Assembly (NCBI RefSeq): GCF_037076455.1
Contig: NZ_AP028679.1
Span: 2,743,501-2,807,500 of the forward strand
Direction: 5' to 3'
From: Desulfoferula mesophila
GTDB taxonomy: Bacteria > Desulfobacterota > Desulfarculia > Desulfarculales > Desulfarculaceae
Length of the DNA: 64,000 nt
Below, one piece after another: positions 1 through 64,000 of this stretch. The notes under the pieces were generated by a model. It saw nothing but the letters and a program-made list of their open reading frames with translations, made no database searches and was not told the origin of the DNA. A program made the translations under genes and the position numbers. How positions within the stretch are numbered: position 1 is the first letter of the stretch; each line of letters starts with the position of its first letter.

Positions 1-1224
1 CCATAAGGCCCAGACCACGGTGGAGCCTTGGGGCCATTCTTCGGGCCACTGCTCCAGCTTGGGCGCATCGTCCGGCTTTTGTCCGGCCATGAGAGCCAGG
101 ATCTGGCTCCGGCTCAGACCGGGAAAGGCCAGCAGGCTCAGCCCCCGGGGCTTGCCTCCGGCGCGCACCCCGGCCTGCTCCACCAAATCGCCGTAACTTT
201 CGGCGAGTTCCTTGGCCTCCTGGGCCAACTCCGGGGCCAGGCCGGGCCACCACTTCTCCCCGTCCACCCTGCGGGCCAGGTGATCCACCTTTTGGCGCAG
301 CAGGTCGAAATCCGCATTGCCCGCCAGCTTGGCGGCGAGGCCCAAAAAGGCCTGATCGTCCAGCTCGGACAGGTCGGGCAGCACCAGGCGGGCCGCCTCC
401 TGGGCCAGGGGGTTGTCCGGCCGGGGGGACATGGGGGCCAAGCCCAAGGGCGACACCGCCCCCGCCGGGGTGCGGAACTCCTTGAGCGGCGGCTGCACCA
501 ACTCGTGGGCCCGCTCCAGAAGCAGGCGGGCCGCCGCCCCGCTGGTGGTGGCCAGCCAGCCGGTCTCCTCCCCCAGCCCCTGGGCCAGGGTGGCCCAGGC
601 CTTGAGGCGGCTCTCCAGCAGGTGCTCCTGAGGCAGGGTGTAGTCCACCGGGGCCAGATGGTCCAGCAGCGGGGCGTCATAGTCCACCGGCTGGTAGTCG
701 TCCTGGTCCTGACCCATGGAGTGGCGCAAACGGCTCTCTCCCTGGCGGGCCTGGGACAGGGCCTGCTCCAGCTCGGCCGCTTCCTGGTCCTGGATGTGGG
801 CCAAATGCAACAAAAGGTCGGCCTCTACTCCGGGCAGGCCGGGGTCCTGTTTGCCGTCCGGCCCCTGATAGCCCTTGATGTCGCGCATCACCGAGCGGAA
901 GGTCTCGGGCGGGGCGGGCGGCTCCACGCCCGCCTTAACGGCGTCCACCGAGCTGGAGCCCTGGTGTTGGGCCAGCCACTGCTGCCACTGGCCCAGAAGC
1001 TGGGCCGCTTGGCGGGCCGAGGGGTTGTCCGAGCCCGCCGCGCCGGGCTGGCCCGCGGGTTTGAGCATGCGGGCCAGGCTCTCCAGCCCCGGCGGGGTGG
1101 CCCGTCCCTCCGCGCCCAGGCTGGGCGGCTCCAATACCTGAAGAGGTGCAAACAAGGGGCACAGGGCGGTCAGGGCGCTGCGCCGCAGGGCGGTGGCCGG
1201 GAAAATGAGAGCGCTTAAAGACAT
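1..1224 (-). CDS. Hypothetical protein, C-terminus outside the window
   Basis: An open minus-strand frame starts at the ATG at 1224 and runs 408 codons to the window edge without a stop. It begins MSLSALIFPATAL and continues with a balanced composition rich in Leu, Ala, Gln and Glu. I see no signal peptide beyond the mildly hydrophobic start, no membrane segments and no motif I recognise. A long plus-strand frame over the same bases has the Gly/His/Gln/Leu-rich look of an antisense shadow, so I take the minus frame as real. Upstream, AAAGGGAT is a weak ribosome site. It is divergent from the small gene at 1348. Function unknown; the missing C-terminus may hold the diagnostic part. Confidence 0.7.
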   Translation of the reverse strand, partial: MSLSALIFPATALRRSALTALCPLFAPLQVLEPPSLGAEGRATPPGLESLARMLKPAGQPGAAGSDNPSARQAAQLLGQWQQWLAQHQGSSSVDAVKAGVEPPAPPETFRSVMRDIKGYQGPDGKQDPGLPGVEADLLLHLAHIQDQEAAELEQALSQARQGESRLRHSMGQDQDDYQPVDYDAPLLDHLAPVDYTLPQEHLLESRLKAWATLAQGLGEETGWLATTSGAAARLLLERAHELVQPPLKEFRTPAGAVSPLGLAPMSPRPDNPLAQEAARLVLPDLSELDDQAFLGLAAKLAGNADFDLLRQKVDHLARRVDGEKWWPGLAPELAQEAKELAESYGDLVEQAGVRAGGKPRGLSLLAFPGLSRSQILALMAGQKPDDAPKLEQWPEEWPQGSTVVWALW

Positions 1225-1347
1225 GGTAGATATCCCTTTGGCCGGCGGCCCGAACCACGGGGCTCGGCCCGGCAAGGCCGGTGTGGTAATTTAGTCGCTA
1301 GTCATTGTCCACTTTAGCGGCCTGCGGGGGCAAGGGGAAGCGAGAAC

Positions 1348-1587
1348 ATGGATCAACGCATCTTTGAACAGGGTCTCAGCGTGGAGGCCACCAGCCTGTA
1401 TCTGCTGCTCAGCGCCCTGGCCGATCAGGGGGTGCCCCTGATTGTGGAGCGGGTGGAGCCCATCTGGAACGCCGATCCCCGGACCTTGGGCCCGTCATTC
1501 GCGGAATTGGCCCAAAGAGGCATCGCCCAGCAGGACGCGGCCGGGGCCTGGCATTTGAACCCCGCCAGCCAGTGGAAGCCAGCCTAA
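1348..1587 (+). CDS. Small conserved-looking protein, winged-helix-like
   Basis: A 79-residue protein preceded by AGGGGAAGCGAGAAC, which contains a purine-rich ribosome site. The sequence alternates predicted helices (residues about 11-27 and 49-58) with a short polar C-terminal strand, VEATSLYLLLSALADQG followed by FAELAQRGI. This is the pattern of a compact winged-helix or HTH domain. That fold assignment is inference from the helix pattern; I do not recognise a named family. It is divergently arranged with the unknown gene at 1-1224 and convergent with the DUF493 gene at 1603-1929. No membrane segment or cysteine is present, so it is probably a cytosolic DNA- or protein-binding factor. Confidence 0.65.
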   Translation: MDQRIFEQGLSVEATSLYLLLSALADQGVPLIVERVEPIWNADPRTLGPSFAELAQRGIAQQDAAGAWHLNPASQWKPA

Positions 1588-1602
1588 TTCCTGGCCCACC
1601 CC

Positions 1603-1929
1603 CTAGGCCAGCATCACCAGCCCCTCCAAACCCTTCAGGGCCTCGTACACGTCCAGCACCTGGGCCGAGCTCTCCACCTGGGTGTCGATGGTCACCGCCA
1701 GGTACTTGTCCCCGGAGGAGGGCCGCGAACGCACCTCGTCCTTGCCCATTATGGGCCCCAGCACCGACTCGGCCGCCTGGCGCACCTCCTGGGCGAATTC
1801 GCCGGAGTTGTAGCCGATCGCCTTGAACATGTACACGCAGGGGAAGTCGTGGTGCTCTTCCAGCTTGCTGAGGGCCTCTCGGCGCTCGGCCGGGGTGGGG
1901 CGCTGGATCTCGGAGGTGCATTCGGTCAT
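1603..1929 (-). CDS. DUF493 (UPF0250, YbeD-like) protein
   Basis: A 108-residue protein with the DUF493 core: HDFPCVYMFKAIG near residues 27-39, then a helix, and a C-terminal VTIDTQVESSAQVLDVYEAL strand-helix unit. The family folds like an ACT/ferredoxin-like regulatory domain. E. coli YbeD sits in the lipoate synthesis region, but its role is not firmly established. The length is slightly above the usual 85-95 residues because of an N-terminal extension. A sigma70-like promoter lies about 60 bp upstream on the same strand. The gene stands alone, divergent from the kor operon. Confidence 0.85.
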   Translation of the reverse strand: MTECTSEIQRPTPAERREALSKLEEHHDFPCVYMFKAIGYNSGEFAQEVRQAAESVLGPIMGKDEVRSRPSSGDKYLAVTIDTQVESSAQVLDVYEALKGLEGLVMLA

Positions 1930-1984
1930 GGCTGGCCTCGCTGCTCATGAAGTTTGGCATTAAATTCGGAATGTTCGCCTTTGT

Positions 1985-2013
1985 ATTCTATGGGGCGCGC
2001 GGGGGGGTGTCAA
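1985..2013 (-). promoter_or_regulatory. Sigma70-like promoter for the DUF493 gene
   Basis: Read on the minus strand, TTGACA (2008-2013) and TAGAAT (1985-1990) are separated by 17 bp. This is close to the housekeeping consensus and sits about 55-85 bp upstream of the start at 1929. Confidence 0.65.
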
Positions 2014-2036
2014 ACCGCGCACAAGCGCTCATTTGC

Positions 2037-2065
2037 TTGACTTGCCGATTTCTTCCTGCTATTAG
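2037..2065 (+). promoter_or_regulatory. Sigma70-like promoter for the kor operon
   Basis: TTGACT (2037-2042) and TATTAG (2060-2065) are 17 bp apart, about 80 bp upstream of korD. The -10 box matches four of six positions. It faces away from the DUF493 promoter, so both transcripts leave the same short intergenic region. Confidence 0.5.
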
Positions 2066-2144
2066 ACTGCATTCCTAGATTTACACATCCGCGATCCCCC
2101 ATCACCGAATATCATAATCCGGCAACCATTCACCGGGAGGCCTC

Positions 2145-2366
2145 ATGGCAAAAGGCAAAATCATTATTGACCGGGAAAAGTGCAAGGGCTGCAAGTTATG
2201 CGTCTCGGTCTGCCCCAAAGAGTGCATAGCCATCAGTTCCGGTCTCAACGACAAGGGCTATTACCCCGCCGAGTTCAGCCAGGGAGAGGACGGCGACTGC
2301 TGCACCGCGTGCACCCTTTGCGCCCTCACCTGCCCTGACATTGCCATTGAGGTGTACCGTGCCTAA
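2145..2366 (+). CDS. korD: 2-oxoacid:ferredoxin oxidoreductase delta subunit
   Basis: A 73-residue ferredoxin subunit with two [4Fe-4S] motifs: C13-x2-C16-x2-C19-x3-C23-P and C53-x2-C56-x2-C59-x3-C63-P. It relays electrons from the thiamine diphosphate site of the beta subunit to free ferredoxin. A GGGAGG ribosome site lies 5 bases before the ATG. It is the first gene of korD-korA-korB-korC, the usual order for the four-subunit enzymes. The set could oxidise 2-oxoglutarate (Kor) or branched-chain 2-oxoacids (Vor). The sequence does not settle which, so the kor symbols are used for convenience. Confidence 0.88.
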   Translation: MAKGKIIIDREKCKGCKLCVSVCPKECIAISSGLNDKGYYPAEFSQGEDGDCCTACTLCALTCPDIAIEVYRA

Positions 2367-3465
2367 GCAATTGATGCGAGGATCCCACGTATTGGGCGAG
2401 GCCGCCGTGCGGGCCGGTTGCCGCTATTACTTCGGCTATCCCATCACCCCCCAGAACGAAGTGCCCGAGTACATGTCCGGCCGCCTGATCCAGGTGGGGG
2501 GCACCTTCGTGCAGGCCGAGAGCGAGCTGGCCTCCATCAACATGGTCATCGGCGCGGCCATGGCCGGGGCTCGGGTTATGACCACCTCCTCCAGCCCGGG
2601 CATCAGCCTGATGCAGGAGGGGCTCAGCTATCTGGCGGGCCTGGAGCTGCCGGCGGTGATCGCCAACGTGGTGCGCGGCGGACCGGGCCTGGGCAACATC
2701 GCCCCGGCCCAGAGCGACTATTTTCAGGCTACCCGGGGCGGCGGCCACGGCGACTACCGCACCATCGTGCTGGCTCCGGCCTCTTGCCAGGAGCTGTGCG
2801 ACCTGACCATCAAGGCCTTTGACCTGGCCGACAAATACCGCAACCCGGTGATGATCATGGGCGACGGCATGATGGGCCAGATGATGGAGCCGGTGGAGTT
2901 CCCCGAGCCCATCGACCCGGCCGACCTGCCGGTCAAGGACTGGACCCTCACCGGGGCCAAGGGGCGGCCCAGCCGGGTGATCCTTTCGCTCCTGCTGGCC
3001 CCCAAGGTGCTGGAGGACCACAACTTCAAGCTGGTGCGCAAATACGACGCGGTGGTGCGCAACGAGACCGACTGGGAAGAGTACATGCTCGAAGACGCCC
3101 GCCAGGTGGTGGTGGCCTACGGCACCGCGGCGCGCATCGCCAAGGGGGCCATCAAGCGGGTGCGCGAGATGGGCCTCAAGGTGGGGCTGCTCAGGCCCAA
3201 GACGCTCTGGCCCTTTCCGGAGAAGCCCCTTAAGGAGCTCAGCCGGGTGGTGCGCCAGTTGTTGGTGTTCGAGATGAGCGCCGGGCAGATGGTGGAGGAC
3301 GTGAAGATGGCCGTGGAGGGCCAGGCCCAGGTGCACCTCTACGGACGCCCCGGCGGGGTGATCCCCACCCCGGACGAGGTGGCCCACCAGATAAGCCACT
3401 ACTACTATCAAGCCGGGCTGATGGACAGAGATCAGCAGGGCGAGCGGCTGGGAGGCGCGGCATGA
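2359..3465 (+). CDS. korA: 2-oxoacid:ferredoxin oxidoreductase alpha subunit
   Basis: The alpha subunit carries the pyrimidine-binding half of the thiamine diphosphate site; the motif GYPITPQNE is at residues 26-34. Using GTG 2359 gives 368 residues and an 8-bp overlap with korD, with GAGGTG about 5 bases upstream. A TTG at 2341 and an ATG at 2374 are also in frame, but GTG 2359 has the best ribosome site. An N-terminal domain I (ESELASINMVIGAAMAGAR region) and a C-terminal transketolase-like domain II (VVVAYGTAARIAKGAI region) are both visible. Subunit size is normal. It pairs with korB, whose start overlaps this stop (ATGA). Confidence 0.9.
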   Translation: MPKQLMRGSHVLGEAAVRAGCRYYFGYPITPQNEVPEYMSGRLIQVGGTFVQAESELASINMVIGAAMAGARVMTTSSSPGISLMQEGLSYLAGLELPAVIANVVRGGPGLGNIAPAQSDYFQATRGGGHGDYRTIVLAPASCQELCDLTIKAFDLADKYRNPVMIMGDGMMGQMMEPVEFPEPIDPADLPVKDWTLTGAKGRPSRVILSLLLAPKVLEDHNFKLVRKYDAVVRNETDWEEYMLEDARQVVVAYGTAARIAKGAIKRVREMGLKVGLLRPKTLWPFPEKPLKELSRVVRQLLVFEMSAGQMVEDVKMAVEGQAQVHLYGRPGGVIPTPDEVAHQISHYYYQAGLMDRDQQGERLGGAA

Positions 3466-4214
3466 AAAAGATATTCGAAGCGCCCAAGAGCCTCAAGGAA
3501 AACCTGTTCCACTATTGCCCCGGCTGCGGACACAGCATCATCCACCGCCTGGTGGCCGAGGTGATCGACGAGCTGGGCATCCAGGAGCGCACCATCGGGG
3601 TTCCCCCGGCGGGCTGCGCGGTGCTGGCCTACAACTACTTCGACGTGGACACCGGCGAAGCGCCCCACGGCAGGGCCCTGGCCGTGGCCACCGGCCTCAA
3701 GCGGGTGCTCAAAGACCACGTGGTCTTCACCTACCAGGGCGACGGCGACATCGCGGCCATCGGCACCGCCGAGAGCATCCACGCCGCCAACCGGGGCGAG
3801 AAGGTAACGGCCATCTTCGTCAACAACGGCACCTACGGCATGACCGGCGGCCAGATGGCCCCCACCACCCTGCCCGGCATGGGCTCCACCACCACCCCCG
3901 GCGGCCGGGACGTGGTGCGCGACGGCCAGCCCCTGGACCTCACCCAGATGCTGGGCCAGGCCAAGGGCAGCGTGTTTTTGGAGCGGGTGAGCGTGGCCAC
4001 CCCCAAGCACATCCGCCGGGCCAAGAAGGCCATCAAAAAGGCCTTCCAGGTGCAGTTGGACGGCCTGGGCTTCGCCCTGGTGGAGGTGCTCTCCCCCTGC
4101 CCCACCAACTGGAAGATGGACCCGGTGGCCGCCTATGAGTGGACCGACAAGGAGATGACCAAGATCTTCCCCCTGGGGGTGATCAAGGACATCACCGGAT
4201 ACGACAAGGATTAG
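3462..4214 (+). CDS. korB: 2-oxoacid:ferredoxin oxidoreductase beta subunit
   Basis: The 250-residue thiamine-diphosphate-binding subunit. The diphosphate and magnesium motif GDGD is at 93-96, with the partner NN at 121-122. CPGCGH (19-24) is the conserved N-terminal segment of this family. The stretch LPGMGSTTTPGGRD (137-150) and the later SPCPTNW are typical of KorB/VorA-type beta subunits rather than pyruvate-specific ones. It overlaps korA by 4 bp (ATGA), so translation is probably coupled. The reaction is oxidative decarboxylation of a 2-oxoacid to its acyl-CoA, with reduction of ferredoxin in the cytosol. Confidence 0.92.
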   Translation: MKKIFEAPKSLKENLFHYCPGCGHSIIHRLVAEVIDELGIQERTIGVPPAGCAVLAYNYFDVDTGEAPHGRALAVATGLKRVLKDHVVFTYQGDGDIAAIGTAESIHAANRGEKVTAIFVNNGTYGMTGGQMAPTTLPGMGSTTTPGGRDVVRDGQPLDLTQMLGQAKGSVFLERVSVATPKHIRRAKKAIKKAFQVQLDGLGFALVEVLSPCPTNWKMDPVAAYEWTDKEMTKIFPLGVIKDITGYDKD

Positions 4215-4223
4215 GAGGCCGCC

Positions 4224-4787
4224 ATGACCAATAAAATGATCTTTGCGGGGTTCGGCGGCCAAGGCGTGTTGCTCATGGGCTACCTCACCGCGCTCACCGC
4301 CATGCGTCAGGGCAAGAACGTGACCTATTTGCCCGCCTACGGCGCCGAGGTGCGCGGCGGCACCGCCAACTGCACCGTGGTGGTCAGCGACGAGGAGATC
4401 GCCTCGCCGGTGGCCAGCAACCCGGATTATGTTATCGTGATGAACAACCCCAGCCTGGTGCGTTTCGCCAACATGATCGCGCCCGGGGGCATCCTGCTCA
4501 TCAACTCCTCGCTGGTGCACGGCGAGATCAAGCGCGACGACGTCACCGTGGTGCCGGTCGCCCTGAACGAGTTGGCCCACGAGCTGGGCGAGGATCGCTC
4601 GGCCAACGTGATCATGGTGGGGGCCCTGGCCCAAGCCACCGGCGTGTTGACCATCGATGCCCTGAAAGAGGCCCTGGCCGAGACCGGCCTGGGCAAGAAA
4701 CCCAAGGTGCTGGAACTAAACCGGCGCGCCCTGGAAGTGGGAGCCGATGCCGCCCGCCAGGCGCTGGCCAAGGAGAAGAGCGCATGA
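4224..4787 (+). CDS. korC: 2-oxoacid:ferredoxin oxidoreductase gamma subunit
   Basis: A 187-residue gamma subunit, which supplies the CoA-side domain of the complex. The glycine-rich motif GFGGQG (9-14) and YGAEVRGGTANC (39-50) are hallmarks of the POR/KOR gamma family. An AGGAGG-type ribosome site sits between the korB stop and this ATG. Nine bases separate it from korB, and it overlaps the following ACT gene by 4 bp. The length is as expected for a stand-alone gamma subunit. Confidence 0.92.
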   Translation: MTNKMIFAGFGGQGVLLMGYLTALTAMRQGKNVTYLPAYGAEVRGGTANCTVVVSDEEIASPVASNPDYVIVMNNPSLVRFANMIAPGGILLINSSLVHGEIKRDDVTVVPVALNELAHELGEDRSANVIMVGALAQATGVLTIDALKEALAETGLGKKPKVLELNRRALEVGADAARQALAKEKSA

Positions 4788-5218
4788 CCGTCAAGCAGCT
4801 CACCATAACCATGCCCAACCAACCGGGCCAGCTGGCCTCGGTCAGCGAGATGCTCGGAGACGCCGGAGTCAACGTCTTGGGGCTGTTCGTGTCCACCTCA
4901 ACCTCCAGTGGTGACGGCATAATGCGTTTTGTGGTGGACAATCCGGAAAAAGGGGTTAATGTTCTAACAGGACAAGGGCTTGATGTGAAGCAAGAGGATG
5001 TGGTGGCAGCTGAAACGCCGCACCACGCCGGGGGTCTCCTGGCAGTGCTCAATCCTCTCAAGCGGGCTCAAGTTAACGTGGATTACATCTACCCTTGCAT
5101 CCAAACCGGCGAAGCGACGATCTTGATCCTCGGCGTCGGTGATCAGACCAAAGAGGCAATTGAATGTCTTAAAAAAGACTGGATTCGTCTCTACGGTTCT
5201 GAACTCTACAACATGTAA
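4784..5218 (+). CDS. Tandem ACT-domain protein, probable amino-acid sensor
   Basis: A 144-residue protein made of two ACT-like domains (about 3-72 and 74-140). The first opens with LTITMPNQPGQLASVSEML and the second with a GLLAVLNPLKRAQVNVDYIY-like repeat of the same beta-alpha-beta pattern. ACT domains usually bind amino acids at domain interfaces. Here it overlaps korC by ATGA and ends the operon just before a terminator. A plausible reading is that it senses the amino acid whose 2-oxoacid the Kor/Vor complex oxidises, but no catalytic domain or DNA-binding domain is attached. Free tandem-ACT proteins are often found next to 2-oxoacid oxidoreductase and phenylacetate-CoA ligase genes. Confidence 0.82.
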   Translation: MTVKQLTITMPNQPGQLASVSEMLGDAGVNVLGLFVSTSTSSGDGIMRFVVDNPEKGVNVLTGQGLDVKQEDVVAAETPHHAGGLLAVLNPLKRAQVNVDYIYPCIQTGEATILILGVGDQTKEAIECLKKDWIRLYGSELYNM

Positions 5219-5270
5219 CCCCAGCATGATGAGACATCAGACTTCCCTCCTACCGTAGAGAACGAAGACA

Positions 5271-5301
5271 AAAGGGCGCGCCCATCAGGGCGCGCCCTTT
5301 T
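5271..5301. terminator. Bidirectional intrinsic terminator
   Basis: A perfect 13-bp stem, AAAGGGCGCGCCC (5271-5283) with its complement at 5288-5300 and a four-base loop, is followed by a T run. The mirror strand also ends in TTTTG, so it can stop the kor operon and the converging gene at 5357-6364. Confidence 0.85.
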
Positions 5302-5356
5302 ACTTTAGTCCCCAGGCCGAGCTTCCCTTCGTAGCGCTCCGGCTAGCCCCACCCGC

Positions 5357-6364
5357 TCAGGAAAACTTTTGCCAGATGTGCTTCCAGGCCATGGCCACGT
5401 TCAACACCGCGTCGTGCAGCGCCACCCGATCGACCTCGGCCAAGAGCGCCGCGCCCGCTTCGTCTTGTTCGAACAGCGACTCAAAGGGCGCCGGCTCCTG
5501 GGAGGCCGGCTTGTAGGGCCACTTGGCTGGCGGGGCGATTACGCTGGCCACCCCGAAGGAGGCGCGGCAGACCAGGACCATCTCTTCCCAGATGTCCCTG
5601 GCGCCCAGCTCCGGAATCGTGTCTGCGAATTGCAAGGCGAATTTCTGATCGATGCTTTCCGCCTGGTCGAGGACTTCCTGGGCGTCGGCCTCGTTTTCCA
5701 TCAGCTTCTTTTCGGTAAAGTAGGTCCCGACTTTCTTGCTCCAGTGCTTCTCCAGTTGCATGTGCAGGCCGTTGTTGTAATCGGAAAGGTCCCGCTCGTC
5801 ACAGTGGCAGGGCATCAGGGCGTCGGCTGCGAAATGGCTCAGCATGAAGAAAAACAGGGCGATTTGGCCGGAGGAACAGCGTAGCGCCGGTTTGACCTTT
5901 TCGATGAAGGCGACCCGGCCGGGCAGAATCTCCTGCACCGGCTGATCGCCCAAGATGAGCATGTCCAGGTTGTTGATGGTCAGGGCCATGGCCCGGTTGG
6001 GCAGGTGTTGCCCTGGCGGGGGATCGGCCTTGTAGGGCTGTTTCCACCAATCGCTGTCCAGGATGTCCTCGTGTTCGGCCAGAAAGGCCAGCACCTGGCG
6101 CTCAGGCCCGAGCTTTTGGGCCAGCTTTTTTTGTGAGACCACGAAGCGCGACTTCAAAAATCCGTCGTAGGGCCCCATCTTGAAAATGTGGTTCTGGGTT
6201 TTGGAGCCGCCCAGCTTGGCGTCGCGCTTGTCGGGTATCCAAGCACCGATGGCCGCCTCCTTGACGTGCGGCCGCAGCAATTCGACAATCCGGGGAACCT
6301 GGTTCTCCGCCTCTAGTAAGCGGATGGCCCGGATGGCGATCCAGGCGTGGGTTCTCTGATCCAT
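5357..6364 (-). CDS. Zinc-dependent phospholipase C / S1-P1 nuclease fold protein
   Basis: A 335-residue protein without signal peptide or membrane segment. Its histidines and acids reproduce the trinuclear-zinc ligand spacing of Bacillus cereus phospholipase C. It has H6, D45, H59 (14 apart), H177, D181, H187 (H-x3-D-x5-H), then H201 and E205 (14 further on, H-x3-E). In the Bacillus enzyme the set is H14, D55, H69, H118, D122, H128, H142, E146. The N-terminal Trp that ligates zinc in secreted members is missing, because no leader is cleaved. The local motif SHFAADALMPCHCD resembles HFxGDxxQPLH of the superfamily. Substrate unknown: phosphodiester, lipid or nucleic acid are all possible. AAAGGGGGG precedes the ATG. 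Confidence 0.7.
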   Translation of the reverse strand: MDQRTHAWIAIRAIRLLEAENQVPRIVELLRPHVKEAAIGAWIPDKRDAKLGGSKTQNHIFKMGPYDGFLKSRFVVSQKKLAQKLGPERQVLAFLAEHEDILDSDWWKQPYKADPPPGQHLPNRAMALTINNLDMLILGDQPVQEILPGRVAFIEKVKPALRCSSGQIALFFFMLSHFAADALMPCHCDERDLSDYNNGLHMQLEKHWSKKVGTYFTEKKLMENEADAQEVLDQAESIDQKFALQFADTIPELGARDIWEEMVLVCRASFGVASVIAPPAKWPYKPASQEPAPFESLFEQDEAGAALLAEVDRVALHDAVLNVAMAWKHIWQKFS

Positions 6365-6499
6365 TACACCCCCCTTTCAATCACCGGTTAATTACTTATC
6401 ATTTTAAGGGGGCGGCAGGGGCCTGGGGGCATTTTTTTACGACCAGCTGGACGTGATAATCGTTACGCGAACCAGCCATAAGGGACATCGACTAAAGCG

Positions 6500-7492
6500 T
6501 CAGAAATTCCAGCCCCAGAACTTCAGGAAACCCGGCAGGTCGCTGAGGTCCGAACTCTGGCGATACCAGGGCTGCAGGCTGGTGTAAAGGGGGTTGCCCT
6601 TCACTCCATAGGCCTTGTCCATGCCCACCGTGCCGTCCAGGCACCACCATCCGATGAACATGGTCTCCCAGGGCTTCCAGGCCCCCTTCACGTGGCCCTC
6701 CAAGACCCCGTCCTCATAGAACAGGCTGGTGGTGCCTTGGCCCAGGGGCAGGCGGCGCAGCTCGTCGGCGGGCCGCAGGGGAGTGGCGTGGGTCCGGTAC
6801 AGGTTGGGCTCGGCCAGGCGGGCGGCGGGCTGCACGCCGAGGCCCATGACCCGGTGTTCGCCGGGGCGCACCTGAACCACCAGGCGGGGCCGCTCCTGGC
6901 CACCGTAGTCCAGGCGAGCCGGGAAGCTCTCGCCATAGAGCTCCACCGGCTGGTCCCGCCAACCGGGGGGATAGGCCGCCGCCGGGGTGAAATTGGTGGG
7001 GGTGAGCGAGGTGTAGCAGCCACAGGTGCCCAGGGTGACCACCAGCACCGGCTGGTTGGCCTGGTCGATGATCACAACCACGAACAGGCCCATGTTGCTG
7101 CCCGCGCCGATGAAAAAGGGAATCAGGCTCACCGGGGTGGAGGGGAAGTGAACCCGGTAGATATAGGCGGTGTAGGAGCCGTGGGCGGCCTGGAAAGGCA
7201 CGGCCCGCCAATACATGGCCGGACGGGCCGGGTCCATGACGATCTGTTCCTGGCCCTGCGCGTCCCGCGAGGCCACGGGCTGGCCGATGCGGTTGTAGGC
7301 CTGCTCCCAGCCGTGGATCACCCAAGCCGGGGCCAGGCGCCGGGCCGTGTCCGGCCCGCCCTGGGCCCGGTACAGCTCCTGGGGCCCCGGCCCGGGGCTG
7401 ACCTGCTTCAGGTGCATGCAGCTCGGGCCCAAAAGCAGGGCCAGCAGAACGGCTATCGCGCCTGGCAAGCGAAGCGGCTTAGGGCAAGGCAT
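6500..7492 (-). CDS. Putative lipoprotein of unknown function
   Basis: Starting at ATG 7492 the protein has 330 residues. Its N-terminal segment is PCPKPLRLPGAIAVLLALL, followed by an imperfect lipobox LLGPSC. It is therefore probably exported and lipid-anchored, although Pro at -2 is unusual. A farther ATG at 7537 would add 15 residues and give a worse leader. The mature part contains a hydrophobic stretch around SLIPFFIGAGSNMGLFVVVI that could be a buried strand or a membrane segment. It also has a Trp-rich C-terminus (WKPWETMFIGWWCLDG). I do not recognise a family. It lies 64 bp after the small TusB-like gene on the same strand. Confidence 0.65.
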   Translation of the reverse strand: MPCPKPLRLPGAIAVLLALLLGPSCMHLKQVSPGPGPQELYRAQGGPDTARRLAPAWVIHGWEQAYNRIGQPVASRDAQGQEQIVMDPARPAMYWRAVPFQAAHGSYTAYIYRVHFPSTPVSLIPFFIGAGSNMGLFVVVIIDQANQPVLVVTLGTCGCYTSLTPTNFTPAAAYPPGWRDQPVELYGESFPARLDYGGQERPRLVVQVRPGEHRVMGLGVQPAARLAEPNLYRTHATPLRPADELRRLPLGQGTTSLFYEDGVLEGHVKGAWKPWETMFIGWWCLDGTVGMDKAYGVKGNPLYTSLQPWYRQSSDLSDLPGFLKFWGWNF

Positions 7493-7556
7493 GGTCCCCT
7501 CATGACAGAGCCACCGCCGAGACGGCGGCGGCCCCATGGTCAGGCGAATAGCGGGC

Positions 7557-7727
7557 CTACCACCAGGAGATGATCTCCTCGTTGGCGAAAATGAGTTCCA
7601 CCAGCTTGTCGTAGTCCTGCTCCTGATAGAGGTCGTAGCGAGTGGTTTCCTTTCCCTCGCCCAGGGCTTTGATGAGAAACTCGGTGCTGGGGGTGGGCTG
7701 GGTTTTTACGATGTAGAGCGTGCTCAT
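7557..7727 (-). CDS. Very short DsrH/TusB-like protein
   Basis: A 56-residue gene too short for routine ORF calling. GGAGGG lies 5 bases before its ATG, and its start is 9 bp after the stop of the DsrF-like gene. The sequence opens MSTLYIVKTQPTPSTEFL and ends EEIISWW. This matches the start (LHTLHRSP type) and Trp-ended C-terminus of TusB/DsrH, but the middle is missing and the family length is about 95. It contains no cysteine at all, so it cannot carry persulfide in the way DsrH Cys20 does. It is more likely a structural partner of the two preceding proteins. The family assignment is inference from context plus short end motifs. Confidence 0.6.
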   Translation of the reverse strand: MSTLYIVKTQPTPSTEFLIKALGEGKETTRYDLYQEQDYDKLVELIFANEEIISWW

Positions 7728-7736
7728 GGAACCCTC

Positions 7737-8048
7737 CTAGAACGGCACGATGATCTGGTAGGTTTTGATCTTCTCGACCATCTCCTCCAGGGACAGGTAC
7801 TCCAGGAACTCAAAGCGGTCGGCATTGGCTTTGACGTTGGTGTAGCACTCGCCCTCCAGGTCGTCGAGCATCTCCAGGTTCTCCTGGAACTCCTCCTCGC
7901 TCTTTTCGGCCGGCAGCTCGATGGTGGTGTCGATGAAAAAACAGGCGCCCCAAAGGTTCTCCACCAGCAGGCCCAGGGTGGAACGCAGGCCCTCCCAGGA
8001 ATCCTGGGGCTCGTTGACCAAAATGCATACTCTTTCGATGCCTTCCAT
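7737..8048 (-). CDS. DsrE/DsrF-like small protein (TusC-like)
   Basis: A 103-residue protein with the DsrE-superfamily layout. An initial beta strand VCILVNEPQ is followed by a helix and the pattern GLRSTLGLLVENLWGACFFID (18-40), which resembles TusC/DsrF. Cysteines are at 8, 36 and 68; none is in an obvious redox pair. A long acidic insert (about 46-67, EKSEEEFQENLEMLDDLEGE) is unlike the compact E. coli TusC. It lies 12 bp after the DsrE-like gene and 9 bp before the TusB-like gene, giving the order D-C-B seen in tus operons. The role is probably sulfur relay or a related protein complex, not proven. Confidence 0.65.
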   Translation of the reverse strand: MEGIERVCILVNEPQDSWEGLRSTLGLLVENLWGACFFIDTTIELPAEKSEEEFQENLEMLDDLEGECYTNVKANADRFEFLEYLSLEEMVEKIKTYQIIVPF

Positions 8049-8060
8049 GGTTCCCCTCCC

Positions 8061-8366
8061 CTACAGCACGATGTAGCGATCGCACTCGGCGATCATATCG
8101 GCGTGGCGCATCTGGGTGGCGAAATCCTTGTCCGCCACCACCGGGATGGGTTTTTCCATCTTGAACGCCTCGAAGTTGACGTTGCACAGGCTAACGTGAG
8201 CCAACTCGCCCATTTCAGGAAAGCGGGGATCCTTGGCCAGGAGCACCCCCCGGTTGGTGAGGAAGACGCTCACCTCTTTGCCCGCCTTCTTGGCGGCCTT
8301 GCTTATGCCGATGAGATGATCCAAATGCTCATCGGACGATACGAAAATGCCAAGCTTTTCGGCCAT
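8061..8366 (-). CDS. DsrE/TusD-like small protein
   Basis: A 101-residue protein with a clear DsrE/F superfamily pattern. It has the first strand KLGIFVSSD, the helix HLDHLIGISKAAKKAGK, the strand VSVFLTNRGV, and then HVSLCNVNFEAF with Cys61 at the position where DsrE/TusD proteins hold the persulfide cysteine. It is the first gene of a three-gene unit followed by TusC-like and TusB-like proteins. Full DsrEFH sets are best known from sulfur oxidisers, and tusBCD from tRNA thiolation in enterobacteria. The partner genes (dsrC/tusE, mnmA) are not in this window, so the pathway is open. Confidence 0.72.
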   Translation of the reverse strand: MAEKLGIFVSSDEHLDHLIGISKAAKKAGKEVSVFLTNRGVLLAKDPRFPEMGELAHVSLCNVNFEAFKMEKPIPVVADKDFATQMRHADMIAECDRYIVL

Positions 8367-8551
8367 GTATACCGACTCCTTTGCCTAAGGTGGTCAACGT
8401 CCCGCCCAGCACCCCACTATTACCACTTGAATTCTAAGGATAATCCGTGGGTACGCAAGGGCGCAAGCCTTTTGCATGTGCGGCGCCTGCCCGGCGGTCC
8501 CCAGCGGGCCGCCCATGCCCATCGGCAATCTCCGGGGCTGGGGCATAACCA

Positions 8552-8627
8552 TAACAGAGTAGGCGAATAGCTCAACCGCCGCCTGGGACATGGGGCCGCG
8601 TCTTGCCAATCCGGGCCCACTCTGTTA
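8552..8627. ncRNA. Candidate three-way-junction RNA or leader
   Basis: TAACAGAGT (8552-8560) and ACTCTGTTA (8619-8627) form a perfect 9-bp closing stem. Directly inside are AGGCG/CGCCT (8561-8565 with 8580-8584) and GGGCC/GGCCC (8593-8597 with 8614-8618). These helices abut the closing stem with no spare bases on two of the three junction strands. No tRNA, SRP, 6S or riboswitch motif I know fits. The strand is not decided; it could be a plus-strand leader of ppx, a minus-strand leader of the DsrE-like operon, or a separate RNA. Confidence 0.35.
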
Positions 8628-8628
8628 G

Positions 8629-8647
8629 AAAAAGGGGCAACCTTTTT
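8629..8647. terminator. Possible terminator hairpin
   Basis: AAAAAGG (8629-8635), loop GGCAA, CCTTTTT (8641-8647). The stem is short and AT-rich, but on the plus strand it ends in five T, and the mirror strand does the same. It follows the three-way-junction candidate directly, as a terminator of a small RNA would. Confidence 0.3.
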
Positions 8648-8715
8648 GTTGCGGCCGGCGGGGTTCCTAAATGCTAAGCCTCCATTATCATGGCTAATAT
8701 ATCCGGGAATGGCGC

Positions 8716-9615
8716 ATGATCGCCGCCGCCCTGGACCTGGGGTCCAATACCCTGCGGCTGTTGGTGGCCGAAGTTGGCAATGGCGACTACCGCGATCTGG
8801 AGCGAGGCCTGGCCACTCCGCGCCTGGGCCGGGGCCTGCGCCCCGGTTTTCCCCTGGCTCCCGCCGCCCGCCGGGCCGCTTGGGAGCAGGCCCGGCTTTT
8901 CGTGGAACGGGCTCGTTCCCTGGGCGCCCGGCGCATCGCCCTGGGGGCCACCCAGGCCTGCCGCTTGGCCGCGGACGGCGAGGAGTTCGTGGCTGGGTTG
9001 GGCCGGGAGCTGGGCCTGGACGTGGCCGTCATCCTGGAGGGCGAGCAAGAGGCCGAGCTGTCCCGGACCGGCATCTTGAGCCGCCTGGAGGGCTCGCCCC
9101 AAGGGGCGGTGCTGGCCGACGTGGGGGGCGGCTCCACCGAGGTGGCGGCCCTGGAGGGCGGCTGGGCCCACAGCCTGCCCCTGGGCGCGGTGAGCCTCAC
9201 CGAAGCCCACCTCGCCGGCGATCCGCCGGCCGCCGGGGAAATGGCCGCCCTGAGCCAGGCCGCGCTCCAGACTCTGGAGCCCCTGGCCCGGATCGAGGCC
9301 CAGCGCCTGGTGGCCACCGCGGGCACGGCGGCCACGGTGGGGGCCTTGCTTTTGGGCATGGCCACCTATGAGGCGGGGCGGGTGAACAACCTGGCGGTGA
9401 GCCGGAATCAACTGGAAGAGCAACTCGAGCGCCTGGCCGCCCTGCCCCTGGCCCAGCGCAAATTACAACCGGGCCTGGAGCCCGAGCGGGCTGATATAAT
9501 ACTGGCAGGCATGGCCATCTTGCGCGGCCTTCTGCTGGTTTTGCACCTGGAACAAATGACGGTTATGGACGCGGGCCTGCTTGAAGGCATTCTCCTTCGG
9601 TGGGCCACGGCCTAG
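8716..9615 (+). CDS. Ppx/GppA family phosphatase (exopolyphosphatase type)
   Basis: A 299-residue protein of the ASKHA phosphatase fold. The phosphate 1 motif DLGSNT is at 7-12, the catalytic-Glu region VILEGEQEAELS is at about 106-116, and the adenosine/phosphate 2 motif GGGST is at 137-141. The length corresponds to domains I-II only, the short form common outside enterobacteria. It hydrolyses polyphosphate or guanosine pentaphosphate; the short form cannot be assigned to one substrate from sequence. The start is chosen because MIAAALDLGSNT places the motif at its usual distance from the N-terminus. It is 24 bp upstream of guaB, which would fit a link between (p)ppGpp or polyphosphate and guanine nucleotides. 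Confidence 0.88.
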   Translation: MIAAALDLGSNTLRLLVAEVGNGDYRDLERGLATPRLGRGLRPGFPLAPAARRAAWEQARLFVERARSLGARRIALGATQACRLAADGEEFVAGLGRELGLDVAVILEGEQEAELSRTGILSRLEGSPQGAVLADVGGGSTEVAALEGGWAHSLPLGAVSLTEAHLAGDPPAAGEMAALSQAALQTLEPLARIEAQRLVATAGTAATVGALLLGMATYEAGRVNNLAVSRNQLEEQLERLAALPLAQRKLQPGLEPERADIILAGMAILRGLLLVLHLEQMTVMDAGLLEGILLRWATA

Positions 9616-9639
9616 CATTTTTGAAAGAGGTATTAGGGT

Positions 9640-11106
<1,467 letters not shown>

Positions 11107-11108
11107 TC

Positions 11109-12665
11109 GTGAGCGAAATACACGAACAGAAAATCCTGGTCCTGGACTTCGGTTCCCAGACCACCCAGCTCATCGCCCGCCGGGTGCGCGAGGCCAGGGT
11201 CTACTGCGAGATCCACCCCTGCACCATGCCCCCGGACGAGATCAAGGCCTATGGGGCCAGGGGCATAATTCTCAGCGGCGGCCCGGCCTCCTGCTACGAG
11301 CCAGGCGCGCCCAGCGTGGACCCGGCCATCTTCGAGCTGGGGGTGCCGGTGCTGGGCATCTGCTACGGCATGCAGATCCTCACCCACCTTTTGGGCGGCA
11401 AGGTGGCCCGGGGCGCCAAGCGCGAATACGGACCGGCCAAGCTCAACATCCAACGGCAGGCCGGCCCTTTCCGCGAATGCGGCCTCGATGAGCCCCAGCC
11501 GGTGTGGATGAGCCACGGCGACCGCATCGAAAAGATGCCCCAGGGCTTCGAGACCCTGGCGGTGACCGCCAACTCCCCGGTGGCGGCCATGGGCGACCCC
11601 GAGCGGCGCATCTACGGGGTGCAGTTCCACCCCGAGGTGGCCCACACCCACGGCGGCGCGGCCATGCTGGCCGCCTTCGTCTTGGGCGACTGCGGCTGCG
11701 ACCCCATCTGGACCATGCACAACTTCGCCGAGGCCACCATCGCCGATTTTAAAGAGCGCCTGGGCGGCCAGAAGGTCATCTGCGCCCTGAGCGGCGGAGT
11801 GGACTCCTCGGTGGTGGCCCTGTTGCTGCACAAGGCCATCGGCAAGGACCTGACCAGCATCTTCGTGGACAACGGGGTGCTGCGCGCCGGAGAGGTGGCC
11901 GAGGTGGCGGGGCTGTTCCGCGACGTCTTCGGCCTCAACCTGGTGGTGGTGGACGCGGCCGACCTGTTCCTGGATCGCCTCAAGGGAATCACCGACCCTG
12001 AGGAGAAGCGGCGCATCATCGGCCACACCTTCATCGAGGTGTTCGACGCCGAGGCCGCCAAGATCGCGGGCGAAGTGCAGTACCTGGCCCAGGGCACCCT
12101 CTACCCCGACGTCATCGAAAGCGTGAGCTTCAAGGGCCCCAGCGCGGTGATCAAGAGCCACCACAACGTGGGCGGCCTGCCCGAAAAGATGAAGCTCAAG
12201 CTGGTGGAGCCCCTCCGGGAGCTGTTCAAGGACGAGTGCCGCGAGGTGGGCCGCGAGCTGGGCCTGCCCGAGACCATCGTCAGCCGCCAGCCCTTTCCCG
12301 GCCCCGGCCTGGCCATCCGCATCATGGGCGAGGTGACCCGGCCCCGCCTGGCCACCCTGCGCGAGGCCGACGCCATCGTGCAGGAGGAGATGCGCGCCTC
12401 CGATCTGTACACCAAGGTGTGGCAGAGCTTCGCGGTGTTGGTGCCGGTCAAGACCGTGGGGGTCATGGGCGACGAGCGCACCTACGAGGACGTGGTGGCT
12501 CTCAGAATCGTGGACAGCGTGGACGCCATGACCGCCGACTGGTCCCGGGTGCCCTACGAGATCTTGGCGCGCCTGTCCAGCCGCATCATCAACGAGGTCA
12601 AGGGGGTCAACCGGGTGGTGCTGGATATCAGCTCCAAGCCGCCCAGCACCATCGAGTGGGAGTAG
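11109..12665 (+). CDS. guaA: GMP synthase (glutamine-hydrolysing)
   Basis: A 518-residue bifunctional enzyme converting XMP to GMP with ATP and glutamine ammonia. The glutaminase domain (1-200) has nucleophile Cys85 in GICYGMQ and partners H174 and E176 in FHPEVAH. The ATP pyrophosphatase domain carries the PP-loop SGGVDSS near 227, and the C-terminal dimerisation domain ends PPSTIEWE as usual. Start chosen: GTG 11109, because GGAG sits 5 bases upstream. An in-frame GTG at 11103, overlapping the guaB stop, would add two residues. Confidence 0.96.
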
Positions 12666-12742
12666 CGCCCTAGCCTTTTCCCGCACCCGGCCCGACTCGG
12701 ACATAAGCGAGGGCTGCATGCCTCGCGGTTAAGGGATCATTA

Positions 12743-15700
12743 ATGACACCGCCCTTCGTCCATCTGCACACTCACACCCAATACAGCCTGCTGGACGGGG
12801 CCATCCGCCTGCCCGACCTCATGAAGCGAGCCAAGGAACTGGGCATGGACACCGTGGCCATGACCGACCACGGCAACATGTTCGGGGCCATCCACTTCCA
12901 GCAAAAGGCCAAGGACGCGGGGCTCAAGCCCATCATCGGCTGCGAGGTCTACGTGGCCCCCGGCGACCGTAGGGACAAGGAGCACCGCCCCGGCCAGATC
13001 GTCGCCAACCACCTGGTGCTGTTGGCCAAGGACCTCATTGGCTACCAGAACCTGGTGCGCCTGGTCAGCGCCGGGTTCACCGAGGGCTTCTACTACAAGC
13101 CGCGCATCGACATGGAGCTGTTGCGCGAGCACCACGAGGGGCTCATCGCCATGAGCGCCTGCCTGCAGGGCAAGGTGCCCCAGCTCATGCTGGCCGGGCG
13201 CGACGACCTGGCCGAGGCCGCGGCCCGCGAGTTCGCCCAAATCATGGGCGAGAACAACTTTTTCATCGAGCTGCAGGACGCCGGGCTGCCCGAGCAGAAG
13301 AAGGTCAACCCCGGCCTCATCGACCTGGCCCGGCGCCTGGGTCTGGGCCTGGTGGCCACCAACGATTGCCACTACCTCAGGCGCGAAGACCACGAGGCCC
13401 ACGACGTGCTCCTGTGCATCCAGACCGGCAAGACGGTGGACGCGGCCGACCGCATGAAGCTCTCGGGCGAGATCTACTTCAAGTCGCCCGAGGAGATGGC
13501 CGACCTGTTCCCCGAGCTGCCCGAGACCATCTCCAACTGCGCGGACATCGCCGCCCGCTGCAACATGGAGATACCCCTGGGCCAACTCCGCTTCCCGGTG
13601 TTCCACCTGGACAACGGGGAGACCGCCGAGGACCGGCTGCGCAAGGTCTCCTGGGAGGGCCTGGACAAGCGCCTCAAGGAGATCGAACAGCGGGGCCTGG
13701 CCTTTGACCGCCAGGAGTACAAGGACCGCCTGGAATACGAGCTGGACGTGCTGTGCAAGATGGGCTTCCCCGGCTATTTCCTGGTGGTGGCCGACTTCAT
13801 CAACTGGGCCAAGGACCACGGCATCCCCGTGGGCCCGGGGCGCGGTTCGGCGGCCGGCAGCCTGGTGGCCTATTCCATGCGCATCACCGACCTGGACCCC
13901 ATCCGCTACAAGCTGATCTTCGAGCGCTTCCTGAACATCGAGCGCAAGTCCATGCCCGACATCGACGTGGACTTTTGCTACAACCGCCGGGGCGAGGTGA
14001 TCGAGTACGTCACCCAGAAGTACGGGGCGGACCACGTCTCCCAGATCATCACCTACGGGACCATGCAGGCCCGGGCGGTGCTGCGCGACGTGGGCCGGGC
14101 CATGAACATCCCCTACAACGAGGTGGACCAGATCGCCAAGTTGGTGCCCGCCAAGCTGGGCATCTCCCTGGACGAGGCCCTGGACTCCGAGCCCCGCCTG
14201 GTGGAGCGCATGAAGGCCGACCCCCAGGTGCAAAAGCTCCTGGACATCGCCCGCCTGTTGGAGGGCCTGCCCCGCCACGCCTCCACCCATGCCGCCGGGG
14301 TGGTCATCGGCGACGTGCCCCTGGATCAGGTGGTGCCCCTCTATCGCGGCACCGGCGAGGAAAACGTCACCCAGTTCGACATGAAGTGCGTGGAAAAGGC
14401 CGGGCTGATCAAGTTCGACTTTCTGGGCCTCAAGACCCTGACGGTCATCGCCCTGGCCGTGGAGATGGTGCGGGCCAACCACGATCCCGACTTCGCCATC
14501 GAGGACATCGACCTGGAGGACCGGCCCACCTTTGAGCTGCTTTCCCGGGGCGACACCACCGGCGTGTTCCAGTTGGAGTCATCGGGCATGAAGGAGCTGT
14601 TGGCCAAGCTCAGGCCCGAGGTGTTCGAGGACGTCATCGCCCTGGTGGCCCTGTACCGGCCCGGCCCCCTGGAGTCGGGCATGGTGGACGACTTCGTGGC
14701 CCGCAAGCACGGCACCAAAAAGGTGTCCTACGACCTGCCCCAGCTGGAGCCGGTGCTCAAGGAGACCTACGGGGTCATCGTGTACCAGGAGCAGGTCATG
14801 GAGATCGCCATGCGCCTGGCGGGCTACTCCCTGGGCGAGGGCGACATCCTGCGCCGGGCCATGGGCAAAAAAGACCCCCAGGTCATGAGCCAGCAAAAGG
14901 AGCGCTTTCTGGAGGGCGCCCTGGAAAAGGGCATACCCCGCGAAAAGTCGGGCGCTCTGTTCGACCTCATCGAAAAATTCGCGGGCTACGGCTTCAACAA
15001 GTCCCACTCCGCCGCCTATGCCCTCATCGCCTATCAGACCGCCTTCCTCAAGGCCCACTACCCGCTGGAGTTCATGGCCGCGCTGCTCACCAGCGAGGTC
15101 AACGACACCGACAAGGTCATGGCCCATATCGGCGAGTGCCGCGAGCGCGGCCTCACCGTGCTGCCACCGGACATCAACCACTCGGGCATCGACTTCACCG
15201 TGGCCGACAACGCCATCCGCTTCGGCCTGGCCGCGGTAAAGAACGTGGGGCGCGGCGCGGTGGAGGCCATCATCGCCGCTCGGGAACAAGGCGACGAGTT
15301 CAGCGGCCTGCACGACCTGTGCGAGCGGGTGGATTTGCGCAAGGTCAACCGCCGAGTATTGGAGAGCCTGGTCAAGTGCGGGGCCTTTGACAGCACCGGA
15401 GCCCACCGGGCCCAACTGATGGCGGTATTGGACGAGGCCCTGGAGCATGGCCAGAAGATGCGCCGCGACAGCGACGCGGGCCAATCCTCCATCTTCGAGC
15501 TCATGAGCGGGGGGGCCGAGGCCGCCGCGCCGGAGCTACCCAACGTACCCCTGTGGAGCGAGTCCGACCGCCTGTCCTACGAGAAGGAAGCCATCGGCTT
15601 TTACATCACCGGCCACCCGCTCAGCGACTATCAGGACGAGATCAAGCGTCTGGGCACCCTGGACACGGTGAGCCTCAAGGCGGCCAGCGACGGCATGAGC

Positions 15701-16204
15701 ATCACCATGGCCGGGGTGGCGGCCAAGATAAAAGAGAAGATCACCAAAAAGGGCGATCGCATGGCCTTCGTGGACATGGAGGACCTCAAGGGAACCGTGG
15801 AGGTGATCTGCTTCCCGGACTGCTACGCCAAGGCCGCGGATCTCCTGAGCGGCGACGAGCCGGTGCTGGTCAAGGGCACGGTGGACAAGGACGAGCGAGG
15901 CATCAAGATCAAGGCCACCGCGGTGGAGCCCCTAACCGGGGCGGCCCAGGCCCGCACCAGCCGCCTGCGCCTGCGCCTGGAGGCCACCGGCCTCACCCGC
16001 GAGAAGATGGTGCTGTTGCGCCAGGCCCTGGCCAAGCACCCCGGCGCCTGCCGGGTGTCGCTGCATCTCAGCGTACCCGGCAAGGGCGAGGCGGTGTTGG
16101 CCCTGCCCGGCCAATACCGGGTGGAGGCGGCCCCGGCCCTGTTCGACCAGGTCAACGAGCTGTTCGGCCACCCGGTGGTGGAGCCGGTGTTGTCGGGGGA
16201 TTAG
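12743..16204 (+). CDS. dnaE: DNA polymerase III alpha subunit
   Basis: The 1153-residue replicative polymerase of the C family, DnaE1 type. The N-terminal PHP domain starts HLHTHTQYSLLDGA. The active-site triad region PDIDVDF has D406 and D408, and a third Asp follows in the palm. The FNKSHSAAYA segment of the fingers, a helix-hairpin-helix region and a C-terminal OB fold (about 985-1060, VAAKIKEKITKKGDRMAF) are present in order. No 3'-5' exonuclease domain is fused, so proofreading must come from DnaQ. An AAGGGA ribosome site precedes the ATG. A small hairpin (GCGAGG at 12707, CCTCGC at 12721) lies in the guaA-dnaE gap. Confidence 0.97.
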   Translation: MTPPFVHLHTHTQYSLLDGAIRLPDLMKRAKELGMDTVAMTDHGNMFGAIHFQQKAKDAGLKPIIGCEVYVAPGDRRDKEHRPGQIVANHLVLLAKDLIGYQNLVRLVSAGFTEGFYYKPRIDMELLREHHEGLIAMSACLQGKVPQLMLAGRDDLAEAAAREFAQIMGENNFFIELQDAGLPEQKKVNPGLIDLARRLGLGLVATNDCHYLRREDHEAHDVLLCIQTGKTVDAADRMKLSGEIYFKSPEEMADLFPELPETISNCADIAARCNMEIPLGQLRFPVFHLDNGETAEDRLRKVSWEGLDKRLKEIEQRGLAFDRQEYKDRLEYELDVLCKMGFPGYFLVVADFINWAKDHGIPVGPGRGSAAGSLVAYSMRITDLDPIRYKLIFERFLNIERKSMPDIDVDFCYNRRGEVIEYVTQKYGADHVSQIITYGTMQARAVLRDVGRAMNIPYNEVDQIAKLVPAKLGISLDEALDSEPRLVERMKADPQVQKLLDIARLLEGLPRHASTHAAGVVIGDVPLDQVVPLYRGTGEENVTQFDMKCVEKAGLIKFDFLGLKTLTVIALAVEMVRANHDPDFAIEDIDLEDRPTFELLSRGDTTGVFQLESSGMKELLAKLRPEVFEDVIALVALYRPGPLESGMVDDFVARKHGTKKVSYDLPQLEPVLKETYGVIVYQEQVMEIAMRLAGYSLGEGDILRRAMGKKDPQVMSQQKERFLEGALEKGIPREKSGALFDLIEKFAGYGFNKSHSAAYALIAYQTAFLKAHYPLEFMAALLTSEVNDTDKVMAHIGECRERGLTVLPPDINHSGIDFTVADNAIRFGLAAVKNVGRGAVEAIIAAREQGDEFSGLHDLCERVDLRKVNRRVLESLVKCGAFDSTGAHRAQLMAVLDEALEHGQKMRRDSDAGQSSIFELMSGGAEAAAPELPNVPLWSESDRLSYEKEAIGFYITGHPLSDYQDEIKRLGTLDTVSLKAASDGMSITMAGVAAKIKEKITKKGDRMAFVDMEDLKGTVEVICFPDCYAKAADLLSGDEPVLVKGTVDKDERGIKIKATAVEPLTGAAQARTSRLRLRLEATGLTREKMVLLRQALAKHPGACRVSLHLSVPGKGEAVLALPGQYRVEAAPALFDQVNELFGHPVVEPVLSGD

Positions 16205-16209
16205 AGGGC

Positions 16210-16518
16210 ATGCGTTTTCGCCTGGCAATCATTGTGGCTCTGGCGCTTCTGGCCGCATTGGCCGCGGCCTGCGGCGGGGCCAGCTCGTTCGGCCCGGTGG
16301 AGGAGAACCTGCACCAGGAGGTGGGGGTGCTCACCTACGACGAGGCGGTGGACCGCTGGGGCCCGCCCACCAGCCTCTCCCACGGCGACAAGCTGTTCAC
16401 CGCCTATTGGATCAAGGAGCGCTCCGGCGGCATCGTCAAGGAGCGGCTCTACCTCACCTTTGACAACGAGAAGAAAATCCTCAGAGCCTACCGCTATACC
16501 AGCAAGCCGTTTGAATAA
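16210..16518 (+). CDS. Small lipoprotein, possibly BamE/SmpA-like
   Basis: A 102-residue protein with a hydrophobic leader and a good lipobox LAAAC, giving acylated Cys21. The mature part reads like the BamE/SmpA fold: a TYDEAVDRWGPPTS segment, then GDKLFTAYW, then a strand-rich end ERLYLTFDNEKKILRA. In BamE the Gly-Pro-Pro turn and final strand pair are similar, but the identity is not secure. It begins 5 bp after the dnaE stop, with GAGGG as ribosome site, and is presumably expressed with it. Likely location: periplasmic face of the inner or outer membrane. Confidence 0.75.
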   Translation: MRFRLAIIVALALLAALAAACGGASSFGPVEENLHQEVGVLTYDEAVDRWGPPTSLSHGDKLFTAYWIKERSGGIVKERLYLTFDNEKKILRAYRYTSKPFE

Positions 16519-16534
16519 AACCTAAGGCGGGTCG

Positions 16535-16567
16535 CAAAAAACGAGGGCGGGCATGTAACCCGCCCTC
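16535..16567 (-). terminator. Intrinsic terminator of the acd operon
   Basis: Stem GAGGGCGGG (16543-16551) with CCCGCCCTC (16559-16567) and a 7-base loop. On the minus strand the hairpin is followed by CGTTTTTTGCG, so it ends the transcript of the acyl-CoA dehydrogenase at 16595-17749. It may also slow the converging dnaE transcript. Confidence 0.8.
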
Positions 16568-16594
16568 TCGCTTCATTGAAAATCTCACCCCTCC

Positions 16595-17749
16595 TCAGCG
16601 CACCATCTGCGGCCCCAACAAGTTGTTGCTGATCACCACCCGCTGAATCTCGCTGGTGCCCTCGTACAGGGTGAACACCCGGCAGTCGCGGTAGTGGCGT
16701 TCCACGGGGTATTCGGAGCAGAAGCCGTAGCCCCCGTGCATCTGGATGGCCTGACCCGCCACCTGCTGCACCATCTCGCTGGCGAACAGCTTGGCCATGG
16801 AGGCCTCCATGGAGTAGCGCTTGCCCAGGTCCTTGAGGCTGGCCGCGTTGAGGAACAAAAGCCGCGCCGCCTCGATCTGGGTGGCCATGTCGGCCAGTTT
16901 CCAGCGGATGCCCTGAAAATCGCTGATGGGCCGCCCGAACTGCTCTCGGGCCTTGGTGAACTCCATGGCCTCGTCCAGGCAAGCCATGGCCACGCCCACC
17001 GACTGGGCGGCGATGCCGATGCGCCCGCTGTCCAGGCAGACCATGGCCATGCGGAAGCCGTCCCCCGGCTTGCCCAGGATGCTCTCCATGGGCACCCGGC
17101 AGTCCTCGAAGATGAGCTGCACCGTGTCGCTGGCCCTGAGCCCCAGCTTTTCCTCCACCTTGCCCACGATCATGCCCGGGGTGCCCTGGGGCACCAAAAA
17201 GGCGCTGATGCCCCGGTGGCGCTTGTTTTTGTCGGTCACGGCGGTGACCATCACCACCCCGGCGTTCTTGCCGGTGGTGATGAACTGCTTGGCCCCGTTG
17301 ATCACCCACTCGTCGCCGTCCAAGACGGCGGTGGTGCGCTGGCTGGAGGGGTCGGAGCCCGCGCCCGGTTCGGTGAGGGCAAAGGCCCCGATGCACTCCC
17401 CGGTGGTCATCCGGGGTAGCCAGTGCTGCTTTTGCTCCTCGCTGGCGAAGCGCACCAGGGCCTCGCAGCAGATGGAGTTGTGTACGCTCATCACCACGGC
17501 GGTGGAAGCGCAGGCATAGGCGATCTCGCTCAGGGCCAGGGCGTAGCTCACGGTGTCCACCCCCGCCCCGCCGTAGGTATCGGGCACCATCATGCCCATG
17601 AAGCCCAGCTCGCCCATTTGGAGCAGGTTATCGCGGGGAAACTCATGGGTGCGGTCGCGCTCCGAGGCGGTGGGCAAAAGCACCTCTCGGGCGAAGTCCC
17701 GCGCCATGGTCTGGATCATCACCTGCTCTTCGGTCAGCGCAAAGGCCAT
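16595..17749 (-). CDS. Acyl-CoA dehydrogenase 1
   Basis: A 384-residue flavoprotein of the short/medium-chain family, introducing the alpha-beta double bond of an acyl-CoA and passing electrons to ETF. The N-terminal helical domain starts ALTEEQVMIQTMARDFA. The FAD-binding signature AFALTEPGAGSD lies at about 126-137 and QFGRPISDFQGIRWKLADM is in the C-terminal domain. The catalytic base is E363 in YEGTSEIQR. It is the last gene of meaB-XRE/cupin-acd and is followed by a terminator. Substrate chain length cannot be read from sequence. It is a close paralogue of the enzyme at 19421-20569. Confidence 0.92.
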   Translation of the reverse strand: MAFALTEEQVMIQTMARDFAREVLLPTASERDRTHEFPRDNLLQMGELGFMGMMVPDTYGGAGVDTVSYALALSEIAYACASTAVVMSVHNSICCEALVRFASEEQKQHWLPRMTTGECIGAFALTEPGAGSDPSSQRTTAVLDGDEWVINGAKQFITTGKNAGVVMVTAVTDKNKRHRGISAFLVPQGTPGMIVGKVEEKLGLRASDTVQLIFEDCRVPMESILGKPGDGFRMAMVCLDSGRIGIAAQSVGVAMACLDEAMEFTKAREQFGRPISDFQGIRWKLADMATQIEAARLLFLNAASLKDLGKRYSMEASMAKLFASEMVQQVAGQAIQMHGGYGFCSEYPVERHYRDCRVFTLYEGTSEIQRVVISNNLLGPQMVR

Positions 17750-17765
17750 GCTCCCCCTCCGGATT

Positions 17766-18317
17766 TTACGGCGTAAACAAAACGACCAAAAGCTCGGCGG
17801 TCTCTTCTCCGGGGTTGCGCAGGGTGTGCACCAGGTTGGAATTGAAATGCAGGCTGTCGCCGGTTTTCAGCTGGTTGAGGTTCTGGCCCACCTTGACCTC
17901 GGCCTCTCCCTTGAGCACGTAGACGAACTCCTCGCCTTCGTGCTGATAACCCGCCCCCTCCAGATCGCTGGTGGGGTCGATGGTCACCAAAAAGCCCTTG
18001 AGGTGGCGGTGGCCCGCCTCGGGGGTGAGCACCCGGTAGGAGTAATGGTCGGTGCGTTTCTTTACCGCCTCCACCCGGCGCTCGGCGGCCTCGGCCTCGT
18101 CCTCGTCCTTGAGCAGCTCGCCGCTGTCCACCTCCAAGGCGCGCGACAGGGTGAGCAACAGGGCCACCGGGGGGATCATCTCGTCTTTTTCGATCAGCGC
18201 CAGGTTCTCCAGAGACTGGCCGGTCATGTTGGCCACGGTCTCCAGGCTCATCTCCTGGCGCTCCCGCAGGCGCCTGATGCGCTGGCCCAGGGACTGGGGT
18301 TTCACCTTGCGTGCCAT
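17766..18317 (-). CDS. XRE-family regulator with C-terminal cupin domain
   Basis: A 183-residue protein: an N-terminal helix-turn-helix of the XRE type (about 12-66, LGQRIRRLRERQEMSLETVA) is joined to a cupin sensor domain (about 108-180, YQHEGEEFVYVLKGEAEVKV with HTLRNPG). The cupin metal-type positions H125-x3-E129 and the later H164 can be read, so it may bind a metal or small ligand. Such HTH-cupin proteins often control neighbouring catabolic genes. It lies between meaB and acd1, 16 bp before acd1, and is the likely local regulator. Which acyl-CoA or acid it senses is unknown. Confidence 0.88.
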   Translation of the reverse strand: MARKVKPQSLGQRIRRLRERQEMSLETVANMTGQSLENLALIEKDEMIPPVALLLTLSRALEVDSGELLKDEDEAEAAERRVEAVKKRTDHYSYRVLTPEAGHRHLKGFLVTIDPTSDLEGAGYQHEGEEFVYVLKGEAEVKVGQNLNQLKTGDSLHFNSNLVHTLRNPGEETAELLVVLFTP

Positions 18318-18336
18318 GGCTCCTCCTTATTCGGGC

Positions 18337-19302
18337 TTAGGCGCCCAGAACCGACGACAATAGTTTTTCGCTGGCGGTGTAGGGGTCTTCACGGCCCTCA
18401 AGCACCTTTTCCACCACCGGGGTCAAGCCCCCGCCCTCTTCCAGGCGCACCAGCAGACGCCGCATCAGGCCGGCCTGCACCAGCTCCAATATCTCCCGCT
18501 TGAGGCCCTCCCGGCGCCGCTCGGCCAACATCTTGCCGCCCTCGGCCGTGAGCAGCCCGTAGTGTTGCTCCAGGGTGGCCACCAACTCGTCCAGGCCGGT
18601 GCCGTCAACCGCGCTGGTGGCCAGCACCGGCGGCTCCCAGCCGGCCCGGCGGTTGTGGTCGCCGCTCAGGTTGAGCATGCCCTTCAGTTCGTTGATGGTG
18701 CGCGCCGTCCCCTCGCGGTCGGCCTTGTTGACCACGAAGATATCCCCGGCCTCCAAGATGCCCGCCTTGATGGCCTGGATGTCGTCGCCCATGCCGGGCA
18801 CGGTGACCACCACGGTGGTGTCGGCCATGCGCACGATCTCCACCTCGTCCTGGCCCACTCCCACCGTCTCCACCAGCACCACGTCCAGGCCCATGGCCTC
18901 CATCACCGTGACCACGCCGCGGGCCGAGGCGGTGAGCCCACCGAAGTGCCCTCGGGTGGCCAGCGAGCGGATGAAGACGCCCTCGTCGGTGGCGTGGCGC
19001 TGCATGCGGATGCGGTCGCCCAGGATGGCTCCGCCGGAAAAGGGGCTGGTGGGGTCCACCGCCACCACCCCCACGGTGAGGCCCCGGGCGCGCAGCCGCT
19101 CCACCAGGGCGTCGGTGAGCGTGGACTTGCCCACCCCCGGCGATCCGGTGAGGCCTATGACCCGGGCCCGTCGGGCCTCGGCGTAGAGCAGCTTCAGGAC
19201 ATCCTGCCAGCCCGGCTCGTTGTCGTCGATATCGCGCATCAGGCGGGCCACGGTCCGGATGTCCCCCGCCATGACCTTTTGGGCTCTTTCTTGTGGCGTC
19301 AT
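18337..19302 (-). CDS. meaB: MeaB/ArgK-type GTPase, methylmalonyl-CoA mutase chaperone
   Basis: A 321-residue G3E GTPase. The Walker A motif GSPGVGKST is at 53-61, a switch region DPTSPFSGGAILGDR follows, and NKADR is the base-recognition motif. The family loads and protects adenosylcobalamin-dependent mutases such as methylmalonyl-CoA mutase. Start chosen: ATG 19302, because MTPQERAQKVMAGD fits the family N-terminus. An ATG at 19335 would add 11 residues, and neither has a clear ribosome site. No mutase or cobalamin-binding subunit is in the window, so its client is encoded elsewhere. It suggests propionyl/methylmalonyl-CoA or a branched acyl-CoA mutase pathway tied to this block. Confidence 0.9.
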   Translation of the reverse strand: MTPQERAQKVMAGDIRTVARLMRDIDDNEPGWQDVLKLLYAEARRARVIGLTGSPGVGKSTLTDALVERLRARGLTVGVVAVDPTSPFSGGAILGDRIRMQRHATDEGVFIRSLATRGHFGGLTASARGVVTVMEAMGLDVVLVETVGVGQDEVEIVRMADTTVVVTVPGMGDDIQAIKAGILEAGDIFVVNKADREGTARTINELKGMLNLSGDHNRRAGWEPPVLATSAVDGTGLDELVATLEQHYGLLTAEGGKMLAERRREGLKREILELVQAGLMRRLLVRLEEGGGLTPVVEKVLEGREDPYTASEKLLSSVLGA

Positions 19303-19374
19303 CAAAGCGAAATGGCCCCCTGTTTCGGCGACCATCCAGCGTCGCCCAAAAAAACTGCGGCAAAAACAGGCGAG

Positions 19375-19410
19375 GCAAAAACAAGGGCCCGGCGGCGGCC
19401 GGGCCCTTGT
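19375..19410 (-). terminator. Intrinsic terminator after acyl-CoA dehydrogenase 2
   Basis: A perfect 12-bp stem (ACAAGGGCCCGG at 19381-19392 with its complement at 19399-19410) is followed on the minus strand by TGTTTTTGCC. It separates the thiolase-crotonase-acd unit from meaB downstream. Confidence 0.85.
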
Positions 19411-19420
19411 CGCTCAGACT

Positions 19421-20569
19421 TTACTTGCCTTTCATGAGGTTCTTGGCGATCACCAGGCGCATGATCTCGTTGGTGCCTTCGTAGATCTGGGTGATCTTGG
19501 CATCGCGCATGTGGCGCTCCATGGGGTATTCCTTGCAATACCCGTAGCCGCCCAGAATCTGCACGCCCTCGATGGCGGCGTTCATGGCCGCGTCGCTGGC
19601 GAACATCTTGGCCATGGCCGCCTGCTTCTCAAAGTGCTTGTGCTGGTCTTCCATCCAGGCGGCGCGCAGCAGCAAAAGCTCGGCCGCGTCCAGGGCCGCG
19701 GCCATGTCGGCCAGCTTCCACTGGATGGCCTGGAAGGCGGAGATGGGCCGGCCAAACTGCTCGCGCTCGCCGGCGTATTGCACCGCCTCTTCCAACACCG
19801 CCCGGCCGATGCCCAACGCCTGGGAGCCGATGCCGATGCGTCCGCTGTCCAGGGTGGTGAGCATCTGCTTGAGGCCGTCGCCGGGGTTGCCCAAGAGGTT
19901 GCCCTTGGGAATGCGGGCGTCCTCGAAGACCATCTCGGCGGTGCCGCTGGCGCAGATGCCCAGCTTGTCCTCCACCCGGCCCACGGAGAAGCCCTTGGTG
20001 TTTTCGAGATCCACCACAAAGCTGCTGGTGCCCTTGTAGCCCGCGGCCTTGTCGGTAACCGCCGCGATCACCGCGTAGCGGGCCACGTTGCCGTTGGTGA
20101 TGAATTTCTTCTCACCGTTAAGCACCCACTCGTCGTCGTCGAGGACGGCGGTGGTGCGCATGGCCGCCGGGTCGCTGCCCGCCCCGGCCTCGGTCAGGCC
20201 GAAGCATCCCTCCACCTGGCCGCTGGCCACCGGAGTGAGGAAGGCCTTTTTCTGCTCGTCGGTGCCAAAGGCGTTAACCGGGAAGCAATAGAGCGAGTTG
20301 TTGACGCTCATGATCACCCCCACACTGGCGTCGCCCCGGCTTATCTCGCTCAGGGCCAACACGTAGGAGATGTAATCCAACCCGGCTCCGCCGTACTCCT
20401 CGGGCATGGCGATGCCCATGAAGCCCAGCTCGCCCAAGGCGCGGCAGGACTCCATGGGGTGTTCATGGGTCTCGTCAAAATGCGCGGCCTGAGGCTTGAG
20501 CACCTCGTCGGCAAAACGGGCCGCGGTTTCCTTTACCATCTGTTGCTCTTCGGTCAGTGCGAAGTTCAT
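19421..20569 (-). CDS. Acyl-CoA dehydrogenase 2
   Basis: A 382-residue acyl-CoA dehydrogenase. It shows FALTEEQQMVKETAARFADE at the start, FAD contact CFGLTEAGAGSDP (about 121-133), QFGRPISAFQAIQWKLADM, and catalytic E364 in YEGTNEIMR. The sequence is of the butyryl-CoA dehydrogenase type by overall look. It is the last gene of a unit with crotonase and two thiolases, followed directly by a strong terminator, so it supplies the first oxidation step of that beta-oxidation set. No etf genes adjoin it; the only etfBA in the window is 28 kb away. Confidence 0.92.
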   Translation of the reverse strand: MNFALTEEQQMVKETAARFADEVLKPQAAHFDETHEHPMESCRALGELGFMGIAMPEEYGGAGLDYISYVLALSEISRGDASVGVIMSVNNSLYCFPVNAFGTDEQKKAFLTPVASGQVEGCFGLTEAGAGSDPAAMRTTAVLDDDEWVLNGEKKFITNGNVARYAVIAAVTDKAAGYKGTSSFVVDLENTKGFSVGRVEDKLGICASGTAEMVFEDARIPKGNLLGNPGDGLKQMLTTLDSGRIGIGSQALGIGRAVLEEAVQYAGEREQFGRPISAFQAIQWKLADMAAALDAAELLLLRAAWMEDQHKHFEKQAAMAKMFASDAAMNAAIEGVQILGGYGYCKEYPMERHMRDAKITQIYEGTNEIMRLVIAKNLMKGK

Positions 20570-20647
20570 CAGTCCACTTCCTCTCGAAAGTGCGCGTGCG
20601 GGCGCGTGAAGTTTTTAAAGAGCAAACACCTAGTTTCCTACTTACCT

Positions 20648-21439
20648 CTACTTGTCCAGTCCCCCCTTGAACTCTGCCTTGCGCTTTTCCAGAAACGCTC
20701 CCATGCCTTCGGCCTGGTCGGGGCTGGCGAAACAAGTGGCGAAGCACTCCGACTCCATGGGAATGGCCCTCTCCAGCGGCATGTCATAGCCGCTGTTGAT
20801 CAGTTCCTTGATGGCCCTGGTGGAGACCTTGCCCTTGGCGGCCATGCCCTTGGCGGTCTTCATGGCCGCGTCCATCAGCTCGCCGGCCGGGAAGACCCGA
20901 TTCACCAGGCCGATGGCCTTGGCCTCCTCGGCGCTGATCAGCGCGCCGGTGAGGCAAAGCTCCTTGGCCCAGTTTTTGCCCACCAGGCGGCTGAGCCGCT
21001 GGGTGCCGCCGAAGCCGGGGATGATACCCAGGTTGATCTCCGGCTGGCCGAACTTGGCGTTTTCGGCCGCGTAGATGAAATCGCAGGCCATGGCTATCTC
21101 GCAGCCTCCACCCAGGGCAAAGCCGTTTACCGCGGCGATGATGGGTTTGGGCAGCTGCTCCATGTTGAACAGCACCTCCTGGCCGGCGCGGGAAAAAGCC
21201 CGGCCCTCCAGGGGGTTCATCTTGCTCATGGCCGCGATATCCGCGCCGGCCACAAAGGCCTTGTCGCCGGCGCCGGTGAGGATCACCGCGCCGATGGCGT
21301 CGTCGGCCTTGACGGCCGCGATGGCCTGGTCTATCTCGCCGATCACCACCGGGCTCAAGGCGTTCATGGCCTTGGGCCGGTTGATGGTTATCACCGCCAC
21401 GGAACCTGTGGTCTCAAACAGTATCGTTTCGTATGCCAT
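20648..21439 (-). CDS. Enoyl-CoA hydratase (crotonase family)
   Basis: A 263-residue crotonase-fold enzyme with both catalytic glutamates: E114 in GGGCEIAMACDF and E134 in FGQPEINLGIIPGFGG. They are exactly 20 apart, as in rat enoyl-CoA hydratase E144/E164. The oxyanion-hole residues are in AFVAGADI (61-68) and the GGG run. It hydrates crotonyl-CoA or longer enoyl-CoA to the 3-hydroxyacyl-CoA. It lies between thiolase 1 and acyl-CoA dehydrogenase 2. The 3-hydroxyacyl-CoA dehydrogenase that should act next is not in the window. Confidence 0.93.
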   Translation of the reverse strand: MAYETILFETTGSVAVITINRPKAMNALSPVVIGEIDQAIAAVKADDAIGAVILTGAGDKAFVAGADIAAMSKMNPLEGRAFSRAGQEVLFNMEQLPKPIIAAVNGFALGGGCEIAMACDFIYAAENAKFGQPEINLGIIPGFGGTQRLSRLVGKNWAKELCLTGALISAEEAKAIGLVNRVFPAGELMDAAMKTAKGMAAKGKVSTRAIKELINSGYDMPLERAIPMESECFATCFASPDQAEGMGAFLEKRKAEFKGGLDK

Positions 21440-21483
21440 CTGTGATGTCTCCCCTCCTAATCACCCTGCAACATGGAGCAAGT

Positions 21484-22662
21484 TTACCTCTCGAGCACCA
21501 GTGCCGCACCTTGGCCGCCGCCGATGCAAAGGGTGGCCAGGCCCAGCTTGCTGTCTCGCTTCATCATCTCGTAGAGCAAGGTCACCAGGATGCGGCAGCC
21601 GGAAGCGCCGATGGGGTGACCCAGGGCGATGGCCCCGCCGTTGACGTTGACGATGGACGGATCGAAGCCCAGATCCTTGATCACCGCCAGGGCCTGGGTG
21701 GCAAAAGCCTCGTTGGCCTCGATGAGCTCGATGTCCTCCACCTTGCCGTCGAACTTGGCCAAGGCCGCCCGGGTGGCGGCGATGGGGCCGATGCCCATGT
21801 AGGCGGGGTCCACGCCGCCCCAGCCGTAGCTCTTGATGGTGGCCAGCACGTTGAGCCCCATCTCCTGGGCGGTCTCTTTGCTGGTCACCAGCACGCAGGC
21901 CGCGCTGTCGTTGATGCCCGAGGCGTTGCCCGCGGTCACGGTGCCGTCCTTTTTGAAGGCCGGAGCCAGCTTGGCCATGGCCTCCATGGTGGCGCCGAAA
22001 CGGGGGTGCTCGTCGGTGTCGGCCACCTTGGGGTCGCCCTTGCGCTGGGGAATCAGCACCGGCACGATCTCGTTTTTGAAGCGCCCGGAGGTGATGGCCG
22101 CCTCGGCCCGCTGCTGGCTGGTCACGGCCAACTGGTCCTGCTCTTCGCGGGTGATGTTGTAGCGCTCGGCCACGTTTTCGGCGGTGATGCCCATGTGGTA
22201 CTTGTTGAAGATGTCGAACAGGCCGTCGTGCACCATGGAATCGATGACCTTGCCGTCGCCCATGCGCATGCCCCAGCGGGCCTTGGGCAGAAGATAGGGG
22301 GCCTGGGTCATGTTCTCGGTGCCACCGGCCAAGACCACGCGGCTGTCGCCGCACTTGACGGCCTGGGCGGCCAGCATGACGCTCTTGAGGCCCGAGGCGC
22401 AGACCTTGTTGATGGTGAAGGCGTTGGACTCCACGGGCATGCCCGCGCCCAGTTGCACCTGACGGGCCACGTTTTGGCCCAGGCCGGCGCCCAGCACGTT
22501 GCCCAGGATGACTTCATCCACCTGGCTGGGGTCCACCCCGGCGCGCTCCAGGGTGGCCTTGGCCGCCGTAACACCCAAATCCACCGCCGACACGTTGGTG
22601 TACATACCGCCGAATTTGCCAACCGCCGTGCGCGCCGCGCCTACGATAACCGCTTCAGTCAT
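21484..22662 (-). CDS. Acetyl-CoA acetyltransferase (thiolase) 1
   Basis: A 392-residue thiolase. The acyl-accepting nucleophile is C88 in [10 protein letters not shown], with H349 in GHPIGASG and the second cysteine C379 in TLCIGGGQG. It cleaves 3-ketoacyl-CoA or condenses two acetyl-CoA. It follows a second, diverged thiolase on the same strand, 63 bp upstream, and precedes crotonase. The length is standard for biosynthetic/degradative tetrameric thiolases. Confidence 0.94.
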
Positions 22663-22725
22663 TTCTAGAAACTCCTTGTGTTGCTGCCAAAAATCGATGC
22701 GAAAAATCGATGCCCTACGGGCTGC

Positions 22726-23904
22726 TTATAAGTTCTCCACTATGAGGCTGACCGCCTCGCCGCCGCCCAGGCACAGGCTGGCCATGCCGTTGGCCGCACC
22801 CACGTCCTTCATGGCGTAGATCAGCGTGGTCAACACCCGCGCCCCCGAGGCTCCGATGGGGTGGCCGATGGACAGGGCCCCGCCGTAGATGTTGATGCGC
22901 TTGGGGTCCAGGCCCAAGGTGCGCTCCACCGCCAGCGAGCTGGAGGCGAAGGCCTCGTTGACCTCCATCAACTCGATGTCCTTGGGGTCGATGCCCTGCT
23001 TGGCCGCCACCTTGGGGATGGAGTAGATGGGCGCCACCAACACGTACTTGGGGTCGATGCCCGCCGCGCCCTGGGCCCCCACCCGGACCATGGGGGCGAT
23101 GCCCAGCTCCCGGGCCTTGTCGGCGGCCATGACCACCACCGCCGCCGCGCCGTCGTTGAGGCTGGAGGCGTTGCCCGCGGTCACGCTGCCGTCTTTCTTG
23201 AACACCGCTCTGAGGCTGCCCAGCTTGTCCAGGTTGGGGGGCATGAGCCCCTCGTCGCGGGCCACCACCTTGGGCTCGCCCTTGCGCTGGGGTATGCTGA
23301 CCGGCATGATCTGGCTGTCAAAGCGGCCCTCGTCGGCCGCCTGGAGGCTCTTGGTGTAGGACTCGAAGGCGAACCGGTCCTGGTCGGCCCGACTAACCCC
23401 GTATTTATCGGCGCACAGCTCGGCGCTCATGCCCATGTGGAAGTCGTTGATGTGATCCCAAAGGCCGTCATGCACCATCGAGTCAACGGCCTTGGCGTCG
23501 CCCATGCGCATGCCGGTGCGGGCCTTGGGCAATAGGTAGGGGGCGTTGGACATGCTCTCCATGCCTCCGGCCACCACCACGTCCGCGTCGCCGCAGGCTA
23601 CCGCCTGGGCGGCCAGCATCACCGCCTTGAGCCCCGAACCGCAGACCTTGTTCACGGTGATGCAGCCCACCTCAAAGGGCAGCCCCGCCTTGAGCGCCGC
23701 TTGGCGGGCCGGGTTTTGTCCCAGCCCGGCGGGCAGCACGCAGCCCATGATCACCTCGTCCACCTGCTCGCCCGCTAGGCCGCAGCGGACCATGGCCTCG
23801 GTTATGATCGCCGCGCCAAGTTCGGTGGCGCTCAGGCTGGAAAGCCCGCCAAGAAAAGAGCCTACGGCCGTGCGCACCGCGCTGGTGATTACCACCTCTC
23901 GCAT
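22726..23904 (-). CDS. Acetyl-CoA acetyltransferase (thiolase) 2
   Basis: A second 392-residue thiolase with C88 in NKVCGSGLKA, H348 in GHPIGASG and C378 in SLCLGGGEA. It shares its plan with the thiolase downstream but differs over most surface positions, so this is an old duplication or paired acquisition rather than a recent copy. Two thiolases in one operon may divide chain-length or direction (degradative versus synthetic). It is the first enzyme gene after the WYL-like regulator, which is probably transcribed with it or controls it. Confidence 0.93.
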   Translation of the reverse strand: MREVVITSAVRTAVGSFLGGLSSLSATELGAAIITEAMVRCGLAGEQVDEVIMGCVLPAGLGQNPARQAALKAGLPFEVGCITVNKVCGSGLKAVMLAAQAVACGDADVVVAGGMESMSNAPYLLPKARTGMRMGDAKAVDSMVHDGLWDHINDFHMGMSAELCADKYGVSRADQDRFAFESYTKSLQAADEGRFDSQIMPVSIPQRKGEPKVVARDEGLMPPNLDKLGSLRAVFKKDGSVTAGNASSLNDGAAAVVVMAADKARELGIAPMVRVGAQGAAGIDPKYVLVAPIYSIPKVAAKQGIDPKDIELMEVNEAFASSSLAVERTLGLDPKRINIYGGALSIGHPIGASGARVLTTLIYAMKDVGAANGMASLCLGGGEAVSLIVENL

Positions 23905-23987
23905 GAATTCCCTCCCCGGTCGGGGAGCTATCCCCGCCGGCGACCGGTTGGCCGGTCCAATCTTTTAGGTTTGCGTCCGGCTCCCTC

Positions 23988-24632
23988 TCACCGCCCGCGG
24001 TTTTTGAATATGGGCGTGGCAATTACCCGGTGCACCCTGGACAGGGCCACCAGGCCGGATTCGCCCAACTTGTCCCCACTCGCCTCTAAAAACAGGGAAC
24101 CCTCGCGCAAATAGATCTGTTTGGGCTCCACGTTCAATCTATCCTCGCTCTGGCCCTGGTCCACCACCAGCACCACCGGCCACTCCCCGGTGATGGCCTC
24201 CTCCAGGTCGCTCAGCGCCTGGGGGTCGCAGCCAAAACCATCGGCCACCACCACCCCGTCCACCGCCTCGGTAAACCAGGGGCGCACCGCGGAGGGCAAC
24301 TGGCCCACCAGGGTGCGCAAACCGCTGAGGGCTCCCATGGCCAGGGAGTAGTCGCTCAGGCGGGTGAGCTCGCGCACCGCCAGGATCAGAGCAAAAAGTT
24401 CCGCCAGGCTAAGCCCGTTGACGTTGAAGGTCAACTCTTTGTCCAGGACGAAACCGCCCCGGCCGCGGGAGTAGTGGAAGCCGAAACCCATGGCCAACAG
24501 TTCGTCCCGGTCCTTGTAAAACTGGCGGCGGGATATCTGCAAACGCTCGCACATCTCGTCCGGGTTGCGGCGAGGGTGGGCCTTGATGTCGCAGATAATG
24601 TCCATTAGCCGGGCCAAACGGCGGCTGTTCAT
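23988..24632 (-). CDS. HTH/WYL-like transcriptional regulator
   Basis: A 214-residue protein with an N-terminal winged HTH of the HTH_11/DeoR type (about 5-60, MCERLQISRRQFYKDRDELL). A sensor region resembling the helical linker and WYL-type strands of YafY-family regulators follows (VDGVVVADGF, PKQIYLREGSLFLEA). The C-terminus is short for a full WYL protein. It starts from a good promoter divergent to the UPF0280 gene and lies just upstream of the thiolase operon. The natural inference is local control of acyl-CoA metabolism; no operator was identified. Confidence 0.75.
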   Translation of the reverse strand: MNSRRLARLMDIICDIKAHPRRNPDEMCERLQISRRQFYKDRDELLAMGFGFHYSRGRGGFVLDKELTFNVNGLSLAELFALILAVRELTRLSDYSLAMGALSGLRTLVGQLPSAVRPWFTEAVDGVVVADGFGCDPQALSDLEEAITGEWPVVLVVDQGQSEDRLNVEPKQIYLREGSLFLEASGDKLGESGLVALSRVHRVIATPIFKNRGR

Positions 24633-24660
24633 GCCTTTCCTTTCGCGCCTGATCCATCTC

Positions 24661-24689
24661 TACATAGCCAACAATACATAATAAGTCAA
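24661..24689 (-). promoter_or_regulatory. Promoter of the beta-oxidation operon regulator
   Basis: On the minus strand, TTGACT (24684-24689) and TATGTA (24661-24666) are spaced by 17 bp, about 30 bp before the regulator start. The region is conspicuously AT-rich compared with its surroundings. Confidence 0.6.
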
Positions 24690-24757
24690 GAAAACGCGTC
24701 CAGGGCGGCCTTGCCGGAATCAAGATTAAATCCCAGCGCGGCTCTCCGGCCCTTCCG

Positions 24758-24786
24758 TTGACTTCGGCTCCCGGCTGGTCTATAAG
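24758..24786 (+). promoter_or_regulatory. Promoter of the UPF0280-lapAB-mutS run
   Basis: TTGACT (24758-24763) and TATAAG (24781-24786) with 17-bp spacing, about 45 bp upstream of the GTG at 24831. It is divergent from the regulator promoter 70 bp away. Confidence 0.6.
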
Positions 24787-24830
24787 CAAAAAACCGTCTT
24801 TGGGAAACCGTGGGGCCGAGGGTTGGGTGA

Positions 24831-25580
24831 GTGGGCGTTTACCAGGAAAGACGATACCGGCTCAAGTGCCGGGGACGAGGGCTGATTTCCTTTACCGCCA
24901 GAGTCAAGGAAACCGACCTGTGGATTACCGCGCCTGAGAATCTGAGCGCTCAGGCCGTGGAATCCATCCTCGCCCACCGCCGGGGACTGGAAGACTACGT
25001 CAGCCGTAATCCCGGCTTTCTCACCTCGCTCAAGCCCCTGCCCGCCGATCCCTGGGCGCCGCCGCTGGTCAAGGCCATGCTGGCCGCGGGCCAAGCGGCG
25101 GGCACCGGGCCCATGGCGGCGGTGGCCGGGGCCATCGCCCAGGCGGTGGGCCGCGACCTCTCCCCCCTGGCCGGCGGCGAGGTGATGGTGGAAAACGGCG
25201 GGGACATCTACCTGGAATCGCCGCGCGAGGTGACCGTGGGGCTGGAAGCGGGCGATTCGCCCATTTCCGGCCGCCTGGGCATCAGCATCGCGCCCCAGGA
25301 CATGCCCTTGTGCCTAGGCACCAGCTCTGGCACGGTGGGCCATTCGCTGTCTCTGGGGCGGGCCGACGCGGCCACGGTCAAGGCAACGGACGGCGCCCTG
25401 GCCGACGCGGTGGCCACCGCCTTGGGCAACCGGGTGAAAAGCACCGCCGACTTGCAGGCGGCTTTGGATTGGGTGGGCGCAGTGCCCGGGGTGCGGGGAG
25501 CGCTGATCGTGCTGGGCCGCAAGCTGGCCGCCTGGGGCGACATGGAGCTGGTTCCCCTGGAGCAGGGAGCCCAAGGATGA
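24831..25580 (+). CDS. UPF0280 family (ApbE-like) protein
   Basis: A 249-residue protein of the UPF0280 family, which is related in fold to ApbE, the FAD:protein FMN transferase. The segments GPMAAVAGAIAQAVG, VENGGDIYLES, SSGTVGHSLSLGRADAATVK and DGALADAVATALGN are the conserved blocks. They correspond to the ApbE core, where the Asp/Asn residues bind FAD and magnesium. The start is a GTG with GAGGG upstream. Whether members flavinylate proteins is not established. It overlaps the phosphoesterase gene by ATGA. Confidence 0.85.
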   Translation: MGVYQERRYRLKCRGRGLISFTARVKETDLWITAPENLSAQAVESILAHRRGLEDYVSRNPGFLTSLKPLPADPWAPPLVKAMLAAGQAAGTGPMAAVAGAIAQAVGRDLSPLAGGEVMVENGGDIYLESPREVTVGLEAGDSPISGRLGISIAPQDMPLCLGTSSGTVGHSLSLGRADAATVKATDGALADAVATALGNRVKSTADLQAALDWVGAVPGVRGALIVLGRKLAAWGDMELVPLEQGAQG

Positions 25581-26053
25581 TACGCATCGGCGTCATCTCC
25601 GATACGCACCTGAACGATTTCGACCAGGGCCTGGCCGAGCAGGCGGCCCGGGCCTTCGCCGGGGTGGATATCATCCTGCACGCCGGAGACCTGACCAGCC
25701 TGCTGGTCTTGGACGCCCTTCAGGCCCCGGAGGTGATCGCGGTGGCCGGCAACATGGACGGACCCGCGGTAAGGGCCAACCTGCCGGACAAGCGCTTGGT
25801 CAGCGCCGGAGGCTTCAAAATAGGCCTCATCCACGGCTGGGGCCCGCCCATGGGCCTGGCCGGAAGGGTGGCCAGGGAATTCGAGGGAGTGGACGCGGTG
25901 GTGTTCGGACATTCTCACCGCCCCACCAACTTGGTCAAAGAGGATATACTATTATTTAACCCAGGTTCCTATGCCAAGGGGTTCCTGGGGAGCGGCACTT
26001 TGGGTATCTTGGAATTGGGCCGCAAGATTACCGGACGAGTGCTGAAGTTATAG
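25577..26053 (+). CDS. YfcE/MJ0936-type metallophosphoesterase
   Basis: A 158-residue calcineurin-fold phosphoesterase. The motif order is complete: SDTH (D9, H11), HAGD, GNMDG, the metal ligand His in IHGWG, and GHSHRPT. Two metal ions are expected, with activity on phosphodiesters such as cyclic nucleotides or nucleotides; the physiological substrate of this family is mostly unknown. The ATG overlaps the UPF0280 stop (ATGA). It is followed 9 bp later by a HIT protein, another nucleotide-cleaving enzyme. Confidence 0.88.
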   Translation: MIRIGVISDTHLNDFDQGLAEQAARAFAGVDIILHAGDLTSLLVLDALQAPEVIAVAGNMDGPAVRANLPDKRLVSAGGFKIGLIHGWGPPMGLAGRVAREFEGVDAVVFGHSHRPTNLVKEDILLFNPGSYAKGFLGSGTLGILELGRKITGRVLKL

Positions 26054-26062
26054 GAGCAAGTA

Positions 26063-26548
26063 ATGGAAAATCTCTGGGCCCCCTGGCGCATGAGTTATAT
26101 TCTGGAAGAAGAAAAGCCCGATGGTTGCATTTTTTGCATGGCCACGGACGGCAAGGGGGCCGACGGCTTGGTTTTGGGAGTGGGTCGCCTCAGCCTGGTC
26201 ATGATGAACAAGTACCCCTATAACAACGGCCACCTGCTGGTGGCCCCCAAAAGGCACCTGCCCAACCTGGACCAACTGAGCGGCGAGGAAATGGCCGACC
26301 TGCTGGCCACGGTGCGCCGGGCCACCCATGCGCTGAAAAAGGTGATGAACCCCGAGGGCTTCAACGTGGGGCTCAACCTGGGCCGGGTGGCCGGGGCGGG
26401 CATTGAAGAGCATATGCATTTTCACGTGGTGCCCCGCTGGGGCGGCGATACCAACTTCATGACTCTCTTCGGCGAGGTCAGGGTGATTCCCGAGCACATC
26501 CAGGCTACCTACGAAAAGCTCAAACCCTTCTTCGTTGACTTGCAGTGA
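26063..26548 (+). CDS. HIT-family hydrolase, Ap4A-type
   Basis: A 161-residue histidine-triad protein with the triad H117-x-H119-x-H121 in EEHMHFHVVPRW. The start MENLWAPWRMSYI and the C22-x2-C25 pair are typical of the diadenosine-tetraphosphate hydrolase/phosphorylase branch, which binds a structural zinc. It cleaves dinucleoside polyphosphates or AMP conjugates in the cytosol. GGAGCAAGTA provides the ribosome site, and the gene sits 10 bp before lapA. Confidence 0.92.
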   Translation: MENLWAPWRMSYILEEEKPDGCIFCMATDGKGADGLVLGVGRLSLVMMNKYPYNNGHLLVAPKRHLPNLDQLSGEEMADLLATVRRATHALKKVMNPEGFNVGLNLGRVAGAGIEEHMHFHVVPRWGGDTNFMTLFGEVRVIPEHIQATYEKLKPFFVDLQ

Positions 26549-26558
26549 AAGGTTGACC

Positions 26559-27017
26559 ATGGGCTATATCAAGGTGATCGTTATCTCGGCGGTGGTGGCG
26601 CTCTCCATCATCTTCATGATCCAAAACATCACCCCCCTGAGCCACCCTCTGGGCATACGACTCAACCTGCTGTTCGTCAACTGGGAGTCCACTCCCTACC
26701 CCACCTATCTGGTGATCCTGTTGGCTTTCTTCGTGGGGCTGTTGGCCGCCAGCCTAGTGGGCATCAACGAGCGCTGGCGCCTGCGCCGCCAGGTGAAGGC
26801 CCAAGTCAAGAAAACCGAGGAACTGCGCAAGGAGCTGAGCAGCCTGCGCAACCTGCCGGTCACCGGCGAACCCATGGTGGCGGGCACCACCGACCTGTCC
26901 AATGAAACCTTCAGCGCGGGAGAGGCCGCCAGCGAGGGGGACGCTCCGGCCTCCCTGGAAATGCTGGAGGACGCTCCCCAGGGAAACGGCCAGAGCGCCG
27001 ACAAGGACAAGCGGTAA
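26559..27017 (+). CDS. lapA: Lipopolysaccharide assembly protein A-like
   Basis: A 152-residue inner-membrane protein with two membrane segments (about 5-22 and 45-67) and a cytosolic coiled-coil tail containing KAQVKKTEELRKELSSL, the DUF1049/LapA layout. The start is the ATG at 26559, with AAAGG upstream; a farther in-frame codon at 26535 overlaps the HIT gene and lacks a site. In E. coli LapA works with LapB and FtsH to control LpxC. The C-terminal 50 residues are acidic and low in complexity, longer than in E. coli. Confidence 0.88.
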   Translation: MGYIKVIVISAVVALSIIFMIQNITPLSHPLGIRLNLLFVNWESTPYPTYLVILLAFFVGLLAASLVGINERWRLRRQVKAQVKKTEELRKELSSLRNLPVTGEPMVAGTTDLSNETFSAGEAASEGDAPASLEMLEDAPQGNGQSADKDKR

Positions 27018-27020
27018 GGT

Positions 27021-28232
27021 ATGGACACCGTAATTCTCAGTTGGCAGAGCCACACCCTGACCACGGCCGGTCTCTTGGCCGGGGTGATCCTGTTGCTGTT
27101 GGGCTGGCTGTTGGGCTGGCTGTTGGCGCGCTCCAGCCGGACTTCGGCGGCGGCGGCCAAGGTCAAGAGCCAGGAGCGTAGCGCCAGCGACGACGCCTTC
27201 ATGCGCGGCATCAGCCACCTCATGGCCGACCACACCGACCAGGCCATCGAGGAGTTCACCAAGGCGGTCACCCTGAACTCCGACACGGTGGAGACCTACG
27301 TGGTGCTGGGCAACCTCTTCCGGCAAAAGGGCGAGATCGAGCGGGCGGTGCGTATCCGCCAGTCCATCATCGCCAGGCCCAACCTGGACCAGAAGTCCCA
27401 CTTGCAGGCGGTGTACGACCTGGGCCTGGACTACAAGAAGGGCGGTCTGTTCAACCGGGCGGCCGAGGCCTTTGACGAGGTGCTGAGCAAAGACTCCCAC
27501 CACGTGGAGGCGGCGCGCCAGACGGCCACGCTCTACGAAGAGATGCGCGATTGGGAAGCGGCGTTTGAGGCCCGCAAGCGCCTAGACCGGCTGACCAAGA
27601 GCGACAGCCGCCCGGTGCTGGCCCACTACAAGACCGAGCGGGGCAAGGAGCTGATGGCCTCCGGCCAACTGGAACGGGCCGAGGACTCCTTTGGCCAGGC
27701 CATAAGCGTGTACAAGAACTGCTTGGACGCCTACCTGCACCTGGGAGACCTGGAGTTGGCCCGGGGGCGGGCCCGCCGCGCCTTGGGCGTGTGGAAGAAG
27801 GCCGTGAAGCTCTCCCCCCAGTTCGCCCACCTGGTAATCAACCGGGTGAACTCGGCCGAGGAGGAATTGGGAGCCAAGGCGGCGGATGGCTTCTATGCCG
27901 AGATCGACCCGGAGACCGCCGAGGTGCCCACCTTGATGTCCTTGGCCCAGCACTACAACCAGCATAACGAGACCGAAAAGGCCCTGGAAATACTGGACAA
28001 GGCCGTGAAGCGCGCGCCCCATCTGCTGGACGTGCACCGCATGCGCGGCCAGGTGCTCATCAAGGACGGCGATCGAGGACGGGCCTTGGAGGCCTACGGC
28101 GAGCTGCTCTCGGAGATCGAAGGGGATTGGGCCCGCTACCAGTGCGGCCAATGCGGTTTCGTATCCCACCAACTCACCTGGAAATGCCCTCGCTGCCACC
28201 AATGGGACAGCATGCTCCCTCGGGCGCGCTAG
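27021..28232 (+). CDS. lapB: Lipopolysaccharide assembly protein B (YciM)
   Basis: A 403-residue protein: one N-terminal membrane helix (about 14-35, AGVILLLLGWLLGWLLA), some eight or nine TPR repeats (for example YVVLGNLFRQKGEIERAVRI and DAYLHLGDLELARGRARRAL), and a C-terminal rubredoxin-like zinc knuckle with C375-x2-C378 and C389-x2-C392. This is the LapB/YciM architecture. LapB recruits FtsH to degrade LpxC and so balances LPS with phospholipid synthesis. The gap to lapA is 3 bp. It indicates an LPS-type outer membrane. Confidence 0.93.
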   Translation: MDTVILSWQSHTLTTAGLLAGVILLLLGWLLGWLLARSSRTSAAAAKVKSQERSASDDAFMRGISHLMADHTDQAIEEFTKAVTLNSDTVETYVVLGNLFRQKGEIERAVRIRQSIIARPNLDQKSHLQAVYDLGLDYKKGGLFNRAAEAFDEVLSKDSHHVEAARQTATLYEEMRDWEAAFEARKRLDRLTKSDSRPVLAHYKTERGKELMASGQLERAEDSFGQAISVYKNCLDAYLHLGDLELARGRARRALGVWKKAVKLSPQFAHLVINRVNSAEEELGAKAADGFYAEIDPETAEVPTLMSLAQHYNQHNETEKALEILDKAVKRAPHLLDVHRMRGQVLIKDGDRGRALEAYGELLSEIEGDWARYQCGQCGFVSHQLTWKCPRCHQWDSMLPRAR

Positions 28233-28319
28233 GGTTTCCTGGCGGACGATAGGCTTTTCTGCTATGTTAAACGGTAGTTTGCCCTCGTAAACCCCACAGG
28301 GAGTGGTTCTCCGCCAACC

Positions 28320-30962
28320 ATGAGCCGCGCCGCCCAGCCCGATTCCGGCAACCGCCCTGGCCGCCAAAGTAATGCGCCCACCAGTCCCCCCCGGGACACC
28401 CCCATGCTGCGACAGTTTTTCGAGTTCAAGGAGCAGGTCCCCGACTGCATCCTCTTTTTCCGCATGGGCGACTTCTACGAGATGTTCTTCGAGGACGCGG
28501 CGGTGGCCTCCAAGGTGCTCTCCATCGCCCTGACCAGCCGGGACAAGAACCATCCCGACCCCATACCCATGTGCGGGGTGCCCTACCGGGCGGTGGACTC
28601 CTATCTGGCCAAGATGATCGAGGAGGGCTACAAGGTGGCCGTCTGCGACCAAGTGGAGGACCCCAAGCTGGCCAAGGGCCTGGTCAAGCGCGAAATAACC
28701 CGGGTGGTGAGCCCGGGCATGTTCATCGACCCCAACCACCTGCCGCCCAGGGAACACCGCTATCTGGCGGCCCTGTACTTTGCCCGCGAGAGCCTGGGCC
28801 TGGCCTGCCTGGACCTGGCCAGCGGCGAGTTTCTGGCCACCACCCTATTGCCCGGCCCGGCCCTGGCCGACGAGCTGGCCCGCTTGGAGCCCGCCGAGTT
28901 GGTGTTGGCCGAAACCCAAGCAGCCCACCCCGGCCTGGGCGACCTGGGCGCTCGGGGAGCCTCGCTGCCCCGCAGCCTGGTGGCCGGACGCCCCCCCACC
29001 CCGGCCCAGGCCCGCCAAAGCTTGGAGGGCCGCCTGCCCGAGGAAGAAGACGAGGCCATCGACCCGGCCCTGATAGCCGCGGCCCTGGCCTGGTCGGCGG
29101 TGCTTAGCACCCAGCGCACCAGCCCCGAGCACATCGAGCGGCTGGGCCTTTACCAGGTGGCCAGTCACCTGGTGCTGGACGCGGCGGCCCAGCGCAACCT
29201 GGAGCTGTTCCGTTCCATCGCCGGCGGCGGGCGCAAGGGCTCGCTGCTGCACGCGGTGGACCAGACCGCCACGCCCATGGGGGGCCGTTTGCTCAAGCAG
29301 TGGCTGGCCTTTCCGTTGCGCTCCCTGGAGGCCATCGAGGCCCGGCACCAGGCGGTGGAGGAGTTCGTAAACGACCCCCTGCTGTTGGATAGCCTGCGCG
29401 CCTCCTTGAACGAGTTGCCCGACCTGCCCCGTCTGGTGGGCCGGGCCAGCCTGGGCCAGGCCACGCCGCGCGACCTGGCCGCCCTGCGCGAGGCCCTGTT
29501 GGCCCTGCCCGGCCTCCGGAGCATGCTGGAGCCCTTGCAGTCGGCCCTGGTGGCCTCGCGCCTGGAGCAGATGTCCGGCCTGGGCGGCCTGGCCCAACGG
29601 CTCTACGAGTCCTTGGCCCCCAGCCCGCCGGTCAACCTGGCCGAAGGCGGGGTGATCGCCGCGGAGGTCAGCCCGGAGCTGGACGAGCTGCGCCAACTCA
29701 AGGGCGCGGGCAAGGATTGGATCGCCGCCCTGCAGGCCGAGTTGCGCGTCTCCACGGGCATCACTTCGCTCAAGGTGGGCTTCAACAAGGTCTTCGGCTA
29801 TTACATCGAGGTGACCAGGGCTCACCTGGAAAAGGTGCCCGAGAGCTTCATCCGCAAGCAGACCCTGGCCAACGCCGAGCGCTTCATCACCCCGGAGCTC
29901 AAGGAAAAGGAAGCCGCCGTGCTGGGGGCCGAGGAAAAGGCCCTGGAACTGGAGAAGCTTCTGTTCGAAGAGCTGCGCGCGGCGGTGGCCGCCGAGGGAC
30001 ACCGCCTGGTGGCGGCGGCCCGGGCCGTGGCCGAGGTAGACGTGCTGGCCGGGCTGGCCCGCCTGGCCTTGAGCCGCGACTACACCCGGCCGCGCATGAT
30101 CCCCGCCGGCGAGCTGAGCATCAGCGCGGGGCGCCATCCGGTGGTGGAGCAGATGCTCAAGGAGGGCGAGTTCGTGCCCAACGACGTGCATCTGGACGAC
30201 GAGAGCCAACAGGTGCTCATCATCACCGGCCCCAACATGGCCGGCAAGTCCACCATCCTGCGCCAGGTGGCCCTGATCTGCCTGTTGGCCCAGGCCGGCT
30301 CTTTCGTGCCCGCCGCCCAGGCCCAGCTGCCCCTGCTGGACCGCGTGTTCACCCGGGTGGGGGCCATGGACGACCTGGCCGGGGGGCGTTCCACCTTCAT
30401 GGTGGAGATGACCGAGACCAGCCACATCCTGGCCCAGGCCACCCCCCGCTCCCTGGTAATTCTGGACGAGGTGGGCCGGGGCACCTCCACCTTTGACGGC
30501 CTGTCCCTGGCCTGGGCCGTGGCCGAGCACCTGCACGACCTGGACGGCGTGGGGGTCAAGACCCTGTTCGCCACCCACTACCACGAGCTTACCGAGTTGG
30601 CCGCTACCCATGTCCGGGCCAAGAACTTCAACGTGGCGGTCAAACAATACCAGGGCTCCATCGTGTTCCTGCGCCGCCTGGCCCCCGGCGGGGTGAGCCG
30701 CTCCTACGGCCTGGCCGTGGCCCGCCTGGCCGGGCTGCCCGAGCCGGTCTTGGAGCGGGCCCGCCAGATATTGGAGCGCCTGGAGCAGGGCTCGCGACAA
30801 GAGCCCGCCCCGCCCTCGCCGCCCGCCGTGGGCGGCCAACTGGCCCTGTTTGGCGGCGAGGGCCACCCGGTCCTTAAGAAGCTGGCCGAGCTGGACCTTT
30901 CGCGCCTCACCCCCTTGCAGGCCCTCAACCTGCTCAGCGAGATGCAAGATGAGTTGGGCTAG
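28320..30962 (+). CDS. mutS: DNA mismatch repair protein MutS
   Basis: The 880-residue mismatch sensor. The mismatch-reading Phe-x-Glu is F52-Y-E54 in GDFYEMF. The ABC ATPase has Walker A GPNMAGKST at 637-645, then the D-loop and Walker B VILDEVGRGTSTFDG, and ATHYHEL. The connector, lever and clamp domains fill the middle as usual. The start at 28320 gives a 28-residue polar extension before PMLRQFFEFK; an ATG at 28404 is an alternative, and neither has a strong ribosome site. The C-terminus shows the LNLLSEMQDEL helix of the tetramerisation region. It overlaps the amidase gene by 14 bp. Confidence 0.97.
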   Translation: MSRAAQPDSGNRPGRQSNAPTSPPRDTPMLRQFFEFKEQVPDCILFFRMGDFYEMFFEDAAVASKVLSIALTSRDKNHPDPIPMCGVPYRAVDSYLAKMIEEGYKVAVCDQVEDPKLAKGLVKREITRVVSPGMFIDPNHLPPREHRYLAALYFARESLGLACLDLASGEFLATTLLPGPALADELARLEPAELVLAETQAAHPGLGDLGARGASLPRSLVAGRPPTPAQARQSLEGRLPEEEDEAIDPALIAAALAWSAVLSTQRTSPEHIERLGLYQVASHLVLDAAAQRNLELFRSIAGGGRKGSLLHAVDQTATPMGGRLLKQWLAFPLRSLEAIEARHQAVEEFVNDPLLLDSLRASLNELPDLPRLVGRASLGQATPRDLAALREALLALPGLRSMLEPLQSALVASRLEQMSGLGGLAQRLYESLAPSPPVNLAEGGVIAAEVSPELDELRQLKGAGKDWIAALQAELRVSTGITSLKVGFNKVFGYYIEVTRAHLEKVPESFIRKQTLANAERFITPELKEKEAAVLGAEEKALELEKLLFEELRAAVAAEGHRLVAAARAVAEVDVLAGLARLALSRDYTRPRMIPAGELSISAGRHPVVEQMLKEGEFVPNDVHLDDESQQVLIITGPNMAGKSTILRQVALICLLAQAGSFVPAAQAQLPLLDRVFTRVGAMDDLAGGRSTFMVEMTETSHILAQATPRSLVILDEVGRGTSTFDGLSLAWAVAEHLHDLDGVGVKTLFATHYHELTELAATHVRAKNFNVAVKQYQGSIVFLRRLAPGGVSRSYGLAVARLAGLPEPVLERARQILERLEQGSRQEPAPPSPPAVGGQLALFGGEGHPVLKKLAELDLSRLTPLQALNLLSEMQDELG

Positions 30963-32712
30963 GCTCTTCGCCCTGCTCTTGGGCCTGGCCCTGTTGGCCG
31001 GGGCGGCGGGTCATGCCGTGGCCCAGGACCCGCAGGCCGTCTATGACCAGGCGCGGGCCGACTACCGCTGGCTCATGGAGCATCCCAAGGCCCAGGGGGT
31101 GTACCAGAACTGGCAGAGCCTGGGCGAGCGCTTCGCCAGGGTCTACACCGCCGACCCCAGGGGCCCGCAGGCTGCGGGAGCCCTGTTGTGGATGGGCCGG
31201 GTACACGCCCAGGCCTGGCGGCGCTTCAAGCGTAGCGAGGACTTCGACCAGGCGGTGGACCTGTTCACCCGCCTGGTCAACCGCTTCCCGGAGTCCAACT
31301 TGGCCGATGACGGCCAAATCATGCTGGCCGGGCTCTACGAGGAAGCCGGCCAACCCAAGCAGGCCTACTTGGAATACCTCAAGGTCACCATGAACTACCC
31401 CCAGGGGGACATGTCTCCCAGGGCCAAAAAGCGCCTGGACACCCTGGAGGAGCAGCTGGCCCGCCAGCAGGGGAAGCAAGCCTCAAGCGCTCCGGCCGCC
31501 AAGGCTCCGGCCCAGGCCGAGCCCAAGGCCGAGACCAAGACCGTTACCACCGCTCAGAAGCCGTCGGCCGCTTCGGCTTCCGCCGCTCTGGCCGTGGTGG
31601 ATGGGCTGAAGCACTGGTCCACCCCCTCCTACACCAGGGTGGTTATCGGCCTGGAGCGGCCGGTGCCCTATAACAGCGCCCTGCTCAAGCGCGACCCGGA
31701 CCACAACAAGCCGCGCCGCCTCTACCTGGACCTCAAGGGGGCCCGCCTGCCCAAGGGATTCGACGACCGGGTTCCCATCGGCGACGGCCTGTTGCAATCG
31801 GCCCGGGCCGGTCAATACACCCCGGACACGGTGCGCCTGGTGCTGGATATCAAGCACCTGGCCAGCTACAAAGTCTTCACCCTGAACGACCCCTTCCGGG
31901 TGGTGGTCGACTGTTTCGGAGAGCAGGCCCAAGCCAAGGCCCACGCCCGCCAGGCAAAACGGGAGCGGCGGGTGCCCAGGGGCAAGGCCAACGACATACC
32001 ACCGGAACTTAGCCTGGCCACGGCTCTGGGGCTGGGGGTCAAGCGGGTGGTGATCGACGCGGGGCACGGCGGCAAGGACCCCGGCGCCCAATACAAGGGC
32101 ATCCAGGAAAAGGATTTGGTGCTGGACGTGGCCAAGCGGGTGGCCCAAAAGCTGCACAAGCTCCTGGGGGTGGAGGTGCTGTTGACCCGCGACCACGACA
32201 CCTATTTGGCCCTGGAAGAACGCACCGCCTTTGCCAACACCAAGGACGCGGACATCTTCGTGTCCATTCACGCCAACGCGGCGGCCAGCCACCGGCTCAA
32301 CGGAGTGGAGACCTATTTCCTGAACCTGGCCTCGGACGAGGAATCCATGCGGGTGGCCGCGCGGGAAAACGCCACCACCACCCGCTCTATCAGCGATCTC
32401 CAGGTCATCCTCAACGACCTGATGCTCAACTCCAAGATCAACGAGTCCAACCGTCTGGCCCGCTCGGTGCACGGCTCGCTGCTCAAGGAAACCAGGCAGC
32501 AGGCCAAGATAAATGACCTGCAAGTGAAACAGGCCCCCTTCTACGTGCTCATCGGCGCGCGCATGCCCTCGGTGCTGGTGGAGGTGGGCTTCATCACCAA
32601 CCCCACCGAATACCAGTTACTCAAGCGCAACTCCTACCGCGACGCGCTGGCCCAGGGCATCGCCGAGGGCATTGCCAACTACGCCAAGCAGCTCAAGCGC
32701 ACCGAAGGCTGA
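30949..32712 (+). CDS. N-acetylmuramoyl-L-alanine amidase, AMIN + Amidase_3
   Basis: A 587-residue exported cell-wall hydrolase. The signal peptide is 1-25 with a likely cut after AVA. An N-terminal helical TPR-like region (about 30-165) is followed by an Ala/Lys/Pro linker, an AMIN domain (about 218-325) for envelope targeting, and an Amidase_3 zinc domain. In that domain VVIDAGHGGKDPG holds H373, SIHANA another zinc His, and VEVGFITNP the catalytic Glu. The start is the ATG inside the mutS tail, because it yields a clean leader. It cleaves the amide between muramic acid and the stem peptide during cell separation (AmiC-like). The TPR-like N-terminus is an addition to the usual AmiC plan. 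Confidence 0.93.
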   Translation: MSWARLFALLLGLALLAGAAGHAVAQDPQAVYDQARADYRWLMEHPKAQGVYQNWQSLGERFARVYTADPRGPQAAGALLWMGRVHAQAWRRFKRSEDFDQAVDLFTRLVNRFPESNLADDGQIMLAGLYEEAGQPKQAYLEYLKVTMNYPQGDMSPRAKKRLDTLEEQLARQQGKQASSAPAAKAPAQAEPKAETKTVTTAQKPSAASASAALAVVDGLKHWSTPSYTRVVIGLERPVPYNSALLKRDPDHNKPRRLYLDLKGARLPKGFDDRVPIGDGLLQSARAGQYTPDTVRLVLDIKHLASYKVFTLNDPFRVVVDCFGEQAQAKAHARQAKRERRVPRGKANDIPPELSLATALGLGVKRVVIDAGHGGKDPGAQYKGIQEKDLVLDVAKRVAQKLHKLLGVEVLLTRDHDTYLALEERTAFANTKDADIFVSIHANAAASHRLNGVETYFLNLASDEESMRVAARENATTTRSISDLQVILNDLMLNSKINESNRLARSVHGSLLKETRQQAKINDLQVKQAPFYVLIGARMPSVLVEVGFITNPTEYQLLKRNSYRDALAQGIAEGIANYAKQLKRTEG

Positions 32713-32723
32713 GATACGACGCA

Positions 32724-32756
32724 TAAAAAACGCCGCCCCCCCCGAAGGGAGCGGCG
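32724..32756 (-). terminator. Intrinsic terminator after prfB
   Basis: CGCCGC...GCGGCG stem with inner C/G tracts (32731-32756), followed on the minus strand by GTTTTTTATGCG. It ends the 19-kb minus-strand run. The plus side has no T run, so the amidase transcript is not obviously stopped here. Confidence 0.75.
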
Positions 32757-32779
32757 CGACGAGCCTCGTGGCCCAGGTT

Positions 32780-33878
32780 CTAGCTGGAGCGCCAGAGCAG
32801 ATAGCCCTGCACGAATTCTTCCAGATCGCCGTCCAAGACCGCGTCCACGTTGCCCACTTCCACCCCGGTGCGGTGGTCCTTGACCAGGCGGTAAGGGGCC
32901 AAGACGTAGGAGCGGATCTGGCTGCCCCAGGCTATCTCCTGCTGGCTGTCGTAGGCCTCTTGCTTTTCGGCCTGGCGTTTGGCCAACTCCAGTTCGTATA
33001 GCCTGGCCCTCAGCACCTTCATGGCCATGTCGCGGTTGCGGTGCTGGCTTTTTTCGTTTTGGCACTGCACCACCGTGCCGGTGGGCAGGTGGGTGATGCG
33101 CACCGCCGAGGAGGTCTTGTTGACGTGCTGCCCCCCCGCCCCGGAGGCCCGGTAGGTGTCGATGCGCAGATCGTTCTCGTTGATCTCGATCTCGATGTCG
33201 TCGTCCACCTGGGGCGAAACCGACACCGAGGCAAAAGCGGTGTGGCGGCGGTGGGAGGCGTCGAAGGGGCTGATGCGCACCAGGCGATGAATGCCCGCCT
33301 CGCCCTTCATCAGGCCATAGGCCTGGTGCCCGTTGACTTCCAGGGTGACGCTCTTGATGCCTGCCTCGTCGCCCTCCTGCAAGTCCAGCATCTTTACTTC
33401 GAAGCCCTGGCGCTCGGCGAAGCGGCTGTAGAGCCTAAGCAGCATGTCGGCCCAATCCTGGGCGTCGGTGCCCCCGGCCCCGGCGTTGATGGCCAGGATG
33501 GCCGAGCGGTGGTCGTCGGGCTCGCCCAGCAGGCGTTTGGCCTCCAGACGGGCCACCCCCCGCTCCAGAGCTTCCAGGCCGGCGGCCGTTTCCTTGGCCG
33601 CCTCCTTGTCCTGCTCCTCCTGGCTTAGCTCCAGCATCACCTCGGCGTCTTCTGCCTGGCCGGTCAAGGCCTCCAGGGACTCCAGGCTCTCGGTCAAGCC
33701 GGAGCGCTCCTGCATCACCTCCTTGGCCGCCTCCTGGTCGTCCCAAAAACCGTCCTTGGCCATGAGCTTGTCCAGCTCGGCCAGGCGGGTCTTTTTGGCC
33801 TCAGGGTCAAAGATACTCCCGGAGCAGATTCAGGCGGGAATTGAGTTCCTCCAGCTTTTCCTTTATTTCCTCGTACAT
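32780..33878 (-). CDS. prfB: Peptide chain release factor 2, programmed +1 frameshift
   Basis: The gene starts at ATG 33878 (MYEEIKEKLEELNSRL) and meets an in-frame TGA at 33809-33807. The site reads CGGGAG-TAT-CTT-TGA-C, with a Shine-Dalgarno-like block just before CTT-TGA-C; this is the classic RF2 autoregulatory frameshift. Skipping one T at 33809 joins the second part, which starts DPEAKKTRLAEL, for a total of 365 residues, the normal RF2 length. The stop-codon reading SPF motif is in RISPFDASH, and the catalytic GGQ is in GAGGQHVNK. The start lies 3 bp after the lnt stop. Low RF2 lets the TGA be read as a frameshift, raising synthesis. Confidence 0.97.
33807..33824 (-). promoter_or_regulatory. 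prfB recoding (frameshift) site
   Basis: On the minus strand, CTCCGGGAGTATCTTTGA contains the purine-rich pause element, the slippery CTT and the weak stop TGA followed by C. The downstream frame encodes the rest of RF2 without further defects, so this is recoding, not a mutation. Confidence 0.95.
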
Positions 33879-33881
33879 TTT

Positions 33882-35450
33882 CTATACCTCTCGTTTGCGC
33901 TCTCGCCAAAGCGCCCAGAAAATAAGGAGCACGGTGACTCCCAGGGCTCCCGGCCCGACGATTTCGCCGTGGCGCAGGTAAAACGTATCCTCGTTCATAA
34001 GTGGCAGATCGGCGCTGGCCACCGCGGGGGTGAACAGGCCGGTGGCCTTTATGATCTCACCGCTGGGCAGCACGAAACCCGAGACGCCGGTGTTGGCCGC
34101 CCGGGCGCAGGCCAGCCGGTTTTCCACGGCCCGGAAGCGCAGATGGGCCATGTGCTCATAGGGCGCGCTGGTGCGCCCGAACCAGGCGTCGTTGGTCTGG
34201 TTCACCAGCAACCGAGCCCCGGCCAGGCGCATGTCCCGAGCCAGCTCGGGGAATATGGATTCATAACAAATCAGGGGCCCCAGCGCCACCGGCCCCATGT
34301 TCAGGACCTTGCCCGGCCGGCCCACCGCGAAATCGTCGCCGATCTGGGCCACGGCCCGCACGAAAAACAGTATCTGGCTCCAAGGCACGTATTCGCCAAA
34401 GGGCACCAGGTGCACCTTGTCGTAATACTCCGCCGCGTCCCCCGTGGGCTTCACCAGCCAGGCGCGGTTACTCACCTTGTACTTACCGTCCACCTCCACC
34501 GCGCCCAACGAGCCCAGCATGATGTAGGCGTCCAGCTGGTTGGCCAGCTCCAAAACCGGCTGGCTGGGCCGGGCGTCGCGCATGAAATAAAAAGGCGCGG
34601 CCGACTCGGGCCAGACCACCAGCCAGGGCCGCCTTTTCTCCGTGGCCGCCGCGCGCTGGGTGGCCTTTACGTGGCGCTCGATCACCACCGGGCGCAACGC
34701 GCGCTGCCAGAGCATGGGCAGGGACACGTCGCCCTGCACCACGCTAACCGCCAGGGTGGGTGCGGCCTGGGAAGCGGCGCGCACCTGGGTCAGGCGCGCC
34801 TGGCCCCACCACCAGCCGCCCGCCACCAAAACCAGGGCCGCCGCCAGGGCCGAGCCCTGCCGCCAGGCCGGCGCGGCCTCACGGGGAAAAACGACCGCCT
34901 CGGCCACCAGGGCGTTGACCAGCACCACCAACAGGCACAGCCCGTTGGTGCTCCACAGCTCGGCGCTCTGCATCAGGGGCAGGCTGCCGTCCAGGCCCAT
35001 GGCCAGAGGCAGCCAGGGCACCCCGGTGACGGCCCAGGAGCGCACCCACTCCAGGCCGGCCCAGACCAGGGGGGCCGCCAGCAGGGGCCTGATGCCCTCC
35101 CGGTTCAGGAAGCTCACCACGCAGCAGAAGATGCCCAGGTAGCAGCCCAGATAAAAGGCGAAAAAGAAAAGGGCGACCCCGGCCAGGGCCCAATTGAGGC
35201 CGCCATATTGGGTCATGACCACCAGGATCCAATACATGAGCCCGGCGAAAAGGGCCATGCCGCCCAGCCATCCGGCGATCAGGGCGCGGCGGGGGCTCAG
35301 GCGCCGGGCCAGCAGGATGAAGGGAGCCACCCCCAACAGACAAAGGGGCCACCAGTTCAGGGGTGGAAAGGCCAGGGCCAAGAGCCCCCCCGCCAAAAAG
35401 GCCGTGAGGGCGGCGCCCCAACCGGGGCGCCAACTGGCGAGAAGGGGCAC
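33882..35450 (-). CDS. lnt: Apolipoprotein N-acyltransferase
   Basis: A 522-residue inner-membrane enzyme with six or so N-terminal membrane helices (1-190) and a periplasmic nitrilase-fold domain. The catalytic triad is readable: Glu in VVWPESAAP, Lys in YYDKVHLVPFGE, Cys in LICYESIFPE. A final membrane helix precedes RERKREV. It adds the third acyl chain to lipoproteins, matching a didermic envelope and the lipoproteins elsewhere in the window. It is 6 bp downstream of corC, a neighbourhood shared by many proteobacteria (corC-lnt). Confidence 0.95.
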   Translation of the reverse strand: MPLLASWRPGWGAALTAFLAGGLLALAFPPLNWWPLCLLGVAPFILLARRLSPRRALIAGWLGGMALFAGLMYWILVVMTQYGGLNWALAGVALFFFAFYLGCYLGIFCCVVSFLNREGIRPLLAAPLVWAGLEWVRSWAVTGVPWLPLAMGLDGSLPLMQSAELWSTNGLCLLVVLVNALVAEAVVFPREAAPAWRQGSALAAALVLVAGGWWWGQARLTQVRAASQAAPTLAVSVVQGDVSLPMLWQRALRPVVIERHVKATQRAAATEKRRPWLVVWPESAAPFYFMRDARPSQPVLELANQLDAYIMLGSLGAVEVDGKYKVSNRAWLVKPTGDAAEYYDKVHLVPFGEYVPWSQILFFVRAVAQIGDDFAVGRPGKVLNMGPVALGPLICYESIFPELARDMRLAGARLLVNQTNDAWFGRTSAPYEHMAHLRFRAVENRLACARAANTGVSGFVLPSGEIIKATGLFTPAVASADLPLMNEDTFYLRHGEIVGPGALGVTVLLIFWALWRERKREV

Positions 35451-35456
35451 TTGGAT

Positions 35457-36329
35457 TCAGTCTCCGTGATTGGGCGAGGCGGGCTGGGAGCCGCTGAAAA
35501 TCTGAACCTCGGTGACACGGCGCTCGTCGGCCCCCACCACGACCATACGCAGGGGGCCGTAGGTTACTTCTTCCTGGGCGCGGGGCACCCGGCCCAGCAG
35601 GGTGGTGATAAAACCGCCCACGGTCTCGAAGCGCCCCTCGGGCAGCTCCTCGGGTAGCTCCATGTCCAGGTACTCGGCCAGCTTCTCCACCTCCAGGCGG
35701 GCGTCCACCAGTATGGAGCTGTCGGCCTGCTCCATTATCTGCGGCTCTTCCTGGTCGTACTCGTCGATGATCTCGCCGACGATCTCTTCCAGCACGTCCT
35801 CGATGGTGACGATGCCGGCGGTGCCGCCGTATTCGTCCACCACGATGGCCAGGTGCGCCCGCTTGCGCTTGAAGTCGCTGAACAGCTGGTCCACCGGCTT
35901 GGACTCCGGGACAAAGAAGGGAGGCCTGCACATGGCGGTCACATCCACGTCCCGGCCGTTCTTGCCCCAATGGGGCAAGAGATCCTTGGCATGTACCACT
36001 CCCACGATGTTGTCCAGGTCCTCGCCGGTGATGGGCAGGCGCGAGTGGCCCGACTCCACGATCACCTGCACCACCTCCTCCAGGCTGGCCGTGCTGGACA
36101 CGGTGGCCATTTCGGTGCGCGGCACCATGATCTGACCGGTGGTAGTTTCGTCCAGGTCCAGGACCGCCTCGATCATGCGGCCCTCATTGGCGGTGATGAG
36201 GCCCTTGGCCTCGCCTTCATCCACCAACCCGTGAATCTCGCGCTCCAGATCCTCGGAGGTGTTGGTTGGGGTCACCCCCAAAGCAAGTTTTACTCGCTGG
36301 AGAAGGCTTCGTCGCGGCTCGGGTTCCAC
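35457..36329 (-). CDS. corC: CorC/HlyC family protein, CBS pair plus CorC domain
   Basis: A 290-residue cytosolic protein: two CBS domains (about 60-185, MVPRTEMATVSS and VVDEYGGTAGIVTIEDVLEE) and a C-terminal CorC_HlyC domain. It has no DUF21 membrane part, so it is the short CorC type linked to magnesium/cobalt resistance. The start is uncertain. GTG 36329 gives MEPEPRRSLLQRVKLALG, while an in-frame TTG at 36347 adds six residues, and no good ribosome site is seen for either. Another frame overlaps this start (see findings). It is followed by lnt, as in E. coli. Confidence 0.88.
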   Translation of the reverse strand: MEPEPRRSLLQRVKLALGVTPTNTSEDLEREIHGLVDEGEAKGLITANEGRMIEAVLDLDETTTGQIMVPRTEMATVSSTASLEEVVQVIVESGHSRLPITGEDLDNIVGVVHAKDLLPHWGKNGRDVDVTAMCRPPFFVPESKPVDQLFSDFKRKRAHLAIVVDEYGGTAGIVTIEDVLEEIVGEIIDEYDQEEPQIMEQADSSILVDARLEVEKLAEYLDMELPEELPEGRFETVGGFITTLLGRVPRAQEEVTYGPLRMVVVGADERRVTEVQIFSGSQPASPNHGD

Positions 36330-36416
36330 CTTTTTCCATCCAGGCAAAGATGCCGTAGTGATCCACTGCGGATTGAAATAAATTTAACGCATCCAGACCC
36401 ATGGGGTCAAAATTTT

Positions 36417-37256
36417 TTATCCCGCCAGCAAGGAGTACCCGCCCTGGGGCAACAGGCCTATCTCGCGGCCGCGGGCCAAGAGCTCTTCCACCGCGGCCAA
36501 GCCCTCGGGGCCCAGCTCCCGGCTGAAGTCGTTAACATACAGCCCAATGTGCTCGTTCACCACCTCGGGCAGCATCTCCTGAGCATGGGCCAGCATGAAC
36601 TCTTGAGAGGCTTGGGGCCGTGCCTGAGCGTGGGCCACGCTGGCACTCAGTATATCCTGTAACTCCCGCGCCGCCTCGCGGCCCAGGTCCCGGCGGGCGG
36701 CGATGCAGCCCAGGGGAATGGGCAGCCCGCTGATCTCTTCCCACCAGGCCCCCAGATCCAGCGGGGCCAGCAGGCCGTAGCCTTCGAAGGTGAAGCGCCC
36801 CTCGTGGATTATGAGGCCCGCTTCGAAGCGCCTCTCGGCCACGGCAGGCATGATCTGGTCGAAGACCAGGGCCTCGGCCAGTGGCGCCCGGCCCAGGTAC
36901 AAGCTGAGCAGCATGAAGGCGGTGGTGTTGAAGCCGGGCACGGCCACGGTCGCCTCGGCCAGCCGCTCCAGGTCGAAGCCCGGGCGGCACACCACCAGGG
37001 GGCCGCAGCCCCGGCCCAGGGCGGCTCCGGCGGTTAGCAGGCCGTAGCGATCCAGGCAGCGCCCCAAGGCCGGGAAACTGAGCTTGGTCATCTCCAACTC
37101 ACCGGCCAGGGCCAGGCGGTTGAGCTCCTCCACGTCGGCCATGTGCGGGCGAAGCCGCCAGCCGCGGGTATCCACCAGGCCGTGCAGGGCCGCGTGAAAG
37201 GCAAAGGTGTCGTTGGGGCACGGCGAAAGCCCGAAGCCGATCTCGCGGGGATTCAC
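36417..37256 (-). CDS. mqnD: 1,4-dihydroxy-6-naphthoate synthase (futalosine pathway)
   Basis: A 279-residue periplasmic-binding-protein-fold enzyme. The family signature LSPCPNDTFAFHA is at 10-22, and GFNTTAFMLL and a GLIIHEGRFTFE segment follow. MqnD converts cyclic dehypoxanthine futalosine to 1,4-dihydroxy-6-naphthoate, a late ring-forming step of menaquinone synthesis by the futalosine route. It is 5 bp downstream of mqnB, encoding the preceding-but-one enzyme, so the two are coexpressed. mqnA, mqnC and mqnE are not in the window. Confidence 0.92.
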   Translation of the reverse strand: MNPREIGFGLSPCPNDTFAFHAALHGLVDTRGWRLRPHMADVEELNRLALAGELEMTKLSFPALGRCLDRYGLLTAGAALGRGCGPLVVCRPGFDLERLAEATVAVPGFNTTAFMLLSLYLGRAPLAEALVFDQIMPAVAERRFEAGLIIHEGRFTFEGYGLLAPLDLGAWWEEISGLPIPLGCIAARRDLGREAARELQDILSASVAHAQARPQASQEFMLAHAQEMLPEVVNEHIGLYVNDFSRELGPEGLAAVEELLARGREIGLLPQGGYSLLAG

Positions 37257-37261
37257 GAGCT

Positions 37262-37951
37262 CTACCCCAAGGCCAACAGGGCCCGCTGGGCCGCCTCGGC
37301 CCCGGCGGCCAGGTCCAGTTCGCGCAGCCCGGCGGGGTTGCTGACTCCCCTCAGGGCCGCGAAGGGCTTGGCGTACCAGCGGGCCACCAGGCCCACCGCC
37401 GCGCCTTCCATCTCTTCCATGATGGCCCCCCAGCGCCGTCCCACCGCCAGGGCCGTGGCCGCGTCGCCGCTGATGCGCCCCACCGTGGCCATGGGGCCTT
37501 GGGCTATGCCGGGGTTGGCCCGCCGGATAAGCTCGTTCAGGCCGAGGTCGCAGGGGATGCGGTTGTAGACCGGCAAGCCCGTGCTGCGCCCGGCCAGGGC
37601 GATGTCCACCTCGTCCAGGCCCGCCAGGCCCCCGGCGCTTTGCACCCCCATGTCGGCCAGCACCACCTCGCTGGCCAGGGCCGCCTGGCCGATTCGCAGG
37701 CCGCTGCCCTCAAAGGCCCCGGCGCAGCCCAGGTTGAACACCGCCTCGATGCCGGGTTCGGCCTCCAGGGCCGCGGTGACGGCCTGGGCCGCGTTCACCT
37801 GGCCGATGCCGGTGAGCAGCAACAGGGTATCGCGCCCGGCCAACGAGCCGCGCCAACAGGGGCGGCGGCCGATATCGCCGGCGACTTGCCAGCGGGTGGT
37901 CAACAGGCGGGCCTCCGGGGCCATGGCGACGGTTATCAACCACAAACTCAT
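37262..37951 (-). CDS. mqnB: Futalosine hydrolase
   Basis: A 229-residue nucleoside phosphorylase-fold hydrolase. The motifs LLTGIGQVNAAQAV, NLGCAGAFEGSGLRIG and IMEEMEGAAVGLVA (Glu for ribose, Asp/Glu for catalysis) place it with MTA/SAH nucleosidase relatives; the AM-E-GA block and gene context favour futalosine hydrolase. It removes hypoxanthine from futalosine to give dehypoxanthine futalosine. It overlaps the TetR gene by ATGA and is followed 5 bp later by mqnD. Confidence 0.9.
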   Translation of the reverse strand: MSLWLITVAMAPEARLLTTRWQVAGDIGRRPCWRGSLAGRDTLLLLTGIGQVNAAQAVTAALEAEPGIEAVFNLGCAGAFEGSGLRIGQAALASEVVLADMGVQSAGGLAGLDEVDIALAGRSTGLPVYNRIPCDLGLNELIRRANPGIAQGPMATVGRISGDAATALAVGRRWGAIMEEMEGAAVGLVARWYAKPFAALRGVSNPAGLRELDLAAGAEAAQRALLALG

Positions 37952-38595
37952 GATTCAGCCCCCAATCCCCGGCGCAGCGTGTCCACCAGACCGGCGGCCA
38001 GCTGCGCCGCATGGGCCGCGTCGGCGTCCTTGAGGCACAGGCCGGTGTCCATGTGCTCCATCACCGAAGCAATCAAAAAGCGCTCCAAGGTGGCGTCCAC
38101 CACCAGAGCGGCCATTTCCAAATCCAGGTCCGCCCGCAATTGGCCGTCGGCTACCCCGTCGGTCAGCAGGTCCATGATGTAGTCGTGGCTGAACAGGCGG
38201 ATGGAGGCCAGCAGGCGCCCCCGGAAGGGCACGTCGCCCTCGAACATCACCCGAAGGTAAAACTGGAACAAGCGGGGGTTGGCCGCGATCATCTCCAGGC
38301 CCGCCAGCAGGCTGATCTCCAGGCGGGTGAACACGTCCTGGCCCTTGGTGTCCTCGCGCACCCGGCGCAAATGGCGCTTCACCCGCTCCACCGAAAAATC
38401 GAACACCTGGGAGAACAAGCCGGGCTTGTCGCGGAAGTATTTGAAGATGCTGCCCTTGGCTATGCCCAGGCGGCTCACCAGGCGGTTGAGCGAGGCCCGG
38501 GCGTAGCCCTTGGCCGCGAACTCGCTCAGGGCTTCGTCCAGGATGCGCTCTTGCTTGTCGGAAGGCAGGTTGTTGAAGGTGCTGCTGGGCGGCAT
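37948..38595 (-). CDS. TetR-family transcriptional regulator
   Basis: A 215-residue regulator starting at ATG 38595. The N-terminal TetR HTH spans about 12-58 (ERILDEALSEFAAKGY then GIAKGSIFKYFRDKPGLF). The C-terminal half is all-helical ligand-binding. It overlaps mqnB by 4 bp (ATGA), so it is made together with the menaquinone genes; it could monitor quinone, fatty acid or another hydrophobic ligand. It lies 8 bp downstream of nusB, inside a long housekeeping run, an unusual site for a TetR repressor. Confidence 0.9.
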   Translation of the reverse strand: MPPSSTFNNLPSDKQERILDEALSEFAAKGYARASLNRLVSRLGIAKGSIFKYFRDKPGLFSQVFDFSVERVKRHLRRVREDTKGQDVFTRLEISLLAGLEMIAANPRLFQFYLRVMFEGDVPFRGRLLASIRLFSHDYIMDLLTDGVADGQLRADLDLEMAALVVDATLERFLIASVMEHMDTGLCLKDADAAHAAQLAAGLVDTLRRGLGAES

Positions 38596-38603
38596 GGCCT
38601 GGC

Positions 38604-39011
38604 CTAGTTGGCGGCGGCCAGCAAGGAGTCCAGCACCGCGTTGATGAATCCCGGCGAGTCCTCCGCGCCGTAGCGCTTGGCCAACTCCACCGCCTCGTTG
38701 ATGGCCACCTTGGGCGGTACCGAGCCGCCGCTGAAGAGCATCTCGTAGCAGGCCAGACGCAGGATGTTGCGGTCCACCCGCGACATCCGCTCTACCCGCC
38801 AACTGCGGCTGGCCTCGGCCAGGGCCTGGTCTATCGCGGCGGCGTGCTCCGCGATGCCGTTGACCAGTTCCTGGGCATAGACCCACAGCCGTTTGGGCGC
38901 GGCAAAGTTGTCCGCGAAGCTGTCCAGGGCCTCCTGGGCGGTGGCGTCACCGTGCTCCATTTGATAGAGCACCTTGAGGGCCAGCTCGCGGCTTTTACGG
39001 CGTTCGCCCAC
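38604..39011 (-). CDS. nusB: Transcription antitermination factor NusB
   Basis: A 135-residue all-helical protein with the NusB pattern: RRKSRELALKVLYQMEHGD at the start, RVDRNILRLACYEML in the middle and the conserved VAINEAVELAKRYG helix, ending with GFINAVLDSL. It binds boxA RNA with NusE (S10) during rRNA antitermination. It follows ribH by 1 bp, the usual ribH-nusB pair. Confidence 0.96.
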   Translation of the reverse strand: MGERRKSRELALKVLYQMEHGDATAQEALDSFADNFAAPKRLWVYAQELVNGIAEHAAAIDQALAEASRSWRVERMSRVDRNILRLACYEMLFSGGSVPPKVAINEAVELAKRYGAEDSPGFINAVLDSLLAAAN

Positions 39012-39012
39012 T

Positions 39013-39477
39013 CTAAAGATTCTTGAACAGGTCGACCATTTCCATGGCGGCCATGGCGGCGTCGGCGCCCTTGTTGCCGGCCTTGGTGCCGGCCCGCTCG
39101 ATGGCCTGCTCGATGCTGTCGGTGGTGAGCACCCCGAAAATAACCGGCACCCCGGTCTCCAGGCCGGCCTGGGCCACGCCCTTGGACACCTCGGCGGCCA
39201 CGTAGTCGAAGTGGGCCGTGGCGCCCCGGATCACCGCCCCCAGGGTGATGACCGCGTCGTATTTGCCGCCGGCCGCCAGCTTGCGGGCCACCAGGGGAAT
39301 TTCAAAGGAGCCGGGCACCCACACCACCGTGAGGTTCTGGTCCGCCGCGCCGTGGCGCTTGAGCGTGTCCAGGGCTCCCTCCACCAGCTTTGAGGTGATG
39401 AAGTCGTTGAAGCGGCCGGCCACCAGGGCCACCTTGATTCCTTGGGCCTTTAAGGACCCCTCGATTACCTTGGCCAT
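39013..39477 (-). CDS. ribH: 6,7-dimethyl-8-ribityllumazine synthase
   Basis: A 154-residue lumazine synthase. [17 protein letters not shown] (substrate phenylalanine loop), [31 protein letters not shown] (active-site His) and [22 protein letters not shown] are all present. It joins the RibA/B and RibD products to give lumazine. One base separates it from ribBA upstream and from nusB downstream. It forms icosahedral or pentameric shells in other bacteria. Confidence 0.97.
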
Positions 39478-39478
39478 A

Positions 39479-40702
<1,224 letters not shown>

Positions 40703-40769
40703 GATGTCTTCTCTCCGGCCGCCGCCTTGTCAAAGAGGGCCCGGCTCCGGCGGCGGCGCAGGCTGGGCC

Positions 40770-41255
40770 CTAAAGGTGCAATTCGAATTTCTGCTCGACG
40801 ATGCGTCCGCCCCATTGCTGCACCTCGTGCTCTTCGGCCAAGGTGAAACCAGCGTCTTCATACAGGCGCCGGGCCGCATCCAGCCCGGCGAAGGTCCACA
40901 AAAAGACCTTGCGATGCCCCGCCTGGCGGGCGAACTCCAGGCAGCGACTTAAAAGCTTACGCCCCAGGCCCCGGCCGTGCCATCCCGGGTCCACGATGAA
41001 CCAGCGAAGCCTGGCCCCCTCATCAAAGGAGCCGTCCAGGGCCACGCAGCCGGCCAGGCGGTCATCGTCCTTGGCTGCCAGGAACAAGTCGCGGGCCGGA
41101 TCGGCCCGCTCCATAAACTCGGCCAATTCGCGGCCCACCTGGGCCTCGAACGATAGATCCAGGCTCCAGTATCGGGCGTAGTAGGTGGCGTGCAGCCGGG
41201 TTACCTCGCCGATCGCACCAGGGAAATACCCAACCAGCTCCGTCCCCTGCTCCAA
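40770..41255 (-). CDS. GNAT-family N-acetyltransferase
   Basis: A 161-residue acetyltransferase with the acetyl-CoA loop DPGWHGRGLGRKLLSRCLEFA (motif A, about 88-108), followed by the motif B strand KVFLWTFAGLDAARRLYEDAGF. The substrate is unknown; small-molecule or protein amines are possible. It lies between ribE and ribBA on the same strand with gaps of 26 and 67 bp, so it is a member of the rib operon by position only. Confidence 0.88.
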   Translation of the reverse strand: MEQGTELVGYFPGAIGEVTRLHATYYARYWSLDLSFEAQVGRELAEFMERADPARDLFLAAKDDDRLAGCVALDGSFDEGARLRWFIVDPGWHGRGLGRKLLSRCLEFARQAGHRKVFLWTFAGLDAARRLYEDAGFTLAEEHEVQQWGGRIVEQKFELHL

Positions 41256-41281
41256 CCGCTTTCTCCGCCGTCCCGCCCCGG

Positions 41282-41932
41282 CTACCAGCCCATGCGCTTG
41301 AGGTCTTCCATGCTCAGGCCCTTGGAGGCCCCGGGGCCGTCCTCATCGCGATTAAGTAGCCTTGCCACGTACTTGCCTATGAGGTCGGTCTCAATATTAA
41401 CAGAATCGCCTTGCTTGGCAAGGTGAAGGGTGGTGGCGGTCATGGTGTGGGGAATAATATTCAGGCTGAAGCTTTCGCTCCCCACCTGGTTGACCGTGAG
41501 GCTGATGCCGTTCAGGGCCACCGAGCCCTTTTCCACCACAAAACGCAGGTGCTCGGGCGGGATGCCCACCTCGATGCGGGTGGAGCCGCCCACCTGTTCC
41601 AGCTTTTGCAACGTGCCCACGCAATCCACGTGCCCGGTGACCAGATGGCCCCCCAGGCGATCGCCCAACTGCATGGCCCGTTCCAGATTCACCCTGTCGC
41701 CCAGCCGGAGGCCTCCCAGGGTGGTGCGCGAGAGCGTCTCGGCCGACACGTCCACCGCGAACCCGTCGGCGCCGATGCGGGTCACCGTGAGGCAGGCCCC
41801 GTTTACCGCGATGGACTCACCCAGCACGGTCTGCTCCGCTGGCCAGGGCGCGCTGATGCTCAGCACGCTGTCCGGGCCCTGGGGGGTGATGCGCCCCACC
41901 CGGCCCAGGCCTTCCACCAGTCCGGTGAACAT
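41282..41932 (-). CDS. ribE: Riboflavin synthase alpha chain
   Basis: A 216-residue enzyme of two repeated lumazine-binding domains. It starts MFTGLVEGLGRV, with TVLGESIAVNGACLTV in the first repeat and VEKGSVALNGISLTVNQV in the second. It dismutates two lumazines into riboflavin and the pyrimidine precursor. The C-terminal 20 residues after RLLNRD extend slightly beyond the catalytic core. It sits between a VOC protein and a GNAT protein within the rib genes. Confidence 0.96.
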   Translation of the reverse strand: MFTGLVEGLGRVGRITPQGPDSVLSISAPWPAEQTVLGESIAVNGACLTVTRIGADGFAVDVSAETLSRTTLGGLRLGDRVNLERAMQLGDRLGGHLVTGHVDCVGTLQKLEQVGGSTRIEVGIPPEHLRFVVEKGSVALNGISLTVNQVGSESFSLNIIPHTMTATTLHLAKQGDSVNIETDLIGKYVARLLNRDEDGPGASKGLSMEDLKRMGW

Positions 41933-41961
41933 AAGCTCCTACTCGCTATTCCGGCTCGCGC

Positions 41962-42324
41962 CTAGTCCCGCCGGGGCTGCCACAGGCCAAACAGCGCTCC
42001 CTGGGGATCCTTGATCACGGCGAACCAGCCCATGCCCGGAACGGAGGTCTTGTGTTTGAGGATGGTGCCGCCCAGGCGCTCCACCTTGTCGCACACGGAC
42101 GATAGCTCCTTGACCTCCACAAAGGGGGTCCAGGCGGTGGGAGTGTGAGGATTGGTCTTGGCCATCATGCCGCCTTCGGCATCTCCGCCGGTATTGATGA
42201 AGTAGTAAGGAATGCTGGATTCCTCAAAAGACTTCATCTTCCAATCGAAAATCTCGCTGTAAAATTCCTTGGCGCCATCCAGGTCGTCGGTGTTCAACTC
42301 CACCCAGCGGAAAGGGTTGCCCAT
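41962..42324 (-). CDS. VOC (glyoxalase/bleomycin-resistance fold) protein
   Basis: A 120-residue two-repeat VOC protein. GNPFRWVELNTDDLDGAKEF opens the first beta-alpha-beta-beta-beta unit (FYSEIFDW), and the second ends VIKDPQGALFGLWQP. The metal-binding His/Glu set of glyoxalase I is incomplete, so binding or a divergent reaction is more likely. It lies between ribD and ribE; its tie to flavin synthesis is only positional. Confidence 0.88.
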   Translation of the reverse strand: MGNPFRWVELNTDDLDGAKEFYSEIFDWKMKSFEESSIPYYFINTGGDAEGGMMAKTNPHTPTAWTPFVEVKELSSVCDKVERLGGTILKHKTSVPGMGWFAVIKDPQGALFGLWQPRRD

Positions 42325-42362
42325 TTCAACGCTCCTTTACAAAAATTTCTCTGTAATGATGC

Positions 42363-43478
42363 CTAAGCTTGGATGATGGACCACAGCATAACATCATCGC
42401 CGAAACGCCGCACCATGGGGCGGCTCAAAGGCCAGGCCTTATCCATGCGCTCCAGGCCGGGCCCGCCCACCATGGAGGGAGCGGCGGCCCCGCCCACCAG
42501 CTTGGGCGCGTAAAAATACATGACCTCGTTGACCAGCCCGCCCTCCAGCAGGGACCAGGCCAGACCGGCCCCTCCCTCGGCCAGCAGGCTGGTGATGCCC
42601 CGCCCTCCCAGCTCGCCCAGGAGCGCGCTCAGATCCACCCGTCCCGCGGCGTCCGGGGGCAGGCGCAAAACCTGGGCTCCGGCGTCGCTCAGGGCCTGGG
42701 CCCTCTCCAGGGGCGCGCCGTCCAGGCAGGCCACCAGGCAGCCCGGCGCCTGGGCCGGGTCCAGCACCCGGGCCGTTACCGGCAGGCGCAAACGGCTGTC
42801 CACCACCACCCGCAAGGGGTTGGACCGGCCCGCCAGGCGGCAGGTCAGCTGGGGGTCGTCGGCCAGCGCGGTGCCAGAGCCCACCATGATGGCGTCCACC
42901 CAGCCCCGCAGCCGGTGCACGAAGCGGCGGCTGGCGCCCCCGGTGACCCAGCGGCTGTGCCCGGTGGCGCTGGCGGTCTTGCCGTCCATGGTGGCCGCGG
43001 TCTTGAGGATCACGTGGGGCCGTCCGGTGGTGACGTGGGTCATAAAAAAGCGGTGCTCCCAGGCGCAGGCCGCCTCCAACACCCCCGGCGTCACGTCCAA
43101 CCCCTGTTCAGCCAAAAAACTTCCCCCGCCTCCGGCCACCCGGGGGTTGGGGTCGGAAGCCCCGTACACCACCCGCGCGATGCCCGCGGCCAGGATGCCC
43201 TGGGTGCAGGGCGGGGTGCGCCCGGCGTGGTGGCAGGGCTCCAGGGTGACGTAGATGGTGGCTCCCCGGGCCAGCTCCCCGGCTTGCTTGAGGGCGTGCA
43301 CCTCGGCGTGGGGCTCCCCGGCCTTGGCGTGCCAGCCTTGGCCCACCACCCGGCCCCGGGCCACCACCACCGCGCCCACCGCCGGGTTGGGCGAGCTGCG
43401 GCCCAGACCCCGGCGGGTCAGGGCCAGGGCCCGGCGCATGAAATGGATGTCCTGGGGTTCTGGGGGACGGATAGCCAT
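42363..43478 (-). CDS. ribD: Bifunctional riboflavin deaminase/reductase RibD
   Basis: A 371-residue fusion. The N-terminal deaminase has zinc motifs HAEVHAL and PCHHAGRTPPC. The C-terminal reductase (about 150-365) has TAATMDGKTA, SGTALADDPQLTCRL and LLAEGGAGLAWSLL for NADPH and substrate. It turns the GTP cyclohydrolase product into 5-amino-6-ribitylamino-uracil phosphate. It follows nrdR by 11 bp, the nrdR-ribD order found in many proteobacteria. Confidence 0.96.
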   Translation of the reverse strand: MAIRPPEPQDIHFMRRALALTRRGLGRSSPNPAVGAVVVARGRVVGQGWHAKAGEPHAEVHALKQAGELARGATIYVTLEPCHHAGRTPPCTQGILAAGIARVVYGASDPNPRVAGGGGSFLAEQGLDVTPGVLEAACAWEHRFFMTHVTTGRPHVILKTAATMDGKTASATGHSRWVTGGASRRFVHRLRGWVDAIMVGSGTALADDPQLTCRLAGRSNPLRVVVDSRLRLPVTARVLDPAQAPGCLVACLDGAPLERAQALSDAGAQVLRLPPDAAGRVDLSALLGELGGRGITSLLAEGGAGLAWSLLEGGLVNEVMYFYAPKLVGGAAAPSMVGGPGLERMDKAWPLSRPMVRRFGDDVMLWSIIQA

Positions 43479-43489
43479 CGGCGGCCCGG

Positions 43490-43954
43490 TCAGTTTTCCT
43501 CGCGCTGGGCCACCAGCTTCTTAACCTCGCGCATCAGCTCGTCCACGTCGCGGAACTCGCGGTACACGCTGGCAAAGCGCACGTAGGCCACGTCGTCCAG
43601 CTCCTTGAGCAGGTTCATTACCGCTTCGCCCAGCTCGCGCACCGGGATCTCGCGCAGATTGCGCTCCTGAAAGCTGGTCTCCAGGTTGTCCAGGAAAGCA
43701 TCGACCTTTTCAATGGACACCGGACGCTTGTGCAGGGCTTTGAGGACGCCCGTCTTGAGCTTGGCCCGGTCGAAGACCTCACGGCTGCCGTCCTTCTTGA
43801 CGACATAGGTCTCCATCTCCTCCACCCGCTCATAGGTGGTGAAGCGCTGGTCGCAGTCCAGACACTGGCGGCGGCGGCGGATCACCGAGGCGTCTTTGCT
43901 CACCCTCGAATCCACCACCTTGTTATCCAACTTGCCGCAGAACGGGCACCTCAT
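43490..43954 (-). CDS. nrdR: Ribonucleotide reductase regulator NrdR
   Basis: A 154-residue repressor. The N-terminal zinc ribbon has C3-x2-C6 and C31-x2-C34, and the ATP-cone domain (about 46-136, YVVKKDGSREVFDRAKLKTG) senses dATP/ATP. The start at 43954 overlaps the dCMP deaminase gene by 4 bp; a longer frame upstream is a read-through artefact. It represses ribonucleotide reductase genes at NrdR boxes. Pairing with dCMP deaminase couples two controls of deoxynucleotide supply. Confidence 0.96.
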   Translation of the reverse strand: MRCPFCGKLDNKVVDSRVSKDASVIRRRRQCLDCDQRFTTYERVEEMETYVVKKDGSREVFDRAKLKTGVLKALHKRPVSIEKVDAFLDNLETSFQERNLREIPVRELGEAVMNLLKELDDVAYVRFASVYREFRDVDELMREVKKLVAQREEN

Positions 43955-44502
43955 GAGTTTTCTCCCTGTTTGCGGCCCGACAGGCCGTATTCCCCCTCCA
44001 GGGCCACGGGCGCCACCAGGCCCATGCGGGCGGCTTGATTCTCTTCGTCGATCCAGTCCTGGGGATCCAGGGCGGTGATTTCGGCATCCCGCGGATGCAC
44101 CACCACCTTGTCGATGCCGGCGTTGATTATGACCCGGCGGCACAGCAGACAAGGCTCGGGATTCTCGGTGGGCAGTCCGTCGTCCATCTCCACTCCGGAC
44201 AAATACAAGGTGGCCCCCAGGGTCTGGGAGCGCGAGGCGTGGATCACCGCGTTCATCTCGGCGTGCACCGAGCGGCACAGTTCGTAGCGCTGGCCCGAGG
44301 GGATGTTGAGCTCCTGGCGCAGGCAACGGCCCAGATCCACGCAGTTGGCCACCCCCCGGGGAGCCCCGGCGTAGCCGGTGGATACGATCTGGTCGTCCTT
44401 GACGATCACCGCGCCGTACTTGCGCCGCAGGCAGGTGCCCCGGCGGCTTACTTCGCGGGCGATTTCCAGGTAGTAGGCGTCTTTGCTAGGTCTGGCTTTC
44501 AA
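43951..44502 (-). CDS. dCMP deaminase (ComEB-like)
   Basis: A 183-residue cytidine/deoxycytidylate deaminase. The zinc site is H80-A-E82 (catalytic Glu) with C118-x2-C121 in EPCLLCRR, and the earlier CLRRKYGAVIVKDD and TGYAGAPRG blocks are typical of dCMP deaminase. It makes dUMP for thymidylate synthesis. The C-terminus is about 30 residues longer than the minimal domain. It overlaps nrdR (ATGA). Confidence 0.93.
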   Translation of the reverse strand: MKARPSKDAYYLEIAREVSRRGTCLRRKYGAVIVKDDQIVSTGYAGAPRGVANCVDLGRCLRQELNIPSGQRYELCRSVHAEMNAVIHASRSQTLGATLYLSGVEMDDGLPTENPEPCLLCRRVIINAGIDKVVVHPRDAEITALDPQDWIDEENQAARMGLVAPVALEGEYGLSGRKQGENS

Positions 44503-44566
44503 CTGAAGCGGCCTTCCAGGGGCGAAACGCCTCGGCCCGGGCCGCCATCGCCGTCCCGCCTCCAGC

Positions 44567-45814
44567 CTAGGGCTGGTAGGTCTTGAACAACACGCTGGCG
44601 TTGGTGCCGCCGAAGCCGAAGGAATTGCTCAGTACGGTGTTAATCTTGCCTTCCCGAGCCTGGTTGGGCACGTAGTCCAGGTCGCACTCGGGATCGGGGT
44701 TCTCATAATTGACCGTGGGCGGCATGATCTGGTCGCGCAGGGCCAGGACGGCGATGGCCGCCTCCACCCCGCCGGTGGCGCCCAACATGTGTCCCAGCAT
44801 GCTCTTGGTGCTGCTTATGGCCACCTTGTAGGCGTAGTCCCCGAAGAGAATCTTGATGGCCTTGGTCTCGGTGGCGTCGTTGAGATCGGTGGAAGTTCCG
44901 TGGGCGTTGATGTAGTCCACGTCCTCGGGAGCCACTCCCGCGTCGTCCAGGGCCATCTTCATGCAGCGCACGAAGCCCATGGCGCTGGGGTCGGGAGCGG
45001 TCATGTGGTAGGCGTCGGCGCTGAGGCCGTACCCCACCAGCTCGGCCAGGATGTTGGCCCCACGCGCCTTGGCGCTCTCCAGGTCTTCCAATACCAGCAC
45101 GCCCGACCCCTCGGACATGATGAAGCCGTCGCGCTGGGCGTCGAAGGGGCGGCTGGCCCTGGTGGGCTCGTTGTTGCGGGTGCTGAGCGCCCGGGCGGCC
45201 CCGAAACCGGCCAGGGTGGTGGCGGTGCACACCACCTCTGCGCCACCGCAGACCATGATGTCGGCCACGCCCCGCTGGATCATCTTCATGGCCTCGCCCA
45301 CCGCGTGGGTTCCGGCGGCGCAGGCGGTGCACACGCAGGTGTTGGGTCCCTTGAGGTTGTGGATCATGGACACTTCGCCGGGGGCCATGTTGCCGATGAG
45401 CTTGGGGATGAAGAAGGGGCTCACCCGGTTGAAGCCCTGGTGCTCGGTCATGCGGATGGTTTCTTCCAGGGTGACCAGGCCTCCCAGCCCCACTCCCAAG
45501 ACACATCCCGCCCTGGGAGACCTTTCCTCGTCCAGGACCTCGGGCATCCCGGCCATGGCCCAGGCCATGCGCGCGGCGCCGATGGCGAAATGGATGAAGG
45601 GATCGAGCCGACGTATCTTCTTCTTGGGCACCCATTCTTCCGGGTCGAAGTCGTGGACTTCGCCGGCTATCTGGGTCTTGAAAGAAGACGCATCGAAGCG
45701 GGTGATGGGACCAATGCCGCTCTTGCCGGCCTTGAGCCCTTCCCAACTCTTTTCCACGCCGGTGCCCAAGGGAGTCACCAGCCCCAATCCAGTTACCACG
45801 ACCCTACGCTGCAC
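44567..45814 (-). CDS. fabF: Beta-ketoacyl-ACP synthase II
   Basis: A 415-residue elongating ketosynthase. The nucleophile is C165 in VCTACAAGTHA; the two histidines are in YINAHGTSTDLND and SMLGHMLGATG, giving the Cys-His-His triad of KAS I/II. It condenses malonyl-ACP with acyl-ACP. It lies 85 bp after acpP. It is the only ketosynthase in the window: the starter enzyme FabH, normally near plsX, is absent. Confidence 0.96.
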   Translation of the reverse strand: MQRRVVVTGLGLVTPLGTGVEKSWEGLKAGKSGIGPITRFDASSFKTQIAGEVHDFDPEEWVPKKKIRRLDPFIHFAIGAARMAWAMAGMPEVLDEERSPRAGCVLGVGLGGLVTLEETIRMTEHQGFNRVSPFFIPKLIGNMAPGEVSMIHNLKGPNTCVCTACAAGTHAVGEAMKMIQRGVADIMVCGGAEVVCTATTLAGFGAARALSTRNNEPTRASRPFDAQRDGFIMSEGSGVLVLEDLESAKARGANILAELVGYGLSADAYHMTAPDPSAMGFVRCMKMALDDAGVAPEDVDYINAHGTSTDLNDATETKAIKILFGDYAYKVAISSTKSMLGHMLGATGGVEAAIAVLALRDQIMPPTVNYENPDPECDLDYVPNQAREGKINTVLSNSFGFGGTNASVLFKTYQP

Positions 45815-45899
45815 GGCCTCTCCTTAACCGCCCAGAGGCAAACGTATAACCGCGCCTGAGCCGGCAGGTCCGGGCGCGGCCAAAACTCGCCACCGGACG

Positions 45900-46136
45900 C
45901 TATTGCTTAAGCTGCTCGATGTAGTTCCAAGCGTCCTGGACGGTCTTGATCTTCTCGGCGTCCTCGTCGGCGATGGACACGTCAAAGGCCTCTTCCATGG
46001 CCATAATCATTTCCACCAGGTCCAGAGAATCGGCGCCCAGGTCGTCGACAAAGGAAGCCTCGGGCACGACGTCCTCGGGGGCCACGGAAAGCTGCTCGCA
46101 GATTATCTCTTTGACTTTTGCCTTGATGTCGTCCAT
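45900..46136 (-). CDS. acpP: Acyl carrier protein
   Basis: A 78-residue acidic carrier. The phosphopantetheine site is S37 in [10 protein letters not shown], with helix I ([14 protein letters not shown]) and helix III in the usual places. GGGAGAATAATTTCC supplies a ribosome site. A 110-bp gap to fabG holds a G/C hairpin (GGGCCC repeats) and a 14-bp AT palindrome. It carries acyl chains for fabG, fabF and PlsX. Confidence 0.97.
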
Positions 46137-46216
46137 GGAAATTATTCTCCCAAATTTACCCGGGCCCTTGGGCCCGCCTTGACATATTCGCTCTGCCTAG
46201 CGCAAGCGTCATTGTC

Positions 46217-46230
46217 GATTTTATAAAATC
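46217..46230. repeat. 14-bp AT-rich palindrome between fabG and acpP
   Basis: GATTTTATAAAATC is a perfect palindrome in an otherwise GC-rich region, 80 bp upstream of acpP. It has the look of an operator or a promoter element for acpP; no known regulator site matches it. Confidence 0.45.
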
Positions 46231-46246
46231 CGCCCAGGGGGCGGCC

Positions 46247-46993
46247 TTACATATACAGCCCGCCGTTGATGGAAAGCACCTGCCCGGTGAGGTAGCGCGC
46301 CTCGTGCGAACACAGGAAAGCCACCACGTCGGCTACGTCCTCGGGCTGGCCGGGACGGCCGAGGGGAATCATGCTCTTCATTACCTCGGCCACCTTTTCG
46401 GGGATGGTCTTGGTCATCTCGGTCTCGATGAAGCCCGGGGCCACGGCGTTGACCCGCACGCCCCTGGGGGCCAGCTCCTTGGCCGCGGTCTTGGTCATGG
46501 CGATGACCCCGGCCTTGGAGGCGGCGTAGTTGACCTGGCCGGCATTGCCGATCTGGCCGGCCACGCTGGCCAGATTGACTATGGAGCCGAAACGCTGCTT
46601 CATCATCAGCTTGGCCGCGGCCTGCAGGCAGTAAAACGAACCCACCAGGTTCACCTGAATGACCTTGTTGAACTGCTCCGCGCTCATGCGCACCAGCAGG
46701 CCGTCCATGGTGATGCCGGCGTTGTTGATCAGGTTGTCCAGGCGGCCCTGGGCCTCGAAGGCCTTGCCCACCCAGTCGTTCACCTGCTCCTGGTCGCAGA
46801 TATCGAACTTCTCGCCAAAAGCCGTCACTCCGGCCTGCTCCAGCAGGCCCACGGTTTCCCGGGCCGCCGACTCGTCGGGGTCGAAGTGGTTGAAATAGAC
46901 CACGTCGCCCGCCGAAGCCAGGGCCAGGGCGATGGAGCGGCCGATGCCGCGGGAACCGCCGGTAATCAGATGAACCTTGCTTTGCTCCGCCAA
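46247..46993 (-). CDS. fabG: 3-oxoacyl-ACP reductase
   Basis: A 248-residue short-chain dehydrogenase. The cofactor loop GGSRGIG is at 12-18, NNAGI at 90-94, and the triad is S143, Y156 and K160, with the C-terminal SINGGLYM end typical of FabG. It reduces 3-oxoacyl-ACP with NADPH. It is 57 bp after etfA and 110 bp before acpP, so the electron-transfer genes adjoin the reductase step directly. Confidence 0.95.
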   Translation of the reverse strand: MAEQSKVHLITGGSRGIGRSIALALASAGDVVYFNHFDPDESAARETVGLLEQAGVTAFGEKFDICDQEQVNDWVGKAFEAQGRLDNLINNAGITMDGLLVRMSAEQFNKVIQVNLVGSFYCLQAAAKLMMKQRFGSIVNLASVAGQIGNAGQVNYAASKAGVIAMTKTAAKELAPRGVRVNAVAPGFIETEMTKTIPEKVAEVMKSMIPLGRPGQPEDVADVVAFLCSHEARYLTGQVLSINGGLYM

Positions 46994-47050
46994 CCTAACA
47001 CCTTTCGAGGGCCAAGGCCCTTATCTAGCCATCAGCGAACCGGCCGGGGT

Positions 47051-48247
47051 CTAGCCCTGGCCGCGCAACTGTTTCAGGCGCGACAGCATGGCCGGCGCCA
47101 CCTTAAACAAGTCCCCTACTATACCATAATGAGCCACATCGAAAATGGGCGCGTTGGGGTCCTTGTTGACCGCCACTATAGTATCAGAACCCTGCATACC
47201 CACAAGATGTTGTACCGCGCCGCTCACTCCGAGGGCTACATACAGCTTGGGGGCCACGGTGCGGCCGGTCTGGCCCACCTGATGAGCGTGGCCGATCCAC
47301 TCCGAGTCCACCGCGCCCCGGGTGGCGCCCACCACCCCGCCCAGGGCCTCGGCCAGCTGGCCCACCAGCTGGAAGCCCTCGGGGCCGCCCACGCCACGCC
47401 CGCCGGTTATCACCACGTCGGCTCCGGTCAGGTTGACGTTCTCCTCCAGGGACTGAACCACCTCCAGCACCTTGGTGAGGGATTTCTCCTCATCACTCAG
47501 GCTGACCGTTACCAGCCGGCCTTGGGCCCCTTGGCGCAGCTCGCCGCGCTTCATCACCCGAGGCCGCACCGTGGCCATCTGGGGCCGGGCGGAGGGGCAG
47601 ACGATGGTGGCCATGATGTTGCCGCCAAAGGCGGGGCGGGTCTGCAACAAGAGCCGCTTTTCCGGATCGATGGCCAGCCCGGTGCAATCGGCGGTGAGGC
47701 CGGTGGCCGCCGCGGTGGCCACCCGGGGAATCATGGAGCGGCCGATGGAAGTGGCTCCGGCCAGGAGCACCTCGGGCTTGTATTCGGCGATGAGCCGGGC
47801 CAGCACCTGGCAGTAGATGTCGTCGTTGAAATCGGCCAGGCGGGGGTCGTCGGCCGCGTAGACCACGTCGGCGCCCATGGCGAACAACTCGCCGGCCGCG
47901 CCGTCCAGGCCGTGGCCCAACACCACCGCGCCCAGTTCCACGTCCAGCTGCTCGGCCAAGCGGCGGCCCTGGCCCAAAAGCTCGGCCACCACCTCGGGCA
48001 TCTGCCCGGCGCGCACCTCGGCATAGACCCACACGCCCTTGGCCTCGGCGGCCCGATCGTCCTGGGCCCGCTCCACCTCGGGCACGGTGATGGCTCCCTC
48101 GGGACAGACGTCCGCGCAGGAGCCGCACAGGGTGCAGGCGTCGCTTACCTCGGGAACCTCCCGCTTCATCTCCACGGCGTCAAAGGGGCAGGCGTCCACG
48201 CACTGTTCGCAGCCGATGCAAAGTTCTTTGTCGATGATCACGCCCAC
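47051..48247 (-). CDS. etfA: EtfA with N-terminal 2x[4Fe-4S] ferredoxin domain
   Basis: A 398-residue electron-transfer flavoprotein alpha subunit. The first 60 residues are a bacterial ferredoxin: C10-x2-C13-x2-C16-x3-C20-P and C38-x2-C41-x2-C44-x3-C48-P. A usual EtfA follows, with the FAD domain VVITGGRGVGGPEGF and GQTGRTVAPKLYVALG-VSGAVQH. Such Fe-S EtfA occurs in CarE of the electron-bifurcating caffeyl-CoA reductase and in bifurcating lactate dehydrogenase complexes. It lies 4 bp after etfB, in the order acd-etfB-etfA, the same as carC-carD-carE. A bifurcating or ferredoxin-linked role is inference. Confidence 0.93.
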   Translation of the reverse strand: MGVIIDKELCIGCEQCVDACPFDAVEMKREVPEVSDACTLCGSCADVCPEGAITVPEVERAQDDRAAEAKGVWVYAEVRAGQMPEVVAELLGQGRRLAEQLDVELGAVVLGHGLDGAAGELFAMGADVVYAADDPRLADFNDDIYCQVLARLIAEYKPEVLLAGATSIGRSMIPRVATAAATGLTADCTGLAIDPEKRLLLQTRPAFGGNIMATIVCPSARPQMATVRPRVMKRGELRQGAQGRLVTVSLSDEEKSLTKVLEVVQSLEENVNLTGADVVITGGRGVGGPEGFQLVGQLAEALGGVVGATRGAVDSEWIGHAHQVGQTGRTVAPKLYVALGVSGAVQHLVGMQGSDTIVAVNKDPNAPIFDVAHYGIVGDLFKVAPAMLSRLKQLRGQG

Positions 48248-48251
48248 GGTC

Positions 48252-49049
48252 CTAGCTCCCCAGCATGATGACCTGGTTTTCGACCAGGGCGTCTATCACT
48301 TGAGTTCCCATCTCATCGTCGCTGCCCTGAAGCCTGCGACGATCACCGCTGTGAGTGGGAGCGAAGACCTTGACCACCTGGGTGAAGCTGCCGGCCAGGC
48401 CCACCTGTTCGGCCGTGAGGCCCAACTCGGCGGCGCCCCGCATGGGCACTACGTATTTCTTGGCCCTCATCTTGCCCTTGAGCGACGGCGGCCGGGGTTC
48501 GCCCACCTCGCGCACCACGGTCATCAGCGCGGGCAGGGGCAACTCAACCACGTCGTAGCCGTCGTCCATCTGGCGTTCCACCACCAGGCGCTCGCCGGTG
48601 ATCTCGCGGAAGCCCTTGACAAAGGCCACGTGGGGCAGGCCCAGGCGCTGGGCGATACCCGGCCCCACCTGGGCCGTGTCGCCGTCCACCGCCTGCTTGC
48701 CGCAGATCACCAGATCCACGCCGCCCAGGCCCTCGATGGCCCCCGCCAGGGTGGCGGTGGTGGCCCAGGTGTCGGCCCCGGCAAAGGCCCGGTCGCTCAG
48801 GAGCAGGCCCTCGTCCACGCCGAAGCCGATGGCCTCCTTGATGACCGCCTCGGCCTGGGGCGGGCCCATGGTGATGGCCACGATCTCGCCGCCGGCGGCC
48901 TCTTTGATGCGCAGGGCCGCTTCCAGGGCGAACAAGTCAAAGGGGTTGACGATGCTCTCCACCCCCTCGCGCTTGAGGGTGTGGGTTTCGGGGTCCAGCT
49001 TGACGTTGGCCGTGTCCGGAACCTGCTTGATGCAAACTGCGATCTTCAT
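48252..49049 (-). CDS. etfB: Electron transfer flavoprotein beta subunit
   Basis: A 265-residue EtfB. MKIAVCIKQVPDTANVKLD starts the nucleotide-binding fold, followed by NPFDLFALEAALRIKE and ICGKQAVDGDTAQVGP, which contacts AMP or a second FAD. The wording of the last two blocks is like that of Etfs from anaerobes with bifurcating activity, but a structure-based alignment would be needed to call it. It is 23 bp after acd3 and 4 bp before etfA, so the three are one translational unit. Confidence 0.93.
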   Translation of the reverse strand: MKIAVCIKQVPDTANVKLDPETHTLKREGVESIVNPFDLFALEAALRIKEAAGGEIVAITMGPPQAEAVIKEAIGFGVDEGLLLSDRAFAGADTWATTATLAGAIEGLGGVDLVICGKQAVDGDTAQVGPGIAQRLGLPHVAFVKGFREITGERLVVERQMDDGYDVVELPLPALMTVVREVGEPRPPSLKGKMRAKKYVVPMRGAAELGLTAEQVGLAGSFTQVVKVFAPTHSGDRRRLQGSDDEMGTQVIDALVENQVIMLGS

Positions 49050-49072
49050 CTAAAAACGTGCTCCGAGACGCC

Positions 49073-50230
49073 TTACTTGCTGCGCCCGTACTCCTTGTTC
49101 AACTCCTGCCCGATGACGTTGCGTTGAATTTGGTTGGTGCCTTCGTAAATCTGGAGAATCTTGGCGTCGCGCATCATCTTCTCCACCGGATACTCGCGCA
49201 TGTAGCCGTGGCCGCCCAACACCTGCACGGCGTTGGTGGTCACCCGCATGGCCATGTCGGTGGGGAAGACCTTGGCCATGGCGCTGACCTTGGAGAAGTC
49301 CTTGGCCCCGGAGTCGATGTAGCGGGCGGTGGCATAAACCAGGGCCCGCGCGGCCTCCACGTCCACGGCCATGTCGGCCAGCATGTGGCTAACCGCCTGG
49401 AAGGTGATGATGGGCTTGCCGAACTGCTTGCGCACCCTGGCGAAGGACGCGGCCTCGTCCAAGGCGCCCTGGGCCACGCCCACCGCCTGGGCGCCCACGC
49501 CGGGGCGTGACTTGTCAAAGGTGCGCATGGCCACCACGAAGCCCAGGCCTTCCTTGCCCAGAACGCGGTCGGCCGGGATGCGGCAGTCGTTGAAGATCAG
49601 CTCCGCCGTGGCGCTGGCCCGGATACCCATCTTGACTTCTTTTTTGCCGATGCTGAAGCCGGGATCGTCGGCCTCGACGATGAAGGCGGTGGCCCCGCGG
49701 GCCCCCTTGTTGCGGTCGGTGATGGCCACCACCGTGTACACCCCGGCCTCGCCGCCGTTGGTGATCCACTGTTTGGAGCCGTTAAGCACGTAGGAATCGC
49801 CGTCCTTGACCGCCTCGGTCTTGATGCTGCCCGCGTCGGAGCCCGAGGAGGACTCGGTGAGGGCGAAGGCGCAGAGTTGCTCGCCGCTGCCGATCAGGGG
49901 CAGATACTTTTCCTTCTGGGCCTCGCTGCCGAACAAGAGCATGGGATAGGCGCCCAGGAAGGAAGCCGCGTAGCTGGTGGAAACGCCGCAGCAGGCGCGG
50001 GAGAGCTCTTCCACCGCGATGCAGTTTTCCAGGCAACCGCCCCCCAGGCCGCCGTACTGCTCGGGAATGATGATCTGGAACAGGTCGGCCTGGGCCAGGG
50101 CTTTCATGATCTCGTGGGGAAATTCTTCCTTTTCATCCAACTCGGCCCGGACCGGCTTGATGCGCTCTTCGGCGATCTGCCGGCAGAGGTCGCGGATCAT
50201 TTCCTGTTCTTCGGTGAAGAAATAGTCCAT
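49073..50230 (-). CDS. Acyl-CoA dehydrogenase 3, partner of EtfBA
   Basis: A 385-residue acyl-CoA dehydrogenase: FFTEEQEMIRDLCRQIAEERI at the start, FALTESSSGSDAGSIKTEA as the FAD loop, QFGKPIITFQAVSHMLADM, and catalytic E363 in YEGTNQIQR. It is adjacent to etfB-etfA and lies between plsX and the fab genes. The position suggests it works with that Etf, either oxidising acyl-CoA or, in reverse, reducing enoyl thioesters (caffeyl-CoA or butyryl-CoA dehydrogenase like). It is clearly diverged from acd1 and acd2. Confidence 0.92.
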   Translation of the reverse strand: MDYFFTEEQEMIRDLCRQIAEERIKPVRAELDEKEEFPHEIMKALAQADLFQIIIPEQYGGLGGGCLENCIAVEELSRACCGVSTSYAASFLGAYPMLLFGSEAQKEKYLPLIGSGEQLCAFALTESSSGSDAGSIKTEAVKDGDSYVLNGSKQWITNGGEAGVYTVVAITDRNKGARGATAFIVEADDPGFSIGKKEVKMGIRASATAELIFNDCRIPADRVLGKEGLGFVVAMRTFDKSRPGVGAQAVGVAQGALDEAASFARVRKQFGKPIITFQAVSHMLADMAVDVEAARALVYATARYIDSGAKDFSKVSAMAKVFPTDMAMRVTTNAVQVLGGHGYMREYPVEKMMRDAKILQIYEGTNQIQRNVIGQELNKEYGRSK

Positions 50231-50284
50231 CTATCTTTCTTTCTCCCCTGGTTCTGCGGCTCGGCAACGAAGGTGCCGGATTCT

Positions 50285-51313
50285 TTAGGAGTGGGCTATG
50301 TCGCCCAGAAGCCGTCCGCGGTACTGTTCCAGGCCCTCGGCCAAGTGGCGGGTCACTTCGGCGCGCACCGTGTTGGAGGCCATTTTGACCGCCGTGGCGA
50401 TTGCCTTGGGCGAGGAAGCGCCGTGGGCGATCAGGCCGACCCCGTTGATGCCCAAAAGGGGCGCGCCCCCGTAGTTGGAATAATCGAGCCGGCTGGCCAC
50501 GTCGCGGAATTGCTCCCGCAAAAGCAGGCCGCCCAAGCGGGCCTTGATGCTGTGGGCCATGTATTCCCGAAAAAAATACTCAAAGGTGTCGGCAAAGCCT
50601 TCCACCAGCTTGATGCAGACGTTGCCCACGAAACCGTCGCAGACGATGACCTGGGTCTCGCCCACGAACATGTCGCGGCCTTCCACGTTGCCGATGAAGT
50701 TGAGGCCGCTGTTTTTCAGGTGCTCGGCGGCCTGCTTTACCGCCGTGTTGCCCTTGCCGGGCTCCTCGCCGATGGAGAGGATGCCGACCTTGGGCCGGCT
50801 GAGCCCCATCACCCGCTCGGCGTAGACCGAGCCCATGTAGCCGAACTGCATGAGCATGAGCGGGCTGCAATCAACGTTGGCCCCCACGTCTATGAGCAGA
50901 GTGGGCCCCCTTAGCGCCGGGAAGGCCGAGGCCAGGGCCGGGCGGTCCACCTCGGCCAGACGGCCCATGACCACCGCGCCCAGGGCCATGGTGGCCCCGG
51001 AGTTGCCCGCGCTCACCACCGCGTCGGCCTCGCCGGATTTGTGCAGGTCGTAGCAGACCCGGATGCTGGAGCCGGGCATGCGCCGCAGGGCCACGCTGGG
51101 CGACTCGTCCATGGCCACCACCTGGGCGGCCGGATGGAGGCTCAGGCGCGGCGACGACGCGTTCTCCCGCTCCAGCAGGGGCTCCAGAACCTCCGGCTGA
51201 CCCACCAGGACGATTTCCACGTCGGGCGGCGTTTCAGCCAAGGCATGCAGGGCGCCCTTGACCACCGCCTCGGGGGCGTTGTCGCCGCCCATGCCGTCCA
51301 GGGCAATGCGCAT
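50285..51313 (-). CDS. plsX: Phosphate acyltransferase PlsX
   Basis: A 342-residue acyl-ACP:phosphate acyltransferase: MRIALDGMGGDNAPEAVVKG at the start, SVALRRMPGSSIRVCYDL, and VSAGNSGATMALGAV are family blocks. It makes acyl-phosphate for PlsY, linking fatty-acid to phospholipid synthesis at the membrane surface. It lies 10 bp after rpmF (the conserved yceD-rpmF-plsX order), but the next gene is an acyl-CoA dehydrogenase instead of fabH. Confidence 0.96.
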   Translation of the reverse strand: MRIALDGMGGDNAPEAVVKGALHALAETPPDVEIVLVGQPEVLEPLLERENASSPRLSLHPAAQVVAMDESPSVALRRMPGSSIRVCYDLHKSGEADAVVSAGNSGATMALGAVVMGRLAEVDRPALASAFPALRGPTLLIDVGANVDCSPLMLMQFGYMGSVYAERVMGLSRPKVGILSIGEEPGKGNTAVKQAAEHLKNSGLNFIGNVEGRDMFVGETQVIVCDGFVGNVCIKLVEGFADTFEYFFREYMAHSIKARLGGLLLREQFRDVASRLDYSNYGGAPLLGINGVGLIAHGASSPKAIATAVKMASNTVRAEVTRHLAEGLEQYRGRLLGDIAHS

Positions 51314-51323
51314 TTACTGGTGC

Positions 51324-51503
51324 CTAGTCCTCGGCCTTGGCTACCTGGCGGCCCTTGTAGGTGCCGCAAGACGGACAAACCCTGTGGGGCATCTTGGCCT
51401 CGCCGCACTGGGGGCAGGCCACCGGGTTGGGCAGGGTGATCGCGTCATGGGAGCGGCGTTTGTCGCGCCGGGTGGTGGAATGACGTCTCTTGGGAACAGC
51501 CAT
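51324..51503 (-). CDS. rpmF: 50S ribosomal protein L32
   Basis: A 59-residue protein, short enough to be missed by ORF callers. It starts MAVPKRRHSTTRRDKRRSH and has a zinc ribbon C30-x2-C33 / C43-x2-C46, so this is the zinc-binding (C+) form. AGAGTTAACAAAG precedes the ATG. It lies between yceD and plsX as in most bacteria. Confidence 0.96.
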   Translation of the reverse strand: MAVPKRRHSTTRRDKRRSHDAITLPNPVACPQCGEAKMPHRVCPSCGTYKGRQVAKAED

Positions 51504-51554
51504 CTTTGTTAACTCTCCACGAGAGCGGCCGCGTGGGCCGCGGGGTTTGCGGGA

Positions 51555-52070
51555 CTATTTCTTTAGCTGGGACAGCTTGGCCCAGCGGGGATCAACGTTG
51601 TCTTTGCGGCAGCAGGCTTCGCCCGGCTTCACCGGCTTTCCGCACACCGGGCACAGGCCCGCGCATTGTGGACGGCACAACGGGGCCATGGGCAGGGCCA
51701 AGCCGATTTCATCGCGCAAGGCCTGGCCAAGGTCCACCCGGCCGTCCTCGTAAAAGGACACCTCCAGCTCATCCTCGGCCAGTTGGATCTCCTCGCGATC
51801 CTCCTGGACCAAGGGGCGAAAGGCCCAATCCAGCTCGCCCTCCAGACGCAAGGGCACCGGACCCAGGCAGCGGCTGCACGACAAGACCAAATCCGCGTTA
51901 TAGGCGCCTCTGGCCGTAACCATGTCGCCGTCGCGTTCCAGCCACAAACGTGCCGAAGGCGCTTGTTGCACCGCCTCGACCTGGGGGCCCAGATCCTTGG
52001 GCCCGGCCGCGGAATCGCTGAAGGAAAGCTCCATGCCTTCCGCGGGGATGTCGGTCAACGCGACCTTCAT
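51555..52070 (-). CDS. DUF177 / YceD-family protein
   Basis: A 171-residue protein. The family core is a pair of conserved cysteine blocks: SCSRCLGPVPLRLEGEL in the first half, and CRPQCAGLCPVCGKPV before EACC near the end, probably a zinc site. In E. coli YceD is linked to 23S rRNA accumulation and plants have a homologue for the same role. It is the first gene of the long minus-strand run and lies behind a strong promoter. Confidence 0.92.
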   Translation of the reverse strand: MKVALTDIPAEGMELSFSDSAAGPKDLGPQVEAVQQAPSARLWLERDGDMVTARGAYNADLVLSCSRCLGPVPLRLEGELDWAFRPLVQEDREEIQLAEDELEVSFYEDGRVDLGQALRDEIGLALPMAPLCRPQCAGLCPVCGKPVKPGEACCRKDNVDPRWAKLSQLKK

Positions 52071-52096
52071 GGCCTCACACCCTGAGCCTGATGTTG

Positions 52097-52123
52097 ACTA
52101 TAGCAAACCGCCCCGGCTGTCAA
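52097..52123 (-). promoter_or_regulatory. Promoter of the yceD-rpmF-plsX run
   Basis: On the minus strand, TTGACA (52118-52123) and TATAGT (52097-52102) are separated by 15 bp, a little short but with near-consensus boxes. A 9-bp inverted repeat overlaps the -35 element (see the following entry). Confidence 0.6.
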
Positions 52124-52136
52124 GCCTCAGCCGGGG
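52111..52136. repeat. Inverted repeat over the yceD -35 box
   Basis: CCCCGGCTG (52111-52119) and CAGCCGGGG (52128-52136) form a perfect 9-bp inverted repeat with an 8-bp centre that includes part of the TTGACA box. This is the right place for an operator. It is too far from the start to be a terminator of yceD itself. Confidence 0.45.
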
Positions 52137-52255
52137 CTAATTGCTCAAGGGCTTTCAGGGAGTTCCCCGGTCAGCCTCGTCCCTTGAACGGGTTTTGTAG
52201 TATAACATCGGCCTTGGGGCTTAACAAGGTGGGCAGGTTCAATTAATGAGGGGCG

Positions 52256-52284
52256 TTGAGCCCCGTGTCCCATGGTGTTATACT
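52256..52284 (+). promoter_or_regulatory. Promoter of greA
   Basis: TTGAGC (52256-52261) and TATACT (52279-52284) with 17-bp spacing. It is about 85 bp upstream of greA, leaving an unusually structured leader. Confidence 0.7.
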
Positions 52285-52294
52285 CTTCATCGAT

Positions 52295-52352
52295 GGCGCG
52301 GACCCCGCGGTCCGCGCCGCTGGTTTACCCCTTTTGCGCCACGCGTTGGCGC
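52295..52352 (+). promoter_or_regulatory. Two-hairpin greA leader, possible attenuator
   Basis: Hairpin 1 is a perfect 10-bp stem, GGCGCGGACC (52295-52304) with GGTCCGCGCC (52309-52318), starting right after the expected transcription start. Hairpin 2, GCGCCA (52336-52341) with TGGCGC (52347-52352), ends just before the GAGGAG ribosome site. A short T run (52332-52335) lies between them. Confidence 0.5.
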
Positions 52353-52369
52353 CCATCGAGGAGTGACAG

Positions 52370-52852
52370 TTGTCGCGTTCGCTCATAAGCCGTCCAGGCT
52401 ATCAAAACCTGCAAGATCAGCTAGTAAACCTGCGCAAGATTGAGCTCCCGGCCAACGTTCGGGCCATCGAGGAAGCGCGGGCCCACGGCGATTTGAGCGA
52501 AAACGCCGAGTACCACGCGGCCAAGGAACGCAACGCCATCATCATGTCCAAGATATCGGAGCTGGAGACCCTGCTGGCCACCGCCGAGGTGGTGGACCCC
52601 CTGCCCGAGCCCAACGGCCGGGTGGTGTTCGGCTGCCGGGCCACGGTCTACGACGTTGAGGGCGACGAGGAACACAGCTACCAGATCGTGGGATCCGCCG
52701 AAAGCGACGCCAACTGCGGCCGCATCTCCATGACCTCGCCCATCGGCCAGGCCCTGTTGGGCAAGGAAGAAGGCGACGAGATCAAGGTCAAGACCCCCGG
52801 TGGAATGCGCATCCTGGAAGTGGTCAGCGTGGAGCTGGTCGAAGTAGAGTGA
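52370..52852 (+). CDS. greA: Transcription elongation factor GreA
   Basis: A 160-residue protein: an N-terminal coiled coil (about 8-78) with DLSENAEYHAAKER at its tip, which reaches the RNA polymerase active site to trigger cleavage of backtracked RNA, and a C-terminal FKBP-like domain with SPIGQALLGKEEGDEI. The start is TTG 52370, with GAGGAG 6 bases before it; no closer ATG exists. It is transcribed alone from a clear promoter, behind a structured leader. Confidence 0.95.
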   Translation: MSRSLISRPGYQNLQDQLVNLRKIELPANVRAIEEARAHGDLSENAEYHAAKERNAIIMSKISELETLLATAEVVDPLPEPNGRVVFGCRATVYDVEGDEEHSYQIVGSAESDANCGRISMTSPIGQALLGKEEGDEIKVKTPGGMRILEVVSVELVEVE

Positions 52853-52943
52853 TGGTCCCGGCGCCCCTAATCCGCCTCAAAACAGCCCCCGTATCCATTT
52901 CATACGCACCCGGCCCTTCGGCCCCCGCCGCGTGGGTTCACCC

Positions 52944-54173
52944 ATGAGCGGCCTGATCCGCCAGATATTCAACACCCGCATGCTGGTGTCGCTGCTCATG
53001 GGCTTTGCCTGCGGGCTGCCCCTGCTACTCACCATCAGTCTGTTGCAGGCCTGGATGCGCCAGGAGGGGGTGGACCTGGCCACCATCGGGCTCATGGCCC
53101 TGGTGGGCCTGCCCTATACCCTCAAGTTCCTGTGGGCCCCGCTGCTGGACCGCTACACCCTGCCCTTTTTGGGCCGCCGCCGGGGCTGGATGCTGGTGGC
53201 CCAGCTCTGCCTCATGGCCGCCATCGTGGGCCTGGGGTTCACCCAGCCCGCCCAACAACCCACCATGGTGGCCCTGGTGGCCCTGCTGGTCACCTTTTTC
53301 AGCGCCACCCAGGACATCCTGGTGGACGCCTATCGCCGGGAAGATTTGAGCGACGAGGAGCTGGGCCTGGGCTCCTCCTTGTACGTAAACGGCTACCGGG
53401 TGGGCATGCTCCTGGCCAGTGGCGGGGGCATGATCCTGGCCGACCACATCAGCTTCACCATGGTCTACATGGTCATGGCCGGCACCATGCTGCTGGGGGT
53501 GTTCACCACCCTGCTCTGCCACGAGCCGCCCCACCCCGGCGGCACCCCCCGCACCCTCAAGGAAGCGGTGGTGGAGCCCTTTGTGGAGTACTTCCAGCGC
53601 TCCGGGGCCCTGGGCCTGTTGGCCTTCGTGCTGCTTTACAAGATCGGCGATTCCATGGCCTCCACCATGACCACGCCTTTCTACCTGGACCTTGGGTTTT
53701 CCAAGACCGAAATCGGGGCGGTGGTCAAGCTTTTCGGCTTCTGGGCCACCATTGCCGGCGGCCTGCTGGGAGGCATCATCATCCTCAAGCAGGGCATACG
53801 CCGTTGTTTGTGGATTTTCGGTGTGTTACAGGCATTGAGCACCGCGGGCTTCGCCGTGTTGGCCGGCCTGGGGCACCATCTCACGGGCCTGGCGGCGGTA
53901 ATCGCCTTTGAGAACCTCACCTCGGGCATGGGCACCGCCGCTTTTCTGGCCTTCATGGCCAGCCTTACCGACCGGCGTTTCACCGCCACCCAATACGCCC
54001 TGCTCTCCAGCCTCATCGGAGTGCCCCGGGTGTTGGCCAGCGCGCCCACCGGCTGGATGGCCCAGGTCATGGGTTGGCAGGGTTTCTTTGTTTTTTGCAC
54101 CCTGGCGGCCATCCCCGGCCTGGTCCTGCTCCTGCGCTACGCCCCGCTGCGCGACCCCGCCGGACCCAAGTGA
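52944..54173 (+). CDS. AmpG-like MFS permease
   Basis: A 409-residue major-facilitator transporter with about 12 membrane helices. The segments LMGFACGLPLLLTISLLQAW, GLPYTLKFLWAPLLDRY, ATQDILVDAYRRE and KIGDSMASTMTTPFYLD are those of AmpG, which imports anhydromuropeptides for cell-wall recycling. The start is the ATG at 52944; the upstream GTG would add four residues. It stands alone between greA and hflK. It fits the amidase in this window, though it lacks other recycling genes nearby. Confidence 0.88.
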   Translation: MSGLIRQIFNTRMLVSLLMGFACGLPLLLTISLLQAWMRQEGVDLATIGLMALVGLPYTLKFLWAPLLDRYTLPFLGRRRGWMLVAQLCLMAAIVGLGFTQPAQQPTMVALVALLVTFFSATQDILVDAYRREDLSDEELGLGSSLYVNGYRVGMLLASGGGMILADHISFTMVYMVMAGTMLLGVFTTLLCHEPPHPGGTPRTLKEAVVEPFVEYFQRSGALGLLAFVLLYKIGDSMASTMTTPFYLDLGFSKTEIGAVVKLFGFWATIAGGLLGGIIILKQGIRRCLWIFGVLQALSTAGFAVLAGLGHHLTGLAAVIAFENLTSGMGTAAFLAFMASLTDRRFTATQYALLSSLIGVPRVLASAPTGWMAQVMGWQGFFVFCTLAAIPGLVLLLRYAPLRDPAGPK

Positions 54174-54227
54174 TCATGCCCGGCCGAAACCCCGGTGGCG
54201 CGCTCCCGCCCGGTGTGCCGCTTAACC

Positions 54228-54256
54228 TTGCCCCCTGCGCATGGGGCTGATATGCT
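54228..54256 (+). promoter_or_regulatory. Candidate promoter of hflKC
   Basis: TTGCCC (54228-54233) and TATGCT (54251-54256) with 17-bp spacing and an extended TG just before the -10 box. It lies about 70 bp upstream of hflK. The -35 box is poor. Confidence 0.4.
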
Positions 54257-54325
54257 TTCGGCAACAAGAATCGTCAACTTAGCACACCAACAGTTAACTT
54301 TTAGTTCCCCCTGCGAGGTGCAATT

Positions 54326-55399
54326 ATGCCCATGGACTGGACCCCCCCACCCCGGGGGACCGGCCGGGAGCCAGACCTGAATAAGGTCATCAACGATTTC
54401 AAAAGCAAGATACCTGGTTTTAAAAAGGCCAAGGGCCTGTGGGTGGTGGTGCTCATCGTGGCCGCCATCGTTCTGGGCTCCACCGCCTATTACACCGTGG
54501 GGCCGGAGGAGAACGGCATCATCCTGCGCTTCGGGCGTTTCGTGCGCGAATCGGGTCCGGGCCTGCATTTCAAGCTCCCCTTGGGGATAGAAAACGCCAT
54601 CAAGGTGAAAACCGGCCGGGTGTTCAAGGAAGAGTTCGGCTTCCGGGTCATCAGCCCGGGGGTGAGAAGCCGCTTCAGCGAAAAGGGCTACGCCGAAGAG
54701 TCGCTCATGCTTACCGGCGACCTCAACGTGATCGAGGTCAAGTGGATCGTGCAATACAAGATCCGCGACCCCCAGCTGTGGCTGTTCGCGGTGCGTGATC
54801 CCGTGGCGGCCATTCGCGACCTGTCGGAGTCGGTGATGCGCCAGATCGTGGGCAACCGCCTGAGCGACCAGGTGCTCACCTTGCAGCGGGTGGAGATCGC
54901 GGCCAAGGCCCAGGTGGAATTGCAAAAATTGCTGGACAGCTACAAAACCGGCGTGCAGGTGGTCACGGTCAAGCTGCAGGACGTGAACCCGCCCCCGCCG
55001 GTGCAGCCCGCCTTCAACGAGGTCAACGAGGCGCGCCAGCAAAAGGAGCGCATGATCAACGAGGCCCAGGAAGCCTACAACCGCGAGATACCCAAGGCCT
55101 TGGGCGAGGCGTCGCGCGTGGTTACCGAGGCCGAGGGCTATGCCACCGAGAAGGTGAACCGGGCCCAGGGCCAGGCCAAACGCTTTGAAGACGTTTTGGC
55201 CAGCTACCTCACCGCCGAGGACGTCACGCGAAGGCGATTGTACCTGGAGGCCATGCAGCGCATGCTCGCCAACACTCAAAAGATCTACGTGGTGGACGAA
55301 CAGGTGCGCGGTTTGCTGCCCTTGTTGAACCTGGGCGCGGGCAAAGGACGGGCCACCAACCAAGACCTTGGCCAACCTCAGGGAAAGGGGGTGAAGTGA
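54326..55399 (+). CDS. hflK: Membrane protease modulator HflK
   Basis: A 357-residue stomatin/prohibitin (SPFH) family protein. A short Gly/Pro-rich N-terminus is followed by one membrane helix (about 35-57, GLWVVVLIVAAIVLGSTAYY). The SPFH domain (LRFGRFVRESGPGLHFKLPLG) comes next, and then a coiled coil. With HflC it forms a cage around FtsH and modulates membrane-protein turnover. GAGGTG supplies the ribosome site. The stop overlaps the hflC start by one base. Confidence 0.95.
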   Translation: MPMDWTPPPRGTGREPDLNKVINDFKSKIPGFKKAKGLWVVVLIVAAIVLGSTAYYTVGPEENGIILRFGRFVRESGPGLHFKLPLGIENAIKVKTGRVFKEEFGFRVISPGVRSRFSEKGYAEESLMLTGDLNVIEVKWIVQYKIRDPQLWLFAVRDPVAAIRDLSESVMRQIVGNRLSDQVLTLQRVEIAAKAQVELQKLLDSYKTGVQVVTVKLQDVNPPPPVQPAFNEVNEARQQKERMINEAQEAYNREIPKALGEASRVVTEAEGYATEKVNRAQGQAKRFEDVLASYLTAEDVTRRRLYLEAMQRMLANTQKIYVVDEQVRGLLPLLNLGAGKGRATNQDLGQPQGKGVK

Positions 55400-56373
55400 T
55401 GGGTAAGAAAACTTTCCCTCTGGTAGTCATCCTGCTGGTCGCCGTCTTGTTGGCCTCGGGAGCCTTTTTCACGGTCACCGAGGGCCAGCAGGCCATCGTC
55501 ACCCAGTTCGGCAAGCCGGTGGGCGGCCCCTACACCCAGGCCGGCCTCTATTTCAAGGTGCCCCTGATTCAGGAGGTGCACACCTTTGAGGAGCGTCTGC
55601 TTAAGTGGGACGGCTCGCCCAACCAGATCCCCACGCGGGACAAAAAGTACATCTGGGTGGACACCACCGCGCGCTGGCGCATAACCAACCCCCTGCGCTT
55701 TTTGCAGACCGTGGCCAGCGAGCGCGGGGCCCTGAGCCGCCTGGACGACATTATCGACTCGGTGGTGCGCGACCAGGTCAGTTCCAACCTCCTGGTGGAG
55801 CTGGTGCGCTCCAGCGACTGGATACCGGTTACGATCCTCCAGCGTGATGAAAAATACATGCCCACCTCCTCTGTTGCCTCCGGCGGCGAGGACGACCAAG
55901 CCCGCATCGACACAAAGGTGAAACGAGGCCGCCAGATCATCACCCGGGCCATGCTGGCCGAGGCGGCCAAGCTGACCCCCCAGTACGGCATCCAGGTGGT
56001 GGACATCGAGATCAAGCGCATCAACTACGTGGAAAGCGTGCAGAAGCAGGTCTTCCAGCGCATGATCAGCGAACGCAAGCGTATCGCCAGCCAGTACCGC
56101 TCCGAGGGAGAGGGTGATAAACGCCGTATTCTCGGGCAGATGCAAAAAGAGCTGGCCCGTGTCCGCTCCGAGGCCTACAAAAAGGCCGAGGAGATCAAGG
56201 GCCAGGGCGATGCCGATGCCACGCGTATCTACGGCGCTGCTTACGGACGCAACCCCGGCTTCTACTCCTTGTACAAAACCTTGGAGAGCTACGGTGGCGC
56301 CGGGACGGAGAAAAGCGACCTGATTCTTTCCACGGACAGCGACTTCTACAAGTACCTCAAGGCGCCCAAATAG
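55399..56373 (+). CDS. hflC: Membrane protease modulator HflC
   Basis: A 324-residue SPFH partner of HflK: membrane helix at 5-25 (FPLVVILLVAVLLASGAFF), then TQFGKPVGGPYTQAGLYFKVP, the SPFH core and a long coiled coil rich in charged residues (ERKRIASQYRSEGEGDKRRI). The ATG shares one base with the hflK stop (TGATG), so synthesis is coupled. It is followed by a strong terminator. With lapAB in this window it adds a second FtsH-related pair. Confidence 0.95.
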   Translation: MGKKTFPLVVILLVAVLLASGAFFTVTEGQQAIVTQFGKPVGGPYTQAGLYFKVPLIQEVHTFEERLLKWDGSPNQIPTRDKKYIWVDTTARWRITNPLRFLQTVASERGALSRLDDIIDSVVRDQVSSNLLVELVRSSDWIPVTILQRDEKYMPTSSVASGGEDDQARIDTKVKRGRQIITRAMLAEAAKLTPQYGIQVVDIEIKRINYVESVQKQVFQRMISERKRIASQYRSEGEGDKRRILGQMQKELARVRSEAYKKAEEIKGQGDADATRIYGAAYGRNPGFYSLYKTLESYGGAGTEKSDLILSTDSDFYKYLKAPK

Positions 56374-56392
56374 GCTTCGCCTTGCCTTGTCC

Positions 56393-56422
56393 GGGCCGCC
56401 GCCGATGGCGGCGGCCCGTTTT
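56393..56422 (+). terminator. Intrinsic terminator after hflC
   Basis: GGGCCGCCGCC (56393-56403), loop GAT, GGCGGCGGCCC (56407-56417), then GTTTTA. A perfect 11-bp stem. Confidence 0.85.
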
Positions 56423-56489
56423 ATATAAATACTATGGCCCGGCGGGGTTGCGTTTGCGCCTCGGGGGGTGTATCTAAGGGCACGTTCAC

Positions 56490-56508
56490 GCGCCGGATGG
56501 TCCGGCGC
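56490..56508. repeat. Inverted repeat upstream of the rplU promoter
   Basis: GCGCCGGA (56490-56497), TGG, TCCGGCGC (56501-56508): a perfect 8-bp repeat, 5 bp before the -35 box of the rplU promoter. It could be an activator or repressor site. Confidence 0.4.
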
Positions 56509-56513
56509 ATCCC

Positions 56514-56541
56514 TTGACAGGGCTTAAACTTTTGCTATACT
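56514..56541 (+). promoter_or_regulatory. Promoter of rplU-rpmA
   Basis: TTGACA (56514-56519) and TATACT (56536-56541), 16 bp apart, about 30 bp upstream of rplU with only a short leader. Near-consensus, as expected for ribosomal-protein genes. Confidence 0.8.
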
Positions 56542-56573
56542 TCACCTTCTAAATTTTTGGAGGTGCAGCCACC

Positions 56574-56885
56574 ATGTACGCAGTGATCGCCTCGGGCGGC
56601 AAACAATATAAAGTGGAAGCGGGCCAGGTGCTCCGTCTGGAGAAACTGGCCGGCGAAGTGGGCGAGAAGGTCCAGCTCGAGCCGGTGTTGATGATCGGCG
56701 GCGAAGGCGAACCCAAGATCGGCCAGCCCTTTGTGGAGGGCAGCAGCGTCACCGCTACCATCATCGACCAAGGCAAAGCCAAAAAAGTGGTTGTCTTCAA
56801 GAAGAAGCGCCGCAAGGGCTACAAGGTCAAAAGAGGCCACCGCCAGCCTTACACCGCGGTGCGCATAGAAGAGATTCCGGCTTAG
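56574..56885 (+). CDS. rplU: 50S ribosomal protein L21
   Basis: A 103-residue L21: MYAVIASGGKQYKVEAGQVL at the start, then KVVVFKKKRRKGYKVKRGHR, the 23S rRNA-binding basic loop. GGAGGTG is a strong ribosome site. It is followed 25 bp later by rpmA, the invariant L21-L27 pair. Confidence 0.98.
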   Translation: MYAVIASGGKQYKVEAGQVLRLEKLAGEVGEKVQLEPVLMIGGEGEPKIGQPFVEGSSVTATIIDQGKAKKVVVFKKKRRKGYKVKRGHRQPYTAVRIEEIPA

Positions 56886-56910
56886 GCCGCACGGATAAGG
56901 AGTCGACGGC

Positions 56911-57165
56911 ATGGCTCACAAAAAAGCAGGCGGCAGCTCCCGCAACGGACGCGACACCGCCGGTAAACGACTGGGCGTCAAGAGCAGCGAAGGTTCCGCC
57001 GTCCGCGCCGGCAACATCATCGTGCGCCAGCGGGGCACCCAGGTCCATCCCGGCAAGGGCGTGGGCATGGGACGCGACTACACCATCTTCGCCGTCATCG
57101 ACGGCACGGTGAAGTTCGAGCGGCTGGGACGCGACCGCAAGCAGGTCAGCGTATATCCCTTCTAA
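56911..57165 (+). CDS. rpmA: 50S ribosomal protein L27
   Basis: An 84-residue L27. It starts [19 protein letters not shown] with no Firmicutes-type cleavable leader, so the N-terminal tail reaches the peptidyl-transferase centre directly. [17 protein letters not shown] is the conserved core. It is preceded by AAGGAG. obgE follows after a 94-bp gap that holds a large hairpin. Confidence 0.98.
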
Positions 57166-57179
57166 AAGGGGCTTTTGCC

Positions 57180-57231
57180 GGGCGGCCACGGGCGGTGCCG
57201 ATTTGGGGGCACCCGGGCCGCCCTAGGTTTT
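57180..57231 (+). terminator. Nested hairpin between rpmA and obgE
   Basis: The outer stem GGGCGGCC (57180-57187) pairs with GGCCGCCC (57216-57223), and the inner stem GGTGCC (57194-57199) pairs with GGCACC (57208-57213). A short T run (57228-57231) follows after four bases. It may stop part of the ribosomal-protein transcripts before obgE. Confidence 0.45.
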
Positions 57232-57259
57232 GGATGGGCCCCGATCCGGGGTGTGAATC

Positions 57260-58279
57260 ATGCGCTTCGTAGACGAAGCCATCATAGAGGTGGCGGCGGG
57301 CGACGGCGGCCACGGCTGCGTCAGCTTCCTGCGTGAGCGTTTCCGGCCCAAGGGCGGCCCCGACGGCGGCGACGGCGGCCGCGGCGGCAGCGTAATCATC
57401 CAGGCCACCAACCGGGTAACCACCCTGGCCGACCACAGCTACCTCAGACATTTCAGAGCCAAACGCGGCGGCCACGGCCAAGGGGCCAACAAGGCCGGCC
57501 GGGCCGGCGAGGACAAGCTGGTGCGGGTGCCGGTGGGCACCGAGGTCTATGACCACGAGACCGGCGAGCTTCTCTACGACCTGACCAGCGACGGCCAGGA
57601 AGTGGTCGTGGCCCAGGGAGGCCGGGGGGGCAAGGGCAACGCCCACTTCGCTACCAGCACCAACCAGGCCCCGCGCATGGCCCAGCCCGGCGGCGAGGGC
57701 CAGCAGTTCACCCTGCGCCTGGAGCTGAAGCTCTTGGCCGAGGTGGGCCTAGTGGGCCTGCCCAACGCCGGCAAGTCCAGCCTCATCACCGCGGCCAGCG
57801 CCGCCCGGCCCAAGGTGGCCGACTACCCCTTTACCACCCTCACTCCCAACCTGGGAGTGGTACAGTTGGAAGGCCGGCGGCCCTTTACCATGGCCGACGT
57901 GCCCGGCCTGGTGGCCGGGGCGCACCAGGGCGCCGGGCTGGGGCTCACCTTCCTCAAGCACGTGGAGCGCACCAGCCTGTTCCTCTACGTGGTGGACCTG
58001 GGAGCCGAGGACCCGGTGGCCGACCTGTGGACCGTGCGCGAGGAGCTCTTGGCCTACGACCCCCAGCTGGCCTCCCGAGCGGCCATGGTGGCGGCCAACA
58101 AGATGGACCTAAGCCAGGCCCAGGAAAACCTGGCCGGGTTCCGCCGCATGGTGGAGGAGCTGGGCCTGGAGGTCTGGCCAATAAGCGCCATGAGCGGCCA
58201 GGGGGTGCCGGAGTTGCTGTCGGCCCTGGCCGACAAGCTTCAAGCGAGCCGGGGAGAAGACCAAGGTGAGCAGGGCTGA
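57260..58279 (+). CDS. obgE: Obg GTPase (CgtA)
   Basis: A 339-residue ribosome-assembly and stress GTPase. The glycine-rich Obg fold (1-157, GGDGGHGCVSF and GGRGGKGNAHFATST) comes first. The G domain follows, with GLPNAGKSS at 166-174, the DVPGL switch 2 element and NKMDL. It lacks the long acidic C-terminal tail of E. coli ObgE. It follows rplU-rpmA, the conserved order, and overlaps proB by 14 bp. Confidence 0.96.
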   Translation: MRFVDEAIIEVAAGDGGHGCVSFLRERFRPKGGPDGGDGGRGGSVIIQATNRVTTLADHSYLRHFRAKRGGHGQGANKAGRAGEDKLVRVPVGTEVYDHETGELLYDLTSDGQEVVVAQGGRGGKGNAHFATSTNQAPRMAQPGGEGQQFTLRLELKLLAEVGLVGLPNAGKSSLITAASAARPKVADYPFTTLTPNLGVVQLEGRRPFTMADVPGLVAGAHQGAGLGLTFLKHVERTSLFLYVVDLGAEDPVADLWTVREELLAYDPQLASRAAMVAANKMDLSQAQENLAGFRRMVEELGLEVWPISAMSGQGVPELLSALADKLQASRGEDQGEQG

Positions 58280-59429
58280 GATAATCGAGGAAAGCCGCCG
58301 AGTGGTGGTCAAGGTGGGCTCCGGGGTGCTCACCGGCCCCCAGGGCCTGGACATCGCCCGGGTGGCCGACCTGGCCGGACAGATAGCCCGCCTGCGCGCC
58401 CGCGGCCTCCAGGTGGTGCTGGTCTCCTCCGGGGCCATCGCCACGGGCGCGGCCCACTTGCGCCCCGGTTTCACCCCCTCTTCCATACCCGAAAAGCAGG
58501 CCGCCGCGGCCATGGGCCAAGCCCGCCTCATGCAGGCCTATGAGGACGCCTTCGCCCCCCACGGGGTCAAGGTGGCCCAGGTGCTTTTGACCGGCGGCGA
58601 CCTCAGGCGGCGCAAGCGCTACCTCAACGCCCGCAACACCCTCATCACCCTGTTGGGCTGGGGGGTGCTGCCCATCATCAACGAAAACGACACCGTGGCC
58701 GTGGCCGAAATCAAGCTGGGCGACAACGACAACCTGGCCGCCACCCTGACCAACCTGCTGGGCGTGGACCTGCTCATCAACCTGACCAACGTCAACGGCG
58801 TCATGGACGCCGATCCCCGCAAGGACCCTCTGGCCAAGCGCATACCCCTGGTGGAAAAGGTCACGCCTAAGCTTTTGAAGGCGGCCAGCTCCCTGCCCGG
58901 CTCGGTAGGGCGCGGCGGGGTGCTCAGCAAGGTCAAGGCCGCCGACAAGGCCGGACGCTGCGGGGCCCACACCATCGTGGCCGACGGCACGCGGGCGGGG
59001 GTGATCGACGAGCTGTGCGCCGGGCAAGACCTGGGCACCCTGTTTTTGCCCCGCTCCGAGCGTCTCACCCGGCGCAAGGCCTGGATCGCCTTTGACTCCG
59101 AGGCGGTGGGCGAGCTGGTGGTGGACGAGGGCGCGGTGCGCCCCCTGTGCGAGGGCGGCAAGAGCCTGCTGGCCGCCGGCATCCGCCAGGTGCGCGGCGA
59201 CTTCCTGGGCGGCGCGGCGGTTCGCGTGGTGGGGCCCGGCGAGGTGGTCCTCGGGGTGGGGCTCACCAACTATTCCGCCGAGGAGCTGGCGGCCATCAAG
59301 GGCCTGCGCTCCCAGGAAATAGAAAGCCGCTTGGGGTATAAGGACTATGACGAGGTGATTCACCGCGACAATCTGGTGGTGTTCGATCTGGAAGATGGGG
59401 AGAGCGTGGCATGTCTGTTGAGCAGCTAG
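58266..59429 (+). CDS. proB: Glutamate 5-kinase with PUA domain
   Basis: A 387-residue enzyme: amino-acid kinase domain (about 5-260; [43 protein letters not shown]) and C-terminal PUA domain (about 285-370). It phosphorylates glutamate in the first step of proline synthesis and is normally feedback-inhibited by proline. The GTG at 58266 overlaps the obgE end, and GGGGAGAAGACCAAG upstream includes GGAG. It overlaps proA by 19 bp, so the two products can hand over the unstable glutamyl phosphate. Confidence 0.96.
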
Positions 59430-60667
59430 TCAAGGATATTTGCGTCCAGGCCCGCCAGGCGGCCCGGCGTCTGTCCGTGGTGCCCACCGGGGTGAAGAAC
59501 CAAATCCTCTTGGATCTGGCCCAGGCCCTGGAGCAAAACGCCCCCGTCCTGCAAGAGGCCAACGCCCTGGATCTGGCCGCCGGGCGCGAGGCCGGGCTTA
59601 GCGCCGCCATGCTCGACCGCCTCACCCTGTCCGACAAGGTAATCGCCTCTATGGCCCAGGGTCTCCGAGACGTGGCCGCCCTGCCTGATCCGGTTGGAGA
59701 GATCACCGGCATGGCCCGCCGCCCCAACGGCCTATTGGTGGGCCGCCAGCGCATTCCCCTGGGGGTTATCGGCTTCATCTACGAGTCGCGGCCCAACGTC
59801 ACCGTGGACGCGGCCGGGTTGTGCCTCAAGTCGGGCAACGCGGTGGTCCTAAAGGGCGGCAAGGAGGCCATCAACTCCAACTTGGCCCTGGCCAAGCTCA
59901 TCGACCAGGTGCTGGAGGCCGGCGGCGTGCCCCAGGGCGCGGTAAGCATCATCCCCACCACCGACCGGGCCGCCACCACCGCCCTACTCAAGCAGGACGA
60001 GCTGGTGGACGTGATCATCCCCCGGGGTGGCGAGGGCCTCATCCGCTTCGTGGCCGAAAACAGCTCCATCCCGGTGCTCAAGCACTACAAGGGGGTGTGC
60101 CACCTCTATGTGGACCAGAGCGCGGACCACGACATGGCCGTGGCCATCGCCATCAACGGCAAGTGCCAGCGCCCCGGGGTGTGCAACGCCCTGGAGACCA
60201 TGCTGGTGCACGCGGATGAGGCGACCGTGTTTTTGCCCAAGGCGGCCCAGGCCCTCATGGCGCAGGGGGTGGAGATTCGGGGCTGCCCCCGCACCCTGGA
60301 GTTGGTGCCCGGGGCCGTGGCGGCCCAAGAGGAAGATTGGCCCGCGGAGTTCCTGGATTTGATCCTGGCGGTGAAGGTGGTGGAGAGCATGGACGAGGCC
60401 ATGGACCACATCGCCCGCTACGGCAGCCAGCACACCGAGGCCATCGTCACCAGCGACTACGCCAGGGGGCGGCGCTTCATCGACAGCGTGGACTCCTCCC
60501 TGGTGTTGGTCAACGCCTCCACCCGTTTCAACGACGGCGGGGAGCTGGGCCTGGGCGCGGAGATCGGCATCAACACCAGCAAGCTGCACGCCTTCGGGCC
60601 CATGGGGCTTACCGAGTTGACCACCACCAAGTTCATCGCCTTTGGCGACGGTCAGGTGCGTTCCTAG
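59411..60667 (+). CDS. proA: Gamma-glutamyl phosphate reductase
   Basis: A 418-residue aldehyde-dehydrogenase-fold enzyme. The catalytic cysteine is C258 in [33 protein letters not shown] and [21 protein letters not shown] are family blocks. It reduces glutamyl phosphate to glutamate semialdehyde with NADPH. It overlaps proB by 19 bp and the next gene by one base (TAGTG). Confidence 0.96.
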
Positions 60668-61323
60668 TGGGCAGCCGCGTGGGGATCTGCGGGGGAACCT
60701 TCGACCCCATACACCTGGCCCACCTGCGGGCCTCCGAGGAGGTGGCCGAGGAGTTGGCGCTGGACCAGGTGGTCTTCATGCCCTGCGCCTCGCCTCCCCA
60801 CAAAAAACGGGTGCAGGCCTCGGCGGAGCATCGCCTGGAGATGGTGCGCCTGGCGGTGCAGGGCCATCCCGAGTTCGCGGTGAGCGATCTGGAGATCGTC
60901 CGGGGCGGAGCCAGCCGCACCCTGGACACCTTGGGACACTTGCTCGAGGAAGACCCCGAGCGCCAGCTCTTTTTCTTTTTGGGCAACGACCAGTTTTTTT
61001 ATCTGCACACCTGGCATGAGCCCCGGCTACTGCTGGACATGGCCGATTTCGTGGTCATGGACCGGCCCTCTTCGCCGCGCTGGGATCTTTTGGACTATTT
61101 GCAGACCGAGCTGGACCCGGCTTTTGCCCCGGCTGAAGACGGCTGGTTCCGCCTGCCGGGCGGCAAGGGGGTGCGTCAGGTGGCCACCACCCTGCTGGAC
61201 ATCTCCAGCACCGACATCAAGCACCGGGTGGCCTCGGGGCGCTCCATCAGCTTTCTTGTACCCCAGGCGGTGGAAGACTATATTAAAAGCATGAAACTCT
61301 ACACCAACGCGGGCCAAGACTAG
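60667..61323 (+). CDS. nadD: Nicotinate-nucleotide adenylyltransferase
   Basis: A 218-residue nucleotidyltransferase of NAD synthesis. The N-terminal loop GGTFDPIHLAHL carries the H16-x2-H19 form of the HxGH motif; LGNDQF binds nucleotide and ISSTDIKHRV matches the ISSTxxR motif. The start is the GTG overlapping the proA stop. rsfS begins directly after the stop with no gap, the common nadD-rsfS order. Confidence 0.94.
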   Translation: MGSRVGICGGTFDPIHLAHLRASEEVAEELALDQVVFMPCASPPHKKRVQASAEHRLEMVRLAVQGHPEFAVSDLEIVRGGASRTLDTLGHLLEEDPERQLFFFLGNDQFFYLHTWHEPRLLLDMADFVVMDRPSSPRWDLLDYLQTELDPAFAPAEDGWFRLPGGKGVRQVATTLLDISSTDIKHRVASGRSISFLVPQAVEDYIKSMKLYTNAGQD

Positions 61324-61758
61324 GTGGAAACTCCCGTCAAAACCCGCATAAGGCCTCCCAAGCCGCAAAACGCCAGGGAGTTGGCCGTGCTATGCGCCGC
61401 CGCCGCCCTGGACAAAAAGGGCGAGGATCTGGTGGTCCTGGAGGTGGACCAGCTCACGGGATATGCCGATTATTTCATCCTGGTGAGCGGCCGCTCCACC
61501 CGCCAGGCCAGCTCGGTGGGCGAAAACATCGTCAGGGTGCTCAAAAAGGCGGGACGCCCGGCCCTGGGAATCGAGGGGCTCAAGGAAGGTCGCTGGATCT
61601 TGCTGGACTTCGGCGAGGTGGTGGTGCACGTGTTCCACCAGCCGGTGCGGAAATTCTACGACCTGGACTCCCTGTGGGGCGACGCCCCCCGGCTGGAGCC
61701 CCAAGCGGCGGAGTTGGCCGCCGCCCTTCCTCTGCCCGGCAAGCCCGCGACGCAATAA
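61324..61758 (+). CDS. rsfS: Ribosomal silencing factor RsfS
   Basis: A 144-residue protein of the RsfS/Iojap family: KGEDLVVLEVDQLTGYADYF, VSGRSTRQASSV, and WILLDFGEVVVHVFHQPVRKFY are conserved. It binds L14 and blocks joining of subunits in starved cells. The start is a GTG abutting the nadD stop; a ribosome site is not visible, so translation probably reinitiates. gpmI follows 13 bp later. Confidence 0.94.
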   Translation: METPVKTRIRPPKPQNARELAVLCAAAALDKKGEDLVVLEVDQLTGYADYFILVSGRSTRQASSVGENIVRVLKKAGRPALGIEGLKEGRWILLDFGEVVVHVFHQPVRKFYDLDSLWGDAPRLEPQAAELAAALPLPGKPATQ

Positions 61759-61771
61759 ACAGGAGGACGCC

Positions 61772-63331
61772 ATGCCGGCCCACGCCCCGGTTGCTTTGAT
61801 CATTCTGGACGGTTGGGGCATCAATCCCGCGAAAGAGGGCAATGCCGTGGCCTTGGCCGACACGCCCTACATGGATTCGCTTTTTAAGGACTACCCCCAC
61901 ACCAGCCTGCTGTGCAGCGGCGAGGCCGTGGGGCTACCCGCCGGGCAGATGGGCAACTCCGAGGTGGGACACCTCAACCTGGGCGCCGGCCGCGTCGTCT
62001 ATCAGGACATCAGCCGCATCAACAACGCCGTGGCCAACGGCGAGTTGGGCCAAAACGCCGAGTTTCAAAAGGCCTTCGCCGCCGCCAAAAAAGACGGCCA
62101 CGCCCTGCACCTCCTGGGCCTGGTCAGCGACGGGGGGGTGCACTCGCTGCTCACGCACCTGGAGGCGCTGATTAGCGCCGCGGGCCAGGCCGGGGTGAAG
62201 CGCATCTTCATCCACGCCTTTTTGGACGGCCGCGACACCCCACCCGATTCCGGAGCTGGCTATCTCAAGCAACTCGAGGACTTTTTGAACGACAACTCCC
62301 CCGCCCTGCTGGCCAGCGTGACCGGGCGTTATTGGGCCATGGACCGGGACAAGCGTTGGGACCGGGTTCAAAAGGCCTACGACGCCCTGGTGCGGGGCAA
62401 GGGCCGCCTGGTGGGCGATCTGGTCACCGCGGTGGAAGAGGACTACTCCAACCAGGAGTTCGACGAATTCATCAAGCCCACGGTGCGCATGAACGAAGAC
62501 GGCCAGGCGGTGGGCACGATCAAGGACGGCGACGCGGTCATCTTTTTCAACTTCCGCGCCGACCGGGCCCGGGAGCTGACCTGGGCCTTCAACGCGCCGG
62601 ACTTCGACGGCTTCGACGTGCGCGATCGGCCCAAGCTGGGCTACTACGTATGCATGACCCAGTACGACCAGCATCTCCAGGTGCCGGTGGCCTTTGGACC
62701 CCAACGACTGGAAGACACCTTGGCCGAGGTGGTTTCACGGGCGGGCAAAAAGCAGTTGCACATCGCCGAAACCGAAAAGTACGCCCACGTCACTTTCTTC
62801 TTCAACGGGGGGGTGGAAGACCCGGTCCCCGGCGAAGACCGGGTGTTGATCCCCTCGCCCAAGGAAGTGGCCACCTACGACGAGAAGCCCGCCATGAGCG
62901 CGGTGGAGGTGACCGACGAGGTGGTGGAACGTATCGCCTCCGACCGATATGATTTAATAGTCATGAACTACGCCAACGGCGACATGGTGGGCCACACCGG
63001 GGTGTTGGCCGCGGCCGTCGCGGCCATGGAGACCCTGGACCGCTGCCTGGCCCGGGTGGTGCCCGCCCTGCTGATAGCCGGCGGCCGGGTGCTCTTGACC
63101 GCTGACCACGGCAACGCCGAACAGATGATCGATCCGCTCACCGGGGGTCCCTACACGGCGCACACCGTGGGCAACCCCGTGCCCTTGGTGCTTATAGACC
63201 CCGCGCGCCAGGACGCCTCCTTGCGCTCCGACGGCGCCCTGCGCGACGTGGCCCCCACGGTCCTGGACTTGATGGGCCTGGTTCCGCCCAAGGCCATGAC
63301 CGGCAAGAGTCTGCTCGATACCGGAGAATAG
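61772..63331 (+). CDS. gpmI: Phosphoglycerate mutase, 2,3-BPG-independent
   Basis: A 519-residue two-domain alkaline-phosphatase-fold enzyme. ILDGWGINP gives D13, and the phosphorylated nucleophile is S63 in QMGNSEVGHLNLGAG. DGRDTPPDSG, FNFRADRAREL and LTADHGNAEQM supply the manganese sites. It interconverts 3- and 2-phosphoglycerate. AGGAGG is the ribosome site. The M48 gene begins 4 bp after the stop. Confidence 0.97.
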   Translation: MPAHAPVALIILDGWGINPAKEGNAVALADTPYMDSLFKDYPHTSLLCSGEAVGLPAGQMGNSEVGHLNLGAGRVVYQDISRINNAVANGELGQNAEFQKAFAAAKKDGHALHLLGLVSDGGVHSLLTHLEALISAAGQAGVKRIFIHAFLDGRDTPPDSGAGYLKQLEDFLNDNSPALLASVTGRYWAMDRDKRWDRVQKAYDALVRGKGRLVGDLVTAVEEDYSNQEFDEFIKPTVRMNEDGQAVGTIKDGDAVIFFNFRADRARELTWAFNAPDFDGFDVRDRPKLGYYVCMTQYDQHLQVPVAFGPQRLEDTLAEVVSRAGKKQLHIAETEKYAHVTFFFNGGVEDPVPGEDRVLIPSPKEVATYDEKPAMSAVEVTDEVVERIASDRYDLIVMNYANGDMVGHTGVLAAAVAAMETLDRCLARVVPALLIAGGRVLLTADHGNAEQMIDPLTGGPYTAHTVGNPVPLVLIDPARQDASLRSDGALRDVAPTVLDLMGLVPPKAMTGKSLLDTGE

Positions 63332-63335
63332 ACTT

Positions 63336-64000
63336 ATGGCCCAGCGTCTGCTTTGCCTGCTGCTTTGCCTGGTCCTCCTGGGCGGCTTGCTGCCGCCTCC
63401 GGCCAGCGCTCTGATCAGCCTGGAAGAAGAGCGCAAGATGGGCGAGGAGGCCTATGCCGAGGTGATCGCCGCCATCCCCCTGGTGGACGACCCGGACATC
63501 GTGGATTACGTGCGCAACCTGGCCAAGCGCCTGGAAGCCTACGTCCCCGACAAGCCGTTTCCCTTTACGGTATACGTGGCCGACGTGGGGCAGATGAACG
63601 CCTTCGCCATCCCCGGCGGATATATCTTCATGTACCGGGGTATGATGACCGCCCTGGAAAGCGAAGCCGAGTTGGCCGGGGTGCTGGCCCACGAAATGGG
63701 CCACGTGTGGCGCCGCCATATAGCCAAGCGCATCGAAAAATCCAAGAGCACCAACCTTGCCAGCATTGCCGGGCTGCTGGCCGGCCTGGTTCTGGGAGGC
63801 ATGGTCTCCCCGGCCCTGGGCCAGGCCCTGACCATGGGTTCGGTGGCCGGCGGTGTCCAACAGCAGCTGGCCTTCAGCCGGGAAGACGAGCAAGAGGCGG
63901 ACTGGGCGGCCTTCAAGACCATGACCTCCGCCGGTTACCCACCCCGGGAAATGGAACGCAGCTTCCAGCGCATCTGGAAGACGGAAGACTACATGGGGGG
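63336..64000 (+). CDS. M48 metallopeptidase, BepA-like, C-terminus outside the window
   Basis: A partial gene, 221 codons to the window end. A signal peptide covers residues 1-25 (LLCLLLCLVLLGGLLPPPASA). It is followed by an M48 protease domain with the zinc motif H119-E-M-G-H123 and the third ligand E187 in EDEQEADWAAFK. A glycine-rich hydrophobic hairpin (143-178) between them is typical of BepA/YggG. BepA is a periplasmic quality-control protease for outer-membrane proteins with TPR repeats at the C-terminus; whether TPRs follow here cannot be seen. The protein is likely periplasmic. Confidence 0.92.
   Translation, partial: MAQRLLCLLLCLVLLGGLLPPPASALISLEEERKMGEEAYAEVIAAIPLVDDPDIVDYVRNLAKRLEAYVPDKPFPFTVYVADVGQMNAFAIPGGYIFMYRGMMTALESEAELAGVLAHEMGHVWRRHIAKRIEKSKSTNLASIAGLLAGLVLGGMVSPALGQALTMGSVAGGVQQQLAFSREDEQEADWAAFKTMTSAGYPPREMERSFQRIWKTEDYMG

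Follow-up and report, generated by a model that had tools for sequence, protein, structure and literature searches.

The gene at positions 5357 to 6364 of the window (the whole 64,000-nucleotide stretch that was analyzed) raises the question of how a protein with no export signal might complete a metal site of the type found in secreted phospholipase C (PLC), a site to which residue 1 of the mature enzyme itself contributes. The features that bear on this question are listed below.

5357..6364 (stop codon included), minus strand: PLC-like gene, encoding a predicted cytosolic protein of 335 aa assigned to the PLC/P1 superfamily (open reading frame, purifying selection, profile matches)
6362..6364, minus strand: ATG, Met1, the proposed N-terminal amine/carbonyl metal ligand and the sole possible ATG/GTG/TTG start in frame
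6359..6361, minus strand: Asp2, a residue disfavoring Met removal; D/N/K in 12/12 clade members (methionine aminopeptidase [MAP] specificity from an excerpt of PMC12930335)
6347..6349, minus strand: His6 codon, first side-chain ligand; invariant in 12/12, aligning with residue 14 of Bacillus cereus PLC
6230..6232, minus strand: Asp45 codon, catalytic/ligand Asp; invariant in 12/12, aligning with residue 55 of B. cereus PLC
6188..6190, minus strand: His59 codon; invariant in 12/12, aligning with residue 69 of B. cereus PLC
5870..6169, minus strand: enlarged H59-H177 region, approximately residues 66-165, with WW..PYKA..HLP and an invariant D134 (clade alignments)
5834..5836, minus strand: His177 codon; invariant in 12/12
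5822..5824, minus strand: Asp181 codon; invariant in 12/12
5804..5806, minus strand: His187 codon; invariant in 12/12
5762..5764, minus strand: His201 codon; invariant in 12/12
5750..5752, minus strand: Glu205 codon; invariant in 12/12

The reading frame and its eight side-chain ligands

Upstream of the ATG lies a stop codon followed by four open in-frame codons (AAG GGG GGT GTA), none of which is ATG, GTG, or TTG, so a signal peptide could not fit. A mis-called start hiding a signal was rejected because the upstream frame is too short, and the claim of an earlier note on this DNA that the protein carries no export signal is thus borne out. Both hallmarks of the secreted B. cereus type, a signal peptide and a mature N-terminal Trp, are lacking: there is no signal, and residue 1 is Met. 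Purifying selection acts on the gene, with NG86 dN/dS values of 0.16/1.28 against L001 and 0.15/1.61 against L002, a ratio of ∼0.1 relative to congeners.

The residues D45-x13-H59 and H177-x3-D181-x5-H187-x13-H201-x3-E205 are present at the positions and with the gaps claimed for them, and together with H6, which the earlier note counted but did not name, they give eight side-chain ligands. A chance origin of the spaced motif was rejected, as it was never reproduced when the protein was shuffled 20,000 times. The H59-H177 interval is 118 residues, compared with 49 between the aligned positions of B. cereus PLC, in agreement with the proposed excess of about 70 residues. Beyond congeners, the clade of 12 proteins to which the window protein belongs comprises L007, L008, L142-L145, L148, and L260, plus the viral-contig protein L163 (L146 duplicates the frame of L145); L009, a weak profile match, was dropped as a chance match sitting in a methyltransferase-like frame. 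All eight ligands are kept in 3/3 congeners and in 12/12 clade members, with identities falling as low as 22%. In the alignment of the 12 members M1, H6, D45, H59, H177, D181, H187, H201, and E205 are invariant, and further invariant positions include K62, D134, D189, R191, W208, C266, W327, and W331. The H187-H201 and D45-H59 gaps differ among clade members, and constraint on the spacing itself was rejected for this reason.

Scored alone, the window protein reaches 16.7 bits against PF00882 (Zn_dep_PLPC), below the gathering cut-off of 26.8; no match to PF02265 (S1-P1_nuclease; gathering cut-off, 29.5 bits) is listed for it, and a PDB search with the single sequence gave no matches. Eight of 10 clade members match PF00882 at E values up to 0.1. 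L007 scores 24.0 bits and L001 20.0 bits, both under the same PF00882 cut-off, and L008 scores 20.1 bits against PF02265, also below its cut-off. When a profile of the 12 clade members was compared with 177,635 distinct PDB sequences, the best match was B. cereus PLC (E = 1e-4 to 3e-4). Listeria PLC came next, and S1/P1-type nucleases matched weakly after it; in the alignment to PLC, the first His, the Asp, the next His, and the HxxxDxxxxxH...HxxxE block are all in register. In the profile search for the zinc PLC family suggested by the earlier note, the clade profile finds B. cereus PLC, but the window protein by itself stays under the PF00882 cut-off. Comparison by hhalign of the clade with 40 signal-less PF00882 members gave a probability of 94.5% (E = 8e-8, columns 2-328), and with 30 exported PF00882 members it was not significant (probability, 1.6%). 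AF2 models of the window protein are of very low confidence (pLDDT of 32 with 3 rows and 34 with 4 rows; pTM of 0.24 and 0.30), and Foldseek with the second of these returned nothing meaningful (best E of 0.69, to TRPV channels). NCBIfam, PHROGs, and PADLOC do not name the protein. Taken from these sequence comparisons, its membership in the PLC/P1 nuclease superfamily is well supported; the proposal of a cytosolic member with an enlarged H59-H177 region is also supported, given that the clade profile recovers PLC and S1/P1-type nucleases.

B. cereus PLC (1ah7, 2ffz, 2fgn) and Listeria broad-range PLC (8cqm) share with the window protein the order of the ligands and, from the second ligand on, an identical within-block spacing; they lack its 69-residue enlargement, and sequence identity is very low. 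Both are secreted and have Trp as residue 1, which in B. cereus PLC lies 13 residues before the first His; the window protein has Met, five residues before it.

Residue 1 and the position of the start codon

The spacing from Met1 to H6 equals that from the mature N terminus to the first His in exported relatives, and the same spacing of five is seen in three exported PF02265 matches (L255-L257). P1 nuclease also has its first His five residues after residue 1, and in S1/P1 nucleases the last ligand is Asp, not Glu. The S1/P1 enzymes further resemble the window protein in having the catalytic Asp at mature position 45 (S1 Asp65 counted from Trp21; AtBFN2 D45), and differ from it in being secreted with Trp at residue 1. 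According to a passage of PMC5201275, the N-terminal main chain of these nucleases (PF02265; S1, P1, TBN1, and AtBFN2) coordinates zinc, and excerpted text of PMC10576769 describes main-chain atoms of W1 binding metal 3 in Listeria PLC, citing earlier work in which one residue added ahead of W1 abolishes activity. Because S1 nuclease and Listeria PLC use the main chain in this way, we take the ninth ligand to be the amine plus the carbonyl of residue 1. The N-terminal Trp ligand had been described as absent; Trp is indeed missing, but the ligand belongs to the main chain and can be provided by any residue 1, and to judge from the sequence, the ninth ligand of the window protein is probably not missing. 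Met1 might be only an incomplete substitute for an aromatic side chain, since the same excerpts of PMC10576769 report that W1A, W1E, and W1K reduce Listeria PLC activity and that W1F does not.

How the N terminus is placed in relatives was surveyed with 132 PF00882 loci (L010-L141) taken from among the matches listed, of which 130 were kept; L138 (without the core motif) and L067 (wrong frame) were dropped. The survey is almost wholly of one phylum, and two of the 130 loci (L040 and L041) come from plasmids, L040 being an Aliarcobacter plasmid protein annotated "zinc dependent phospholipase C family protein." Conservation of HxxxD..H..HxxxE in this set is by construction, because the motif was used to choose the frame; the first His, the first Asp, and the second His played no part in that choice and are present in 130/130. 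Among the matches listed, 90 of the 130 loci have a hydrophobic stretch and 40 have none, so the suggestion that an intracellular member would be a new setting for the superfamily is not supported. In the exported proteins, again among the matches listed, the residue at -5 from the first His follows a signal-peptidase-like Ala or Gly in 90/90, the cleavage junctions being A before W (85), A before F (2), G before W (1), A before V (1), and A before L (1). The nearest start codon of the signal-less proteins among the matches listed is at -6 from the first His in 40/40, residue 2 being Pro in 32, Ala in 7, and Ser in 1; no other start codon lies within 60 codons upstream in 27/40, and one is present in 13/40. 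With Pro, Ala, or Ser second, methionine aminopeptidase removes the initiator Met. Signal-peptidase cleavage and a -6 start with Met removal are thus both predicted to place a free amine at -5.

Among window-clade members, the start codon itself is at -5 in 12/12 (in L007 and L143 it is a GTG at exactly this position), and residue 2 is Lys (7), Asn (3), or Asp (2). A MAP profile in excerpted text of PMC12930335 has basic residues at position 2 blocking Met removal, with Asp poor and Asn intermediate, which for the three Asn members counts against a kept Met. The signal-less PF00882 proteins are like the window protein in being cytosolic and in their ligand set and predicted N terminus at -5, but they start at -6 with Met predicted to be removed, whereas the window clade starts at -5 with Met predicted to be kept; they also lack an enlargement between the second and third His, and many have D-x3-H in place of D-x5-H.

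The reading that we favor, and regard as likely, is that the product of the gene is a metal-dependent phosphoester hydrolase of the cytosol, with a nine-ligand site in which initiator Met1 would be retained as the ninth ligand. Such a site would be complete and probably hold trinuclear zinc, with eight ligands contributed by side chains and the ninth by residue 1 through its alpha-amino nitrogen and its carbonyl. Secreted relatives would create residue 1 by removal of the signal peptide; in most cytosolic relatives, which start at -6 and have Pro, Ala, or Ser as residue 2, MAP would take off Met; and in the window clade, a -5 start with Asp, Asn, or Lys second would leave the deformylated initiator Met in place as a ligand. 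We infer Met1 retention, metal binding by Met1, enzyme activity, and substrate alike, and name a phosphoester, perhaps a phospholipid, as substrate only with low confidence. We read the overall pattern as the outcome of selection, acting on cytosolic enzymes, for an N-terminal amine that binds metal. An N-terminal amine that serves as a metal ligand only after processing is familiar from the histidine brace of lytic polysaccharide monooxygenases, which are secreted copper enzymes of a fold unrelated to PLC/P1. No report joining the initiator Met, or its excision, to the PLC/P1 superfamily was found in the open-licence full-text literature.

Breadth of the coupling between start offset and residue 2

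YdjM proteins, which are described as inner-membrane associated, offer a second family in which start position and residue 2 can be compared. A passage of PMC8557891 links YdjM (PF04307) to PLC and S1/P1 by profile comparison, and one of PMC3482391 ties Het-C to a PLC/P1-type fold in polymorphic-toxin work. Of 30 YdjM loci (L225-L254), 25 were aligned, and the first His is retained in 23. Twenty of these 23 start at -5, with Asp or Glu as residue 2 in 20/20; the other three begin at -6, one each with Ala, Cys, and Pro second. In L229 and L239, Gln replaces the first His and the M-D start is kept. YdjM therefore has the start/residue-2 coupling in common with the window clade, but its later ligands differ.

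Weak PF00882 matches were also classed, by eye, using 30 of 50 rows (L164-L193). Twelve are of the exported type and 12 start at -6 with a small residue second; of those at -5, five have a resistant residue 2 (four being YdjM-like) and one is an exception. One of the -5 starts is L193 (MQLDMH; MQLDMHYYGTYALA...), of a PF00882-like family with Gln second, which is possibly a further case of a retained initiator Met. The sole clear exception to the coupling is the divergent L189 (MVPASH), a -5 start with a MAP-sensitive Val second; Pro at position 3 may protect its Met, and excerpted text of PMC12930335 has Pro at position 3 disfavored. Combining the 40 signal-less PF00882 proteins with the 12 weak matches, -6 starts have a small residue 2 in 52/52, and -5 starts have a resistant one in 16/17 (11 window-clade members plus L193, L177, L182, L184, L191, and L189). 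We do not rely on the corresponding Fisher value of 9e-15, the weak matches having been counted by eye and kinship ignored. No matches came from searching plasmids with L145, L148, and L055 or phages with L145, and for this reason, the coupling is seen outside the phylum of the survey only in the plasmid proteins L040 and L041.

Trees considerably reduce the number of events behind these counts. A 142-row tree has a single transition between export and cytosol, and the window clade represents one change; start offset changes twice on the YdjM tree, for which the start peptides were already known, so that only the tree and not the counts serves as a test. Many independent switches are rejected by both the PF00882 and YdjM trees. 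Because the changes are few, what underlies the coupling is a handful of events (approximately four switches) rather than 100+ independent proteins, although all of these coordinated start switches are in the predicted direction.

We lean slightly toward a wider proposition, that across PLC, P1, and YdjM the free amine of residue 1 binds metal at the catalytic site not only in secreted members but also in those of the cytosol and membrane, with start position and the MAP rule replacing signal peptidase and with the window clade and most YdjM proteins using the initiator Met. If this is true, the enzymes would be inactive until deformylated (and, in the -6 group, until Met is also removed), and their activation would be tied to ribosome-associated N-terminal processing. 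N-terminal tags or extensions would then be wrong for many uncharacterized bacterial "zinc-dependent phospholipase C" proteins, a simple sequence rule would help to recognize active members in the cytosol and to set start codons right, and the initiator methionine would have a new role.

Genomic context and rival explanations

Orthologs of the PLC-like gene with 76% identity are present in two other genomes, with the gene order of the window seen in L001, and the gene is found in three of eight genomes of the genus. Its upstream neighbor is the following.

6500..7537, minus strand: gene for a 345-aa predicted lipoprotein without a Pfam match, present in 8/8 genus genomes

We regard this as a neighboring gene and not as an established functional partner. 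The two genes flanking the PLC-like gene adjoin each other in 3/3 examined genomes that do not have it, and this, along with its presence in 3/8 genomes, marks the gene as accessory. Neighbors of clade members include the lipoprotein gene (window and L154), DUF2846 (L149), DUF2278 (L150), a patatin-like gene (L151), and phage head genes (L163). In L151 (932-5247, minus strand), the clade member lies 111 bases downstream of a gene for a 1067-aa patatin-like phospholipase on the same strand. The homolog at L163:5001-5990 (IMGVR_UViG_3300007510_000145; start MKQTTH) is embedded in a phage head/packaging module (with genes for portal, terminase, Mu-F-like, and major head proteins), is encoded on the strand opposite to it, and looks like a phage cargo gene. 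Phage and plasmid searches with the single window sequence gave no matches, nor did a viral-contig search with an early alignment of the protein.

An ordinary cytosolic hydrolase of the PLC/P1 fold, with a third metal site lacking an N-terminal ligand and a start kept simply because the first helix begins there, seems to us improbable. It gains from the behavior of TatD, a family without an N-terminal ligand used as a control (30 loci, 26 anchored), in which 18/26 nearest starts are at -5 from the first motif His; a conserved start alone is thus weak evidence for a ligand, and the few independent switches on the trees point the same way. The coupling of offset to residue 2, though, is what TatD is without, and an ordinary hydrolase does not predict that coupling (52/52, 16/17, and 23/23 in YdjM) or the match to a signal-peptidase site in 90/90 exported proteins among the matches listed. 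Far less probable again is a degenerate, noncatalytic metal protein, or one holding a metal other than zinc (iron/zinc mixtures, for example, are reported for Listeria PLC): the sub-threshold PF00882 score would fit with degeneration, but the persistence of all eight side-chain ligands throughout so divergent a clade and the low dN/dS ratio would not.

A different kind of explanation concerns the role of the gene, which might be an accessory, horizontally mobile element in phage-host conflict rather than a housekeeping function; this we think unlikely, while noting its compatibility with Met1 as a ligand. Its patchy occurrence between genes that are otherwise adjacent, the L163 member in its phage structural module, and the L151 member following a patatin-like gene are all consistent with such a role. 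Against it, PADLOC matches none of the window protein and three others scanned, neighboring genes vary from one genome to another, and the copy in the window is surrounded by housekeeping genes. Retention of Met1 as the ninth ligand remains the reading that we prefer.

The genome of the window also encodes an exported-looking PF00882 protein (L003:1015-2214, minus strand), with ..AEA before and VGPFSH after the junction. Its YdjM protein, L253, which is outside the 25 aligned, begins MPTPLGH and fits the coupling.
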